Source of the DNA: an uncultured Prevotellaceae bacterium
GTDB taxonomy: Bacteria > Bacteroidota > Bacteroidia > Bacteroidales > Bacteroidaceae
NCBI GenBank assembly: GCA_945831805.1
Contig: CAMADY010000010.1
Location: forward strand, 1-48,954
DNA: 48,954 nt
Reading direction: 5' to 3'
A program made the position numbers and the translations under genes. Below the pieces are notes generated by a model. It worked only from the letters and a program-made list of their open reading frames with translations. It ran no database searches and had not been told where the DNA came from. This document shows, piece after piece, positions 1-48,954 of the stretch (positions are counted from its first letter, which is position 1; the number at the start of each line of letters is the position of its first letter).

Positions 1-55
1 ACCCGTGACCTCCAGCGTGACAGGCTGGCATTCTAACCAACTGAACTAACGCACC
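1..55 (-). tRNA. tRNA-Asp (anticodon GTC), partial, truncated at window edge
   Basis: Reverse complement reads GGTGCGTTAGTTCAGTTGGTTAGAATGCCAGCCTGTCACGCTGGAGGTCACGGGT: D-loop, anticodon stem CCAGC-CTGTCAC-GCTGG with GTC anticodon, start of T arm. Confidence 0.9.
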
Positions 56-87
56 GTTTCTTGTGGAGTTGTTTTCCAAATGCGGTG

Positions 88-119
88 CAAAGGTACTCAC
101 TTTTTTTGAAACTACCAAA
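88..119 (-). promoter_or_regulatory. Bacteroidetes-type promoter for tRNA-Asp
   Basis: Minus strand TTTG (116-119) - 20 bp - TACCTTTG (88-95). Confidence 0.75.
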
Positions 120-182
120 TATTTTCGAAACTTTTTTAATAAAAAGTGCAATAAATGGTAATTTTAGCATGATTGACTACCA

Positions 183-1865
183 TTATTCAGTAGTTTTTGG
201 CTCAGAAGATGTCTGTTCAGTGTCTTTTTGTGCAGTTGATTTCTTTGAGCGTGAAGAGTTCCTCTGTGGTCTCTTTCGCTGGTTTCTGCCAGACTTCTGT
301 TCTTTTTTCTCTGTTTCTGCAACAGGAGTTTCAACCTCAGGGACTTCAACTTTTGCAACTTCTACCTTTACGTTTTCAACTTTCACCTCTGCCTTTTCCT
401 CTACCTTTGGCTGTTCCTGCTTTGGCTGCTCTGGCTTTGGCTGTTCCATCTTTGGCTGTTCCATCTTTGGCTGCTCAGGCTTAGATTGTTCCTGCTTTTG
501 CTGCTCAGGCTTTTGTTGCTTCTGCTTTTGTTCCTGTTTTTGCTTTTGCTGGTTCTGTTTCTGCTGATTATTCTGCTTTTGCTGATTGTTCTGGTTATTC
601 TGCTTCTGAGGCTGTGCCTTCTGCGGAATAGGTTCAACGTACAGATTATCACCACGGCGCTTGTCACCAGGACGGAATGCATCCATGTTGAGCTTCAGCG
701 GCTCCACTTTCTCACGTTCGCGTGTTGTTGGCACATCACAGAGCCAAGGCTGGCCAGCCGCCATCTGTATATAGTGGTACTGGCGTGTGTAGAAGTCGAG
801 GAGTTTGAGGTCATCAAATGTGAATACCATAGGGCGGAGTGGGGCATAGTGTGCATCCCATTCCTCGTCCGTGATGTCGTTATGATATTGCAGGTCGTCG
901 CATATACCCATAGCGCGTATAGCTACAGAGGCATCGTTGGTCATAAGCAGTACCTTCCTGCCTTGTGCGAAAAGTTCTGCCACCTTGCGAACTATGGCTG
1001 GGTCAGCAAAGGCAGCGTGATGTGACTCTGCTCCGATGCCCATTATGCGCAGACGGTTCTCCTTCTGCTGTGCAAGCATGAGGCGCTTTGCCAGTCGTGC
1101 TGCAGTATTGAGGCATACAATGTTGTCCGACCAGTCGGCATCGTTATGGTTCGATGGATCCTGCATTGACGCAAATCGATCAACCTCCTCGTATGTCTCA
1201 CCCATGATGATAAATCGTCCACCACGGTATTTAGTAAACTTGGAGATAAACTCAAGCTGGCGTTCAAACTGCAGTCGCGCATTGACACGAGGGTCAGAGT
1301 GGCTTGATGAATGTCCGATAAGCAGTTCGAGCCAGATGTTCGTATCGCTTATCACAACGTCATAGTCGAGTACGTTTGTCAGGACTTCCTCAAGGAATCT
1401 GTGCCTTTTCTCCAACTCTTCTATTGTGAGTTGCTGTATCTGCTGATCCGTAAGGATGATGTTACGCTGGGAGGTCTGTGCCAGTTCCACGATGTTGCGT
1501 ATCTTCACGTTTGGCAGAGACGGAATCCTAATAGCCTGCTTTTCTTCAGCAGGCTTCTTATCTATTGCATCAGTAGGTTTCTTCTCTGCTGCCTCTACAA
1601 GTTTCTGTTCTTTAACTTCTACAGCGAGCTGTTTTTCTTCTACTGGCTGCTGAACCTCTGTGGTTTGCTCCTCTGCAACGATAGCTGTCTGTACTTCATT
1701 GTCAGCCACAGCTGTTGCCTCCTCTATTGGAGCTTCGTCGTTCTTTTTATTTGTGCGAGGTTTGCGTGTAGTAGTCTTCTTTGCCCTTGCTGTCTTTGTT
1801 TTCTTTTCAGTCGTTTGAGCATCGCCAATAGCGATCTCTTCAGTAGTTTTTTTTGTTCTTACCAT
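183..1865 (-). CDS. PIN-domain-like protein with long Q/K/E/P-rich low-complexity C-terminal tail
   Basis: 560 aa ORF; SDTNIWLELL ... ETYEEVDRF ... LLMTNDASV motifs resemble a PIN fold; tail of KQ/PEQPK repeats. Confidence 0.8.
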   Translation of the reverse strand: MVRTKKTTEEIAIGDAQTTEKKTKTARAKKTTTRKPRTNKKNDEAPIEEATAVADNEVQTAIVAEEQTTEVQQPVEEKQLAVEVKEQKLVEAAEKKPTDAIDKKPAEEKQAIRIPSLPNVKIRNIVELAQTSQRNIILTDQQIQQLTIEELEKRHRFLEEVLTNVLDYDVVISDTNIWLELLIGHSSSHSDPRVNARLQFERQLEFISKFTKYRGGRFIIMGETYEEVDRFASMQDPSNHNDADWSDNIVCLNTAARLAKRLMLAQQKENRLRIMGIGAESHHAAFADPAIVRKVAELFAQGRKVLLMTNDASVAIRAMGICDDLQYHNDITDEEWDAHYAPLRPMVFTFDDLKLLDFYTRQYHYIQMAAGQPWLCDVPTTREREKVEPLKLNMDAFRPGDKRRGDNLYVEPIPQKAQPQKQNNQNNQQKQNNQQKQNQQKQKQEQKQKQQKPEQQKQEQSKPEQPKMEQPKMEQPKPEQPKQEQPKVEEKAEVKVENVKVEVAKVEVPEVETPVAETEKKEQKSGRNQRKRPQRNSSRSKKSTAQKDTEQTSSEPKTTE

Positions 1866-1980
1866 AAATTAAATTAAGAAGGCCGGAAGGGAAATACCAA
1901 TGGTGGTATTCACTTCCAGCCATATAGGATTATTCTAAGTGGGAGCAGTATATGTTATTGTCTCTGTCACCACAAAACGA

Positions 1981-2997
1981 TTACTCTTCGTAACCGTTAG
2001 GATTATTCTTCTGGAAATTCCATGAGTCACGGCACATTTCCTCAATACCAAACTTAGCCTCCCATCCGAGTTCCGCCTTAGCCTTTGCAGGGTTGCAGTA
2101 GCATGTAGCGATGTCACCCGGGCGACGTGGCTTAATAACGTAAGGCACCTTAAGGTCGTTAGCCTTCTCGAATGCCTTAACGACGTCGAGAACAGAGTAT
2201 CCATGACCAGTTCCGAGATTATAGATAGCGAGACCTTCCTTCTTCTCGATAGCCTTGAGTGCAGCAACGTGACCTGTAGCGAGGTCAACAACGTGGATAT
2301 AGTCACGAACGCCCGTTCCGTCAGGTGTATCGTAGTCGTCACCGAAGATACCGAGCTCCTTACGCATGCCGATAGCAGTCTGCGTGATGTAAGGCATGAG
2401 GTTGTTTGGAATGCCGTTAGGGTTCTCACCGATAAGTCCAGACTCGTGTGCACCGATAGGATTGAAGTATCTGAGGAGCACTACGTTCCACTCTGGATCA
2501 GCCTTCTGTACGTCCATCAGCACCTGCTCAAGCATAGACTTTGTCCATCCGTATGGGTTTGTGCACTGACCCTTTGGACATTCCTCTGTAATAGGAATGA
2601 TGGCAGGGTCGCCATATACCGTAGCAGATGATGAGAAGATGATGTTCTTGCATCCGTTATTACGCATTACGTCAACAAGAACGAATACGCCGTTCATGTT
2701 GTTTTCGTAGTACTCCAATGGTTTTGCAACAGACTCGCCAACGGCTTTGAGTCCTGCGAAGTTAATGACAGCATCAATTTTGTAGTCCTTGAAGAGCTTG
2801 TCCATAGCTTCACGGTCGCGTATGTCAGCCTTTACGAAAGGCACTTTCTTTCCGATAATCTTCTCTACTCTGCTGAGAGCTTCCTCCTTAGAGTTAGCGA
2901 GGTTGTCAACAACGACGACGCTGTGACCAGCCTTGTCAAGTTCGATTGCGGTGTGTGAACCGATATAACCGGCACCACCAGTAAGCAGAATGTTCAT
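1981..2997 (-). CDS. galE: UDP-glucose 4-epimerase
   Basis: MNILLTGGAGYIGSHTAIEL Rossmann motif, YGDP...NPYGWTKSMLE, RPGDIATCYCNPAKA. Confidence 0.95.
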   Translation of the reverse strand: MNILLTGGAGYIGSHTAIELDKAGHSVVVVDNLANSKEEALSRVEKIIGKKVPFVKADIRDREAMDKLFKDYKIDAVINFAGLKAVGESVAKPLEYYENNMNGVFVLVDVMRNNGCKNIIFSSSATVYGDPAIIPITEECPKGQCTNPYGWTKSMLEQVLMDVQKADPEWNVVLLRYFNPIGAHESGLIGENPNGIPNNLMPYITQTAIGMRKELGIFGDDYDTPDGTGVRDYIHVVDLATGHVAALKAIEKKEGLAIYNLGTGHGYSVLDVVKAFEKANDLKVPYVIKPRRPGDIATCYCNPAKAKAELGWEAKFGIEEMCRDSWNFQKNNPNGYEE

Positions 2998-3043
2998 AGT
3001 CTTATTTTTAGTGTTAGGGTTTGAGATTTTTCTTATATATACA

Positions 3044-3160
3044 ATAAGGTGTAAACGTCTGTCGCACGCGTATTATATAATAAGTTGTAAACGTTTGTCG
3101 CACGCGTATTATATAATAAGTTGTAAACGTTTGTCGCACGCGTATTATAAATAAGGTGTA
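3044..3160. repeat. Tandem 36-bp direct repeat, about 3.3 copies
   Basis: ATAAGKTGTAAACGTYTGTCGCACGCGTATTATATA at 3044-3079, 3080-3115, 3116-3150 plus partial ATAAGGTGTA. Confidence 0.9.
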
Positions 3161-3179
3161 GCAGGGTATGGTTTACGGA

Positions 3180-5696
3180 TTAGTCTTTCTCACCGTATCC
3201 GTAACCATATCCGTAACCGTATCCGTAGCCATAGCCGCCATATCCGTAGCCACCGTATCCATAGTGATAGCCATAGCGTCCGTGACCACCTCTTGTAGCA
3301 TTGAGAAGCACAGCCATGTTGTTGAACTTCTTCTCATCGTAGTAGCCCTGGATGATAGGCAGCATGTCGCGCTCAAGGAGGTTCGCACGAATGATGAAGA
3401 GAGTCATGTCTGCGAAGTCAGAGATGATAGAGGTGTCGGCTACGATGTCCGTAGGAGGACAGTCGATGAATATGTAGTCATATTCCTGACGCAGCTTATC
3501 AAGAAGCTCTGTGACGCGTGGGCTGAAGAGCAGCTCCGTAGGGTTTGGCGGAATAGTGCCAACAGGTATGATGTCGAGGTCTTCAGCCTCCTCAACCTTG
3601 TATATAGGGCACTCGTTGATAGCGCCAGAGAGGTAGTCAGAGAGACCCTTCTCCGGCTTGTTACAGAATATACTCAGCGAAGCCTTACGCAGGTCAATAT
3701 CAATGATGATACACTTCTTGTCCTTCAAGGCGAAGGTATTAGCGATGTTCGCAACGAGGAATGACTTACCCGATCCAGGGTTACAGCTCGTCACCATGAT
3801 GACCTTCTTCTCGCCGTCAACGCTTCGAAGCATGAATTCAAGGTTCGTACGTGTAACACGGAACGCCTCATTGATGATGGTACGGCTGTTTTTCTTAACG
3901 ACAATCTTATAGCCGAGACCCTTGTTCTCCTTATGCTTGCTGACCTTCGGTTGGTCTGTCTTCTTGCTTGTTTTATAGAGAGGAATCTCGCCGACGTATG
4001 GTACGTTGAGGTCCTCGATATCCTTACGTCCACGAACACGTGTGTTGAGAATCTCGCGGAGGTAGATGATGCCGACCGGAATCATGAGACCTGCCAGGAG
4101 TGCAATGAGCATTACCTTCATCTTCTGAGGAGAAGTAGGAGTGTTGGTACCCATTGGAGGAGTTATGATACGAGTGTTGTAAGCCGTGAAAGCCTGGTTG
4201 AGTTCGTTCTCCTCACGCTTCTGCAGGAGGAAGAGGTATAGGCTCTCCTTTACCTTCTGCTGACGCTCTACGGAGAGAAGTGTCTTAGCCTGAACCGGGC
4301 TCTTTGCTATCTTGCTTGTGTTCTCGTTCATATTGCCCTGCTCACTCTTGACGAGAGTCTGGAGCTTCGTTGCCTCGTTGTCAAGACTTACGAGTATAGA
4401 CTTGCGCAGTTCCGTCAGCTGGTTGTTGAGGTCGAGCACGAGGGCATTCTCCTCAGAGCTGTTTGATGCAAGGCTGTTACGCTGGAGGAGCATCGTATTG
4501 TACTGCGCGAGTAGTGTCTCAATGGCACTGTTCTCAATGCCGCTGTTAGCAGGCAGCAACTGGTACTTGTTCTTCTCAGCAGACATGTAGTTCTTCACGA
4601 AGCGCACCATGTAGAGCGCATTGGAGTAGTTGCGTGTCTGAGTGCCTGAATGGCTTGCCTCCTGTAATGCCAATGCTGTTGTTGCAGCAATATCCGGCAC
4701 GAGGTTCTGGGTCTTGAATGTAGAGATGTCCGAATCCACAAGACCGAGTTCTCTCTCAATAACCTTCAGGCGCTCATTGATGAACTGGCTTGTGCTCACC
4801 GCAATCTGGTTCTTGTCCTTCACCCAGTTCTCGTTATATACGGCGATGATAGTGTTGAGCACATCCTCAGCGCGCTGGGTGTTCACATCGTTGTATGTGA
4901 GGTTAATGACGGCAGACTGCTTGTCGTTTAGTGCAGCAGAGAAATTGTTCTTGATGCCAGTCATCGCAGCCATGATGCTCTTACGTGCAACAAGGATCTC
5001 CATATTGTCGCCGGTGAGTGCCGTAGAGAAATAAGGTGTCGGTGTAACCTTCATCTGACCGGCAATGGTAGGCACGGCCCTGTTGAATGCACCCTTTATC
5101 TCATCCTTGTGCTCAAACTCCGTGTTGCCCTTCTTTGTCTTCAAGTCCTTGATGGTAAACCCATCCTTGCTGACATACAGCTTGAAGCTAACAGTCTGCT
5201 CGTCGTCGAGACCTGCAATGAATACGTTGACAGGGAGAGTCTTTCCGTAGAGAGTGGCATTCTGGAAAGTGCCGCTTGTCTGGTATGAGAAGTCCTGATG
5301 CAGGCGCTTTGCCACCTCAACGAGTATCGATGGGCTCTGAATAGATACCAACTCATTGTTGACGTCAGATGCTGCACTGAACATGCCGAGGTCTGCACCT
5401 CCGCTGAGCTGTGCCATCATAGAACGTGAGTCCTTGCCGTCTTCCTTGATCATCACCGAAGCATTACGGGTGTAAACCTTAGGTGTCTTCAGGAGATAGA
5501 ACACTCCGATTGTCAGTGTCACCAGCACAGAAACAACGAACCACCACCATCTGTGCAGGCACATGCTGTAGATGTCCATGAAGTTGATGCCCTTATCTAT
5601 CGCTGTCGTCTTGGCAGGGGTTGCCTGATTCTGTATCTCTTGCTTTGGATTTTGTTGTTCCATTGGGATTTTATATTGAATTATGCTGTTTTGCAA
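3180..5696 (-). CDS. Wzc-like polysaccharide chain-length determinant / BY-type tyrosine kinase
   Basis: Wzz-like N-terminus, Walker motif NPGSGKSFLVANIA, IIIDIDLRK, DYIFIDCPP, Tyr-rich C-terminus. Confidence 0.92.
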   Translation of the reverse strand: MQNSIIQYKIPMEQQNPKQEIQNQATPAKTTAIDKGINFMDIYSMCLHRWWWFVVSVLVTLTIGVFYLLKTPKVYTRNASVMIKEDGKDSRSMMAQLSGGADLGMFSAASDVNNELVSIQSPSILVEVAKRLHQDFSYQTSGTFQNATLYGKTLPVNVFIAGLDDEQTVSFKLYVSKDGFTIKDLKTKKGNTEFEHKDEIKGAFNRAVPTIAGQMKVTPTPYFSTALTGDNMEILVARKSIMAAMTGIKNNFSAALNDKQSAVINLTYNDVNTQRAEDVLNTIIAVYNENWVKDKNQIAVSTSQFINERLKVIERELGLVDSDISTFKTQNLVPDIAATTALALQEASHSGTQTRNYSNALYMVRFVKNYMSAEKNKYQLLPANSGIENSAIETLLAQYNTMLLQRNSLASNSSEENALVLDLNNQLTELRKSILVSLDNEATKLQTLVKSEQGNMNENTSKIAKSPVQAKTLLSVERQQKVKESLYLFLLQKREENELNQAFTAYNTRIITPPMGTNTPTSPQKMKVMLIALLAGLMIPVGIIYLREILNTRVRGRKDIEDLNVPYVGEIPLYKTSKKTDQPKVSKHKENKGLGYKIVVKKNSRTIINEAFRVTRTNLEFMLRSVDGEKKVIMVTSCNPGSGKSFLVANIANTFALKDKKCIIIDIDLRKASLSIFCNKPEKGLSDYLSGAINECPIYKVEEAEDLDIIPVGTIPPNPTELLFSPRVTELLDKLRQEYDYIFIDCPPTDIVADTSIISDFADMTLFIIRANLLERDMLPIIQGYYDEKKFNNMAVLLNATRGGHGRYGYHYGYGGYGYGGYGYGYGYGYGYGYGEKD

Positions 5697-5765
5697 AGAG
5701 TTATTCTGATTTCTTGTCGTCTATAGCTTACGAAGCGAAACGAGAGGGTAGGGTAGTGCTCTCTC

Positions 5766-6578
5766 TTATTTCGTTGCGTTGATGACAACGTTTGAAACGG
5801 TCATCAGGAGCGATGCCACCGAGATCCAGAAACTTGTACTGAGCGCATTGTTGCCGTTTACGGTTGTCTGGCGCTTACGATATGGGTTCGGCTCAACATA
5901 AACCACGTCGTTCTGTTGGAGGTAGAAGCCCGGGCTCTTTGTCACGTCAGCAAGTTTCGTAAGGTCCATGGAGTACGTATGTGTCTCACCGTTCTCGATG
6001 CGGATTACCATCACGTTCTCGCGCTGGCCCTGAATGTTGAGGTCGCCAGCCATTCCGAGTGCGTCGAATACGGTAAGCTGATCCTTCGTCATAGCATAGC
6101 GTCCGGCTCTGTTCACCTCACCGAGGACGTTGATATACAGATTGTCCATCTCTACCGTTACGACAGCATCCTTACACTGGTTCTCGTCCACGAGTCTTTT
6201 CTTAATCATTTCCGCAATATCACTGCGCTGCATGTCGCTGACCTTCATGCGTCCGAGCACAGGGAAGTCGATGTTACCATCCGGATCAACGGTGTAGCTC
6301 ATGGTAGATTGAGAGGAGTTAGTAGATTGGCTCATACCGATGCGGTAGCCGGAGATAGGCAGGTTGAAGAGTGCTGCCAACTGAGGGTCCTTGCTTGATA
6401 CTACGATCATAAGTTTGTCACCAGGAGAAACCTTCAGCGTCTGCACCATGGCAGCCTGGAAGATAGTGTCCTTGTTTGTAGCATCCTGGAAATAGGCAAT
6501 GTTCGCAGGAGTCTTGCATGAGCTCATTGCGAGGATAGCGACGAATGTCAGAATTGCTGTCTTCAGAAAAGTCTTCAT
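5766..6578 (-). CDS. Wza-type polysaccharide export lipoprotein
   Basis: Signal peptide with lipobox (AMSSC), SLBB-like segment VTVEMDNLYINVLGEVNRAGRYAM, C-terminal hydrophobic segment; next to wzc. Confidence 0.9.
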   Translation of the reverse strand: MKTFLKTAILTFVAILAMSSCKTPANIAYFQDATNKDTIFQAAMVQTLKVSPGDKLMIVVSSKDPQLAALFNLPISGYRIGMSQSTNSSQSTMSYTVDPDGNIDFPVLGRMKVSDMQRSDIAEMIKKRLVDENQCKDAVVTVEMDNLYINVLGEVNRAGRYAMTKDQLTVFDALGMAGDLNIQGQRENVMVIRIENGETHTYSMDLTKLADVTKSPGFYLQQNDVVYVEPNPYRKRQTTVNGNNALSTSFWISVASLLMTVSNVVINATK

Positions 6579-6700
6579 CAGTTCTTTTTATTTTGATTGT
6601 TTATTAGTTTTTGAAATATTTTATTTCTTTACAAAAAATGTTAATCTGTAAATTTTATTTATATAGTACGAATAATGCGTGTATGCGTGTCATAATGTTG

Positions 6701-6731
6701 CAAAGTTAATATTATTTTCTGAATTACGCAA
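6701..6731 (-). promoter_or_regulatory. Promoter of the wza-wzc-galE-PIN gene run
   Basis: Minus strand TTG (6729-6731) - 20 bp - TAACTTTG (6701-6708). Confidence 0.7.
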
Positions 6732-6791
6732 GAAAATGACAGATTTAACAGTTAATCAATGTTAAACATCCTTGTTTTTACCGTATTTTGC

Positions 6792-6822
6792 TTGCGATTT
6801 TTCTTAAAAAGTAGTAATTTTG
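6792..6822 (+). promoter_or_regulatory. Promoter reading into the 6901 short ORF
   Basis: TTG (6792-6794) - 20 bp - TAATTTTG (6815-6822). Confidence 0.7.
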
Positions 6823-6900
6823 CCCGAAATACAAGATAAGTTAATGGGCATATAGGAAGTTTTCCTTTTAACAAATATACACAAAAACAAAGAATACAAG

Positions 6901-7017
6901 ATGAAGAAGTTCTTATCAATTGCGCTGGCTTTTGCTTTCAGCTCACAGATGATGGCACAGAGCGTTGTCTATGAAACGAGGGACATTGTGGGATTACAAG
7001 CTCATGAGCCACGATAA
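6901..7017 (+). pseudogene. Short ORF with a signal peptide, possibly the remnant of a secreted-protein gene
   Basis: ATG...TAA encodes MKKFLSIALAFAFSSQMMAQSVVYETRDIVGLQAHEPR*; signal peptide plus about 18 residues. Confidence 0.5.
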
Positions 7018-7118
7018 ACGGAATTGACAGATTGTAAGCAGATACGCATAAAATCTGACAATATGACATTTCGAAAAGTTCGTGGCCAGCACCTCAAATA
7101 GAGAAAAATACACCCCGG

Positions 7119-7166
7119 AAAGTCGTCAAAACTATGTCTGAAAGGCATGATTTGACGACTTTTTTG
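7119..7166 (+). terminator. Intrinsic-terminator-like hairpin
   Basis: AAAGTCGTCAAA ... TTTGACGACTTTTTT, 12-bp stem followed by T tract. Confidence 0.7.
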
Positions 7167-7175
7167 TAAAAGCAT

Positions 7176-7252
7176 AGCTTTCACAATGTGATTAGATAGC
7201 TTTCACATTGTAATTAGATACCTTTTATAACGTGATTAGATAGCTTTTACAA
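7176..7252. repeat. Degenerate 22-bp direct repeats, 3 copies plus partial fourth
   Basis: AGCTTTCACAATGTGATTAGAT / AGCTTTCACATTGTAATTAGAT / ACCTTTTATAACGTGATTAGAT / AGCTTTTACAA. Confidence 0.85.
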
Positions 7253-7604
7253 GGCCGAAAACATGCAAAAACAGCCTTATAAAAACGCGTTGCTTCCTTT
7301 GTTGTTGATTATCAATAACTTGCAAATTAGCGTAGATTTGCGCAGAGACGACCCGATTTTAAGTTCATTGTTTTCAAGCCAAGGAATCCGCACTTATAAA
7401 AATCAGTTTGTAAGCAAAACATTACAATTCCTTTCGTTTTGTTATTTTGAGACATACCTTGATTAAATTAGAAATCCATAACTGGACATCTTTACGTTAA
7501 AAGCTAATAATCCTGATGTCAAAAGTGATAACACGTACCATAATTTATACCTTATATGAATATGATCAGACAACTATCAGAATACCCATTATGATAAATA
7601 GTAA

Positions 7605-7643
7605 CAAAAAAGAGCAAAGAACCAGCGGATGGTTCCTCACTCT
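7605..7643 (-). terminator. Intrinsic terminator of the nucleoside kinase gene
   Basis: Minus strand GAGTGAGGAACCATCCGCTGGTTCTTTGCTCTTTTTTG. Confidence 0.7.
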
Positions 7644-7654
7644 CTTGTCGTTTT

Positions 7655-9319
7655 TTAATAAGTAAAGCTTGATCCACCGAGAAATTCTCTCAGAAGACTG
7701 AACGGCGGGATGTTTGCCTCAGGTATCGGCTTGATGTAACGAAGAAAATCAATCAGGCGCTTTGCTTCGGAATATTCCGGGCAGTTCTGCGGTACCTCCT
7801 CAAGTGCCTGCATTGCTTGGTTCTTTATCACGGCAAGCTCAAAGAGCATCGCAGTATTGAACATAGCGTCTGCATTCTCCTGATACGGGAATATCCACTT
7901 ATCTTCTCCGGCACGTACACTTGGCCATCGAGACAGCGTCATCTGTGCCGTATTGCCACGATACTTATAGTCTCTGATGATTCGGCGCAGCAAGCGGTTG
8001 TCGGTCGTAGGAATATAGTTGTGGTCGTCAAGCATTATCGACGTGAGAGCCGAAGCATAAACCCTGAAAATCTGATCGTTAGGAATTGATGAGGTAAGCT
8101 CCGGATTAAGCGCATGGATGCCCTCTATGACGAGCACCTGATCCGGGTTCAGACGCAGTTTCTTGCCACTCATCTCGCTCTTGCCCTCTATGAAGTTATA
8201 GCGAGGCAGCTCAACCTCTTCGCCGTTGATAAGTGCCGTTAGCTGCTGGTTGAAAAGTGGCAGGTTGAGAGCATAGAGAGACTCGTAGTCATAGTCTCCC
8301 CCACCCTCCTGACGAGGCGTCTTCTCTCTGTCAACAAAATAGTCGTCAAGAGAGATTCCGACTGGCTTCATACCATTCGTCAACATCTGAATAGACAGGC
8401 GTTTACACGTTGTTGTTTTACCACTGCTTGAAGGTCCGGCGATAAGAACCACACGTACCTTTCCGCGTCCGGCAATCTGGTCGGCAATACGTGAAAGATG
8501 CTTGTCCTGAAGAGTCTCAAAGAGGCAGATCATCTCAGTGGTGCTTGTCTCCTTTGTGATGAAGTCGTTGAGTGCTCCGATAGTGCTTATTTCCATCATG
8601 TCCTGCCATGAGTGGAATTGCTTGAACACTTCGTACATCTTATCCTGGCGTATGCATTCGCCAAGCACCTCTGGATTTTTGCGTGAAGGAACACGAAGCA
8701 AGAGCCCATCGTAGTAAGCATCAAGGCCATAGAGCGTTATCTCCTGCGTATTTGTCAGCGTAGGACCATAGAAATAGTCGCTGTAGGAGTCAATTGTCTG
8801 ATAGTTAAGATATATGCGCCCCAGGCTTTCGAGGAGCAGCACCTTGGAGTTGTCACCCTTCTCGCGGAACATCTCTATCACCTCCTCTGCCGGGCGCTGA
8901 TGGCGCACGATAGGCGTAGAAGACGCAATGATGTCGTCCATCTGCCTGCGGATAGCCTTTACATCGTCCTCCGTTATGCTTCGACCTATGAGAAGCTGGC
9001 AGAAATATCCGTTGCTGACCGGAAACTCTATCTTCAGATGACCCTCAGGAAAGAGGTCGTTGACGGCCTTGCTTAATATAAAAAACAATGTACGCGTATA
9101 GACACGATAGCCCTCCTGCGACGTGATGTCGATGAACTCGACCGTCTTGTTACCGAAAACGCGGTATCCGAGCCCCATAATCTCGTTATTTACCTTTGCA
9201 GCCACCGGTGGAAGCGTCATTTTTGGGTTAATTTCAAAAAAAATGTCAGAAAGTGTGCTTCCGATTTCGTGTTTTGAATTTTTTTTATTATTTTTGCAAC
9301 GAATTTCTACTGTTTTCAT
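7655..9319 (-). CDS. Nucleoside (uridine) kinase-like protein with N-terminal TGS/threonyl-tRNA-synthetase-like region
   Basis: P-loop LIAGPSSSGKTTTCKRLSIQM, SLDDYFVDREKTP, VLVIEGIHALNP; N-terminal ~200 aa resembles the ThrRS N-terminus. Confidence 0.88.
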   Translation of the reverse strand: MKTVEIRCKNNKKNSKHEIGSTLSDIFFEINPKMTLPPVAAKVNNEIMGLGYRVFGNKTVEFIDITSQEGYRVYTRTLFFILSKAVNDLFPEGHLKIEFPVSNGYFCQLLIGRSITEDDVKAIRRQMDDIIASSTPIVRHQRPAEEVIEMFREKGDNSKVLLLESLGRIYLNYQTIDSYSDYFYGPTLTNTQEITLYGLDAYYDGLLLRVPSRKNPEVLGECIRQDKMYEVFKQFHSWQDMMEISTIGALNDFITKETSTTEMICLFETLQDKHLSRIADQIAGRGKVRVVLIAGPSSSGKTTTCKRLSIQMLTNGMKPVGISLDDYFVDREKTPRQEGGGDYDYESLYALNLPLFNQQLTALINGEEVELPRYNFIEGKSEMSGKKLRLNPDQVLVIEGIHALNPELTSSIPNDQIFRVYASALTSIMLDDHNYIPTTDNRLLRRIIRDYKYRGNTAQMTLSRWPSVRAGEDKWIFPYQENADAMFNTAMLFELAVIKNQAMQALEEVPQNCPEYSEAKRLIDFLRYIKPIPEANIPPFSLLREFLGGSSFTY

Positions 9320-9364
9320 AATTATAAGAGATTTTTAACGGTTAGTTCATTCTTGTTGTGCTTG

Positions 9365-9395
9365 CAAAAGTACAAAAAAAAGAGGGAAAAGCAAA
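9365..9395 (-). promoter_or_regulatory. Promoter of the nucleoside kinase gene
   Basis: Minus strand TTTG (9392-9395) - 19 bp - TACTTTTG (9365-9372). Confidence 0.8.
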
Positions 9396-9421
9396 CATTT
9401 ATGTATTAAAAAAACTAAAAT

Positions 9422-11107
9422 ATGTCGATTTGGGTAATTTTGAAGTTAATCGGATCGTTGGCATTGCTGATGTTCGGTATGAAATCTATGAGTGAAAGCC
9501 TACAGAAGATGGCGGGTCCTCAGTTGCGCCATGTTCTCCAGGCAATGACCACAAACCGTTTCACGGGTATGTTTACAGGAGCCTTCGTGACGGCTGCCGT
9601 TCAATCGTCAACAGCAACGACGGTGATGACCGTATCGTTCGTCAATGCGGGATTGCTGACTCTTGCCCAGGCTATCTCCATCATCATGGGTGCCAACATA
9701 GGAACGACGTTCACGGCGTGGATTATGTCTGCCGGCTTCTCCTTCAACATTACCGACTTCGTATGGCCGGCATTCTTCATCGGCATACTCCTTATTTATA
9801 GTAAGAACAAGCGCATCATCGGCGACTTCCTCTTCGGCGTCAGCTTCCTGCTGCTCGGTCTCGGCACGCTGAAGGCCACCGGAACGGAGATGCACCTGGA
9901 GTCGATACCTACCGTGATGAACTTCTTCCAGCAGTTCGACGACAACTATCTCAGCTACTTCATCTTCCTCATCATCGGTGGCATAATGACCGTCTGCGTG
10001 CAGTCGTCGGCTGCCGTCATGGCTATCACGATGACGCTCTGCTCTACCGGTGTGCTGCCAATATACCTCGGCATAGCACTCGTGATGGGTGAGAACATCG
10101 GCACCACCGTAACGTCAAACGTAGCAGCCCTGACAGCCAACGTACAGGCTCGCCGTGCTGCCTTCGCACACATGTTCTTCAATATCTTCGGCGTGGTATG
10201 GGTGCTCATCATCTTCCGTCACTTCATCGACATGATCTGCGGCATCGTAGGCTACGACCCCGCAACGCCAAACCCTATACTGCTGCCTGTAGTGCTTGCT
10301 ACGTTCCACACCACGTTCAACGTCATCAACACGGCTATCCTCATCGGATTCATCGCATGGATTGAGAAACTTGTGTGCAGCGTTATCACCAGCAACAAGT
10401 CAAAGGAGGATGAAGAGGACTTCCGCCTCAGCTTCATCTCCAGCGGACTTATGCACACGCCGGAGCTCTCCGTACTTGAGGCGCAGAAGGAGATATGCAA
10501 CTTCGCTGACCGTACACAGAGGATGTTCGGATTCGTTCGCGAGCTGCTGGAGGAGAAGGATGATACGGCATTCGTGAAGCTCTACTCGCGCATCGAGAAG
10601 TACGAGGGCATCTCAGACAATATGGAGGTGGAGATAGCGAAGTATCTCGAACAGGTCAGCGACCGCCATCTCTCTGACGATACGAAGGCAAAGATCCGCG
10701 CCATGATGCGTGAGATAACGGAGATAGAGTCCATCGGCGACTCTTGCTACAACATTGCACGCTCCATCAACCGCCACCATAGTTCCAAGAACAAGTTTAC
10801 GGACGAGCAGAGGGAGCGCATACACCAGATGTTCCACCTCACGAACGAGTCGCTCTCACAGATGAACGTGCTGCTGAAGGGTCGCAAGGACTTCCTCAAC
10901 GCCAACAGTTCCTTCAACGTGGAGAACGAGATCAACAACTACCGCAACCAGCTGAAAGAACAGAATATCAGCGACATCAACGACCGCAAGTACGACTACA
11001 TCATCGGTACGATGTACATGGATGTTATCAACGAGTGCGAGAAACTCGGCGACTATGTGGTAAACGTAGTGGAGGCCCGCATGGGCATCAAGCAGCACAA
11101 TGCTTAG
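9422..11107 (+). CDS. Na/Pi cotransporter family protein with C-terminal PhoU-like domain
   Basis: Paired GAFVTAAVQSSTATTVM and CVQSSAAVMAIT QSS repeats, C-terminal helical PhoU-like region. Confidence 0.93.
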   Translation: MSIWVILKLIGSLALLMFGMKSMSESLQKMAGPQLRHVLQAMTTNRFTGMFTGAFVTAAVQSSTATTVMTVSFVNAGLLTLAQAISIIMGANIGTTFTAWIMSAGFSFNITDFVWPAFFIGILLIYSKNKRIIGDFLFGVSFLLLGLGTLKATGTEMHLESIPTVMNFFQQFDDNYLSYFIFLIIGGIMTVCVQSSAAVMAITMTLCSTGVLPIYLGIALVMGENIGTTVTSNVAALTANVQARRAAFAHMFFNIFGVVWVLIIFRHFIDMICGIVGYDPATPNPILLPVVLATFHTTFNVINTAILIGFIAWIEKLVCSVITSNKSKEDEEDFRLSFISSGLMHTPELSVLEAQKEICNFADRTQRMFGFVRELLEEKDDTAFVKLYSRIEKYEGISDNMEVEIAKYLEQVSDRHLSDDTKAKIRAMMREITEIESIGDSCYNIARSINRHHSSKNKFTDEQRERIHQMFHLTNESLSQMNVLLKGRKDFLNANSSFNVENEINNYRNQLKEQNISDINDRKYDYIIGTMYMDVINECEKLGDYVVNVVEARMGIKQHNA

Positions 11108-11137
11108 TTCATAATTATAATTCGAAAAATATTCTAA

Positions 11138-12217
11138 GTGAAGAAGATACTTTTAGGACTCAGCAATGAAGAATTGCGCCAGGTTGCAAAAGACCTCGGC
11201 ATGCCGGCATTCACCGGAGGACAGATAGCCAAGTGGCTTTATGGCGCTCATGTAACGTCGATTGACGAGATGACGAACATCTCGAAGAAGAACCGCGAGC
11301 TGCTGTCGGAGCACTATACCATAGGCTGCATGCCTCCTATCGACCAGCAATGCTCGAAGGACGGCACCATAAAGTACCTCTTTCCCGTGGAGTCGGGCAA
11401 GTTCGTGGAGACGGTGTTCATACCGGAGAAGGACAGGGCAACGCTCTGCGTCAGCTCGCAGGTGGGCTGTAAGATGAACTGCCTCTTCTGCCAGACGGGC
11501 AAGCAGGGCTTCGAAGGGTCGCTGACAGCTGCCGACATACTGAACCAGATATACTCCCTTCCCGAGCGCGAATGCCTCACGAACATTGTGTTCATGGGAC
11601 AGGGCGAGCCGATGGACAACCTCGACAACGTGCTGAAGGCTACCGAGGTGCTTACTGCCGATTGGGGATATGCGTGGAGTCCGCGCCGTATCACCGTCAG
11701 CAGCGTGGGCATCAAGGGTAAGCTGGAGCGATTTCTCAACGAGAGCGAGTGTCATGTGGCTATTTCCATGCACACGCCGATACCGGAGCAGCGCGCTCAG
11801 CTGATGCCCGCAGAGAAGGGTATGCCGATAGAAGAGATAGTGGAACTGCTGAAGAGATATGAGCCGTTCCGTCGCAAGGGCTTCGACGGCGAGTACAACG
11901 AAGCGCCACATCAGCGCAGATTGTCGTTCGAATATACCGTCTTCGATGGCGTTAACGATACTATGACGCATGCGAAGACCATAGTACGACTGCTCCAAGG
12001 ACTCGACTGCCGCATAAACCTCATCCGTTTCCACCAGATTCCGGATGTGCCGCTGAGGACGAGTGACGAGAAACGAATGGAGTCATTGCGTGACTACCTG
12101 ACGAAGCACGGCATATTCACCACCATTCGTGCCTCGCGTGGACAGGATATCTTCGCTGCTTGCGGACTGCTTTCAACGGCGAAGAAGGAGGGGAAGTCCA
12201 TAGTTGACAATTCATAG
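11138..12217 (+). CDS. rlmN: 23S rRNA (adenine2503-C2)-methyltransferase
   Basis: Radical SAM motif CKMNCLFCQTG, GQGEPMDN, RRITVSSVG. Confidence 0.95.
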   Translation: MKKILLGLSNEELRQVAKDLGMPAFTGGQIAKWLYGAHVTSIDEMTNISKKNRELLSEHYTIGCMPPIDQQCSKDGTIKYLFPVESGKFVETVFIPEKDRATLCVSSQVGCKMNCLFCQTGKQGFEGSLTAADILNQIYSLPERECLTNIVFMGQGEPMDNLDNVLKATEVLTADWGYAWSPRRITVSSVGIKGKLERFLNESECHVAISMHTPIPEQRAQLMPAEKGMPIEEIVELLKRYEPFRRKGFDGEYNEAPHQRRLSFEYTVFDGVNDTMTHAKTIVRLLQGLDCRINLIRFHQIPDVPLRTSDEKRMESLRDYLTKHGIFTTIRASRGQDIFAACGLLSTAKKEGKSIVDNS

Positions 12218-12254
12218 TTCAAGATTGCATAATCCTGATAAAAAATAAAAGATA

Positions 12255-13217
12255 ATGAATAAGATAGCGATTGTCGGCAATCCGCCGGCAGACAAGATAG
12301 AAATGCTCGATGCCCTCTTGGGTGAAGAGGACCTGAAGGACCTCTGCCACGTCGTGATTTACAGCGATACGGAGAAGTCTGACGAGCAACTGCTGACAGA
12401 GGCCATTGCCGACTATAAGGATGGCCACGTAAAAGGCATCGTGTGCCTGCCAATGAAATGTTCCGTGAAGGAACTGGTAGCAAAGAGTTCGGAGACGGAG
12501 AACCCCGACCTCATGAAGGTGTATGTTAACACCTTAGCACGCCTTGCGTCGGTTCGTGAGGCAAAGAGCGAAGCAGCACTTACCATGGAAGATGTCGTGG
12601 CAAGGGTGACGCTGCTCTCAAAGTCGTTGAAGCGCGACCTCAACATTCTCAACCCGCGTATCTGCATGCTCTGCGTCAACAAGGAGGTGACGGAGACATC
12701 GGAGGAGATGACGCTCATGGCACCTGCCATCAACGAACTAGTGAAGAATGGCATACAGGTTTTCGGTCCCCTGCCCTACCAGGGATTCTTCGAGCGCAAG
12801 GACATTGAGGCGTTCGACGGCATCGTGCAGATCTATGCCGACGAGGCGATGCAGAACAGCCATCACACTGCCGATGCCATGCAGAAGAACTGCAATGAAC
12901 CTACGGTAACCATGCTTACAGGGGGTGAGATGCCGGTAGTGCTGACTGCTGCTGAAGGTATGATAACCGCCATAGGTATCGTCCTCGACATGATACACAA
13001 CCGCTATGTCTATGACATACCGTTCCGCCATCCACTGCCAAAGCTCTACCATGAGCGCAAGGAAGATGGCGACAAGGCACGGTTCGCAAAGGTGAAGAAG
13101 GGATTCAACCCTGCGGAGCATCGTAGGGAGAATGTTACCTATACTACGACAAGACAACCAAAAACAGCACCGGAAACAGCTCCTGCAGCAGCAAATAAAG
13201 CGGAAGGTGCAGAATAA
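12255..13217 (+). CDS. PdxA-like protein with degenerate active site
   Basis: Collinear with the PdxA C-terminal half (RDLNILNPRICMLCVN, INELVKNGIQVFGPLPYQGFFERKDIEAFDGIVQIY) but the His metal-ligand motifs are absent. Confidence 0.75.
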   Translation: MNKIAIVGNPPADKIEMLDALLGEEDLKDLCHVVIYSDTEKSDEQLLTEAIADYKDGHVKGIVCLPMKCSVKELVAKSSETENPDLMKVYVNTLARLASVREAKSEAALTMEDVVARVTLLSKSLKRDLNILNPRICMLCVNKEVTETSEEMTLMAPAINELVKNGIQVFGPLPYQGFFERKDIEAFDGIVQIYADEAMQNSHHTADAMQKNCNEPTVTMLTGGEMPVVLTAAEGMITAIGIVLDMIHNRYVYDIPFRHPLPKLYHERKEDGDKARFAKVKKGFNPAEHRRENVTYTTTRQPKTAPETAPAAANKAEGAE

Positions 13218-13324
13218 TTGTTAATAAATGTGCAAAAATACTCGTTATTTCAAAAAAAATGAGTAACTTTGCAACCTATTATGAACTGTGGGATACTACC
13301 ACGGGACATGTAAAAGAGAAAAGG

Positions 13325-14575
13325 ATGAACCAGATAGAGCTACAGAAAATAAAGGAACGCTACAACATCGTGGGCAACTGCGATGCGCTGAACCATGCTC
13401 TCGACATAGCTCTCCAGGTGTCATCGACAGACCTCTCTGTGCTTATTGAGGGCGAGAGCGGCGTGGGTAAGGAAATAATTCCGCGCATCATACACGACAC
13501 GTCACCACGCCGACGCGAGAAGTATTTCGCCATCAACTGCGGATCGATACCTGAGGGAACGATTGACTCTGAGCTCTTCGGTCATGAGAAAGGATCATTC
13601 ACGGGTGCCGTAGGTTCCAGCGAAGGATACTTCGGAATAGCCAACAAGGGCACTTTGTTCCTCGATGAGGTCGGCGAACTGCCAATGTCAACACAGGCAC
13701 GACTGCTAAGGGTACTCGAAAACGGTGAGTACATAAAGGTAGGAGGCCAGGAGGTAATAAAGACCGACGTGCGAATCGTGGCTGCTACGAACGTAAATAT
13801 CCAGAAGGCTATCAGGGAAGGACGCTTCCGCCGTGACCTCTACTACCGTCTTAACACCATTCCGGTGAAGATGCCGCCGCTGAGGGAACGCGGAGAAGAC
13901 ATTGTGCTGCTGTTCCGACTCTTCGCTCTTCAGATGTCAGAGAAATATCATCTCGACCGCATCTCGCTGACAAACGATGCCAAGCAAGTGCTGATGAAGT
14001 ACAAATGGCCAGGCAATGTGCGACAGCTCAAGAATATCACGGAGCAGATGTCTATACTATGCCCTAAGCGTGAGGTCGATGTTGACGAACTGCTGAAGTT
14101 CATTCCGCTAAACGAAGAGAGTACGCAGCTTGCTACGATAAATCCAAAAGGCAACAACGCCAACTCCTACGAGAACGAACGAGAGATGCTCTTCAAGATT
14201 CTCTTTGAGATGCGTTCCAACGTGGCTGACCTCAAACGAGAGATAAACTCGCTGAGGAAGCAGCTCGACGAGAACCCTTCAACGGTGTCATTACAGTCCA
14301 CTATGCCACAGACCTCTATGCCGGTGCATTCCGCTGGACACATTCCTGTACATCCTGCGCAATACCCTATGAAGGGAATACCTGTTCAGCAGGAGTACGA
14401 TGCAGAGGCGCAGGAGATTTCGGAGCCAGAGAACCTCAACCTCAACGATCTCGGAAGGATTGTACTGGAGAAGGCACTCGAAAGGAATGGAGGAAACAGG
14501 CACAAGGCTGCTCTTGACCTCGGACTCTCTGACCGCACGCTCTACAGAAGACTGAAGCAATACGGCCTGCAGTAA
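13325..14575 (+). CDS. Sigma-54-dependent transcriptional activator (AAA+ and Fis-type HTH, no receiver domain)
   Basis: GESGVGKE, GHEKGSFTGAV, GTLFLDEVGELP, C-terminal ALDLGLSDRTLYRRLKQYGL; ATG 13325 preferred because the ORF start at 13259 overlaps a TAACTTTG box. Confidence 0.92.
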   Translation: MNQIELQKIKERYNIVGNCDALNHALDIALQVSSTDLSVLIEGESGVGKEIIPRIIHDTSPRRREKYFAINCGSIPEGTIDSELFGHEKGSFTGAVGSSEGYFGIANKGTLFLDEVGELPMSTQARLLRVLENGEYIKVGGQEVIKTDVRIVAATNVNIQKAIREGRFRRDLYYRLNTIPVKMPPLRERGEDIVLLFRLFALQMSEKYHLDRISLTNDAKQVLMKYKWPGNVRQLKNITEQMSILCPKREVDVDELLKFIPLNEESTQLATINPKGNNANSYENEREMLFKILFEMRSNVADLKREINSLRKQLDENPSTVSLQSTMPQTSMPVHSAGHIPVHPAQYPMKGIPVQQEYDAEAQEISEPENLNLNDLGRIVLEKALERNGGNRHKAALDLGLSDRTLYRRLKQYGLQ

Positions 14576-14674
14576 GTACGCTGACGATGATTTGGGGAAC
14601 ACGCCCTGCAGTAAACCGTTTCACTACGGAAAAGTTCAAGGTATAACAACACTTTGATAAACGAAGAAAAGAGA

Positions 14675-15196
14675 ATGAAGACTCGCTATATATTGGCATT
14701 CGCCATCTGTTGCATCACTACGCTGACAGCACTTGTGGCATGCTCTGTTTCGTACAAGTTCAATGGCGCAAGCATTGACTATACACAGACGAAGACCATC
14801 ACCATCAGTGACTTCCCTATAAGAGCTACATACGTATGGGGACCGATGCAGTCCATCTTCAACAACCGTCTGAAGGATGTCTATGCACAGCAGACACGTC
14901 TCTCACAGGTCAAGAAGGGCGGCGACCTGAAGGTAGAAGGCGAGATAACGCAGTACCAGCAGCGCAACAAGTCCGTGTCGGCTGATGGATACTCGGCACA
15001 GACGGAGCTCTCGATGACCGTCAACGTGCGCTTCACCAACAATAAGAACCACACACAGGACTTCGAGCGCAGCTTCACTGCTACGGCGACCTACGAGTCA
15101 ACAAGGAGCCTTAACTCCGTTCAGGAGCAGCTTGTAACAGAAATGACAAAGGACATTTGTGACCAAATCTTCAACGCAACAGTAGCCAACTGGTAA
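14675..15196 (+). CDS. lptE: LptE-like LPS assembly lipoprotein
   Basis: Lipobox TALVACS; YKFNGASIDYTQTKTITISDFPI; SADGYSAQTELSMTVNVRF. Confidence 0.8.
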   Translation: MKTRYILAFAICCITTLTALVACSVSYKFNGASIDYTQTKTITISDFPIRATYVWGPMQSIFNNRLKDVYAQQTRLSQVKKGGDLKVEGEITQYQQRNKSVSADGYSAQTELSMTVNVRFTNNKNHTQDFERSFTATATYESTRSLNSVQEQLVTEMTKDICDQIFNATVANW

Positions 15197-16021
15197 ATGA
15201 ACATCAACGAACTGATACAACATCCGGAAATGCTCAACAGGGAGACGCTCTATGAGCTGCGCAGGTTGACGGCTGACTATCCCTATTATCAGCCGGCACG
15301 TCTGCTGATGTTGAAGAACCTGTACCTGCTGCATGATCCGTCATTCGATGAGGAACTGCGAAGGGCTGCAATGTACTTCACTGACAGAAAAGTGCTGTTC
15401 AACCTCGTTGAGGCTGCTCACTACCGACTGAAGAGAAAGTCACCACAGAGCTTCTCATCAACGCCAGACCGAAGACACAACTCCAAGGTGGCGGAAGAGG
15501 TCAATAGTTCAAGAACGGTGTCGCTCATCGATAACTTCCTAAGCACCATTCCTGACGATGAGGAGGAGAAGAAACTGGAGGTCAAGAAGCAGCAGAAACA
15601 CCGCAAGCCTACGGCAGCTGACGCAACGGTAGATTACGTGGCATACCTTTTGTCAACAGACTTCGAGGAACTAAATGAGTCGCAGGACTCTCAGCCTGCT
15701 GACGACACTGCGGGGAACACGAAAGCCATGAACGGCGGTGACCTCATTGATGCATTCATAATGAATGATGGCGGACGCATAACACTACAGGAAGAGCCGG
15801 AGTTCCTGCCGGAGGTTCCGATAGCAGACAATAGCGAAAAGGAGCCGGAGGAAGAGTTCCTCACCGAAACCCTTGCCGGAATATACATCAAGCAGGGACG
15901 ATTCAAGAAGGCACTCGACATCATGAACCGCATTCACGAGAACAACCCCGAGAAGAGTCCGTTCTATGATGACCAGAAGAGGTTCCTCGAAAAGCTCATC
16001 GCAAACCAAAGGAAGAAATAG
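15197..16021 (+). CDS. Conserved hypothetical protein, TPR-like C-terminus
   Basis: ORF between lptE and secG; C-terminal ETLAGIYIKQGRFKKALDIMNRIHENNPEKS is TPR-like. Confidence 0.75.
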   Translation: MNINELIQHPEMLNRETLYELRRLTADYPYYQPARLLMLKNLYLLHDPSFDEELRRAAMYFTDRKVLFNLVEAAHYRLKRKSPQSFSSTPDRRHNSKVAEEVNSSRTVSLIDNFLSTIPDDEEEKKLEVKKQQKHRKPTAADATVDYVAYLLSTDFEELNESQDSQPADDTAGNTKAMNGGDLIDAFIMNDGGRITLQEEPEFLPEVPIADNSEKEPEEEFLTETLAGIYIKQGRFKKALDIMNRIHENNPEKSPFYDDQKRFLEKLIANQRKK

Positions 16022-16122
16022 CGTTTGCTGCAAAAAACTAAGAAACGGCATCCGCTACAAAACGAAAGAAATAGCGTTAACAAAACGTCGAAATAAATAA
16101 TAATCAATTAATAACAAAAAAA

Positions 16123-16500
16123 ATGTACACATTATTCGTAATTCTTATCGTAGTGGCAGCACTACTTATGATTGGTATCGTACTCATTCAGGAGTCAAAG
16201 GGCGGCGGTCTCGCTTCTGGCTTTGCCAGTGCTAACAGCGTTGCTGGCGTACGTCAGACAACAAACTTCATCGAGAAGGCTACATGGGGTCTCGCTGCTG
16301 CAATGATTGTCATCAGCATCATCTGTGCTTACACCGCACCTAACGCTGTAGCTGAGGGTAGCGTTATCGAGAATGCTGCTACAGAGCAGGCTACAACAAA
16401 CCCTAACAACGTTCAGGGATTCGGCGCATCTGAGCAAAAGGCACCTGCTGCAGAGGCTGCACCTGCTGCACCTGCAACAGAAGCTCCTAAGGCAGAGTAA
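16123..16500 (+). CDS. secG: Preprotein translocase subunit SecG
   Basis: Two TM segments, VLIQESKGGGLASGFA, Ala/Pro-rich tail. Confidence 0.93.
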   Translation: MYTLFVILIVVAALLMIGIVLIQESKGGGLASGFASANSVAGVRQTTNFIEKATWGLAAAMIVISIICAYTAPNAVAEGSVIENAATEQATTNPNNVQGFGASEQKAPAAEAAPAAPATEAPKAE

Positions 16501-16549
16501 ACCTGCTTATTAAGACGTTCCATCCACAACAAAAAGGGGAACGACAAGG

Positions 16550-16629
16550 AAAAGTATGATTTCAGGTAGGCAGGGTTTACTATCATAACGATAGTGAATG
16601 CTGTAAACAACCTTGAATCATACTTTTTA
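16550..16629. other. Long nested inverted repeat (structured intergenic element)
   Basis: AAAAGTATGATTTCA ... TGAATCATACTTTT outer stem, inner ACTATC-ataac-GATAGT hairpin and TTTAC/GTAAA. Confidence 0.65.
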
Positions 16630-16654
16630 TGTTTTATCATATCTACAATCCTAT

Positions 16655-17782
16655 ATGGTAAAGATATTCATTCCGCTGACACTCATAGCACTTACATTGC
16701 TGTGTGACTTTCACCTCTTTAATAAATACGTGCGCGTAGAGAGTGTATGGAGGTGGGCATGGTGGTTACCTTCTGCGGTCGTCATAGGCTTCATTGTGAA
16801 GTTTATGTTCTTTCATCATGGACTCGTTGCGGAATACTCCACCACCAACATCTTCCTACTCCTCATGCTGCTCTTCTGCGTACCGAAGATGCTATACACC
16901 GCCTTCTCATTCATACCGAAGGTTGGACCTTACATCGGAGGTACACTTGCAATAGGCGTCGTTTACATCATAATCTACGGCATCACGTATGGCTTCATGC
17001 AGCAGAAGGTTACCCACGTGACGTATGAGGACGAGAGCGTACCGGAAGCATTCGATGGCTATAGGATAGCTGTATTCTCAGATACACATACCGGAGTATT
17101 CCGTGGACCATACCAGGACCTGCTCAAGGAGAGTCTCGATACGCTCAACAGCTATAATCCCGACCTCATCTGCTTTGTAGGAGACATAGAGAACTTCTCG
17201 CCAGAAGAACTCGAACCGCACAAAGAGGCTTACTCCTCACTCAAGGCCAAGGATGGTGTCTTTGCCATAATGGGCAACCACGACTATTCCACATACATCA
17301 AGCAGACAGACAGGCAGAGGGCTATGATGGTAAAGCGCACACGTGAGATGCAGCGCGAGTTCGGATGGACACTTCTCGAAGACGAGAACCGCACCATACA
17401 TCGCGGTTCAGACTCCATCATCGTTATGGGCGAAGAGAATTGGGGATTGCCACCATTTCCGCAATATGGCAATATCAAGAAGACTATCAAGGGCGTTAAG
17501 CCTGAGCACTTCAAGATTATGCTCAGTCATGATCCTAACGCATGGCGCGCGCACATTCTTCCGCTTATAAGGCCTAACATAACATTCTCTGGTCACACAC
17601 ACGGAGCGCAGTTCTCACTCTTCGGATGGTCGCCAGCGTCATCCATTTACAGGGAATGGGGCGGAAGGTTCGACGATAAGGAGGCTATGATATACACCTC
17701 GACGGGTCTAGGAGGCAATTTCCCGTTCCGCTTCGGCATGCCACGCGAGATTGTCATCGTGACACTCAAGAAAAAGAAATAA
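16655..17782 (+). CDS. Membrane-anchored metallophosphoesterase
   Basis: FSDTHTG, FVGDIENF, GNHDYS, FSGHTHGAQ metallophosphoesterase motifs after N-terminal TM helices. Confidence 0.93.
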   Translation: MVKIFIPLTLIALTLLCDFHLFNKYVRVESVWRWAWWLPSAVVIGFIVKFMFFHHGLVAEYSTTNIFLLLMLLFCVPKMLYTAFSFIPKVGPYIGGTLAIGVVYIIIYGITYGFMQQKVTHVTYEDESVPEAFDGYRIAVFSDTHTGVFRGPYQDLLKESLDTLNSYNPDLICFVGDIENFSPEELEPHKEAYSSLKAKDGVFAIMGNHDYSTYIKQTDRQRAMMVKRTREMQREFGWTLLEDENRTIHRGSDSIIVMGEENWGLPPFPQYGNIKKTIKGVKPEHFKIMLSHDPNAWRAHILPLIRPNITFSGHTHGAQFSLFGWSPASSIYREWGGRFDDKEAMIYTSTGLGGNFPFRFGMPREIVIVTLKKKK

Positions 17783-17891
17783 ACCAAACTTTCTTTACTG
17801 ACAATCAAGAGAAAGAAGTGTATTAAACTTTCGCTACTGACAATCCGTCAAAATAAGTACAAAATAATCAACATAAATACTTTTGGGCAAT

Positions 17892-18593
17892 ATGAAAAAA
17901 TACCTCTTAATGCTTGCACTCTCCCTCTGCACCCTCTCCATTGCGGCAGCAGACGATGATGCAGAAGAATACACTCCCATCGACGAGTGGCCATTCGCAT
18001 ATCGAGATTTCTCACAGGCAACGATCTTTGTCGGAGCAACCAACAAGCGTGTCAGGGCAAAGGCTAACATACACCTGCGCAACAGCAACCTTTGGTTCAT
18101 CAGTGGTAAGGATAACACCACAAAACTCGAGGCACAGGCAGGAACCATCAACCGTGTGGAGTTCACCAACGGCGATGTATTCATTCCTGTTGAGGGACAG
18201 CTCGTTAAGATAATACGTCAGGATACCATCAACGGTTCGCCTCGCGCACTCTATGCACGTCAGGAAATCAACATGGATGAATTCAAGCAGATCAGCGCAA
18301 GCCGTAATCAGGGAGTACTCAACGGTGCCGGATTAGGACTTGAGAACTTCTCCATTGAGGTTGCTACAAGCATCAGCGGATCATCACCTAACGCCATACC
18401 GCTGCCTATACGCGACGTGTTCTACTTTAAGGTGGGCAAGGATACCTTCCGATTCCTCGAAGGCAACGTCCTGAAGCATATCGACTCTAAAGAGGAGCGC
18501 GCAGCATACAGGGCCTATACGCGTAAGGCGGAGATAATCTATAGCAACCTTTCTTCTGCAAAGAACGTATATACGACATTCTTCCTTAAGTAG
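17892..18593 (+). CDS. Hypothetical secreted protein
   Basis: Signal peptide MKKYLLMLALSLCTLSIAAA; no family recognised. Confidence 0.75.
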   Translation: MKKYLLMLALSLCTLSIAAADDDAEEYTPIDEWPFAYRDFSQATIFVGATNKRVRAKANIHLRNSNLWFISGKDNTTKLEAQAGTINRVEFTNGDVFIPVEGQLVKIIRQDTINGSPRALYARQEINMDEFKQISASRNQGVLNGAGLGLENFSIEVATSISGSSPNAIPLPIRDVFYFKVGKDTFRFLEGNVLKHIDSKEERAAYRAYTRKAEIIYSNLSSAKNVYTTFFLK

Positions 18594-18689
18594 GTAATGC
18601 CCAACCCTATTCTTCCAATTAAAGAAGAGTAGGTCGCAGTGTCCTACCTGCCTCTTTCATCCTCAAGATAAAACCTCTATCAAAACAAT

Positions 18690-20534
18690 ATGAAAACTAC
18701 ATTACTGACTACACTTCTACTGACGGCCACACTCTCCCTCTCCGCACAGAACAAGAAGGAGCAGGGCGACATCTGGCTCGACATCAACGGCGTGAGAGAC
18801 CTTACCGCCGATTCCATTGACATCGCTAATCAGGCACGTCCTGTTCCTGGCTCTTCACGTAAGGGCAACAACCCTGTACTCTTCCTCGTCGGCAACTCTA
18901 CCATGCGCACTGGTACGCGCGGCAATGGAGACAACGGACAGTGGGGATGGGGATACTATGCCCACGAGTATTTCGATGAGAGCAAGATTACCGTTGAGAA
19001 CCATGCACTCGGTGGCACATCGCCACGTACCTTCTACAAGTCTCCAGAGCTATGGCGCAGAACCCTCAAGGGTGTACAGAAGGGCGACTACGTATTCCTT
19101 GAGCTCGGTCACAACGACAATATGCCTATCGACTCCATTCGTGCACGTTCAAGCTACAAGCCTCACGGCACCATTGCTGTCAGCAGCGACTCTGTCATTA
19201 TATTTAATAAGGTGACACACCGTCAGGATACTGTCTATACCTTCGGTGGCTACACACGACGCTTCATCAACGAGGTGCGTGCCAAGGGTGCTACACCTGT
19301 GCTCTTCACGCTCACACCACGTAATGCATACGAGAAGGACGGCAAGACCATCCAGCGCAAGCTTCACGACTTCACGCCTGCCATCAAGGCTGTAGGTAAC
19401 GAGATGGGCGTTCTCGTCATCGACCTCAACGACATCTCCGCTACGAAGCTTGAGCAATATGGTCCATGGAAGACCGACTACCACTTCTACATCGACAAGA
19501 TTCACTCCTCTGCTTTCGGTGCACGCATGAATGCTGAATCTGCATGCGAAGGACTCATCAAGGCTGATCTCGATGACGTCCCTACCCTTTCACGCGATGA
19601 GCGCCAGAGCCTGAAGCTGCTCCAGAGCTATCTCATCAAGGAGAAGGTGCTGCCAGACTATGAGGAGAAACTCCTGGCATGGGAACCACAGAACTACGAC
19701 TCCAAGGGCAACGTCATCGCCAAGACGAAGACTGCAGAGGAGAAGAAGCAGAAGACACGCATTTTCTTCTGCGGAGACTCTACCGGCAAGAACGAGGACA
19801 AGAAACCTGACGGCATGTGGGGATGGGGCTCACAGGCATACACCGTATTCGATGAGGCAAAGTGTACCTTCATCAACTGTGCAAAAGCTGGTCGCTCTAC
19901 ACGCACATTCCTCCTTGAAGATCGTTGGGAAGAGGTTTATCGCATACTCCGCCCAGGCGACTACGTTCTCCTCCAGTTCGGCCACAACGACATCGGCGGC
20001 ATCGATAAGGACAAGGAGCGCGGTGTAATCCCTGCTGCCAAGGACACCTCAAAGGTTTTCCACCTCAAGTCCAACGGCAAGAACCTCGTTGTATATTCAT
20101 TCGGATGGTACATCCACAAGATGATTCAGGATTGTAAGGAGAAGGGCGCTATACCTGTAGTCCTTTCATTCACACCACGCAACGAGTGGCACACCGGTAA
20201 GGGCGAGCTGAAGGGTAAGTTCTATCCTGTAAAGGAAGAAGCCGGCAAACAGTACATCGAGCGCCGTTCTGACAAGTATATCGTAGAATGGGACAAGCAG
20301 GTTGCCGATGCAAACGGTGCTGAGTTCGTTGACGTTCACAACATCTCTGCAGACTCCCTCGACAAACTTTTCTCCAAGTGCAAGACTGCGGAGGAGGCAA
20401 AGCAGAAGGCTAACGAGTATTTCAATCACGATCACACCCACACTTCCCTCAAGGGTGCTCGCAACAATGCACTGAGCCTTGCGAAAGGCCTGCGCGCCAT
20501 CAATTCACCACTCGTACAGTATCTAAAGAAGTAA
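18690..20534 (+). CDS. Secreted tandem SGNH/GDSL hydrolase (rhamnogalacturonan acetylesterase-like)
   Basis: Two copies of the fold: GNSTM/GHND/DKIHSSAFGA and GDSTG/GHND/HDHTHTSLKGA. Confidence 0.88.
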   Translation: MKTTLLTTLLLTATLSLSAQNKKEQGDIWLDINGVRDLTADSIDIANQARPVPGSSRKGNNPVLFLVGNSTMRTGTRGNGDNGQWGWGYYAHEYFDESKITVENHALGGTSPRTFYKSPELWRRTLKGVQKGDYVFLELGHNDNMPIDSIRARSSYKPHGTIAVSSDSVIIFNKVTHRQDTVYTFGGYTRRFINEVRAKGATPVLFTLTPRNAYEKDGKTIQRKLHDFTPAIKAVGNEMGVLVIDLNDISATKLEQYGPWKTDYHFYIDKIHSSAFGARMNAESACEGLIKADLDDVPTLSRDERQSLKLLQSYLIKEKVLPDYEEKLLAWEPQNYDSKGNVIAKTKTAEEKKQKTRIFFCGDSTGKNEDKKPDGMWGWGSQAYTVFDEAKCTFINCAKAGRSTRTFLLEDRWEEVYRILRPGDYVLLQFGHNDIGGIDKDKERGVIPAAKDTSKVFHLKSNGKNLVVYSFGWYIHKMIQDCKEKGAIPVVLSFTPRNEWHTGKGELKGKFYPVKEEAGKQYIERRSDKYIVEWDKQVADANGAEFVDVHNISADSLDKLFSKCKTAEEAKQKANEYFNHDHTHTSLKGARNNALSLAKGLRAINSPLVQYLKK

Positions 20535-20567
20535 AACTTGCTTCAACACGCAATTCTTTATAAATAA

Positions 20568-20607
20568 AAATTCCCAATCACAGCGATAGTGTCGTGATTG
20601 GGAATTT
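20568..20607 (+). terminator. Intrinsic-terminator-like hairpin after the SGNH hydrolase gene
   Basis: Perfect 14-bp stem AAATTCCCAATCAC / GTGATTGGGAATTT. Confidence 0.75.
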
Positions 20608-20609
20608 CT

Positions 20610-20687
20610 CGTTATATGATGATAATGAAGTGTTTCGTTATATGATGTTAATGAGTACTTTCGGTTTATGATGAGAATAAAGGGTCT
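20610..20687. repeat. Degenerate 26-bp tandem repeat, 3 copies
   Basis: CGTTATATGATGATAATGAAGTGTTT / CGTTATATGATGTTAATGAGTACTTT / CGGTTTATGATGAGAATAAAGGGTCT. Confidence 0.75.
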
Positions 20688-20746
20688 TCATAATAAGATA
20701 CATTGGTAAATCTCGTTATTAGGAGATTACCAAATTGTTAACGCAC

Positions 20747-20810
20747 AAAAAAAAGGGCTCCGCTGAGCCCCAATCTTTGTTAACCTTAAATCTAATACTA
20801 TGAAAAACAC
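20747..20810 (-). ncRNA. Putative small RNA (~65 nt), possibly Bacteroidales-1-like; family assignment tentative
   Basis: Own -33/-7 promoter immediately upstream and GGGCTCAGCGGAGCCCTTTTTTTT terminator at the 3' end; no ORF. Confidence 0.7.
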
Positions 20811-20814
20811 GTTG

Positions 20815-20845
20815 CAAAGATACGGAGTTTTTGCGATACCTGCAA
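20815..20845 (-). promoter_or_regulatory. Promoter of the small RNA
   Basis: Minus strand TTG (20843-20845) - 20 bp - TATCTTTG (20815-20822). Confidence 0.75.
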
Positions 20846-20935
20846 GTTTTTTATCGATTATTTTTCGTTTTTTTGTGGAATAATTGATAAATATCAATCG
20901 AACCGTTGTGTTTCAACTGTTTTTTATTGATTTTG

Positions 20936-21802
20936 TCATATTTCAATGACTTGTCCGTCGTATGCGAAATGGAAGCCGTAGGGCAGGCGCCTGTTGGCAA
21001 GTTCGTGAGTGCCGATGTCGTGGGTGACGTGGATGAAGTAGGTTTGCTTAGCCCCTACCCTAAGCGCAAACTCAACGGCGTCGGTAACGAGCTGATGGCT
21101 ATGATGTTCCTTCTCAAAGCGCAATGCATTGATGATGAGTGTCTCTACGCCGTGCAGCAAAGCTTCGTTCGTCTTGTCTATGGACTTCATATCGGTAATA
21201 TACGCCAGCTTACCGAAGCGGTAGCCGAGGATTGGTAACTTGCCATGCATCACGCGTATCGGCAAAACTTCCAATTCGTCATCTGCAGCAGGTACGGTGA
21301 CGGTTGTCGGCTCACGGTACAGCAAACCATTAAGCGTTGCGCCACTTGGTGGCATCTGCGCCTTGATCGGTTGCGGACGTCTGATGTAGAATGGCTCTCC
21401 CGCCTCTATACTGTGAAGTTTGAGATGCGGTACGCCTGGGTACAGATTCGTGCGGAAGCAGTATGGCATCGTCTGATGCAGCCCGTCGATGACGTCGCTC
21501 TGTGCATAGACGTCAACATCGCCGAACATACAGAATGGTCGCAGGTCGTCGATACCTGCCACGTGGTCATAATGGATGTGGGTTATCAGCACGCCGTCGA
21601 ACTTTCCAAACGGCTGCGGAAGTGTCTGGCTACGGAAGTCCGGTCCGCAGTCGATGAGCACACGAAGACCTCCCTCCGTCTCAAGAATGGCAGAGCTGCG
21701 GTAGCGTTTGTCGCGAGGTTCGCTGCTTCGGCACACCTCACACTGACAACCAATAGCAGGCACACCGATGGATGTTCCTGTACCAAGAAATGTAAGTTTC
21801 AT
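20936..21802 (-). CDS. MBL-fold metallohydrolase (PhnP-like)
   Basis: LGTGTSIGVPAIGCQCEVC, THIHYDHVAGIDDLR, YFIHVTHDIG. Confidence 0.9.
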   Translation of the reverse strand: MKLTFLGTGTSIGVPAIGCQCEVCRSSEPRDKRYRSSAILETEGGLRVLIDCGPDFRSQTLPQPFGKFDGVLITHIHYDHVAGIDDLRPFCMFGDVDVYAQSDVIDGLHQTMPYCFRTNLYPGVPHLKLHSIEAGEPFYIRRPQPIKAQMPPSGATLNGLLYREPTTVTVPAADDELEVLPIRVMHGKLPILGYRFGKLAYITDMKSIDKTNEALLHGVETLIINALRFEKEHHSHQLVTDAVEFALRVGAKQTYFIHVTHDIGTHELANRRLPYGFHFAYDGQVIEI

Positions 21803-21813
21803 TGAATGCTATG

Positions 21814-22809
21814 TTAGACGATGTTTACCTCTGGGTGAATATCGATGCCGAACTTGTCAAGGACATCCCTGCGGACGGCATTACAGAGTTCTACAACATC
21901 CTTACCTGTTGCCCCACCCTTGTTTACAAGTACGAGAGCCTGTTTGGAGTGTACACCCGCGCGTCCGAGAGTCCTACCCTTCCATCCGCACTGGTCTATC
22001 ATCCATCCGGCTGGAATCTTCTCGTGGTTGGCATCAACGTTATAGTGCGGCATTGCAGGGTACTTTGCCAACAGTTCCTCAAACTTCTCCCTGCTGACGA
22101 TAGGGTTCATGAAAAACGATCCCGCATTGCCCTCAACCTTCGGGTCTGGCAATTTTGCCTCACGAATGGCGATGACGGCCTTGCGTACATCAGCAGCCGT
22201 AGGCTCTGTGACACCCATCTCGCTAATCGTGGTGCGCAGGTTTCCGTAGTCGAGCCGTGGTGTGAAGGAGCGTGAGAGGCGGTATGTTACATGCGTGATG
22301 ATAAACCTGCCCTTCCATTCGTTCTTGAAGATGCTCTGACGATACGCATAGTGCAACTCCTCGTTGGAGAAACAGTAGTCGTTGCCGGTAGCAATCTCTA
22401 CAGCCTCCACCTTATATATTATATCCTTCGCCTCCATGCCGTATGCCCCTACGTTCTGCACGGCAGACGCACCAACTTCGCCCGGTATGAGCGAGAGGTT
22501 CTCCATATCGTAGAGTCCTTGTTCTATGGTGTAGGCAATAACGTCGTCCCACACTTCTCCAGCACCGCAGCGCACAAGAGCAGTACCGTTCTCCTGCGGG
22601 AGAATCTCGATACCCTTCATCATTGGGTGCAGCACGTTGCCATCGAAGTCTTTTGTAAGCAAAAGGTTACTGCCTCCGCCGATGACGAGGAGTGGCTCTG
22701 TAATGAGCTGCGGAAGCATGGCCTTCAGCTCTTCAACGGAAGAGGGTTCGAAGAGCGCCTTGCAACTCTGGTCTATTCCGAACGTATTATGTTTGAGTAA
22801 GCTCTGCAT
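21814..22809 (-). CDS. murB: UDP-N-acetylmuramate dehydrogenase
   Basis: VIGGGSNLLLT, IPGEVGASAVQNVGAYGMEAKD, GSFFMNPIVS. Confidence 0.95.
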   Translation of the reverse strand: MQSLLKHNTFGIDQSCKALFEPSSVEELKAMLPQLITEPLLVIGGGSNLLLTKDFDGNVLHPMMKGIEILPQENGTALVRCGAGEVWDDVIAYTIEQGLYDMENLSLIPGEVGASAVQNVGAYGMEAKDIIYKVEAVEIATGNDYCFSNEELHYAYRQSIFKNEWKGRFIITHVTYRLSRSFTPRLDYGNLRTTISEMGVTEPTAADVRKAVIAIREAKLPDPKVEGNAGSFFMNPIVSREKFEELLAKYPAMPHYNVDANHEKIPAGWMIDQCGWKGRTLGRAGVHSKQALVLVNKGGATGKDVVELCNAVRRDVLDKFGIDIHPEVNIV

Positions 22810-22846
22810 TCCGTACCAATTTATAAACTATGAATATGCACTAAAA

Positions 22847-23698
22847 TTAAGTGTTCATCTTTTTGAGGAGCCACTTGCTGCCCTGTCGCACGAACATCAT
22901 GTCCATCTGGAAACCATTGGCAATTCCACAGATGTACAGTAAACGCGTATTTGTCTGTGGATAAGGCTTTTCGGCATAGATGATGTTATACAGAACCCCG
23001 GAAGGCATCTGTGGTGCAAACGAAGGCCACTGCTCCGGCATCAGCTCACCTGTCATTGTAGAGAAGTCATCTTCTGGATCAGGTCCTGTGAATGTGACAG
23101 GGTCGAAGAGTGACTGCTGCTGGAAAGTGGAGTCGGTAGCAAACTTCTGATAGAAACTGAGGAATGTGGCATCAGGATGCTTCGACAGTGCAAGGTGCTT
23201 CATCGATGTCATGTGCCAGAGCCCGTTGACACGTGCGAAGTACCACTGTGTCACGAACTTGCGATTCATGTCGATGCGTTCTACCGTGACGTTCTTAAGC
23301 TTTGTGTCCTTAGCATACTGACGCTGCTTGGCATTTGTCATGATAAGGGTATAGAAGCCCTGGCGCATGAAGAAATGCTCCATCTGCCACTGCTTCTGCT
23401 CAACGATTTTCTCCTTACCGTAGTTGTCAACGGTTAGTGGGAAGTCAATACGCTCACGCTGAACCTTACGACTTGCCGCAAAATTGAAGAAGAAGTCGTC
23501 GAAGATTTCATCGGCGGCTTCAGGCATAGGTGTCTCTTCTATGAATTCGGAGAGAGAGTCCTGAATGGCAGTGTCGGCAATTATGGTATCCGACTCTAAA
23601 GAATCCTGACCGGGAGTGTTGGAGTTCATGCAGCCGGTAGTAACAAAAATGGCAGAAAAACATGCTGCTGCCACTAAAAAAATGCTTTTTCTCATCAT
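22847..23698 (-). CDS. DUF4348-like lipoprotein
   Basis: Lipobox VTTGC; EIFDDFFFNFAASRKVQRERIDFPL; upstream ATG at 23719 overlaps a minus-strand TAATTTTG box. Confidence 0.75.
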   Translation of the reverse strand: MMRKSIFLVAAACFSAIFVTTGCMNSNTPGQDSLESDTIIADTAIQDSLSEFIEETPMPEAADEIFDDFFFNFAASRKVQRERIDFPLTVDNYGKEKIVEQKQWQMEHFFMRQGFYTLIMTNAKQRQYAKDTKLKNVTVERIDMNRKFVTQWYFARVNGLWHMTSMKHLALSKHPDATFLSFYQKFATDSTFQQQSLFDPVTFTGPDPEDDFSTMTGELMPEQWPSFAPQMPSGVLYNIIYAEKPYPQTNTRLLYICGIANGFQMDMMFVRQGSKWLLKKMNT

Positions 23699-23806
23699 AT
23701 TCCTATCAAATTGATGCAAAATTACAACTATTTTTTTAATTTATCGTCATTTTTTGAAAAGAATTTAGTAACTTTGCATCAAAATTGATAAAAAACATCT
23801 AAAAAT

Positions 23807-24847
23807 ATGTTATTACAGAAGATTGAAAGCCTCATAAATGAGGTTAACGACTTACAGGCACAGAATCTCGAGGAGATAGAAACTCTTCGTCTAAAGTATC
23901 TCTCAAAGAAGGGAGAAATCAATTCTCTCATGCAGGACTTCCGCAATGTTGCTCCAGAAGACAAGAAGGCTGTCGGCATGAAGATCAACGAGCTCAAGCA
24001 ACTCGCATTCGACAAGATCAACGGACTGCGTGACGAACTCTCATCCCAGGACAGCGTGGAGGCAGACATCGACCTCACACGTACACCGTACCCAGTGGAG
24101 CTTGGCACACGCCACCCTCTCTCCATCGTCAAGAACGAGATTGTGGAGATATTCCAGCGCATGGGATTCACACTCGCGGACGGTCCGGAGGTGGAGGACG
24201 ACCTTCACATCTTCACAAAGATGAACTTTGCTGCCGACCATCCGGCTCGCGACATGCAGGACACTTTCTTCGTGGAGGAGAGCCAGCTCAACGACGTAAC
24301 AAAGAACATACTTCTCCGTTCCCACACCTCAAGCGTTCAGGCACGTGTGATGGAGAAGCAGCAGCCACCAATCCGCGTTATTTGTCCGGGTCGTGTGTAT
24401 CGTAACGAGGCTATCACAGCACGTGCGCACTGCTTCTTCCACCAGATAGAAGGTCTCTATATCGACGAGAACGTATCATTCACCGATCTCAAGCAGGTTA
24501 TGCTCACATTCGCTCAGGAACTCTTCGGTCCTGACACAAAGATACGACTGCGTCCATCATACTTCCCATTCACAGAGCCATCAGCAGAGATGGATATCTC
24601 TTGCCACATCTGCGGAGGGGTAGGCTGCGGCTTCTGCAAGCACACCGGATGGGTTGAGATCCTCGGATGCGGCATGGTTGACCCTAACGTTCTTGAGCTC
24701 TGTGGCATTGACTCGAAGAAGTATTCCGGCTATGCATTCGGACTTGGCGTAGAGCGTATCACGAACCTTAAGTATCAGGTGAGCGACCTCCGCATGTTCT
24801 CCGAGAACGACAAGCGCTTCCTTGAGGAGTTTGAGGCTGCAAACTAA
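23807..24847 (+). CDS. pheS: Phenylalanine--tRNA ligase alpha subunit
   Basis: HPLSIVKNEIVEIFQRMGF, LLRSHTSSVQAR, RPSYFPFTEPSAEMDI, GLGVERI. Confidence 0.97.
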   Translation: MLLQKIESLINEVNDLQAQNLEEIETLRLKYLSKKGEINSLMQDFRNVAPEDKKAVGMKINELKQLAFDKINGLRDELSSQDSVEADIDLTRTPYPVELGTRHPLSIVKNEIVEIFQRMGFTLADGPEVEDDLHIFTKMNFAADHPARDMQDTFFVEESQLNDVTKNILLRSHTSSVQARVMEKQQPPIRVICPGRVYRNEAITARAHCFFHQIEGLYIDENVSFTDLKQVMLTFAQELFGPDTKIRLRPSYFPFTEPSAEMDISCHICGGVGCGFCKHTGWVEILGCGMVDPNVLELCGIDSKKYSGYAFGLGVERITNLKYQVSDLRMFSENDKRFLEEFEAAN

Positions 24848-24882
24848 ATTTTCACTAACACTTTAATACAACATCGCAAACA

Positions 24883-26163
24883 ATGGAAAGAGATCAGAAG
24901 ATTTTCGATCTTATCGAGAATGAACACCAGCGTCAGCTCAAGGGTATTGAGCTCATCGCATCAGAGAACTTCGTAAGTGAGCAGGTAATGGAGGCAATGG
25001 GCTCTTACTGCACAAACAAGTATGCAGAGGGTTACCCTGGTCACCGTTACTATGGTGGCTGTCAGATTGTTGACCAGATAGAGCAGCTTGCCATCGACCG
25101 TGCTTGTGAGCTCTTCGGTGCAGAGTATGCCAACGTACAGCCACACTCTGGTGCTCAGGCTAATGCTGCTGTGCTCCTCGCTGTACTGAAGCCTGGCGAC
25201 TGCTTTATGGGTCTTAACCTCGACCACGGCGGTCACCTCTCTCACGGTTCACTCGTAAACACTTCAGGTATTCTCTATCGTCCTGTTGGCTACAACCTCA
25301 ACAAGGAGACTGGCCGCGTTGACTACGACGAGATGGAGAAGCTCGCTAAGGAGAACAAGCCAAAGCTTATCATCGGTGGTGGTTCTGCATATAGCCGTGA
25401 GTGGGACTATGCTCGCATGCGTAAGATTGCTGATGAGGTAGGTGCTCTTCTGATGATCGATATGGCACACCCTGCTGGTCTTATAGCTGCAGGTCTGCTC
25501 GATAACCCTGTGAAGTACGCTCATATCGTTACAACAACAACCCATAAGACTCTCCGTGGTCCACGTGGCGGTCTCATCCTCCTCGGTAAGGACTTCGACA
25601 ACCCATGGGGCTACACAACTCCTAAGGGCGTAGTGAAGAAGATGTCACAGCTCCTCAACTCTGCTGTATTCCCTGGTCAGCAGGGCGGTCCTCTTGAGCA
25701 CGTCATTGCTGCTAAGGCTGTTGCATTCGGAGAGGCTCTCAAGCCAGAGTGGAAGCAGTATGCTATGCAGGTCAAGAAGAACGCTGCTGTTCTCGCTGAC
25801 GAGCTCACAAAGCGTGGATTCATGATCGTTTCTGGCGGTACGGACAACCACTCTATGCTCGTTGATCTCCGCACTAAGTACCCTGACCTCACAGGTAAGG
25901 TGGCAGAGAACGCACTTGTTGCTGCTGACATCACCATTAACAAGAACATGGTACCATTCGACACACGCTCGGCATTCCAGACATCAGGCTTCCGCCTCGG
26001 TACTCCTGCTATCACCACACGTGGTGCTAAGGAAGACCTCATGGTGAAGATTGCTGCATGGATTGAGGAGGTTCTCAACGACCCAACAAACGAGGACGTT
26101 ATCGCTAAGGTACGCGGTGAGGTTAACGCAGAGATGAGGAACTATCCTCTCTTCGCGTGGTAA
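24883..26163 (+). CDS. glyA: Serine hydroxymethyltransferase
   Basis: [48 protein letters not shown]. Confidence 0.98.
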
Positions 26164-26188
26164 ACCACTAATATTTTAACTTGTTTAA

Positions 26189-27049
26189 ATGGCAAAGAAA
26201 AGACGTTGGCACTGCTTGCCTGGTCAGGAACCTACAGAGATGGATCGCAAGATCATGTTCTGGGAAAGCAAGAACAAGCTCGTGCCTACAAGGGATCTCA
26301 TAAAGACCCCGGAACAGATAGAAGGAATCAGGCGCGCTGGTGTTATCAACACTGGCGTGCTTGATGCTGTTGCTGCGGCTATTCATCCTGGAATGAATAC
26401 GCAGGAGATTGACGATATCTGCATGCAGTACTGCAAGGATCACGATGCCATACCGGCATGCCTCGGATATGAGGGCTACCCAAAGTCTGTATGTACAAGT
26501 ATCAACGAGGTAGTGTGTCACGGCATCCCTAAGGAGGACGATGTGCTCATGCCGGGTGATATCGTCAACGTAGATTTCACTACGATAAAGGATGGCTATT
26601 ACGCAGACGCGTCACGCATGTTTATAATAGGTGGAAAAACAACGCCTGAGAAGGAACAGCTGGTGCGCGTGGCGAAGGAATGCCTGGAGATCGGCATGGA
26701 GGCTGCAAAGCCTTACAGTTTCGTCGGTGACATCGGCCATGCCATAGAGAAGCACTGTAAGAAGTACCACTATGGTGTAGTACGCGACCTCGCAGGACAT
26801 GGCGTAGGACTCAAGTTCCACGAAGACCCTGAGGTTGACCACTTCGGACACAAGGGCGAGGGCATGCTCCTCGTGCCGGGCATGGTATTCACCATAGAAC
26901 CGATGATCAACATGGGTACATGGAAGGTATTCATCGATGCTGACGATGAGTACGGATGGGAGGTTATTACCGAAGACGAACTCCCATCAGCACAATGGGA
27001 GCACACACTCCTCATGACAGACCACGGCGTGGAAATCCTCACCTACTAA
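26189..27049 (+). CDS. map: Type I methionine aminopeptidase
   Basis: NEVVCHGIP, VDFTTIKDGYYADASRMF, GHGVGLKFHEDPEV, FTIEPMIN. Confidence 0.95.
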   Translation: MAKKRRWHCLPGQEPTEMDRKIMFWESKNKLVPTRDLIKTPEQIEGIRRAGVINTGVLDAVAAAIHPGMNTQEIDDICMQYCKDHDAIPACLGYEGYPKSVCTSINEVVCHGIPKEDDVLMPGDIVNVDFTTIKDGYYADASRMFIIGGKTTPEKEQLVRVAKECLEIGMEAAKPYSFVGDIGHAIEKHCKKYHYGVVRDLAGHGVGLKFHEDPEVDHFGHKGEGMLLVPGMVFTIEPMINMGTWKVFIDADDEYGWEVITEDELPSAQWEHTLLMTDHGVEILTY

Positions 27050-27061
27050 GCCCTCGTTTAC

Positions 27062-27151
27062 CAAGTGCCCTGTTTTATGTAGTGTTTCCACATAAAAAAC
27101 CGTAAACAAGTGGCATTGTTTTATGTGGTGTTTCCACATAAAAACTCACGA
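27062..27151. repeat. Tandem 45-bp repeat (2 copies), each with a TTTTATGT...ACATAAAA hairpin
   Basis: CAAGTGCCCTGTTTTATGTAGTGTTTCCACATAAAAAACCGTAAA / CAAGTGGCATTGTTTTATGTGGTGTTTCCACATAAAAACTCACGA. Confidence 0.9.
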
Positions 27152-27153
27152 AC

Positions 27154-28263
27154 ATGGAAGAAGAAAAATACATACTCGCTATAGAATCAAGCTGCGACGA
27201 CACTTCGGCCGCAGTGATGAGGGGTCGTGTGCTATTGAGCAACGTCACCGCATCACAGAAGGTACACGAAGCATACGGTGGCGTAGTGCCGGAGCTTGCA
27301 TCACGCGCACACCAGCAGAACATACTGCCTGTCGTTGACCAGGCTATCAAGCAGGCGGGCATCAAGAAGGAACAACTCGCTGCCGTCGCATTTACGCGCG
27401 GTCCGGGCCTGATGGGTTCCCTCCTAGTCGGTGTGAACTTCGCAAAGGGCTTCGCACGCTCGCTTAACATCCCGCTCATTGACGTCAACCATTTGCAGGG
27501 ACACGTCATGGCGCACTTCATACAGGAAGAGGTCGTTGACAATATCTCAGCAAGTGGCTCTACACAAAACAACAACACTGCAAGGCATACCAAAGAAAGC
27601 CTCCCCACGAGGAGGTTGGAGGGGGCTGCTCCCCCACTCCCATTCATCTGTCTGCTCGTCAGTGGCGGCAACTCACAGATTGTCAAGGTCAACGCCTACA
27701 ACGACATGGAAGTGCTTGGACAGACCATCGACGATGCTGCCGGTGAGGCTATCGACAAGTGCTCTAAGGTCATGGGACTCGGCTATCCGGGCGGTCCTAT
27801 CATCGATTGCCTCGCGCGTCAGGGCAACCCTAAAGCATATCAGTTTGCTGAGCCACACATTCCCGGACTCAACTACAGCTTCTCGGGACTCAAGACATCA
27901 TTCCTTTACAACATGCAGAAATGGGTGCAGGAAGATCCTGACTTCATTGAGCATCACAAGGAGGACATCGCAGCAAGCCTCGAATGGACCATTGTCGATA
28001 TCCTGATGAAGAAACTGAAGCTCGCCGTTAAGCAGACAGGCATAAAGCATGTCGCAGTAGCAGGTGGCGTATCGGCAAACAACGGACTACGCAATGCCTT
28101 CCACGACTATGCGAAGCGGTTCGGTTGGACGGTCTATATCCCGAAGTTCTCATACACCACCGACAATGCAGCCATGATAGGATGCGTAGCCTCTTTCAAG
28201 CTGAAGGACAAGGAGTTCTGCTCTATTGAGGCTCCGGCATTCTCGAAGGTGACATTCGAATAG
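27154..28263 (+). CDS. tsaD: tRNA N6-adenosine threonylcarbamoyltransferase, with internal insertion
   Basis: LAIESSCDDTSAAV, VNHLQGHVMAHF, LLVSGGNSQI, DDAAGEAIDK, AVAGGVSANNGLR. Confidence 0.96.
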   Translation: MEEEKYILAIESSCDDTSAAVMRGRVLLSNVTASQKVHEAYGGVVPELASRAHQQNILPVVDQAIKQAGIKKEQLAAVAFTRGPGLMGSLLVGVNFAKGFARSLNIPLIDVNHLQGHVMAHFIQEEVVDNISASGSTQNNNTARHTKESLPTRRLEGAAPPLPFICLLVSGGNSQIVKVNAYNDMEVLGQTIDDAAGEAIDKCSKVMGLGYPGGPIIDCLARQGNPKAYQFAEPHIPGLNYSFSGLKTSFLYNMQKWVQEDPDFIEHHKEDIAASLEWTIVDILMKKLKLAVKQTGIKHVAVAGGVSANNGLRNAFHDYAKRFGWTVYIPKFSYTTDNAAMIGCVASFKLKDKEFCSIEAPAFSKVTFE

Positions 28264-28379
28264 ACCCTGCAAAATATCGAGCTGTCGCTCCAATCGAATC
28301 ATCACCCCTTCGAATCATCGACTCTCAAACTATCGAAACATCGAAAATAAAATCATATTAAAAAATAAGAAACAAAACT

Positions 28380-28913
28380 ATGGCATTAGAAAACAAAGTT
28401 CTTAGCAAGGAGATCCTCTCTAAACTCTACGAAACAGGCAAGACCATCGCTACCGCCGAGTCATGTACCAGCGGACGCATCGGTGAGAGCATCACCTCAG
28501 TACCTGGCGCCAGTGCATATTACAAAGGTGGCACCATCTGCTATGCTGACGAGATAAAGTCCAAGGTGCTTGGCATCGATGCAGACCTCATAACCGAGAA
28601 GAACGCCGTCAGCGAGGAGGTTGCTCGCGAGATGGTCAAGGGCATCATCAACCTCATGGACGTGGACTATGCTGTCGCTTCAACAGGCTTCGCTGGTCCT
28701 GCTGCTGCCCCTGGAATCCCTGTAGGTACTATCTACATCGCTTGCGGCACAAAGGATGACATCCGCATCATCAAGCTCGAAGGCGACGAGGGGCGTGAGG
28801 AGAACCTCCGCAATGCAACCCACGCAGGCCTTAAGTTATTCCTTGAATTCCTCACTGAGATATACCCAGAACCATCAGACATGGATCAGGTGCCAAAGCC
28901 TGAGGCAAGATAA
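28380..28913 (+). CDS. CinA C-terminal-domain protein (nicotinamide-nucleotide amidase, PncC-like)
   Basis: IATAESCTSGRIGESITSVPGAS..GGTICYADEIKSKVLGI..AVASTGFAGP. Confidence 0.92.
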   Translation: MALENKVLSKEILSKLYETGKTIATAESCTSGRIGESITSVPGASAYYKGGTICYADEIKSKVLGIDADLITEKNAVSEEVAREMVKGIINLMDVDYAVASTGFAGPAAAPGIPVGTIYIACGTKDDIRIIKLEGDEGREENLRNATHAGLKLFLEFLTEIYPEPSDMDQVPKPEAR

Positions 28914-28931
28914 CCTGTATTCTTAGGTAAA

Positions 28932-28998
28932 AGGTAATAGGAGAATAGTTTTTGTGGTGATATTGTTTCAACCTAAAAAAACTATTCTCCTATTTTCT
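28932..28998. terminator. Bidirectional terminator between convergent genes
   Basis: AATAGGAGAATAGTTTTT ... AAAAAACTATTCTCCTATT inverted repeat between pncC-like (+) and GH35 (-). Confidence 0.8.
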
Positions 28999-29013
28999 AT
29001 TTCCTTTTACCTG

Positions 29014-31104
29014 TTACTCCGTATATCGGACGAGCAACTTTACGGAATTCAGTTTCAGAAGGCCTGTTGCTGGAGCATGATCCAGCAGGGCCTTTTGTTG
29101 TTTCTGAAGGTAGATGGGATAATCCTTCATCAGCGGCAGCATTTTCAGCTCTACCCTCTTCATTGTGCCGTCAGCATTGACGAGGTCAGAGAGTCTTACG
29201 AGCATGGCCTTGCCGTTCCAAAAGTTATCCTCCACAAGTATGCCGTCAGCATAAACCCTTGCGCAGTCGGCAGCATAGTCGATGGTGAGGAACAAATTGT
29301 CGATATTGTCTTTTCCGATGGCAGAGAGGTCTAAAGCATAAACCTCCGCAGCTTCAAAGTCCTCGTCCGTTGGCATGGCTGCAACCTTCAGCGTACCAAG
29401 AGCCACCTTGCGTGGAGCACCTGCCTGCTTAGTCTTGTTGGTGCCGATAACGATCGACGGATCCACCGCCCACCATTCCTCCACAACCTTGTCGCCTGCC
29501 TTATAGAGAATGCCGCCATCGTGCTTCGCGTACATTATCTTATCATCAATCTTGAATGCCTTGCGAGCCATCTCGTAAGAGAGTAGCATAAGACTAATGC
29601 CGTTAACCTTAACCGCCTTGTCAGCTTTGAGCATTACCTTCTTGCCGTCAATATAAGCCATTGGTTTCTTGCCTTTTATCGCAATAAAGTAAAGTTTTTC
29701 TCCAATCTTACAATAAGGTTGTGCATCAGCCGTCACCTTATGACCCATAAACGGCATTTCAACAGGTTTAACGTAGGCACTGCCACCCTCGTTCAGTATG
29801 CGCACATAATCGTTATGGAACTCAAAGCATCCACGGCGGGCATAATGCTCCGAGAGTGTATCGACATCCATCTGTGAGAGCTTCTCTCCCCAGTCCTGAA
29901 GGAACTGATGCAGTTGGCGCGTCTGGTTATAGACAACAGGGAACGGCTGTCCCATCTCACCCAGTGGACACTGGAAGTCATACGAAATCAGCGGCATATC
30001 GTTGTAGTTCGTTACAGAAGAGGCCTGTGTCTCTGCCATCGTATGCTTCGGGTTGTATGGGTTCGTACCGCCATGGTACATGTAGTAGCCGGGGAGGTTT
30101 GAGCCGGAACCGAGTTTGCAGATAGCCATCGGCATTGCCTCGTTGCCCGACATGTTTATGCGGCGGTGGTAGGCTGGCATCATGCCGCCACCAAGTTCGC
30201 AGGTGAGGTAAGGATACTGCAGATCCTTCTGCTCCATCAGTGTGCTTTGGTTTGTGCCGAGTGCTTCCGTAGCGATGACGGCAGAGAGACGTGTGTCCTT
30301 GAAGATGAACGCCTTAGGGTAGTCGCCTGGCATATCCTCAAGCTTACGGTCCCAGAAGCCGTCGGCATAGTCACCGTAGAGCGGCAGCATCTTGCCGAAC
30401 TCCTCCTTGCCGTTGAGCTTTGGCCATCCGGTGCGAGTGTAGAACGGAGTGTCGAAACCTATGCTGATAGCCATATTTTTCAGCGTCATGTAGTAATTCC
30501 ATGGTCCTCGGCATTCGTTCTCTATCTGCACGCCGACGACGGGTCCGCCATGCTTCCATAGCATGTCACTCGCCTGTGCGAAGATATTGCTGTAGAGGCG
30601 TTGCGTTTCTGCAATGAAGCCCGGAGCCGTAGAGCGAAGCTTGTAGTTCTTAGGATCCTTGACATGACGTTCCACCACCCATTCCGGGAAGCCGCCCTGA
30701 TAGACCTCGCCATGGCAGAACGGACCGATGCGCAGCACTACCGGCATTCCTTCCTCCTTGCACACCTGAAGGAAGGCATGGAGGTCGTTGTTGCCCGACC
30801 AGTCCCACTGACCCTCAACAGGCTCATGGTGAATCCAGAAACTGTAGGTCGAAAGGATGTTGATGCCGCCAGCCTTCATCTTGCGGATTTCGCGGCGCCA
30901 GTCCTTGCGTGGCACACGCGCATAATGCATCTCGCCCATCACCGGAAGGACGTGCCTGCCACCAACGATGAATCCGCGTGAGTCAACCTCAAAGGATACG
31001 CCTTGAGGATTCGTCTTTGTTCCAAACTGAAAGGTTGCTTGGGCCGTGCCAGACAGAGAGCATATGCCGAATGCAAGTGCCATAAAGTATGTCTTTAGAT
31101 TCAT
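29014..31104 (-). CDS. Secreted GH35-family beta-galactosidase
   Basis: GEMHYARVPRKDWRREIRKMKAGGINILSTYSFWIHHEP, RIGPFCHGEVYQGGFPEW, QIENEC, YYMYHGGTN. Confidence 0.93.
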   Translation of the reverse strand: MNLKTYFMALAFGICSLSGTAQATFQFGTKTNPQGVSFEVDSRGFIVGGRHVLPVMGEMHYARVPRKDWRREIRKMKAGGINILSTYSFWIHHEPVEGQWDWSGNNDLHAFLQVCKEEGMPVVLRIGPFCHGEVYQGGFPEWVVERHVKDPKNYKLRSTAPGFIAETQRLYSNIFAQASDMLWKHGGPVVGVQIENECRGPWNYYMTLKNMAISIGFDTPFYTRTGWPKLNGKEEFGKMLPLYGDYADGFWDRKLEDMPGDYPKAFIFKDTRLSAVIATEALGTNQSTLMEQKDLQYPYLTCELGGGMMPAYHRRINMSGNEAMPMAICKLGSGSNLPGYYMYHGGTNPYNPKHTMAETQASSVTNYNDMPLISYDFQCPLGEMGQPFPVVYNQTRQLHQFLQDWGEKLSQMDVDTLSEHYARRGCFEFHNDYVRILNEGGSAYVKPVEMPFMGHKVTADAQPYCKIGEKLYFIAIKGKKPMAYIDGKKVMLKADKAVKVNGISLMLLSYEMARKAFKIDDKIMYAKHDGGILYKAGDKVVEEWWAVDPSIVIGTNKTKQAGAPRKVALGTLKVAAMPTDEDFEAAEVYALDLSAIGKDNIDNLFLTIDYAADCARVYADGILVEDNFWNGKAMLVRLSDLVNADGTMKRVELKMLPLMKDYPIYLQKQQKALLDHAPATGLLKLNSVKLLVRYTE

Positions 31105-31157
31105 GATTTATGATAATGTAGTCTATGGTTTATTGTTCTAGATTAGCTTTTCGCATG

Positions 31158-31188
31158 CAAAGTTACAAAGTTTTATTTGAATATACAA
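31158..31188 (-). promoter_or_regulatory. Promoter of the GH35 gene
   Basis: Minus strand TTG (31186-31188) - 20 bp - TAACTTTG (31158-31165). Confidence 0.75.
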
Positions 31189-31205
31189 CAATAAATGAAT
31201 AAAGA

Positions 31206-31237
31206 TTTGCATATTCCGAAAAAAATACATACCTTTG
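31206..31237 (+). promoter_or_regulatory. Promoter of carB
   Basis: TTTG (31206-31209) - 20 bp - TACCTTTG (31230-31237). Confidence 0.8.
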
Positions 31238-31303
31238 CAAGCACATATATAAAAGAATGTATATGTTTATGCAAACTTAAACCCTACAATAAAAGAAAAC
31301 ACA

Positions 31304-34300
31304 ATGAAGAAACAACTGAAGAAGGTGCTCGTACTCGGTAGTGGAGCACTGAAAATCGGACAGGCGGGCGAGTTCGACTATTCCGGCTCGCAGGCCCTCA
31401 AGGCATTGCGCGAGGAAGGCATCAAGTCGGTACTTGTCAATCCGAACGTGGCAACCATTCAGACCTCTGACGGTATTGCCGACAAGGTCTATTTCTTGCC
31501 TATCACACCATCGTTCATCACTAAAATTATCAAGAAGGAGCGTCCTGACGGCATCATGCTCGCATGGGGTGGTCAGACAGGTCTTAACGTAGGTACCGCA
31601 CTCTATCAGTCGGGCGTGCTGAAGGAATATGGCGTGGAGGTGCTCGGCACAAGCGTAGAGGCCATCATGAACACCGAAGACCGCGACCTCTTCGTTCAGG
31701 AACTCAACAAGGTTGACCTGAAGGTTCCTGTATCTCAGGCTTGTGAGACGATGGAGGACGCCATAGCTGCGGCACGTAAGATAGGCTATCCTATCATGAT
31801 ACGCTCGGCATACGCACTCGGAGGTCTCGGTTCTGGTGTCTGCCCTGACGAGAAGACCTTCATCGAGATTGCTGAATCGGCATTCACCTTTGCGCCACAG
31901 GTACTCGTAGAGGAGTCGCTCAAGGGCTGGAAGGAGATAGAGTTCGAGGTCATCCGCGACGCCAACGACCACTGCTTCACCGTTGCATCAATGGAGAACT
32001 TCGACCCGCTCGGCATCCACACCGGTGAGTCTATCGTTGTGGCTCCAACCTGTTCGTTAAGCGAAGCACAGGTAAAAATGCTCCAGGAACTTGCCATCAA
32101 GTGTGTGCGCCATCTGAACATCGTTGGCGAGTGTAACATACAGTACGCTTTCAACGCAGAGACCAACGACTACCGTATCATCGAGATCAACGCACGTCTC
32201 TCTCGTTCGTCTGCACTCGCATCAAAGGCAACGGGCTATCCGCTCGCTTTCGTGGCAGCAAAGATTGCCCTCGGCTACACACTCGACCAGATTGGCGAGA
32301 TGGGTACTACCAACTCTGCATACGTAGCACCATCACTCGACTACCTCATCTGTAAGATTCCTCGCTGGGACCTCACCAAGTTCACGGGCGTTAGCCGTAA
32401 GATCGGCTCTTCTATGAAGTCCGTAGGTGAGATAATGTCCATCGGTCGCTCTTTCGAGGAGATGCTCCAGAAGGGTCTCCGCATGATTGGTCAGGGTATG
32501 CACGGCTTTGTGGGCAACGACCACACCAAGTTCGACAACCTCGACGAGGAGCTCGCTAACCCTACCGACCTACGAATCTTCGCCATCGCACAGGCTCTTG
32601 AGGAGGGTTATACCGTAGCCCGTATCGAGGAGCTCACCAAGATTGACCCATGGTTCATCGAGCGCATGAAGAACATCGTCGATTACAAGCATAAGCTGGA
32701 GAGTTACAACACTGTTGAGGAGATTCCTGCCGACGTAATGCGCCAGGCTAAGATCATGGGATTCTCTGACTTCCAGATTGCACGCTTCGTGCTCAAGACA
32801 AAGGAGGGCAACATGGAGAAGGAGAACCTCGCCGTTCGTGCTCAGCGTAAGAAGATGGGCATTCTCCCTGCCGTAAAGCGCATCCCTACCGTAGCTTCTG
32901 AGCATCCTGAGCTCACCAACTACCTCTACATGACATACGCCGTTGAGGGTCACGACATTAACTACTACAACAACGAGAAGTCCGTAATCGTGCTTGGCTC
33001 TGGTGCATACCGCATCGGTTCTTCAGTGGAGTTTGACTGGTGTTCCGTCAATGCCATCAACACCGCTCGCAAGCTGGGTTACAAGTCCATCATGATCAAT
33101 TACAACCCTGAGACCGTTTCCACCGACTACGACATGTGCGACCGCCTCTACTTCGACGAACTGTCGTTCGAGCGTGTACTTGATGTCATAGACCTTGAGT
33201 CGCCACGCGGTGTCATCGTTTCCGTGGGTGGTCAGATACCAAACAACCTCTCTATGAAGCTCCACCGCCAGAGCGTGCCTATCCTCGGTACCACACCGGT
33301 TTCCATCGACCGTGCCGAGAACCGTGGTAAGTTCTCCGCTATGCTCGACAAGCTCGGCATCGACCAGCCACAGTGGAGTGCACTCACGTCGATGGACGAC
33401 GTAAAGCAGTTCGTGGATCGCGTAGGATTCCCTGTTCTCGTGCGTCCATCATACGTACTCTCTGGTGCTGCCATGAACGTATGCTACGACTACGAGGAAC
33501 TGGAGCGCTTCCTCCAGATGGCAAGTGAGGTCAGCAAGGAGTACCCTGTCGTTATCTCGCAGTTTATGACCGAGACAAACGAGATAGAGTTCGATGCAGT
33601 GGCACAGAACGGTGAGGTTGTGGAGTACGGTATCTCCGAGCACGTTGAGTACGCCGGCGTTCACTCAGGTGACGCCACCATGGTGTTCCCTGCACAGAAC
33701 ATCACCTTCGCACAGGCACGTCAGATAAAGAAGATTTCACGCGCTATTGCTAAGGAACTCAACATCTCTGGTCCGTTCAACATACAGTACCTCGCAAAGG
33801 GTAGCGACATCAAGGTTATCGAGTGTAACCTCCGTGCATCACGCTCGTTCCCATTCGTCAGTAAGGTCCTCAAGCGCAACTTCATCGAGACAGCTACGAA
33901 GATCATGCTCGACGCACCATACACACAGCCAGACAAGTCCGTCTTCGACATCGACCGCATGGGTGTCAAGGCATCGCAGTTCTCGTTCGCACGTCTTTCA
34001 AACGCAGACCCTATTCTCGGCGTTGACATGTCTTCAACAGGTGAGGTAGGCTGTATGGGCGACACCTTCGAGGAGGCACTCCTCAACTCAATGATAGCCA
34101 CCGGCTACAAGATGCCTGCCAAGGGCGCAAACATCATGCTCTCTTCAGGAGGCGCAAAGGAGAAGGCATCGCTCCTCGACTCTGCCATAGCACTCGTAAA
34201 GGCTGGCTACAACGTCTTCGCTACCGAAGGCACCGCCAAGTACCTCAATGAGAACGGCGCAAAGGCTACCGTCGTAGGATGGCCAGACGAGAACGGTGCT

Positions 34301-34534
34301 GCTGTCGCAAACGTCATGGACATGATTCACGACCACAAGTTTGACCTCATCGTGAACATCCCTAAGAACCACACCAAGCGCGAGCTCACCAACGGCTATA
34401 AGATCCGTCGTGGTGCCATCGACCACAACATCCCTCTCATCACCAACGCGCGCCTTGCTTCCGCATTCATCGAAGCCTTCTGCGCACTCTCCGAGAGCGA
34501 CCTCCAGATCAAGTCATGGCAAGACTACGAGTAA
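31304..34534 (+). CDS. carB: Carbamoyl-phosphate synthase large subunit
   Basis: VLVLGSGALKIGQAGEFDYSGSQALKALREEG; duplicated ATP-grasp halves; C-terminal MGS-like domain. Confidence 0.97.
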   Translation: MKKQLKKVLVLGSGALKIGQAGEFDYSGSQALKALREEGIKSVLVNPNVATIQTSDGIADKVYFLPITPSFITKIIKKERPDGIMLAWGGQTGLNVGTALYQSGVLKEYGVEVLGTSVEAIMNTEDRDLFVQELNKVDLKVPVSQACETMEDAIAAARKIGYPIMIRSAYALGGLGSGVCPDEKTFIEIAESAFTFAPQVLVEESLKGWKEIEFEVIRDANDHCFTVASMENFDPLGIHTGESIVVAPTCSLSEAQVKMLQELAIKCVRHLNIVGECNIQYAFNAETNDYRIIEINARLSRSSALASKATGYPLAFVAAKIALGYTLDQIGEMGTTNSAYVAPSLDYLICKIPRWDLTKFTGVSRKIGSSMKSVGEIMSIGRSFEEMLQKGLRMIGQGMHGFVGNDHTKFDNLDEELANPTDLRIFAIAQALEEGYTVARIEELTKIDPWFIERMKNIVDYKHKLESYNTVEEIPADVMRQAKIMGFSDFQIARFVLKTKEGNMEKENLAVRAQRKKMGILPAVKRIPTVASEHPELTNYLYMTYAVEGHDINYYNNEKSVIVLGSGAYRIGSSVEFDWCSVNAINTARKLGYKSIMINYNPETVSTDYDMCDRLYFDELSFERVLDVIDLESPRGVIVSVGGQIPNNLSMKLHRQSVPILGTTPVSIDRAENRGKFSAMLDKLGIDQPQWSALTSMDDVKQFVDRVGFPVLVRPSYVLSGAAMNVCYDYEELERFLQMASEVSKEYPVVISQFMTETNEIEFDAVAQNGEVVEYGISEHVEYAGVHSGDATMVFPAQNITFAQARQIKKISRAIAKELNISGPFNIQYLAKGSDIKVIECNLRASRSFPFVSKVLKRNFIETATKIMLDAPYTQPDKSVFDIDRMGVKASQFSFARLSNADPILGVDMSSTGEVGCMGDTFEEALLNSMIATGYKMPAKGANIMLSSGGAKEKASLLDSAIALVKAGYNVFATEGTAKYLNENGAKATVVGWPDENGAAVANVMDMIHDHKFDLIVNIPKNHTKRELTNGYKIRRGAIDHNIPLITNARLASAFIEAFCALSESDLQIKSWQDYE

Positions 34535-34585
34535 CCGACAAATGGTAAAAGGTAATATACCTTTTTACCTACACATATCAAAAGC

Positions 34586-34617
34586 AAAAAAGGTCAGTCT
34601 TGAAAGCTGACCTTTTT
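34586..34617 (+). terminator. Intrinsic terminator after carB
   Basis: AAAAAGGTCAG-tcttgaaag-CTGACCTTTTT. Confidence 0.85.
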
Positions 34618-34717
34618 CTATATATCTACACAACGAATCATCTAAAAAGCGAATAATTATACAAAGGTGTCAGGCACCTTTGTGTAAAAACTCATGCTAC
34701 AACGCGTTATTCCCAAA

Positions 34718-35815
34718 TTATGCGCTTTTGATTTTGCAGGTGATGATTAGGGCGTCGGTGGTTGTCTCCTGATAAAGGGCTTCGCAGATGCCGTTGATGA
34801 TGGAGTGCGATATGCGGTTGTTCTCGGAGTTGAGCTGCAGTGGTTCCTTCTGTCCCTTGGCAGTGAAGAGTACGGATACGGAGTAGTCGAGCTCGCTATA
34901 GTTGACTGTGACACTAACGGGTCCGTTCCATAGTATCATACGCTGTGTGATCTCGTCGATAAGCCCCTGTATTTTATAGAATATGTTGGCGATGGCGTAT
35001 TTGTTGCAGAAGTTTTCGAGCTCATGGCTGTAGGCGTCGTACTTCTCGTCGTTGATGCTGTTGAGTGTGAAGGTGTATGAGCGTACTCTTCCGATGAAGT
35101 TCTGCGTTTCAGGCTTCTGTGGGTTGTTGAAGATCTGATCTGGTGTACCCTCTTCGTAGATGCCTCCTCCGTACATGAAGAAGACACGTGTTGATACATC
35201 CTTCGCGAACTTCATCTCGTGCGTTACGATGAGCATCGTCATACCATGCGAGGCTAGCTGCCTGATAACGCTGAGTACCTCGCTTACCATCGTTGGGTCG
35301 AGTGCTGATGTAGGCTCATCGAAGAGTATGCAATCAGGCTTCATTGATAGGCATCGTGCTATGGCTACACGCTGCTTCTGTCCTCCAGAAAGGTTTCGTG
35401 GCATGACGTCGGCCTTATCTTCGAGCCCTACCATGTGCAGGAGGTTGAGTCCTTCTTCTTCAGCTACCTTCTTTGACTTTCCAAGGAGTCGTATAGGTCC
35501 GTTGGTTACGTTTTCGAGTACCGTCATGTGCTCGAAGAGGTTGAAACTCTGGAAGACCATTCCCATCTTCTGACGTACCTTATTGAGCTTTGTCTTCTTA
35601 TCGAGAATGTTCTCTCCGTTGAAGATTATCTCGCCGCTTGTTGCAGGGTCGATGCTGTTGAGGCAGCGGAGGAATGTTGACTTACCCGTTCCAGAAGGTC
35701 CGATGATACTTATCACCTCACCTTTTTCTATTTGACAATCAATGCCTTTTAGAACATTGAGCTTAGTACCGTCAGGCATGCTGAAGGACTTTGTAAGGTT
35801 CTTTATTGTTATCAT
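34718..35815 (-). CDS. Polar amino-acid ABC transporter ATP-binding protein with C-terminal extension
   Basis: [47 protein letters not shown]; extra ~115 aa after IGRVR. Confidence 0.92.
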
Positions 35816-37317
35816 TTCTGTATCTTCTGTAATAAAATGTCCAACGACTTGCTCAGCATCCATGCGAGCGTGAAATAAATAACGGTAACGAAGATGAGTG
35901 GGAAGAACGCCTCGAAACTTGAGTTACGTATGAGGTCTGACGCTTTTGTGAGGTCAACGATTGAGATGTAACCCACGATTGAGGTTCCCTTGAGCAGTGA
36001 TATAGCCTCACCCTGGAATACCGGTATGATGTGGCGTGCAGCCTGTGGTGCAATGATGTAGGTGAAGGTCTGCATCGGTGTGTATCCTAATGCGAGTCCA
36101 GCCTCCTTCTGTCCCGGGTCAACAGCCTTGATGCCTGTTGTGAACATGACGGCGATGTATGCTCCGAAGTTCATGGCTGATGCAATGATTGCAACGCTCA
36201 TGGCAGATAGTCCAGAGTTTGCGAGTATGATGTAATACATCACAAGGAGGAGCACGAGAATAGGTATGTTACGCATGAGGTCGATATATACGTTTGCCGT
36301 AATGCTGAGGAGCTTTCGTGGGCTCATCTGCATGTAGCTGATGACGGCTCCGAGGAGTATTCCGATGATGAGTGATCCGAGGAATATCCATATTGTAGTC
36401 CAGAATCCCTGTACGATCATCTTCCATCGGTCCTGCTGTATGAGTGAGCGGTCGAAGCTGTCGGCGATGCCCTCGAAGAATCCCTTGTCGGAGACTACTT
36501 CCTTGCGTATGAGGCAGGTCGTTACAGAGTAGTCGTCGGCCGGTGTGAAGAGCACCATCTTCTCTCGTTCCGGCGTTACGCTCATGCCGGCAGCGATGAT
36601 GTCGATACGCTTTGACTGCAGTGCCGGCAGGAGTGCGTCGAAGTTATACACGTCGCATGAGAGTCCGTAGTTGTGTGCAATGCAGAAGCGCTGCCAGAGC
36701 TCTACCTCGTAGCCGGTGTATTCGTTGTTGACGGTTATGGTGTAAGGAGGGTATGAGTAGTCGGAACCCATGTGGAGCACTCTCCTACCCTGCTTAGGTA
36801 CGTCTGCGCTCTTGATGACAACCTTCTTGAGATTGTTTGTTACGAGCGGGTTGAGCCATCGTCCCTTGATCTCGTCGAGTGCTCCGGAGGCTTCGAGACT
36901 GTCGAAGAACTGTGTGAACTCATCGACGAGTGCACGATCGTCCTTGCGGAGTGCGCATGCCAGGGGCTCCTGTGTCGTTGAGTCAGTGAACGCCTCCTCG
37001 ATAGCCATTCTCTTGAAGTCGTCGGAGAACATGTTGTTACGCTCAACAAGAGCGACGTCACACTGTCCTGCATCCAGCGAAACGAGAGCATCGAGTCCTC
37101 CCGGGAGACACTGTACCTTGTCGGCATCAGTACACATACGGGCAATCTTCTCCTGCGTAGTGCCGGAGTTGGCTGCAATGGTGTGCCCTCTTAGGTCAGC
37201 AAGGGACTTAGGCACGAAACGCTCCTCCTTATTGCCGCAAGCCGTAAGGAGTAATGCCATGAGGGCTGTCATGAATAGCCCGCATAATGATTTTCTAGTA
37301 GTCATCTTCACTTTCAT
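35812..37317 (-). CDS. Amino-acid ABC transporter fused substrate-binding protein/permease
   Basis: Lipobox LLLTAC, SBP_bac_3-like segments, HisM-type permease with [28 protein letters not shown]. Confidence 0.92.
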
Positions 37318-38095
37318 TTAGTTCTGCAGCATCGAGTGTCAATGCGTCAGGATCCTCTTCAATAGTAGTGCGGTATGATTCCTCTGTCAGTGTATCGTCA
37401 TCGAGCTCGTCGTCATCCTCGTCCTGCTTGTAGTAGTCGTCCTTGATGATAACGTCTGAATCGTCATCCTCGTCAATGTCATCGCTGATTCCATCATCTC
37501 CAAACTTCACTCTTGGCTTGAATGCCAGAGGCTTGACCTTAGCAAAGATAGCCTCTACCCATCCGCCTTTTTCAATTTCGAGAACCTCGAATCCGTCGTT
37601 GACCTTGATGTCGTAAAGTCCGCCCGGCTTGTGTATGCGTGCCTTTGGCAGTGTGGTAGTGGAGATGTCGAAGGCGCTGAGTATGATGTCCTGAATAGCC
37701 TGATTTAGTGAATCCCATCCACCACCGAAGTTCCGGTCGATGACCTCAAGGAGCTTGGCAGCCGAGATGTGACGTATGTTCTCGTAGGTGAGGTCGGTGA
37801 TACGGTTGATAGGACGCTTCTTGATAGCCCATTTCTGGTCTTTGTCCTTCAAAGGAATTATTCCGACGCGCATGCCACGCTCTTCATATTTCTTCAGTAT
37901 CTCTGGCTTGTCAACCTTTATCTCTTCTACCTCGAAAGCAGTTCGTATGATGTCGAGATAATGCCTTCCGTGTTCAGCAATAGCATCATCCTTGTCAGCC
38001 TGTGCCCAAAGCATAAAGACGTCGGTCTCCTGTAAATCCCATACGCTACCCTTAGTGAGCGTACGGAGGTTGAAGTTCTCGTTGTTTTCTTTCAT
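37295..38095 (-). CDS. Conserved hypothetical protein with highly acidic C-terminus
   Basis: 266 aa ORF; DDDIDEDDDSD/DEDDDELDDD tail; 23-bp overlap with the ABC permease ORF. Confidence 0.75.
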   Translation of the reverse strand: MKENNENFNLRTLTKGSVWDLQETDVFMLWAQADKDDAIAEHGRHYLDIIRTAFEVEEIKVDKPEILKKYEERGMRVGIIPLKDKDQKWAIKKRPINRITDLTYENIRHISAAKLLEVIDRNFGGGWDSLNQAIQDIILSAFDISTTTLPKARIHKPGGLYDIKVNDGFEVLEIEKGGWVEAIFAKVKPLAFKPRVKFGDDGISDDIDEDDDSDVIIKDDYYKQDEDDDELDDDTLTEESYRTTIEEDPDALTLDAAELNESEDDY

Positions 38096-38153
38096 AAATA
38101 TATTAGTAATATTTTGTCTTTCTAATTATTATCAGCCGATGCCAATATGGTGC

Positions 38154-38202
38154 TTTAACCTCTTATACTGTGGTTAAGTTTAACCTCTTTGTGGTTAAGT
38201 TT
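38154..38202. repeat. Short tandem repeat TTTAACCTC...GTGGTTAAG, 2 copies plus partial
   Basis: tttaacctcttatactgtggttaag / tttaacctctttgtggttaag / tttag. Confidence 0.7.
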
Positions 38203-38854
38203 AGTCAATCCATCTGACCTTAATGACGCAGACACGGATGGTCTGGTTGTCGGTATCGTTGTTCACCTTTGCTATGTGCCAGTCTCCTGGGAAGAAGATG
38301 AAGAACTTGTCAGGTGTAGAGTCATAGAACTTAGCGCGCGCCTTGTCGTAGCTGTAGTGTATGACGTCTGGCTTGTACTTGGAATTAGGGGTAGAAGTGA
38401 CGTGGTCGATGATACCGAATCGCTCTGTTCCCTTTACGCAGTACTGGAAGTCGATGCCGTGGTAGTGACTCTCGCTCTGACGCTTCTCCAGCGGTCCGTT
38501 CTCAGAATCCTCAACAGAGATGGTGAGGTCGCTGCCCTCTATTGGTAGCTTTCCCTTAGGCAGTGCAAGTAGGTCTGTCTTTGCGAGATACTGGAAGAGC
38601 TTTGTCCACTGCTCCGGATTCTTCTTGTACTGCATGTAGAAATCCACGATGTTTACAGACTCGTGTGGGTCTGCACCGTTGAAGCCCTGACGCCACTCGC
38701 CCTTCTTGATCCACTTCTTAGCTTCCTTGATGAGTTTCTTGTCGTAGCACTCGTTGGTATATACGGCTTTGGCAGGCTTCTGCACAGTCTCCTGTGCTCC
38801 CACCGTGAGGCAGGAACAAAGGAGGCATGCTATGATAAATAATGTTTTCTTCAT
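38201..38854 (-). CDS. YhcH/YjgK/YiaL family secreted protein
   Basis: ESHYHGIDFQYCVKGTERFG ... FFIFFPGDWHIAKV; signal peptide MKKTLFIIACLLCSCLTVGAQ. Confidence 0.85.
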   Translation of the reverse strand: MKKTLFIIACLLCSCLTVGAQETVQKPAKAVYTNECYDKKLIKEAKKWIKKGEWRQGFNGADPHESVNIVDFYMQYKKNPEQWTKLFQYLAKTDLLALPKGKLPIEGSDLTISVEDSENGPLEKRQSESHYHGIDFQYCVKGTERFGIIDHVTSTPNSKYKPDVIHYSYDKARAKFYDSTPDKFFIFFPGDWHIAKVNNDTDNQTIRVCVIKVRWID

Positions 38855-38933
38855 AATCGTTGTGTTGTTTATAGAATGCACTGTCTGTTTCCTTATTATA
38901 AAAAAAGACCGTAATCCACAGCCAGTTTAGTGC

Positions 38934-40016
38934 TTACTTCTGAACGCCGAACTTGTAGATGGTTGTCTGGCGATAGCGCTCACCCGGGTTGAGAACAACA
39001 GGTGGGAAGTATGCACGGTTAGGCGAGTCAGGGAAGTGCTGTGCCTCGAAGCAAACGGCAGAACGGCGCTGTGCGGTGCATCCAGTGTTGATAGCATAGT
39101 TAGACTGGAAGTTACCGGTGTACATCTGTAGTCCTGGCTCAGTGGTATAAACCTCCATGGTACGTCCTGACTTAGGGTCTGCGATGCGTGCAGCGAACGA
39201 AAGCTCACCAACTTCCTTCTTGTTGAGGACGTAGTTGTGGTCAATGCCAGAACCGTTCTTGATCTGCTCGTCGTCAGCATTCATAGCAGGTCCGATAGCC
39301 TTTGGAGTGCGGAAGTCGAATGGTGTGCCCTCTACCTTCAGTATCTCACCGGTAGGAATGCTTGTAGCATCGATAGGGAGATAGAAGTCAGCATTTACCT
39401 CACACTCGATATCGTCGATTGTTGGTGTAGGGTTTGCAATGCCCTGGATAGAGAAGAACGCATGGTGTGTGAGGTTGAGGATTGTCTTCTTGTTTGTTGT
39501 AGCAAGGTAGTCAATCTTCAGCTCGTTGTCGTCAGTCCATGTATATTCTACGTATATCTTGAGCTCGCCAGAGAATCCCTCGTGTCCGTAAGGGTCGATG
39601 AGTGAGAGTGCAACGGTGCGCTCGTCCATCTGGTTTGCGTCCCATACCTGTGCGTGATATCCTGTAGGACCACCGTGGAGATGGTTGGGACCATCGTTGA
39701 GAGCAAGTGAATACTCCTTGCCTCCGAGTGTGAACTTTCCCTTATTGATACGGTTGCCCCATCGTCCGATGAGTGTAGAGAGGAAGCACTCCTCAGAGTT
39801 TACCACCTCGTCGATGCTGTTGTGGCCCTGGATGACGTTGACGATCTGTCCGTCCTTGTCAGGCACCATGCATGCCACAATGGCACCACCGTAGTTTGTT
39901 ACTGCCACTTCATATCCGTTAGCATTGCGCAGGATGAAGAGGTCTGTCTGCTTGCCGTCAATTGTCTTGCGGAAGTCTTTCTTTGAGAGTCCGCAGATGT
40001 TGTTGCTTTCTGTCAT
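38934..40016 (-). CDS. galM: Aldose 1-epimerase
   Basis: NYGGAIVACMVPDKDG, LTHHAFFSIQG, GLQMYTGNF, CFEAQHFPDSPN. Confidence 0.95.
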   Translation of the reverse strand: MTESNNICGLSKKDFRKTIDGKQTDLFILRNANGYEVAVTNYGGAIVACMVPDKDGQIVNVIQGHNSIDEVVNSEECFLSTLIGRWGNRINKGKFTLGGKEYSLALNDGPNHLHGGPTGYHAQVWDANQMDERTVALSLIDPYGHEGFSGELKIYVEYTWTDDNELKIDYLATTNKKTILNLTHHAFFSIQGIANPTPTIDDIECEVNADFYLPIDATSIPTGEILKVEGTPFDFRTPKAIGPAMNADDEQIKNGSGIDHNYVLNKKEVGELSFAARIADPKSGRTMEVYTTEPGLQMYTGNFQSNYAINTGCTAQRRSAVCFEAQHFPDSPNRAYFPPVVLNPGERYRQTTIYKFGVQK

Positions 40017-40022
40017 AGTTGT

Positions 40023-41444
40023 TTAGGATTTATTTGGTTGATTATTATTAGAGGATTTCTTCTTGCTACGATGCGCTGAATCCTTTTTCTTGCTGTTGGA
40101 ACTGTTGTCAGACTTAGCCTTGTCCGACTGCGATGCAGTCTTTGAACCGTTGCGCTTTTTGGGAGAACCATGGCCATCCTTACGGTGACTGCCCTTACGC
40201 TGCGGCTTGCGGCTACCGCTTTTCTTTGCGGATGCCTTGTACTCCGGAACTTCGCCACAACCTTCCGGCATTGGGTTCTTGAGAATGATGCGCTCCAGGA
40301 AGTCCTCGATCTTCATGAAATAGCCGATTTCATCGTCAGAGACGAGCGTTATGGCAACACCATCGCGCTGTGCACGTGCAGTACGTCCGATGCGGTGTAC
40401 GTAGTCCTCCACGTCACGCGGCACGTCGTAGTTTATGACCATCTGTATTTCGTCGATGTCGATGCCTCGTGCCACGATGTCGGTAGCCACGAGTATGTCA
40501 ATCTCGCCACTCTTGAACTTGAACATTATGTCGTCGCGCTCTGCCTGCGAGAGGTCGCTGTGCATCTCACCGCAGTTGGCGTGCATCTGCTTCAGCACTC
40601 GTGATATCTCTTTCACCCTCTGCTTCTTTCCAGAGAAGATGATTACTCGTTCGAGCTTCATCGGCTCGTCACCCTCCTTCGCATTCTCAGGTACGAAACC
40701 CTTCTTGAAGATGTCCTTGATGATGAGGTTCTTTTGCGGTGCGAAGCATACGAATGCCGACTGCTGAATCTTCTCTGCCGGCTTGCTGACTGCAATCTTC
40801 ACGTGTACCGGATTCTTCAGCAGAGTATTTGCCAGTTCCTCTATCTTGTCAGGCATGGTAGCCGAGAACATGATAGTCTGGCATGTCTGCGGTATGTTCT
40901 TCGCAATGGCGAGAATATCCTCTGAGAATCCCATGTCGAGCATGCGGTCCGCCTCGTCGAGAATGAAGAACGAAAGTCTTGACAGGTCGAGGTTTCCCAT
41001 CTGCATGTGCGAGATGAGACGTCCCGGCGTTGCAATGACCACCGATGCGCCCTTGCGCAGGGCAGAGAGTTCCTGGTCGTAGCGGTTTCCGTCGTTGCCT
41101 CCATATACGGCAACGGAGCTGATGCCGTCGAGGTAGTAACCGAAGCCCTGCATCGCCTGGTCTATCTGTTGTGCCAGCTCGCGTGTAGGCGCCATGACAA
41201 GACAGTTGATGGAGTCCTCCGGGAACCCTCCGTCGTCCAGTTTTGAGAGTACCGGCAAAAGGTATGCTGCCGTCTTTCCCGTACCTGTCTGTGCCACACC
41301 CATGATGTCGCTACCCTCAATGATAGGGTCGATGCATGCCGCCTGGATAGGTGTGCACTTCTCAAAACGCATGTCGTAGAGTGCATCGAGGACATTGTCG
41401 TTGAGCAGTGTTTCGTCGAAATATGTTATGTTATTTTTTTCCAA
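40023..41444 (-). CDS. DEAD-box RNA helicase with basic low-complexity C-terminus
   Basis: AQTGTGKTAAYLLP, APTRELA, ATPGRL, DEAD, SATMP, HRIGRTARA motifs. Confidence 0.97.
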   Translation of the reverse strand: MEKNNITYFDETLLNDNVLDALYDMRFEKCTPIQAACIDPIIEGSDIMGVAQTGTGKTAAYLLPVLSKLDDGGFPEDSINCLVMAPTRELAQQIDQAMQGFGYYLDGISSVAVYGGNDGNRYDQELSALRKGASVVIATPGRLISHMQMGNLDLSRLSFFILDEADRMLDMGFSEDILAIAKNIPQTCQTIMFSATMPDKIEELANTLLKNPVHVKIAVSKPAEKIQQSAFVCFAPQKNLIIKDIFKKGFVPENAKEGDEPMKLERVIIFSGKKQRVKEISRVLKQMHANCGEMHSDLSQAERDDIMFKFKSGEIDILVATDIVARGIDIDEIQMVINYDVPRDVEDYVHRIGRTARAQRDGVAITLVSDDEIGYFMKIEDFLERIILKNPMPEGCGEVPEYKASAKKSGSRKPQRKGSHRKDGHGSPKKRNGSKTASQSDKAKSDNSSNSKKKDSAHRSKKKSSNNNQPNKS

Positions 41445-41537
41445 AGTGTATTTTTTTTGTTTTGTTAATTCTAATTGAGGTTACGAACCTCATTTATATA
41501 AATAATGTGTATGTCTCTCAGCAGATAGTTCTCAGAC

Positions 41538-42785
41538 TTACTTCGGAGCCTTGCGGTAGCAGAGGTATGCTACGATGCTGAAGATGATGTTCGGCATCCA
41601 TGCCGCAATGACAGGTGGCGTTCCGGCATTGATGGCGAATGTTGCAGAAACGGTCTGCAGCATGATGTATATGAAGCTGAGCGCCAAGCCTATACCGAGG
41701 TATGTTCCCATGCCTCCCTTACGCTTTCTTGCCGACAGCGAGGCACCTATGATGGTGAGTATGAATGATGCGAAGGACGACGCAATGCGCTTATGGTACT
41801 CCACCTGATACTGCACCACATTACCGGAACCACGGTCTATCTGCTTTGATATGTATTCAGAGAGCTCCGGCAGCGTGAAGGTCTCCTGCTGACCTTTCGA
41901 GTAAACGAGGTCTATAGGCTCCATCAATATCAGCGTGTCCATCTCCATGCCGCTCGTGATTTTTTCCCTCATGCCTTTCAGCTCACGTATCTTCCAGTTG
42001 ATGGCCTTCCAGTGAAACTTTGAGTCAGAGATGGTATCGTACTGAATATCAGTGGCTGTCATGTGCGACACAAGCTTCTTGTTCTCGAACTTGTCAAGGC
42101 AGAAGCCGTATCCACGCTTCATCTGGTTGTCGTAGTGTTGAATGTATGCTATGACGCCCTTGTCAACCTGCATCTGCACGTTTTCTGCCGACATGTTCTT
42201 CTTCTTGTTCTTGTAGAGCGACTCGAAGTTCTGGCGTATCACCGTGCCATGTGGTATGATGAAGGCACTGAGTACGAACGACATTATGGAGATGATGACG
42301 CATGATATCATGTATGGCCTTAGTATTCTCTTGAAACTCACTCCTGCTGCAAAGATGGATATTATCTCGCTATTTGTAGCCATCTTCGATGTGAAGAATA
42401 TGACGGCAATGAATACGAAGAGCGCCGAGAAGAGGTTTGCGAAGTATGGTATGAAGTTCAGGTAGTAGTCCAGCAATATAGCCTTCCATGGTGCATGGTA
42501 TGACGTGAACTTCGACAGATTCTCGTTGAAGTCGAATACTATCGCGATGCTGATGATGAGCAGTATGGCGAAGAAGTATGTACCGATGAACTTTCCTATT
42601 ATATAGCGGTCAAGACGTCCTGGCAACACCTTATATAAATATGGCGCTGCCCACTCCTTCATCTTCCTGAAAATCGGAATCAGAACATTTCCGATCTTCC
42701 TCAATGGCTTGAAGACAAAGGAGAGAATGCGTTTGTAGAGGCTTATCGCCTTCTCTGCATATCGTCTATAACGCTCTTTTTCCAT
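41538..42785 (-). CDS. LptF/LptG (YjgP/YjgQ) family permease
   Basis: LDRYIIGKFIGTYFFAILLIISIAIVFDFNENLSKF; ISIFAAGVSFKRILRPY; C-terminal TM bundle. Confidence 0.9.
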   Translation of the reverse strand: MEKERYRRYAEKAISLYKRILSFVFKPLRKIGNVLIPIFRKMKEWAAPYLYKVLPGRLDRYIIGKFIGTYFFAILLIISIAIVFDFNENLSKFTSYHAPWKAILLDYYLNFIPYFANLFSALFVFIAVIFFTSKMATNSEIISIFAAGVSFKRILRPYMISCVIISIMSFVLSAFIIPHGTVIRQNFESLYKNKKKNMSAENVQMQVDKGVIAYIQHYDNQMKRGYGFCLDKFENKKLVSHMTATDIQYDTISDSKFHWKAINWKIRELKGMREKITSGMEMDTLILMEPIDLVYSKGQQETFTLPELSEYISKQIDRGSGNVVQYQVEYHKRIASSFASFILTIIGASLSARKRKGGMGTYLGIGLALSFIYIMLQTVSATFAINAGTPPVIAAWMPNIIFSIVAYLCYRKAPK

Positions 42786-43882
42786 TGCGTGAAATCACCG
42801 TTTATAATATGCTGGCGCGCATCGCTCACCAGTCTCAGGTAGAACGCGAGGTTGTGTATGGATGCTATCTGCAGTGCCAGATACTCTTGCGCCTTGAAGA
42901 GGTGGTGCAGGTACGCCTTTGATGTTATGACGTCGATGTCGCATCCCTCAGGATCAATCGGCGAGAAGTTGTCCTCCCACTTCTTGTTCTTCATGTTCAT
43001 CGTGCCTTCGTAGGTGAACAGCAGTGCGTTACGTCCGTTTCTCGTCGGCATGACGCAGTCGAACATATCCACTCCTCGCTCAATGTTCTCAAGCAGGTTC
43101 CATGGCGTTCCGACACCCATGAGGTATCGTGGCTTATCCTTCGGCAGAATCTCGTTTACCACCTCCACCATCTCGTACATCACCTCCGTTGGCTCACCCA
43201 CGGCAAGCCCTCCTATGGCATTGCCGTCGCAGCCCTTGTCGGCAACGAACTTGGCGGACTCCTGTCGCAGGTCCTTGAAGGTGCAACCTTGAACTATAGG
43301 GAAAAGGCTCTGCCTGTGTCCGTAGAGGGGCTCCGTCTCGTTGAATCGCTTTATGCACCTGTCGAGCCATCGGTTTGTCAGCGAGAGGCTCTTGCGGGCA
43401 TAGTTCCAGTCGCTCTGTCCTGGAGGGCACTCGTCGAATGCCATCATGATGTCGGCACCGATGATGCGCTCTGTGTCCATCACGTTCTCAGGTGTGAAGA
43501 AATGCTTGCTGCCGTCGATGTGGCTACGGAACTCGCAGCCCTCCTCCTTCAGCTTGCGTATGCCTGTCAGCGAGAAGACCTGGAAACCACCGGAGTCGGT
43601 GAGCATAGGTCTCTCCCACCCTATGAATTTATGCAGTCCTCCAGCCTTGCGCAGTATGTCGAGTCCCGGACGGAGATACAGATGGTACGTGTTGCCAAGT
43701 ATTATCTGTGCCTTGACTTGCTTGCGAAGTTCCTCGAAATGAACGGCTTTTACGGAGCCTACCGTTCCCACCGGCATGAAGATCGGCGTGAGAATCTCTC
43801 CATGGTCGGTGGTTATCTTTCCGGCTCTAGCGGAGCTGTATGGGTCGGTATGTTGTAGTTCGAATGTCAAGTTTTGATTCAT
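42743..43882 (-). CDS. tgt: tRNA-guanine (queuine) transglycosylase
   Basis: LGNTYHLYLRPG, LTDSGGFQVFSL, IGGLAVGEP, YLMGVGTPWNLLE. Confidence 0.97.
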   Translation of the reverse strand: MNQNLTFELQHTDPYSSARAGKITTDHGEILTPIFMPVGTVGSVKAVHFEELRKQVKAQIILGNTYHLYLRPGLDILRKAGGLHKFIGWERPMLTDSGGFQVFSLTGIRKLKEEGCEFRSHIDGSKHFFTPENVMDTERIIGADIMMAFDECPPGQSDWNYARKSLSLTNRWLDRCIKRFNETEPLYGHRQSLFPIVQGCTFKDLRQESAKFVADKGCDGNAIGGLAVGEPTEVMYEMVEVVNEILPKDKPRYLMGVGTPWNLLENIERGVDMFDCVMPTRNGRNALLFTYEGTMNMKNKKWEDNFSPIDPEGCDIDVITSKAYLHHLFKAQEYLALQIASIHNLAFYLRLVSDARQHIINGDFTQWKKSVIDDMQRRR

Positions 43883-43926
43883 TTTTTTGATTTTTCAAAT
43901 AATCGAAAAATCATTGATTCGTTTTT

Positions 43927-46401
43927 TTACTTCTTTTCCTCTTCTTCTGGAATGGTGAGGTCAACAGGATTATCTACTATCTGCTTTGTCAGTGCAAAAT
44001 CCCATACGTCCTGTACGTTCTCAACGTAATGGAACGTAACGCCCTTCAGGTACTCCTCTGGAATCTCCTGAATGTCCTTCTCGTTGGCGGAGCAGAGCAT
44101 GATATCCTTTATTCCGGCACGCTTGGCAGCGAGGATCTTCTCCTTTATGCCACCAACAGGCAGCACCTTTCCACGAAGCGTTATCTCACCCGTCATCGCT
44201 ACGTTCTTGCGAACCTTACGCTGCGTAAGTGCTGATGCGATGCTCGTAGCGATGGTGATGCCGGCAGACGGACCATCCTTCGGCGTGGCACCCTCCGGCA
44301 CGTGGATGTGTATGTTCCAGTTGTCGAAGATGCGTGGGTCTATCTTAAGGTAGTCGCAGTGTGCCTTGACGTATTCCAGAGCAATGACGGCACTCTCCTT
44401 CATCACGTCGCCGAGGTTTCCTGTCAGTGTCAGCTTGCCGCTCTTCCCCTTAGAGATGCTCGTCTCAATGAAGAGAATCTCTCCTCCGACACTTGTCCAA
44501 GCCAGTCCTGTCACCACTCCGGCATAGTCGTTGCCCTGATAGATGTCACGATAGAACGGTGGCTTGCCGATGAGGTCTTCCAGCTGTTCCGGCGTTATCT
44601 TGTCGTAGATGGTATTGCCATCCTTAGCGATGAAGAATGCTATCTTGCGGAGGCATTTGTTTATTTGCTTCTCCAGCTGGCGCACACCACTCTCGCGTGT
44701 GTATCTCTCAATAATCTTCTCCAGCGTAGGCTTCCTGAAGGCCAGTGCCTTGTCTGACTTCAAGCCGGTCTTATCCTTCTCTCGTGGCACGAGATGTCGC
44801 TTCGCTATCTCTATCTTCTCCTCGGTGGTATATCCGCTGACCTCTATTATCTCCATACGGTCGCGCAGAGGGCCTGGTATGGTGCTGAGGTCGTTTGCGG
44901 TAGCAATGAACATGACCTTTGAGAGGTCGTAGTCCATGTCGAGGAAGTTATCGTGGAAGGCGGTATTCTGCTCCGGGTCAAGCACTTCGAGCAGTGCCGA
45001 AGCCGGATCACCGTGGTTTGCATTCTGCATCACCTTGTCTATCTCGTCGAGGATGAAGACAGGGTTCGAAGTGCCGGCCTTCTCGATGTTCTTTATTATG
45101 CGTCCCGGCATGGCACCGATGTACGTCCTTCTGTGACCACGTATCTCCGCCTCGTCGTGTAGGCCACCGAGACTCATCCTGACATACTTGCGGTTCAGGG
45201 CGTCGGCGATGCTCTTGCCAAGGCTCGTCTTACCTACTCCCGGAGGACCGTAGAGACACAATATAGGCGATTTGAGGTCGCCCCTGAGCTTCAGTACGGA
45301 GATGTATTCTAGTATGCGCTCCTTTACCTTCTCCATGCCGTAGTGGTCTCTGTTGAGCACCTTCTCGGCCTTCGTCAGGTTAAGGTCGTCTTTGGAATAT
45401 ACGTTCCATGGCAGATCGACCATCTGCTGAAGGTACGACAGCTGCACGTTGTAGTCGGGGCTCTGCTGATGGAGTTGGTTGAGCTTCTCATACTCCTTTT
45501 TGAAGATAGCCTCCGTCTTCTCGTCCCACTTCTTGTCCTTTGCCTTCTCGCGCAGTTCCTTCTTCTCTGGCGAATCCTCGTCGGTTCCCAGCTCCTTACT
45601 GATGCTCTTGATCTGCTGGCGCAGGAAGTACTGCTTCTGCTCCTCGTCGATGGTGTGCTGCGTACGGTTCTGTATGTCAAGCCTTAGGTTGGCGTATTGT
45701 ATCTCCCTGTTCATGTATTCGAGCAGTGTGAATGCCCTATGCTTCAGGTTGTCGATGTTCAGCAGCTTCATCTTCTCTGCAAGTGGCAGCGGCATGTGGT
45801 ATGCCACCATGTTTACGAACATCGTATTGTCCGTGATGCCATGTAGCGACAGTTGCAGCTCAAACGGAATGGTGTCCGTCTTCTCGATATACTCGTGAAC
45901 CCTCTTCCTAAGGTCGGTGATGATGGTCTTGTACTCCAGGTCGCCATCCTCCGGCTCCATCTCCACAACAGGAGTAACCAGCGCCTTCATGAAGGGCTCA
46001 TCAGTGACGCACTCTACGATGCGGCATCGAGTCATAGGCTGTGCTATGAAGGCATAGCGGTTCTCCTGTCCCGGTATCTCGAAAACCTTGAGGAACGATG
46101 CCATCACGCCGTATGTGTTGAGATCCTCAACAGAAGGCTCCTCTATGTTTTGGTCTTTTTGGCAAAACATGGCGAACTGCTGCTTCGGATGCTTCTCGAT
46201 ATACTTCACGAGCTGTCGTGTAGTATCTCGCGCTATCGTGACAGATGCCAATACTCCAGGAAAGCTAACCATGTTTCGGGTAGTGAGGACAGGCATCACG
46301 CCTTCTTTGCCTTCGTCAAAGAGTTTCTTTAAGTCACCCTCAAACTCCGCTATCATCTGAAGCGGAGAATCCTGTGCCATCATTTTCTGTAATATGTTCA
46401 T
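43927..46401 (-). CDS. lon: Lon protease
   Basis: [29 protein letters not shown]; catalytic [34 protein letters not shown]. Confidence 0.98.
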
Positions 46402-46415
46402 TGTCAGTATATTGT

Positions 46416-47777
46416 CTATTTTTTCAATCGTTTCTTAAGCAGCAACTCCGGAATCTTCACCGTATCGCCCGCCTTTACTTCCTTCTTGCCGTTGTAGGCC
46501 TCAATGTAGCACTCCATGTCTGGTCCGAGGTATGTCCTGGCAATCTGCTTCAGTGTCTGGCCTTCCTTGACCTTTACTTCCTGCTTGGTGCCTATGATGT
46601 AATATGCACCGGTGCGTACCCTTGCATCAGAGTCGAACTGCCTCATTGGCTGAGGTTCTTTCTTCGCAGCAGACTCTGCCTTTGCAGTAGGAGTTTCTGC
46701 CTTCGCTGTTGCGGTTTCTGTCTTAGAAGTAGGAGTTTCAGCCTTCGCAGAGTTGTTCTCCGTTGCCTTCGTTGTTGCCTCTTCCGCCTTGTCGGAAGGT
46801 TTTACGGAGTCTTTTTTCTCCACAGATTTTGATGGAATGGCGGTTTTTTGCGGTTTTGCAACGGTCTTGCCTGCCGTAGCAACCTGTTCCGTATTCTTTT
46901 CCGGCTCATTGCTGGTCGAGAACCATTCGTTCTCTGCTGCGAAGTAGCCTATGAAGAAGAATATGATTGCCACTATTATATTTATAAGGATACCATAATA
47001 TATAAGGATGTTCCTGCAGAGCGGATGTTTCTTATCGCATTCGCAATATTCCTCATCCTCGTCGGCATCACCATTTTCGCCGTTTTCATCGCTTTTCAGC
47101 GTTACGTTTGCCTCTACGAAAACCTTCGCGTCGTATTCCGGTTTCTGCTCTTCGCCAGACAACTCAGGAACCTCATCATCATCGTCTGTCTTAGGTTCTT
47201 CGATCTTCTCCTCGGTCTGAGGCTCTTCCTCTGCAACCATAGGTTCTGGTTCCTCGGCAACAGGCTCTTCAACGACAGGTTCCTCAACAATAGGTGTTTC
47301 AACGACAGATTTCTCCACAACAGCCTCCTCGGCAACCGGTGTCTTAACAACCGGTGTCTCTACCGTAGGCTCTTGCTTCTCGGTTTCTAATTCAGCATTC
47401 GTCTCAGTATTCGTCTCATCATCATCGTCCTGCAGCTCAAACGACTCATCGAGCAGAGGGCTGTCATCCTCTATTATCACCGTCTCGAACTGAGCGAAAG
47501 GCTTGTTGATGATGTCACGCATGACGTTGTCCGGAGTAAACGTTATCTTGTCGTGCTCACCGATGGTCACACGCTCTCCCGTCCTGACGTTGACGCTGTT
47601 TCGCTCCTTCATCGTTGCAAGCTTGAAGGTGCCGAAGCCCTTGATCTTTACCAGACGATCGTTGACGAGACCCTCATGGATCACTTCCACCATCTGCTGA
47701 ACAAAGGTCTCTGCCTCCACCGAGCTTATCTGATGCTTTGCAACAAGCAGTCGTGCTATGTCTTTTAGCGTTATCAT
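46416..47777 (-). CDS. HU-like N-terminal domain + acidic repeat + TM helix + LysM domain protein
   Basis: MITLKDIARLLVAKHQISSVEAETFVQQMVEVIHEGL..VKIKGFGTFKL; TM ILIYYGILINIIVAIIFFFIGYF; VKEGQTLKQIARTYLG. Confidence 0.88.
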   Translation of the reverse strand: MITLKDIARLLVAKHQISSVEAETFVQQMVEVIHEGLVNDRLVKIKGFGTFKLATMKERNSVNVRTGERVTIGEHDKITFTPDNVMRDIINKPFAQFETVIIEDDSPLLDESFELQDDDDETNTETNAELETEKQEPTVETPVVKTPVAEEAVVEKSVVETPIVEEPVVEEPVAEEPEPMVAEEEPQTEEKIEEPKTDDDDEVPELSGEEQKPEYDAKVFVEANVTLKSDENGENGDADEDEEYCECDKKHPLCRNILIYYGILINIIVAIIFFFIGYFAAENEWFSTSNEPEKNTEQVATAGKTVAKPQKTAIPSKSVEKKDSVKPSDKAEEATTKATENNSAKAETPTSKTETATAKAETPTAKAESAAKKEPQPMRQFDSDARVRTGAYYIIGTKQEVKVKEGQTLKQIARTYLGPDMECYIEAYNGKKEVKAGDTVKIPELLLKKRLKK

Positions 47778-47848
47778 TTATCTAATTCCAGATTTCTTTT
47801 TTGTTTTGTAATTCGCCGACACCCTCATGCCGCTTTACCGCTGGGCGT

Positions 47849-48133
47849 CTATTCACTAGCACTCTTAACCTTCTCCTTCATCGTGGCGAAAGGTTTGAAG
47901 TTTGCTACGAGCTTCGGTGGCACAAGCATCTTCTGTCCCGTACCGGGGTTGTTGATGATTCTCTCCATGCGCTTCTTCACGTCGAAACTGCCGAGTCCCG
48001 ACACGTTCACTGTATCGCCCACTGCAAGATGGTCGATGATATTATATACGGCCGTACGCACCATGTTCTGCGTATCGTCCTGCTTATATCCTGTACGCTG
48101 CGAAAGCGCAGCAATAAATTCCTTGTTATTCAT
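47849..48133 (-). CDS. HU family DNA-binding protein
   Basis: MNNKEFIAALSQRTGYKQDDTQNMVRTAVYNIIDHLAVGDTVNVSGLGSFDVKKR..NPGTGQKMLVPPKLVANFKP. Confidence 0.9.
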   Translation of the reverse strand: MNNKEFIAALSQRTGYKQDDTQNMVRTAVYNIIDHLAVGDTVNVSGLGSFDVKKRMERIINNPGTGQKMLVPPKLVANFKPFATMKEKVKSASE

Positions 48134-48155
48134 AAAAACTATTATTTTCGAAGCA

Positions 48156-48954
48156 CTATGCACTATGCACCAACTCTGCGTAGAGGTCAAACTCCTCTGC
48201 TCCGGTGATTCTGACGTTATAGAAGCACCCTGTCCTTAGCCTTTTCTCGCTAACCGGAACGAGCACCTCGGGGTCAACCTCCGGCGAAGAGAACTCCGAG
48301 CGGCAGACGTAGTAGTCGCCCTCGCGTCTGTCAACGACGACCTTCATCTCCCTGCCTACCATACCCTCCATCAGCTCTGCAGAGATGCGCTGCTGCACCC
48401 TCATCAGTTTGTCGAGGCGCTGTTGCTTTATGTCCTCTGGAACGTCGTCGGTGTATTTCTCCGCGCTGTACGTCCCTTCCTCCTCAGAGTACGCAAAAGC
48501 GCCCATTCTATCGAAGCGTGCCCACTTCACGAACTCCACGAGTTCATTGAACTCCTCGTCCGTCTCGCCTGGGAATCCCACCATCAGCGTTGTCCTCAGA
48601 CAAATACGCGGCACCTCATTGCGGAGCCTCTCTATCAGCTCCATCGTCTCCTCCTTCGTCGTATTGCGGCGCATGCGTTCAAGCACGGATGTAGAGATGT
48701 GTTGCAGTGCTATGTCGAGATACTTACATACATTATCCTTCTCACGCATCACGCGAAGCAGCTCCATCGGGAATTGGTTAGGATAACCGTAGTGCAGGCG
48801 AATCCACTTCACGCCCTTGATGTCAGCCATCCTCTCCACCAGCTCCGCTATCATGCGCTTGCCGTAGAGGTCTATGCCGTAGTAGGTCAGTTCCTGAGCT
48901 ATAATCTGGAACTCCTTGACGCCTGCCTCCACCAGCATCCTCACTTCGTCGAGG
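48156..48954 (-). CDS. rimO: Ribosomal protein S12 methylthiotransferase, partial (C-terminal part, runs off window)
   Basis: IIAQELTYYGIDLYG, IRLHYGYP, DIALQHISTSVLERMRRNTT, TTLMVGFPGETDEEF; C-terminal TRAM-like region. Confidence 0.92.
   Translation of the reverse strand, partial: LDEVRMLVEAGVKEFQIIAQELTYYGIDLYGKRMIAELVERMADIKGVKWIRLHYGYPNQFPMELLRVMREKDNVCKYLDIALQHISTSVLERMRRNTTKEETMELIERLRNEVPRICLRTTLMVGFPGETDEEFNELVEFVKWARFDRMGAFAYSEEEGTYSAEKYTDDVPEDIKQQRLDKLMRVQQRISAELMEGMVGREMKVVVDRREGDYYVCRSEFSSPEVDPEVLVPVSEKRLRTGCFYNVRITGAEEFDLYAELVHSA

Follow-up and report, generated by a model that had tools for sequence, protein, structure and literature searches.

Bacteria possess pseudoenzymes that serve regulatory or scaffold roles. 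The accessible portions of two papers describe PdxAJ and PdxST routes of vitamin B6 synthesis (PMC4403557, PMC6593275), one of them reporting PdxTS in two Prevotellaceae (PMC4403557); in those portions neither paper mentions a catalytically dead, retained PdxA. Our search of the open-licence literature found no paper on a PdxA pseudoenzyme, on PdxA moonlighting or on pdxA loss in Prevotella. Here, we report the analysis of a pdxA homologue in an uncultured Prevotellaceae bacterium, encoded on a 48,954-nt stretch of DNA (the window) and singled out from its letters as a candidate pseudoenzyme. We propose, at a probability of roughly two in three, that it is a retained PdxA pseudoenzyme, the surviving non-catalytic function of which depends on a C-terminal tail and probably predates the loss of catalysis.

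A PdxA homologue without its active site

The window protein exceeds the cut-off of the Pfam PdxA family (PF04166; 64.2 bits against 27, E=1.7e-17), and a Foldseek comparison of its AlphaFold model with the PDB places E. coli PdxA first (1ps6/1ptm; E=1.4e-13, TM about 0.55), both of which uphold the homology first recognized by eye. This model has a pLDDT of 79, with most of the core at 85–95; like the others used here, it is a monomer built from a shallow alignment. The protein fails the NCBIfam PdxA equivalog criterion (TIGR00557), with 49 bits against a cut-off of 290. A close relative (L108, clade 2) reaches only 22 bits against the Pfam cut-off of 27, so annotation may list clade 2 members as hypothetical proteins.

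Aligned to E. coli PdxA, the window protein retains one of ten substrate- and metal-binding residues, D267. The other nine are lost: H136, T137 and H166 fall in gaps, and H211, D247, H266, K274, N283 and R292 are replaced by E, Q, A, Q, T and L, respectively. The metal-binding histidine triad (H166, H211 and H266) reads gap, E, A, in agreement with the original prediction that all three ligands are absent. The predicted changes of NPHAGEGG into NKEVTETS and of MYHDQG into IYADEA were reproduced in this alignment, as was the loss of the GHTE and HGTA motifs, both segments being deleted; about 55 residues beyond the second strand are missing as well. A further proposed change, of TTHxPVRE into ARLASVRE, was out of register, ARLASVRE pairing with LRVALVTT just before TTHLP, although H166 is indeed absent. 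Three intermediates (L044, L090 and L088) have lost the roughly 20-residue GHTE segment, yet their N-terminal GDTNGIGYE motif is almost unchanged, a puzzling persistence if that site binds nothing.

The overall PdxA fold would also suit an enzyme that still works with its metal ligands relocated, but we give this reading almost no credence: no alignment moves the histidines elsewhere in the fold, the core has no conserved histidine among the 16 closest orthologues (the sole invariant one, H289, lies in the tail), two motif-bearing segments are deleted and there is no pdxJ to use the product. A second pdxA, canonical or otherwise, was looked for, and none is present in the assembly of the window's genome (82% complete).

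The gene is nonetheless whole, with the predicted uninterrupted frame running from an ATG at 12255 to a stop at 13217. The order rlmN–pdxA–sigma-54 activator–lptE–TPR–secG is common to the window and to pdxJ-containing relatives with canonical pdxA, which identifies the window gene as the ancestral pdxA itself and not a side copy. Of 91 stretches in a wider set, 88 have rlmN upstream of pdxA and in the same orientation; sampling of other Bacteroidota families turned up no rlmN next to pdxA. The named relatives are uncultured Prevotella or Prevotellaceae, chiefly rumen and gut metagenome-assembled genomes. The sigma-54 activator had been taken as a sign that the gene is maintained. The adjacency is real but says little for a link, since the activator also adjoins normal pdxA and also occurs without pdxA in front of it (genus g8). 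Functional coupling of the two was rejected as a candidate, their adjacency being common but not strict.

Table 1. Coordinates of the pdxA-derived gene, its parts and its neighbours in the window
Feature	Position	Strand	Basis or remark
pdxA-derived pseudoenzyme gene, 320 aa	12255..13217	+	ORF, Pfam PdxA, gene order, active-site columns, AF2/Foldseek
Eroded PdxA core, residues 1–258	12255..13028	+	Predicted well folded; quickly evolving; catalytic residues lost
Former NPHAGEGG metal/substrate loop, now NKEVTETS (H211 to E)	12678..12701	+	
Former MYHDQG motif, now IYADEA (H266 to A, D267 kept)	12831..12848	+	
Conserved C-terminal tail, residues 259–297, HPLPKLYHERKEDGDKARFAKVKKGFNPAEHRRENVTYT	13029..13145	+	Predicted disordered; most constrained part of the protein
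rlmN (TIGR00048), upstream neighbour of pdxA in Bacteroidaceae	11138..12217	+	
Sigma-54 activator (AAA+ and Fis-type HTH)	13259..14575	+	Homology starts near 13325
lptE, conserved downstream neighbour	14654..15196	+	
TPR-like protein gene, conserved downstream neighbour	15197..16021	+	
secG-like gene, end of conserved cluster	16123..16500	+	Conserved position only; presumed identity

Active-site loss follows the absence of pdxJ

PdxJ was not found in the window's genome (82% complete), nor in any tested member of the window's clade. The genome encodes an intact PdxS–PdxT pair, side by side on another contig (L113:2359-3231 and 3315-3890). Directly upstream of pdxS–pdxT lies a gene (L113:1132-2256) whose product joins a Phos_pyr_kin (phosphomethylpyrimidine-kinase-family) kinase to an AraC-type HTH and may be a kinase that regulates genes for B6 or thiamin.

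Among 60 genomes of the window's genus, PdxJ is present in 15 and absent in 45. In 14 of the 15, the locus encodes canonical PdxA at full length and with ten of ten residues in place; the fifteenth (G043) holds only a PdxA fragment there, in which every covered site is retained. The 45 genomes lacking pdxJ include 27 with PdxS and 43 that retain the pdxA gene, none with an intact histidine triad. The identical split is found in other Bacteroidaceae genera (g2, g8, g11, g12, g14 and g18). Over 90 orthologues, the triad is intact in 19 of the 19 tested from pdxJ-containing genomes and in 0 of 71 from genomes without pdxJ, counts that are not independent given the few state changes on the rlmN tree. 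The 71 include 12 extra members of the window's clade, confirmed to lack pdxJ; the 19 are those from genomes tested for PdxJ, a twentieth canonical sequence (G508) standing outside that set. The best rlmN tree implies five changes of pdxJ state, two of which are forced by well-supported branches, and pdxJ loss therefore probably happened more than once. Eroded PdxA is a pattern across several Bacteroidaceae genera and not a local oddity, and the loss of the active site is explained by the absence of pdxJ together with the presence of PdxS/PdxT. Genus g11 (L156, L158-L160) contains both pdxJ-bearing species with high PdxA scores and pdxJ-lacking species with a mildly eroded PdxA, making it a good place for dating the loss of pdxJ.

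The gene is retained under purifying selection

A survey of 399 genomes of the genus found PdxJ in 93 and no PdxJ in 306. With the window protein as query and a threshold of E<1e-10, homologues occur in 288 of the 306 and in 85 of the 93 (a tally of two tables): pdxA is retained without pdxJ as frequently as with it. Five genomes, at least 90% complete, have no good pdxA match; rlmN is missing from them as well, so the locus is probably unassembled there and we do not count these absences as true losses. No in-frame stop was found in any PdxA-profile-matched homologue of the 60 genomes.

We computed pairwise Nei–Gojobori dN/dS for pairs from pdxJ-lacking genomes with unsaturated dS (0.2–1.5). 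The ratio spans 0.03–0.17 overall, with 0.03 for G415/G434, 0.07 for G044/G028, 0.10–0.15 for clade 2 pairs, G026/G003 and G042/G045, and 0.115 (G134/G373) and 0.165 (G360/G170) within the window's own clade. Neighbouring genes in those pairs give about 0.01–0.10; pdxA is relaxed relative to its neighbours and far from neutral. These ratios describe the relatives only, since the window gene shares only about 45–48% identity with its nearest orthologue and dS is saturated at that distance.

Slow decay, in which pdxA became useless after pdxJ loss and is drifting towards a pseudogene with the open frame as a leftover, is hard to reconcile with such ratios, which indicate that the gene is not decaying, with the absence of stops or with retention equal to that of pdxJ-containing genomes; the probable assembly gaps remove five apparent losses, and the tail is near invariant despite saturated synonymous sites. 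This reading does draw on real observations: rlmN and the sigma-54 gene, compared within the same genomes, evolve several-fold more slowly than the core, deletions accumulate, and two genomes of genus g8, G425 (L171) and G485 (L170), seem to have lost pdxA from the locus, where unrelated genes precede the sigma-54 gene. We consider it improbable overall. The original prediction that the gene is maintained rather than decayed is borne out, the relatives having intact frames under purifying selection rather than frameshifts or neutral drift. The apparent losses in genus g8 do indicate that the retained role is not indispensable everywhere. Two other g8 genomes, G502 (L169) and G510 (L172), retain an even more eroded copy.

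Constraint shifts from the core to the C-terminal tail

In pdxJ-lacking orthologues, constraint shifts from the core to the tail. The mean majority fraction per alignment column is 0.79 in the core and 0.77 in the tail of pdxJ-containing genomes, as against 0.52 and 0.74 without pdxJ; in the extended clade of the window, the values are 0.54 and 0.85. Among the 16 closest orthologues, 16 of 38 tail columns are invariant as against 24 of 258 core columns (Fisher p=1.9e-6, a value that is descriptive only because the tail was picked after viewing the alignment).

The tail is rich in Lys and Arg and is predicted to be disordered, in shallow AlphaFold models, both in the window pseudoenzyme and in a canonical relative (the latter model being poor, with a pLDDT of 63). 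Its root (NPL-K-Y-E-K) is already present in canonical Bacteroidaceae members, as in NPLRKQYYEKRDDSDKLKL and NPLPKLFHEKKDDSEKVRF, in which the motif is shorter, and in the window's clade it is further extended into KKKGFNPAEHRREN. The tail is absent from E. coli PdxA, and no other Bacteroidota family in the sample has the extension. A mobile or shared motif was rejected, as the genome holds no second copy (next match E=0.22) and the PDB no match. Because conservation of the tail does not exceed that of the core where pdxJ is present, we infer, rather than observe, that its role existed before pdxJ was lost.

The tail coding region might instead be kept as DNA, as the site of a promoter or another signal acting on the sigma-54 gene and lptE, which in most genomes lie just downstream of the gene. 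In clade 1, however, the tail has a pN of 0.11 at a saturated pS of about 0.92 (core, 0.38 and 0.75), indicating that it is conserved as protein. The saturated synonymous sites lead us to reject conservation of the tail as DNA, and the sigma-54 gene is also found without a preceding pdxA; a regulatory signal is accordingly very improbable.

The PdxA fold could also have been reused, either to catalyse another reaction, perhaps one independent of metal, or to sense a small molecule. The predicted retention of the fold is consistent with this, as is the persistence of some ancestral structural or binding residues (GDTNGIGYE in the intermediates, PR, GP and the Q of YHDQG). But across 71 proteins the three ligand positions are filled in more than 50 different ways, leaving no shared replacement site, no core histidine is conserved and the core is the least constrained part of the protein. 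We regard such a new enzyme or sensor as unlikely, if slightly less so than slow decay.

A model for the retained pseudoenzyme

In our preferred reading, a PdxA pseudoenzyme kept for a tail-dependent function, the ancestral Bacteroidaceae PdxA would have catalysed the NAD- and metal-dependent dehydrogenase step in DXP-dependent B6 synthesis and, besides, played a second, non-catalytic role that used a short, Bacteroidaceae-specific, predicted-disordered C-terminal tail on a folded core. Once pdxJ was lost and B6 came from PdxS/PdxT or salvage, PdxA catalysis would have become useless; the active site would then have eroded in many different ways, with loops deleted, while purifying selection for the second role persisted, strictest in the tail. 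A transposon study found pdxA essential in Porphyromonas gingivalis (PMC3547785), a result that does not separate the two roles.

A non-catalytic interaction role is the most likely one for the pseudo-PdxA. A partner, whether protein or RNA, would dock on the charged, disordered tail, which the core would present as a scaffold; this role would predate the loss of catalysis. E. coli PdxA dimerises, and the core of the window pseudoenzyme may do so too. Contact of the tail with RNA or the ribosome is a tentative idea, for which the leads are its Lys/Arg richness and the rRNA methyltransferase gene next door; pdxA adjoins rlmN here and rsmA in E. coli.

The broader proposition, that Bacteroidaceae PdxA is a two-function protein whose tail-borne non-catalytic role is important enough for many species in several lineages to keep it once the B6 enzyme has died, stands at even odds in our judgement; if true, the canonical PdxA of Bacteroides would carry the hidden second role as well. 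An intact dead enzyme with a highly conserved tail in gut and rumen relatives of Prevotella suggests an undescribed second job. The system is a replicated natural experiment: more than one lineage has lost the pathway of a core metabolic enzyme and still keeps the protein, stripped of its active site. A hidden second function of PdxA thereby becomes open to direct testing, down to a tail of about 20–40 residues. For annotation, B6 synthesis should not be deduced from a pdxA match in a Prevotella-type genome; pdxJ or pdxS is the better marker.

Comparison with known systems

The closest described protein is PdxA itself, 4-hydroxythreonine-4-phosphate dehydrogenase (PF04166, TIGR00557; 1ps6/1ptm), with which the window protein shares common descent and a predicted fold, at the locus that holds canonical pdxA in Bacteroidaceae. 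Compared with the E. coli enzyme, it lacks the metal and substrate residues, has segments deleted, comes from a genome in which PdxJ is absent and is constrained chiefly in a tail without counterpart there. The window's genome shows the same switch from PdxA/PdxJ to PdxS/PdxT as the two Prevotellaceae with PdxTS in PMC4403557.

PdxA2, or D-threonate 4-phosphate dehydrogenase (NF002891 type), belongs to the same superfamily but keeps all motifs, sits in a sugar-acid type operon and is not orthologous to the window gene. Some relatives (L016-L021 and L037, at L037:3562-4683) have a second PdxA with all motifs present. The L037 operon also encodes what we take to be a DHDPS-like protein, a sodium/solute symporter, an iron alcohol dehydrogenase and a DUF1537-like kinase; its second PdxA is a PdxA2-type catabolic enzyme and no B6 backup.

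The window protein resembles bacterial pseudoenzymes generally in keeping its fold, having lost catalysis and being under purifying selection. It differs in that it did not arise as a duplicate: here a single orthologue died, repeatedly, after its pathway was lost.

Follow-up and report, generated by a model that had tools for sequence, protein, structure and literature searches.

FopS, the "family of paralogous sRNAs" (Rfam RF04319, BTncRNA_FopS), was first described from Bacteroides, within the RbpB circuit for polysaccharide use. The 14 FopS sRNAs of Bacteroides thetaiotaomicron, bile-responsive RNAs of ∼65–70 nt, attach to PUL mRNAs around the start codon of the operon's leading gene, which is mostly susC, and keep that gene from being translated (PMC11697453). 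Start-codon pairing with a translational block is reported for FopS-10 of this species (PMC11697453), and the repression is lifted when FopS is bound by RbpB, a protein of the RRM-1 type (PMC11697453). The family is described as conserved in Bacteroidaceae, with 12–15 copies in named species and one phage occurrence noted; Prevotella is unmentioned in the main text of that study (PMC11697453).

The window analyzed here is the whole stretch of 48,954 nucleotides from an uncultured Prevotellaceae bacterium, and it belongs to a genome assembly (G000) of 2.40 Mb that is 82% complete. The preliminary description of this DNA had read a stand-alone small RNA on its minus strand and had tentatively named it a Bacteroidales-1 RNA. 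The Rfam search that it proposed (cmscan, curated cut-offs) gives a single match at this place, to RF04319 at 20810–20744 on the minus strand, with 75.4 bits (cut-off 56; E = 2e-9) and over model positions 1–71 of 71, that is, the full length. The name Bacteroidales-1 was wrong, because FopS is what cmscan gives here and Bacteroidales-1 is found only on another contig of the genome, where its sole match scores 122 bits (C35:19629–19873, L361). The two RNAs share a general look, both being intergenic stand-alone RNAs of Bacteroidales with a Bacteroidota promoter, but they match in neither sequence nor structure: the RF01693 model is 179 nt long against ∼65 nt for the RNA of the window, and it has no match in 20600–21000, even at E ≤ 10. 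There is practically no chance that the locus is a Bacteroidales-1 RNA.

Two further families are sub-threshold relatives with a common seed. GibS (RF04182) has R1 as its 5′ seed and reaches 41 bits at the locus, far below its cut-off of 115, with the match limited to R1 on the 5′ side and to the T run. Its Rfam model is longer, at ∼142 nt, and it differs in its promoter and in carrying a second seed, R2, which the window RNA lacks. BTnc231 reaches 37.7 bits (cut-off 80.4). The minus-strand element is a member of FopS, and we hold it with high confidence to be the FopS small RNA gene that is kept, as an orthologue, behind an MBL-fold gene in Prevotella.

Like FopS-01 to FopS-14 of B. thetaiotaomicron, the RNA has a single-stranded 5′ part, with the same seed, followed by a terminator hairpin, and like them it has a TAnnTTTG promoter, a length near 65–70 nt, and paralogs in the same genome. 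From 20845 to 20744, the minus strand reads TTGCAGGTATCGCAAAAACTCCGTATCTTTG (the promoter, 20845–20815), then CAAC, then GTGTTTTTCATAGTATTAGATTTAAGGTTAACAAAGATTGGGGCTCAGCGGAGCCCTTTTTTTT (the transcript, 20810–20747). The TTG-N20 promoter claimed previously is in place, with the −33 TTG at 20845–20843 and the −7 box, TATCTTTG, at 20822–20815; it is of the sigma-ABfr type that goes with FopS. Its core is conserved among homologs: 71/72 copies keep the TA (−12/−11) of the −7 box and 71–72/72 the TTTG (−8 to −5). A TTG-like block near −34 recurs across these 72 distinct copies, and the positions between and before the boxes are free to vary. The window contains six TTG-N20-TAnnTTTG matches, where 0.39 would be expected. 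The five other exact matches lie at 88–118, 6701–6731, 6792–6822, 31158–31188, and 31207–31237, and two divergent promoter pairs can be seen among the window matches, 6701/6792 and 31158/31207.

The 5′ end given by the Rfam match, 20810, lies 4 nt past the −7 box; the predicted transcript therefore has ∼64–67 nt (20744–20810), and its first nucleotide would be the G of GTGTTTTT. The 5′ seed, GTGTTTTTCATAGTATTAGATTTAAGGTTAA, occupies 20780–20810 on the same strand. It corresponds to the R1/R1′ region, without R2, and is near-invariant in the alignments of homologs (22 aligned copies); its complement, ACTATGAAAAACAC, includes a start codon. In the minimum-energy fold there are weak pairs within the seed, and the strong stem is the terminator. 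The latter (20747–20771, minus strand) had been described as a 6-bp GC stem followed by Ts, and the terminator scan gives GGGGCTC-AGCG-GAGCCCT, a stem of seven pairs including one G-U (six without it) around a 4-nt loop, then the T run. The scan finds two sites in the region, which are the same stem on opposite strands, with 0.3 expected. This stem and its AGCG loop differ from the Rfam FopS consensus.

The locus had also been said to contain no ORF. This holds as far as coding is concerned: a 27-aa plus-strand ORF antisense to the RNA (MKNTLQRYGVFA...) is conserved only where it is the complement of the seed and the promoter. In this genome a reading frame with a GTG start also runs uninterrupted across the sRNA; it can be regarded as non-coding because it is closed in 23/65 homologs and its peptide is not conserved. 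The observations of the preliminary description are confirmed and its interpretation is partly supported, since the stand-alone intergenic RNA, with its Bacteroidota-type promoter and intrinsic terminator, carries signals that are conserved in related genomes and its family assignment was mistaken. From these signals, the gene is expected to be expressed in the present organism as a self-terminating RNA of ∼65 nt from its own promoter.

FopS is present in 34 of the 36 genomes of the same genus, with one to five copies each, against the 12–15 of named Bacteroides species, and in 56 of 247 genomes sampled across the order. The 31-nt seed is near-invariant among homologs; in most copies it varies at no more than a single A/G site, apart from a TA insertion that goes with the type. 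Type A, to which the window copy belongs, is GATTTAAGG, usually with the loop AGCG or GGCG. Type B is GATTATTAAGG with the terminator GTCGTGAGAC and accounts for 18 of the 71 classified copies. The terminator arms of type A copies show compensatory changes: among 22 distinct arm pairs of copies with an AGCG or GGCG loop (pairs 2–6 scored), 99% of cells pair in register, against 45–54% when slid by one. Within the genome under study, a second FopS, of type B, lies at C104:5273–5330 (L002); it scores 47 bits, below the RF04319 cut-off, because the contig end truncates it. A weak, shortened FopS-like element, in which the seed runs straight into the terminator, is found at C41:18603–18666 (L003). 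These are paralogs in the same genome, as expected of FopS, at a copy number far below that of Bacteroides. A weak signal on C39, considered as a fourth copy, was rejected because it marks where an M15 peptidase gene starts, and it counts as a predicted target instead.

The sRNA lies in a 401-bp gap between a two-domain GDSL-type lipase/esterase gene (18690–20534, plus strand; Pfam PF13472) and the gene of a PRK02113-like MBL-fold metallo-hydrolase (20936–21802, minus strand; Pfam Lactamase_B_2, with NCBIfam NF002553 below cut-off). The earlier placement between gene ends was right, because these two flanking genes converge. Positions 1–55 of the window (minus strand) hold a partial tRNA (Rfam RF00005) cut off at the window and contig edge. 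The MBL-fold gene is the upstream neighbor on the same strand, 125 nt from FopS, and this neighborhood is conserved: in 24 of 80 named loci, from Prevotella and Hoylesella, FopS lies 71–194 nt past the MBL stop, always on the same strand. These include Prevotella sp. ne3005, Prevotella sp. BV3P1, and Hoylesella buccalis, and the best-matching named loci of the MBL protein are from Prevotella and Prevotellaceae, which marks the genome as that of a Prevotella-like member of Bacteroidales. This setting, which differs from that of Bacteroides FopS, could be read otherwise, with the RNA being mainly a 3′-UTR fragment or terminator of the MBL-fold gene, released by processing, rather than an independent gene. 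The constant same-strand position in the 24 loci would fit such an origin, and one FopS of B. thetaiotaomicron does derive from a 3′-UTR (PMC11697453). However, the TAnnTTTG core stands 4 nt before the RNA in 71–72 of 72 copies, also at loci with other flanks, the sequence between the conserved parts varies, and the seed is conserved far beyond the needs of a terminator. A processed fragment is thus very improbable.

Binding and antagonism by RbpB are properties of B. thetaiotaomicron; membership in the Rfam family does not require RbpB, and such a partner was not found here. No RRM_1 (PF00076) protein is detected in the 82% complete assembly, nor in 34 of the 36 genomes of the genus, G024 and G030 being the two that have one. 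The search is sensitive, as it finds RRM_1 in 170 of the 247 genomes of the order. Assembly gaps do not account for the absence, because, of the 21 genomes of the genus with a completeness of 90% or more, all carry FopS and 19 lack RRM_1. In a cross-tabulation over the order, 23 of 56 FopS carriers have no RRM_1, with all sampled FopS carriers without it in families f22, f26, f42, f65, f102, and f103. Hfq was considered as a substitute partner and discarded, being absent from 36/36 genomes of the genus. Since no RRM protein was found, regulation would need to act without one, and the co-occurrence pattern suggests that FopS may be independent of an RNA-binding partner.

By homology to FopS-10, the single-stranded seed would pair in trans with the translation-start regions of mRNAs and keep ribosomes from loading at the gene that opens an operon. 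A simple duplex model, which takes no account of site accessibility, was run on 663 gene starts in ∼925 kb of the same genome (∼39% of it), a sample in which each of the 16 SusC-model matches is represented by its locus. A single start is an outlier, that of an M15 peptidase gene on C39, with −32.8 kcal/mol for the window seed and −39.6 for the consensus seed of type B. The best values with shuffled seeds are −18 to −24 kcal/mol, and all other gene starts are at background (mean over all starts, ∼−10.7). The predicted duplex of the window sRNA has ∼28 paired nucleotides with a 2-nt bulge and covers the AUG, and the terminator hairpin is retained in the cofold. The M15 gene is the first of a cluster in which it is followed by HU-like and smalltalk-like genes (C39:13300–14260; minus strand of L004, 439–1510; L289), the NCBIfam match of the smalltalk-like protein being below cut-off. 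The strongest predicted target in this genome is the start codon of this phage-like cell-wall gene set. In its two closest M15 orthologs (66–68% identical) the start pairs with −32.4 and −34.7 kcal/mol; conservation of the pairing is confined to these closest orthologs, as other M15 homologs are mostly without it. One genome, G001, has the M15 site and no detected FopS.

Related genomes provide further candidate sites. The 18-nt complement of the seed, with up to two mismatches, occurs 129 times in the 36 genomes of the genus. When tallied against the listing of FopS copies, ∼84 of these are the FopS genes themselves, and the remaining ∼45 compare with 11 for the reversed control pattern, an excess of about fourfold. 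Among 38 fetched non-FopS complements, ∼20 directly precede an HU-HIG or a smalltalk gene; ten of ten tested candidates are HU-HIG by Pfam, and one is smalltalk by NCBIfam. In these genomes, the predicted targets are HU-HIG and smalltalk leaders. The multicopy HU-HIG/smalltalk cassettes of the genus (L235–L253, L265, L266, L269) often have a leader in common, in which a hairpin such as gcggccacccgatgtagctggccgc is followed by ATCTAATACCATGAAAAACAC and, ∼10–20 nt further, by the HU start. That FopS genes sit beside their own putative target operons was rejected on a tblastn search of the fetched loci: near FopS copies, it finds no HU, M15, or smalltalk gene other than one HU-like hit in a viral locus (L300) and the C39 target itself.

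Best predicted targets of this kind set the present FopS apart from that of Bacteroides, and FopS might instead act mainly on susC-like transporters, as it does there, the complementarity to M15/HU/smalltalk starts being incidental, for instance through a start leader common to multicopy cassettes. The published targets are PUL susC genes (PMC11697453), weak pairing is possible for real sRNA targets, and the pairing site looks like a generic A-rich start region of Bacteroidota. Furthermore, SusC targets may be partly absent from the data, because ∼39% of the genome was scanned and the assembly is 82% complete. Against this, the SusC-model starts of the genome give −9 to −15 kcal/mol in a direct check, near the overall mean, and none stands out in the scan, whereas near-exact 18-nt complements, many of them before HU-HIG and smalltalk genes, exceed the reversed control. 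We regard the susC reading as rather unlikely, though far from negligible. The assignment of M15/HU-like/smalltalk operons as targets is itself tentative and, to our judgment, somewhat short of an even chance; repression of these operons by FopS is a prediction.

The FopS seed is also found in 39 stretches of viral contigs (L292–L330), some of which may be prophages with host flanks. A TAnnTTTG box stands at the right distance in 15 of the 39, and several score above the RF04319 cut-off. Some have a full promoter and terminator, and in others the seed is joined to a different 3′ part, such as the GTCCGTGAGGAT hairpins of L295, L307, and L309. The copy in L292, which is sub-threshold for RF04319, lies directly behind a tRNA gene, as perhaps does that of L293.

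It is conceivable, if rather doubtful at present, that in Prevotella and several other lineages of Bacteroidales FopS acts without its known RNA-binding partner and that its main conserved job is to silence mobile-element-like M15/HU-HIG/smalltalk operons at their start codons, rather than to control sugar importers. If so, these bacteria would use an RNA to keep their resident phage-like cell-wall genes in check, and the viral contigs that bear FopS may be part of the same silencing circuit. The maintenance of FopS across a genus that is almost without RRM proteins, and without Hfq, suggests that this sRNA family does not depend on a partner of the RbpB type. The complementarity to HU-HIG, smalltalk, and M15 genes offers a concrete new class of candidate targets and a first handle on such multicopy operons.
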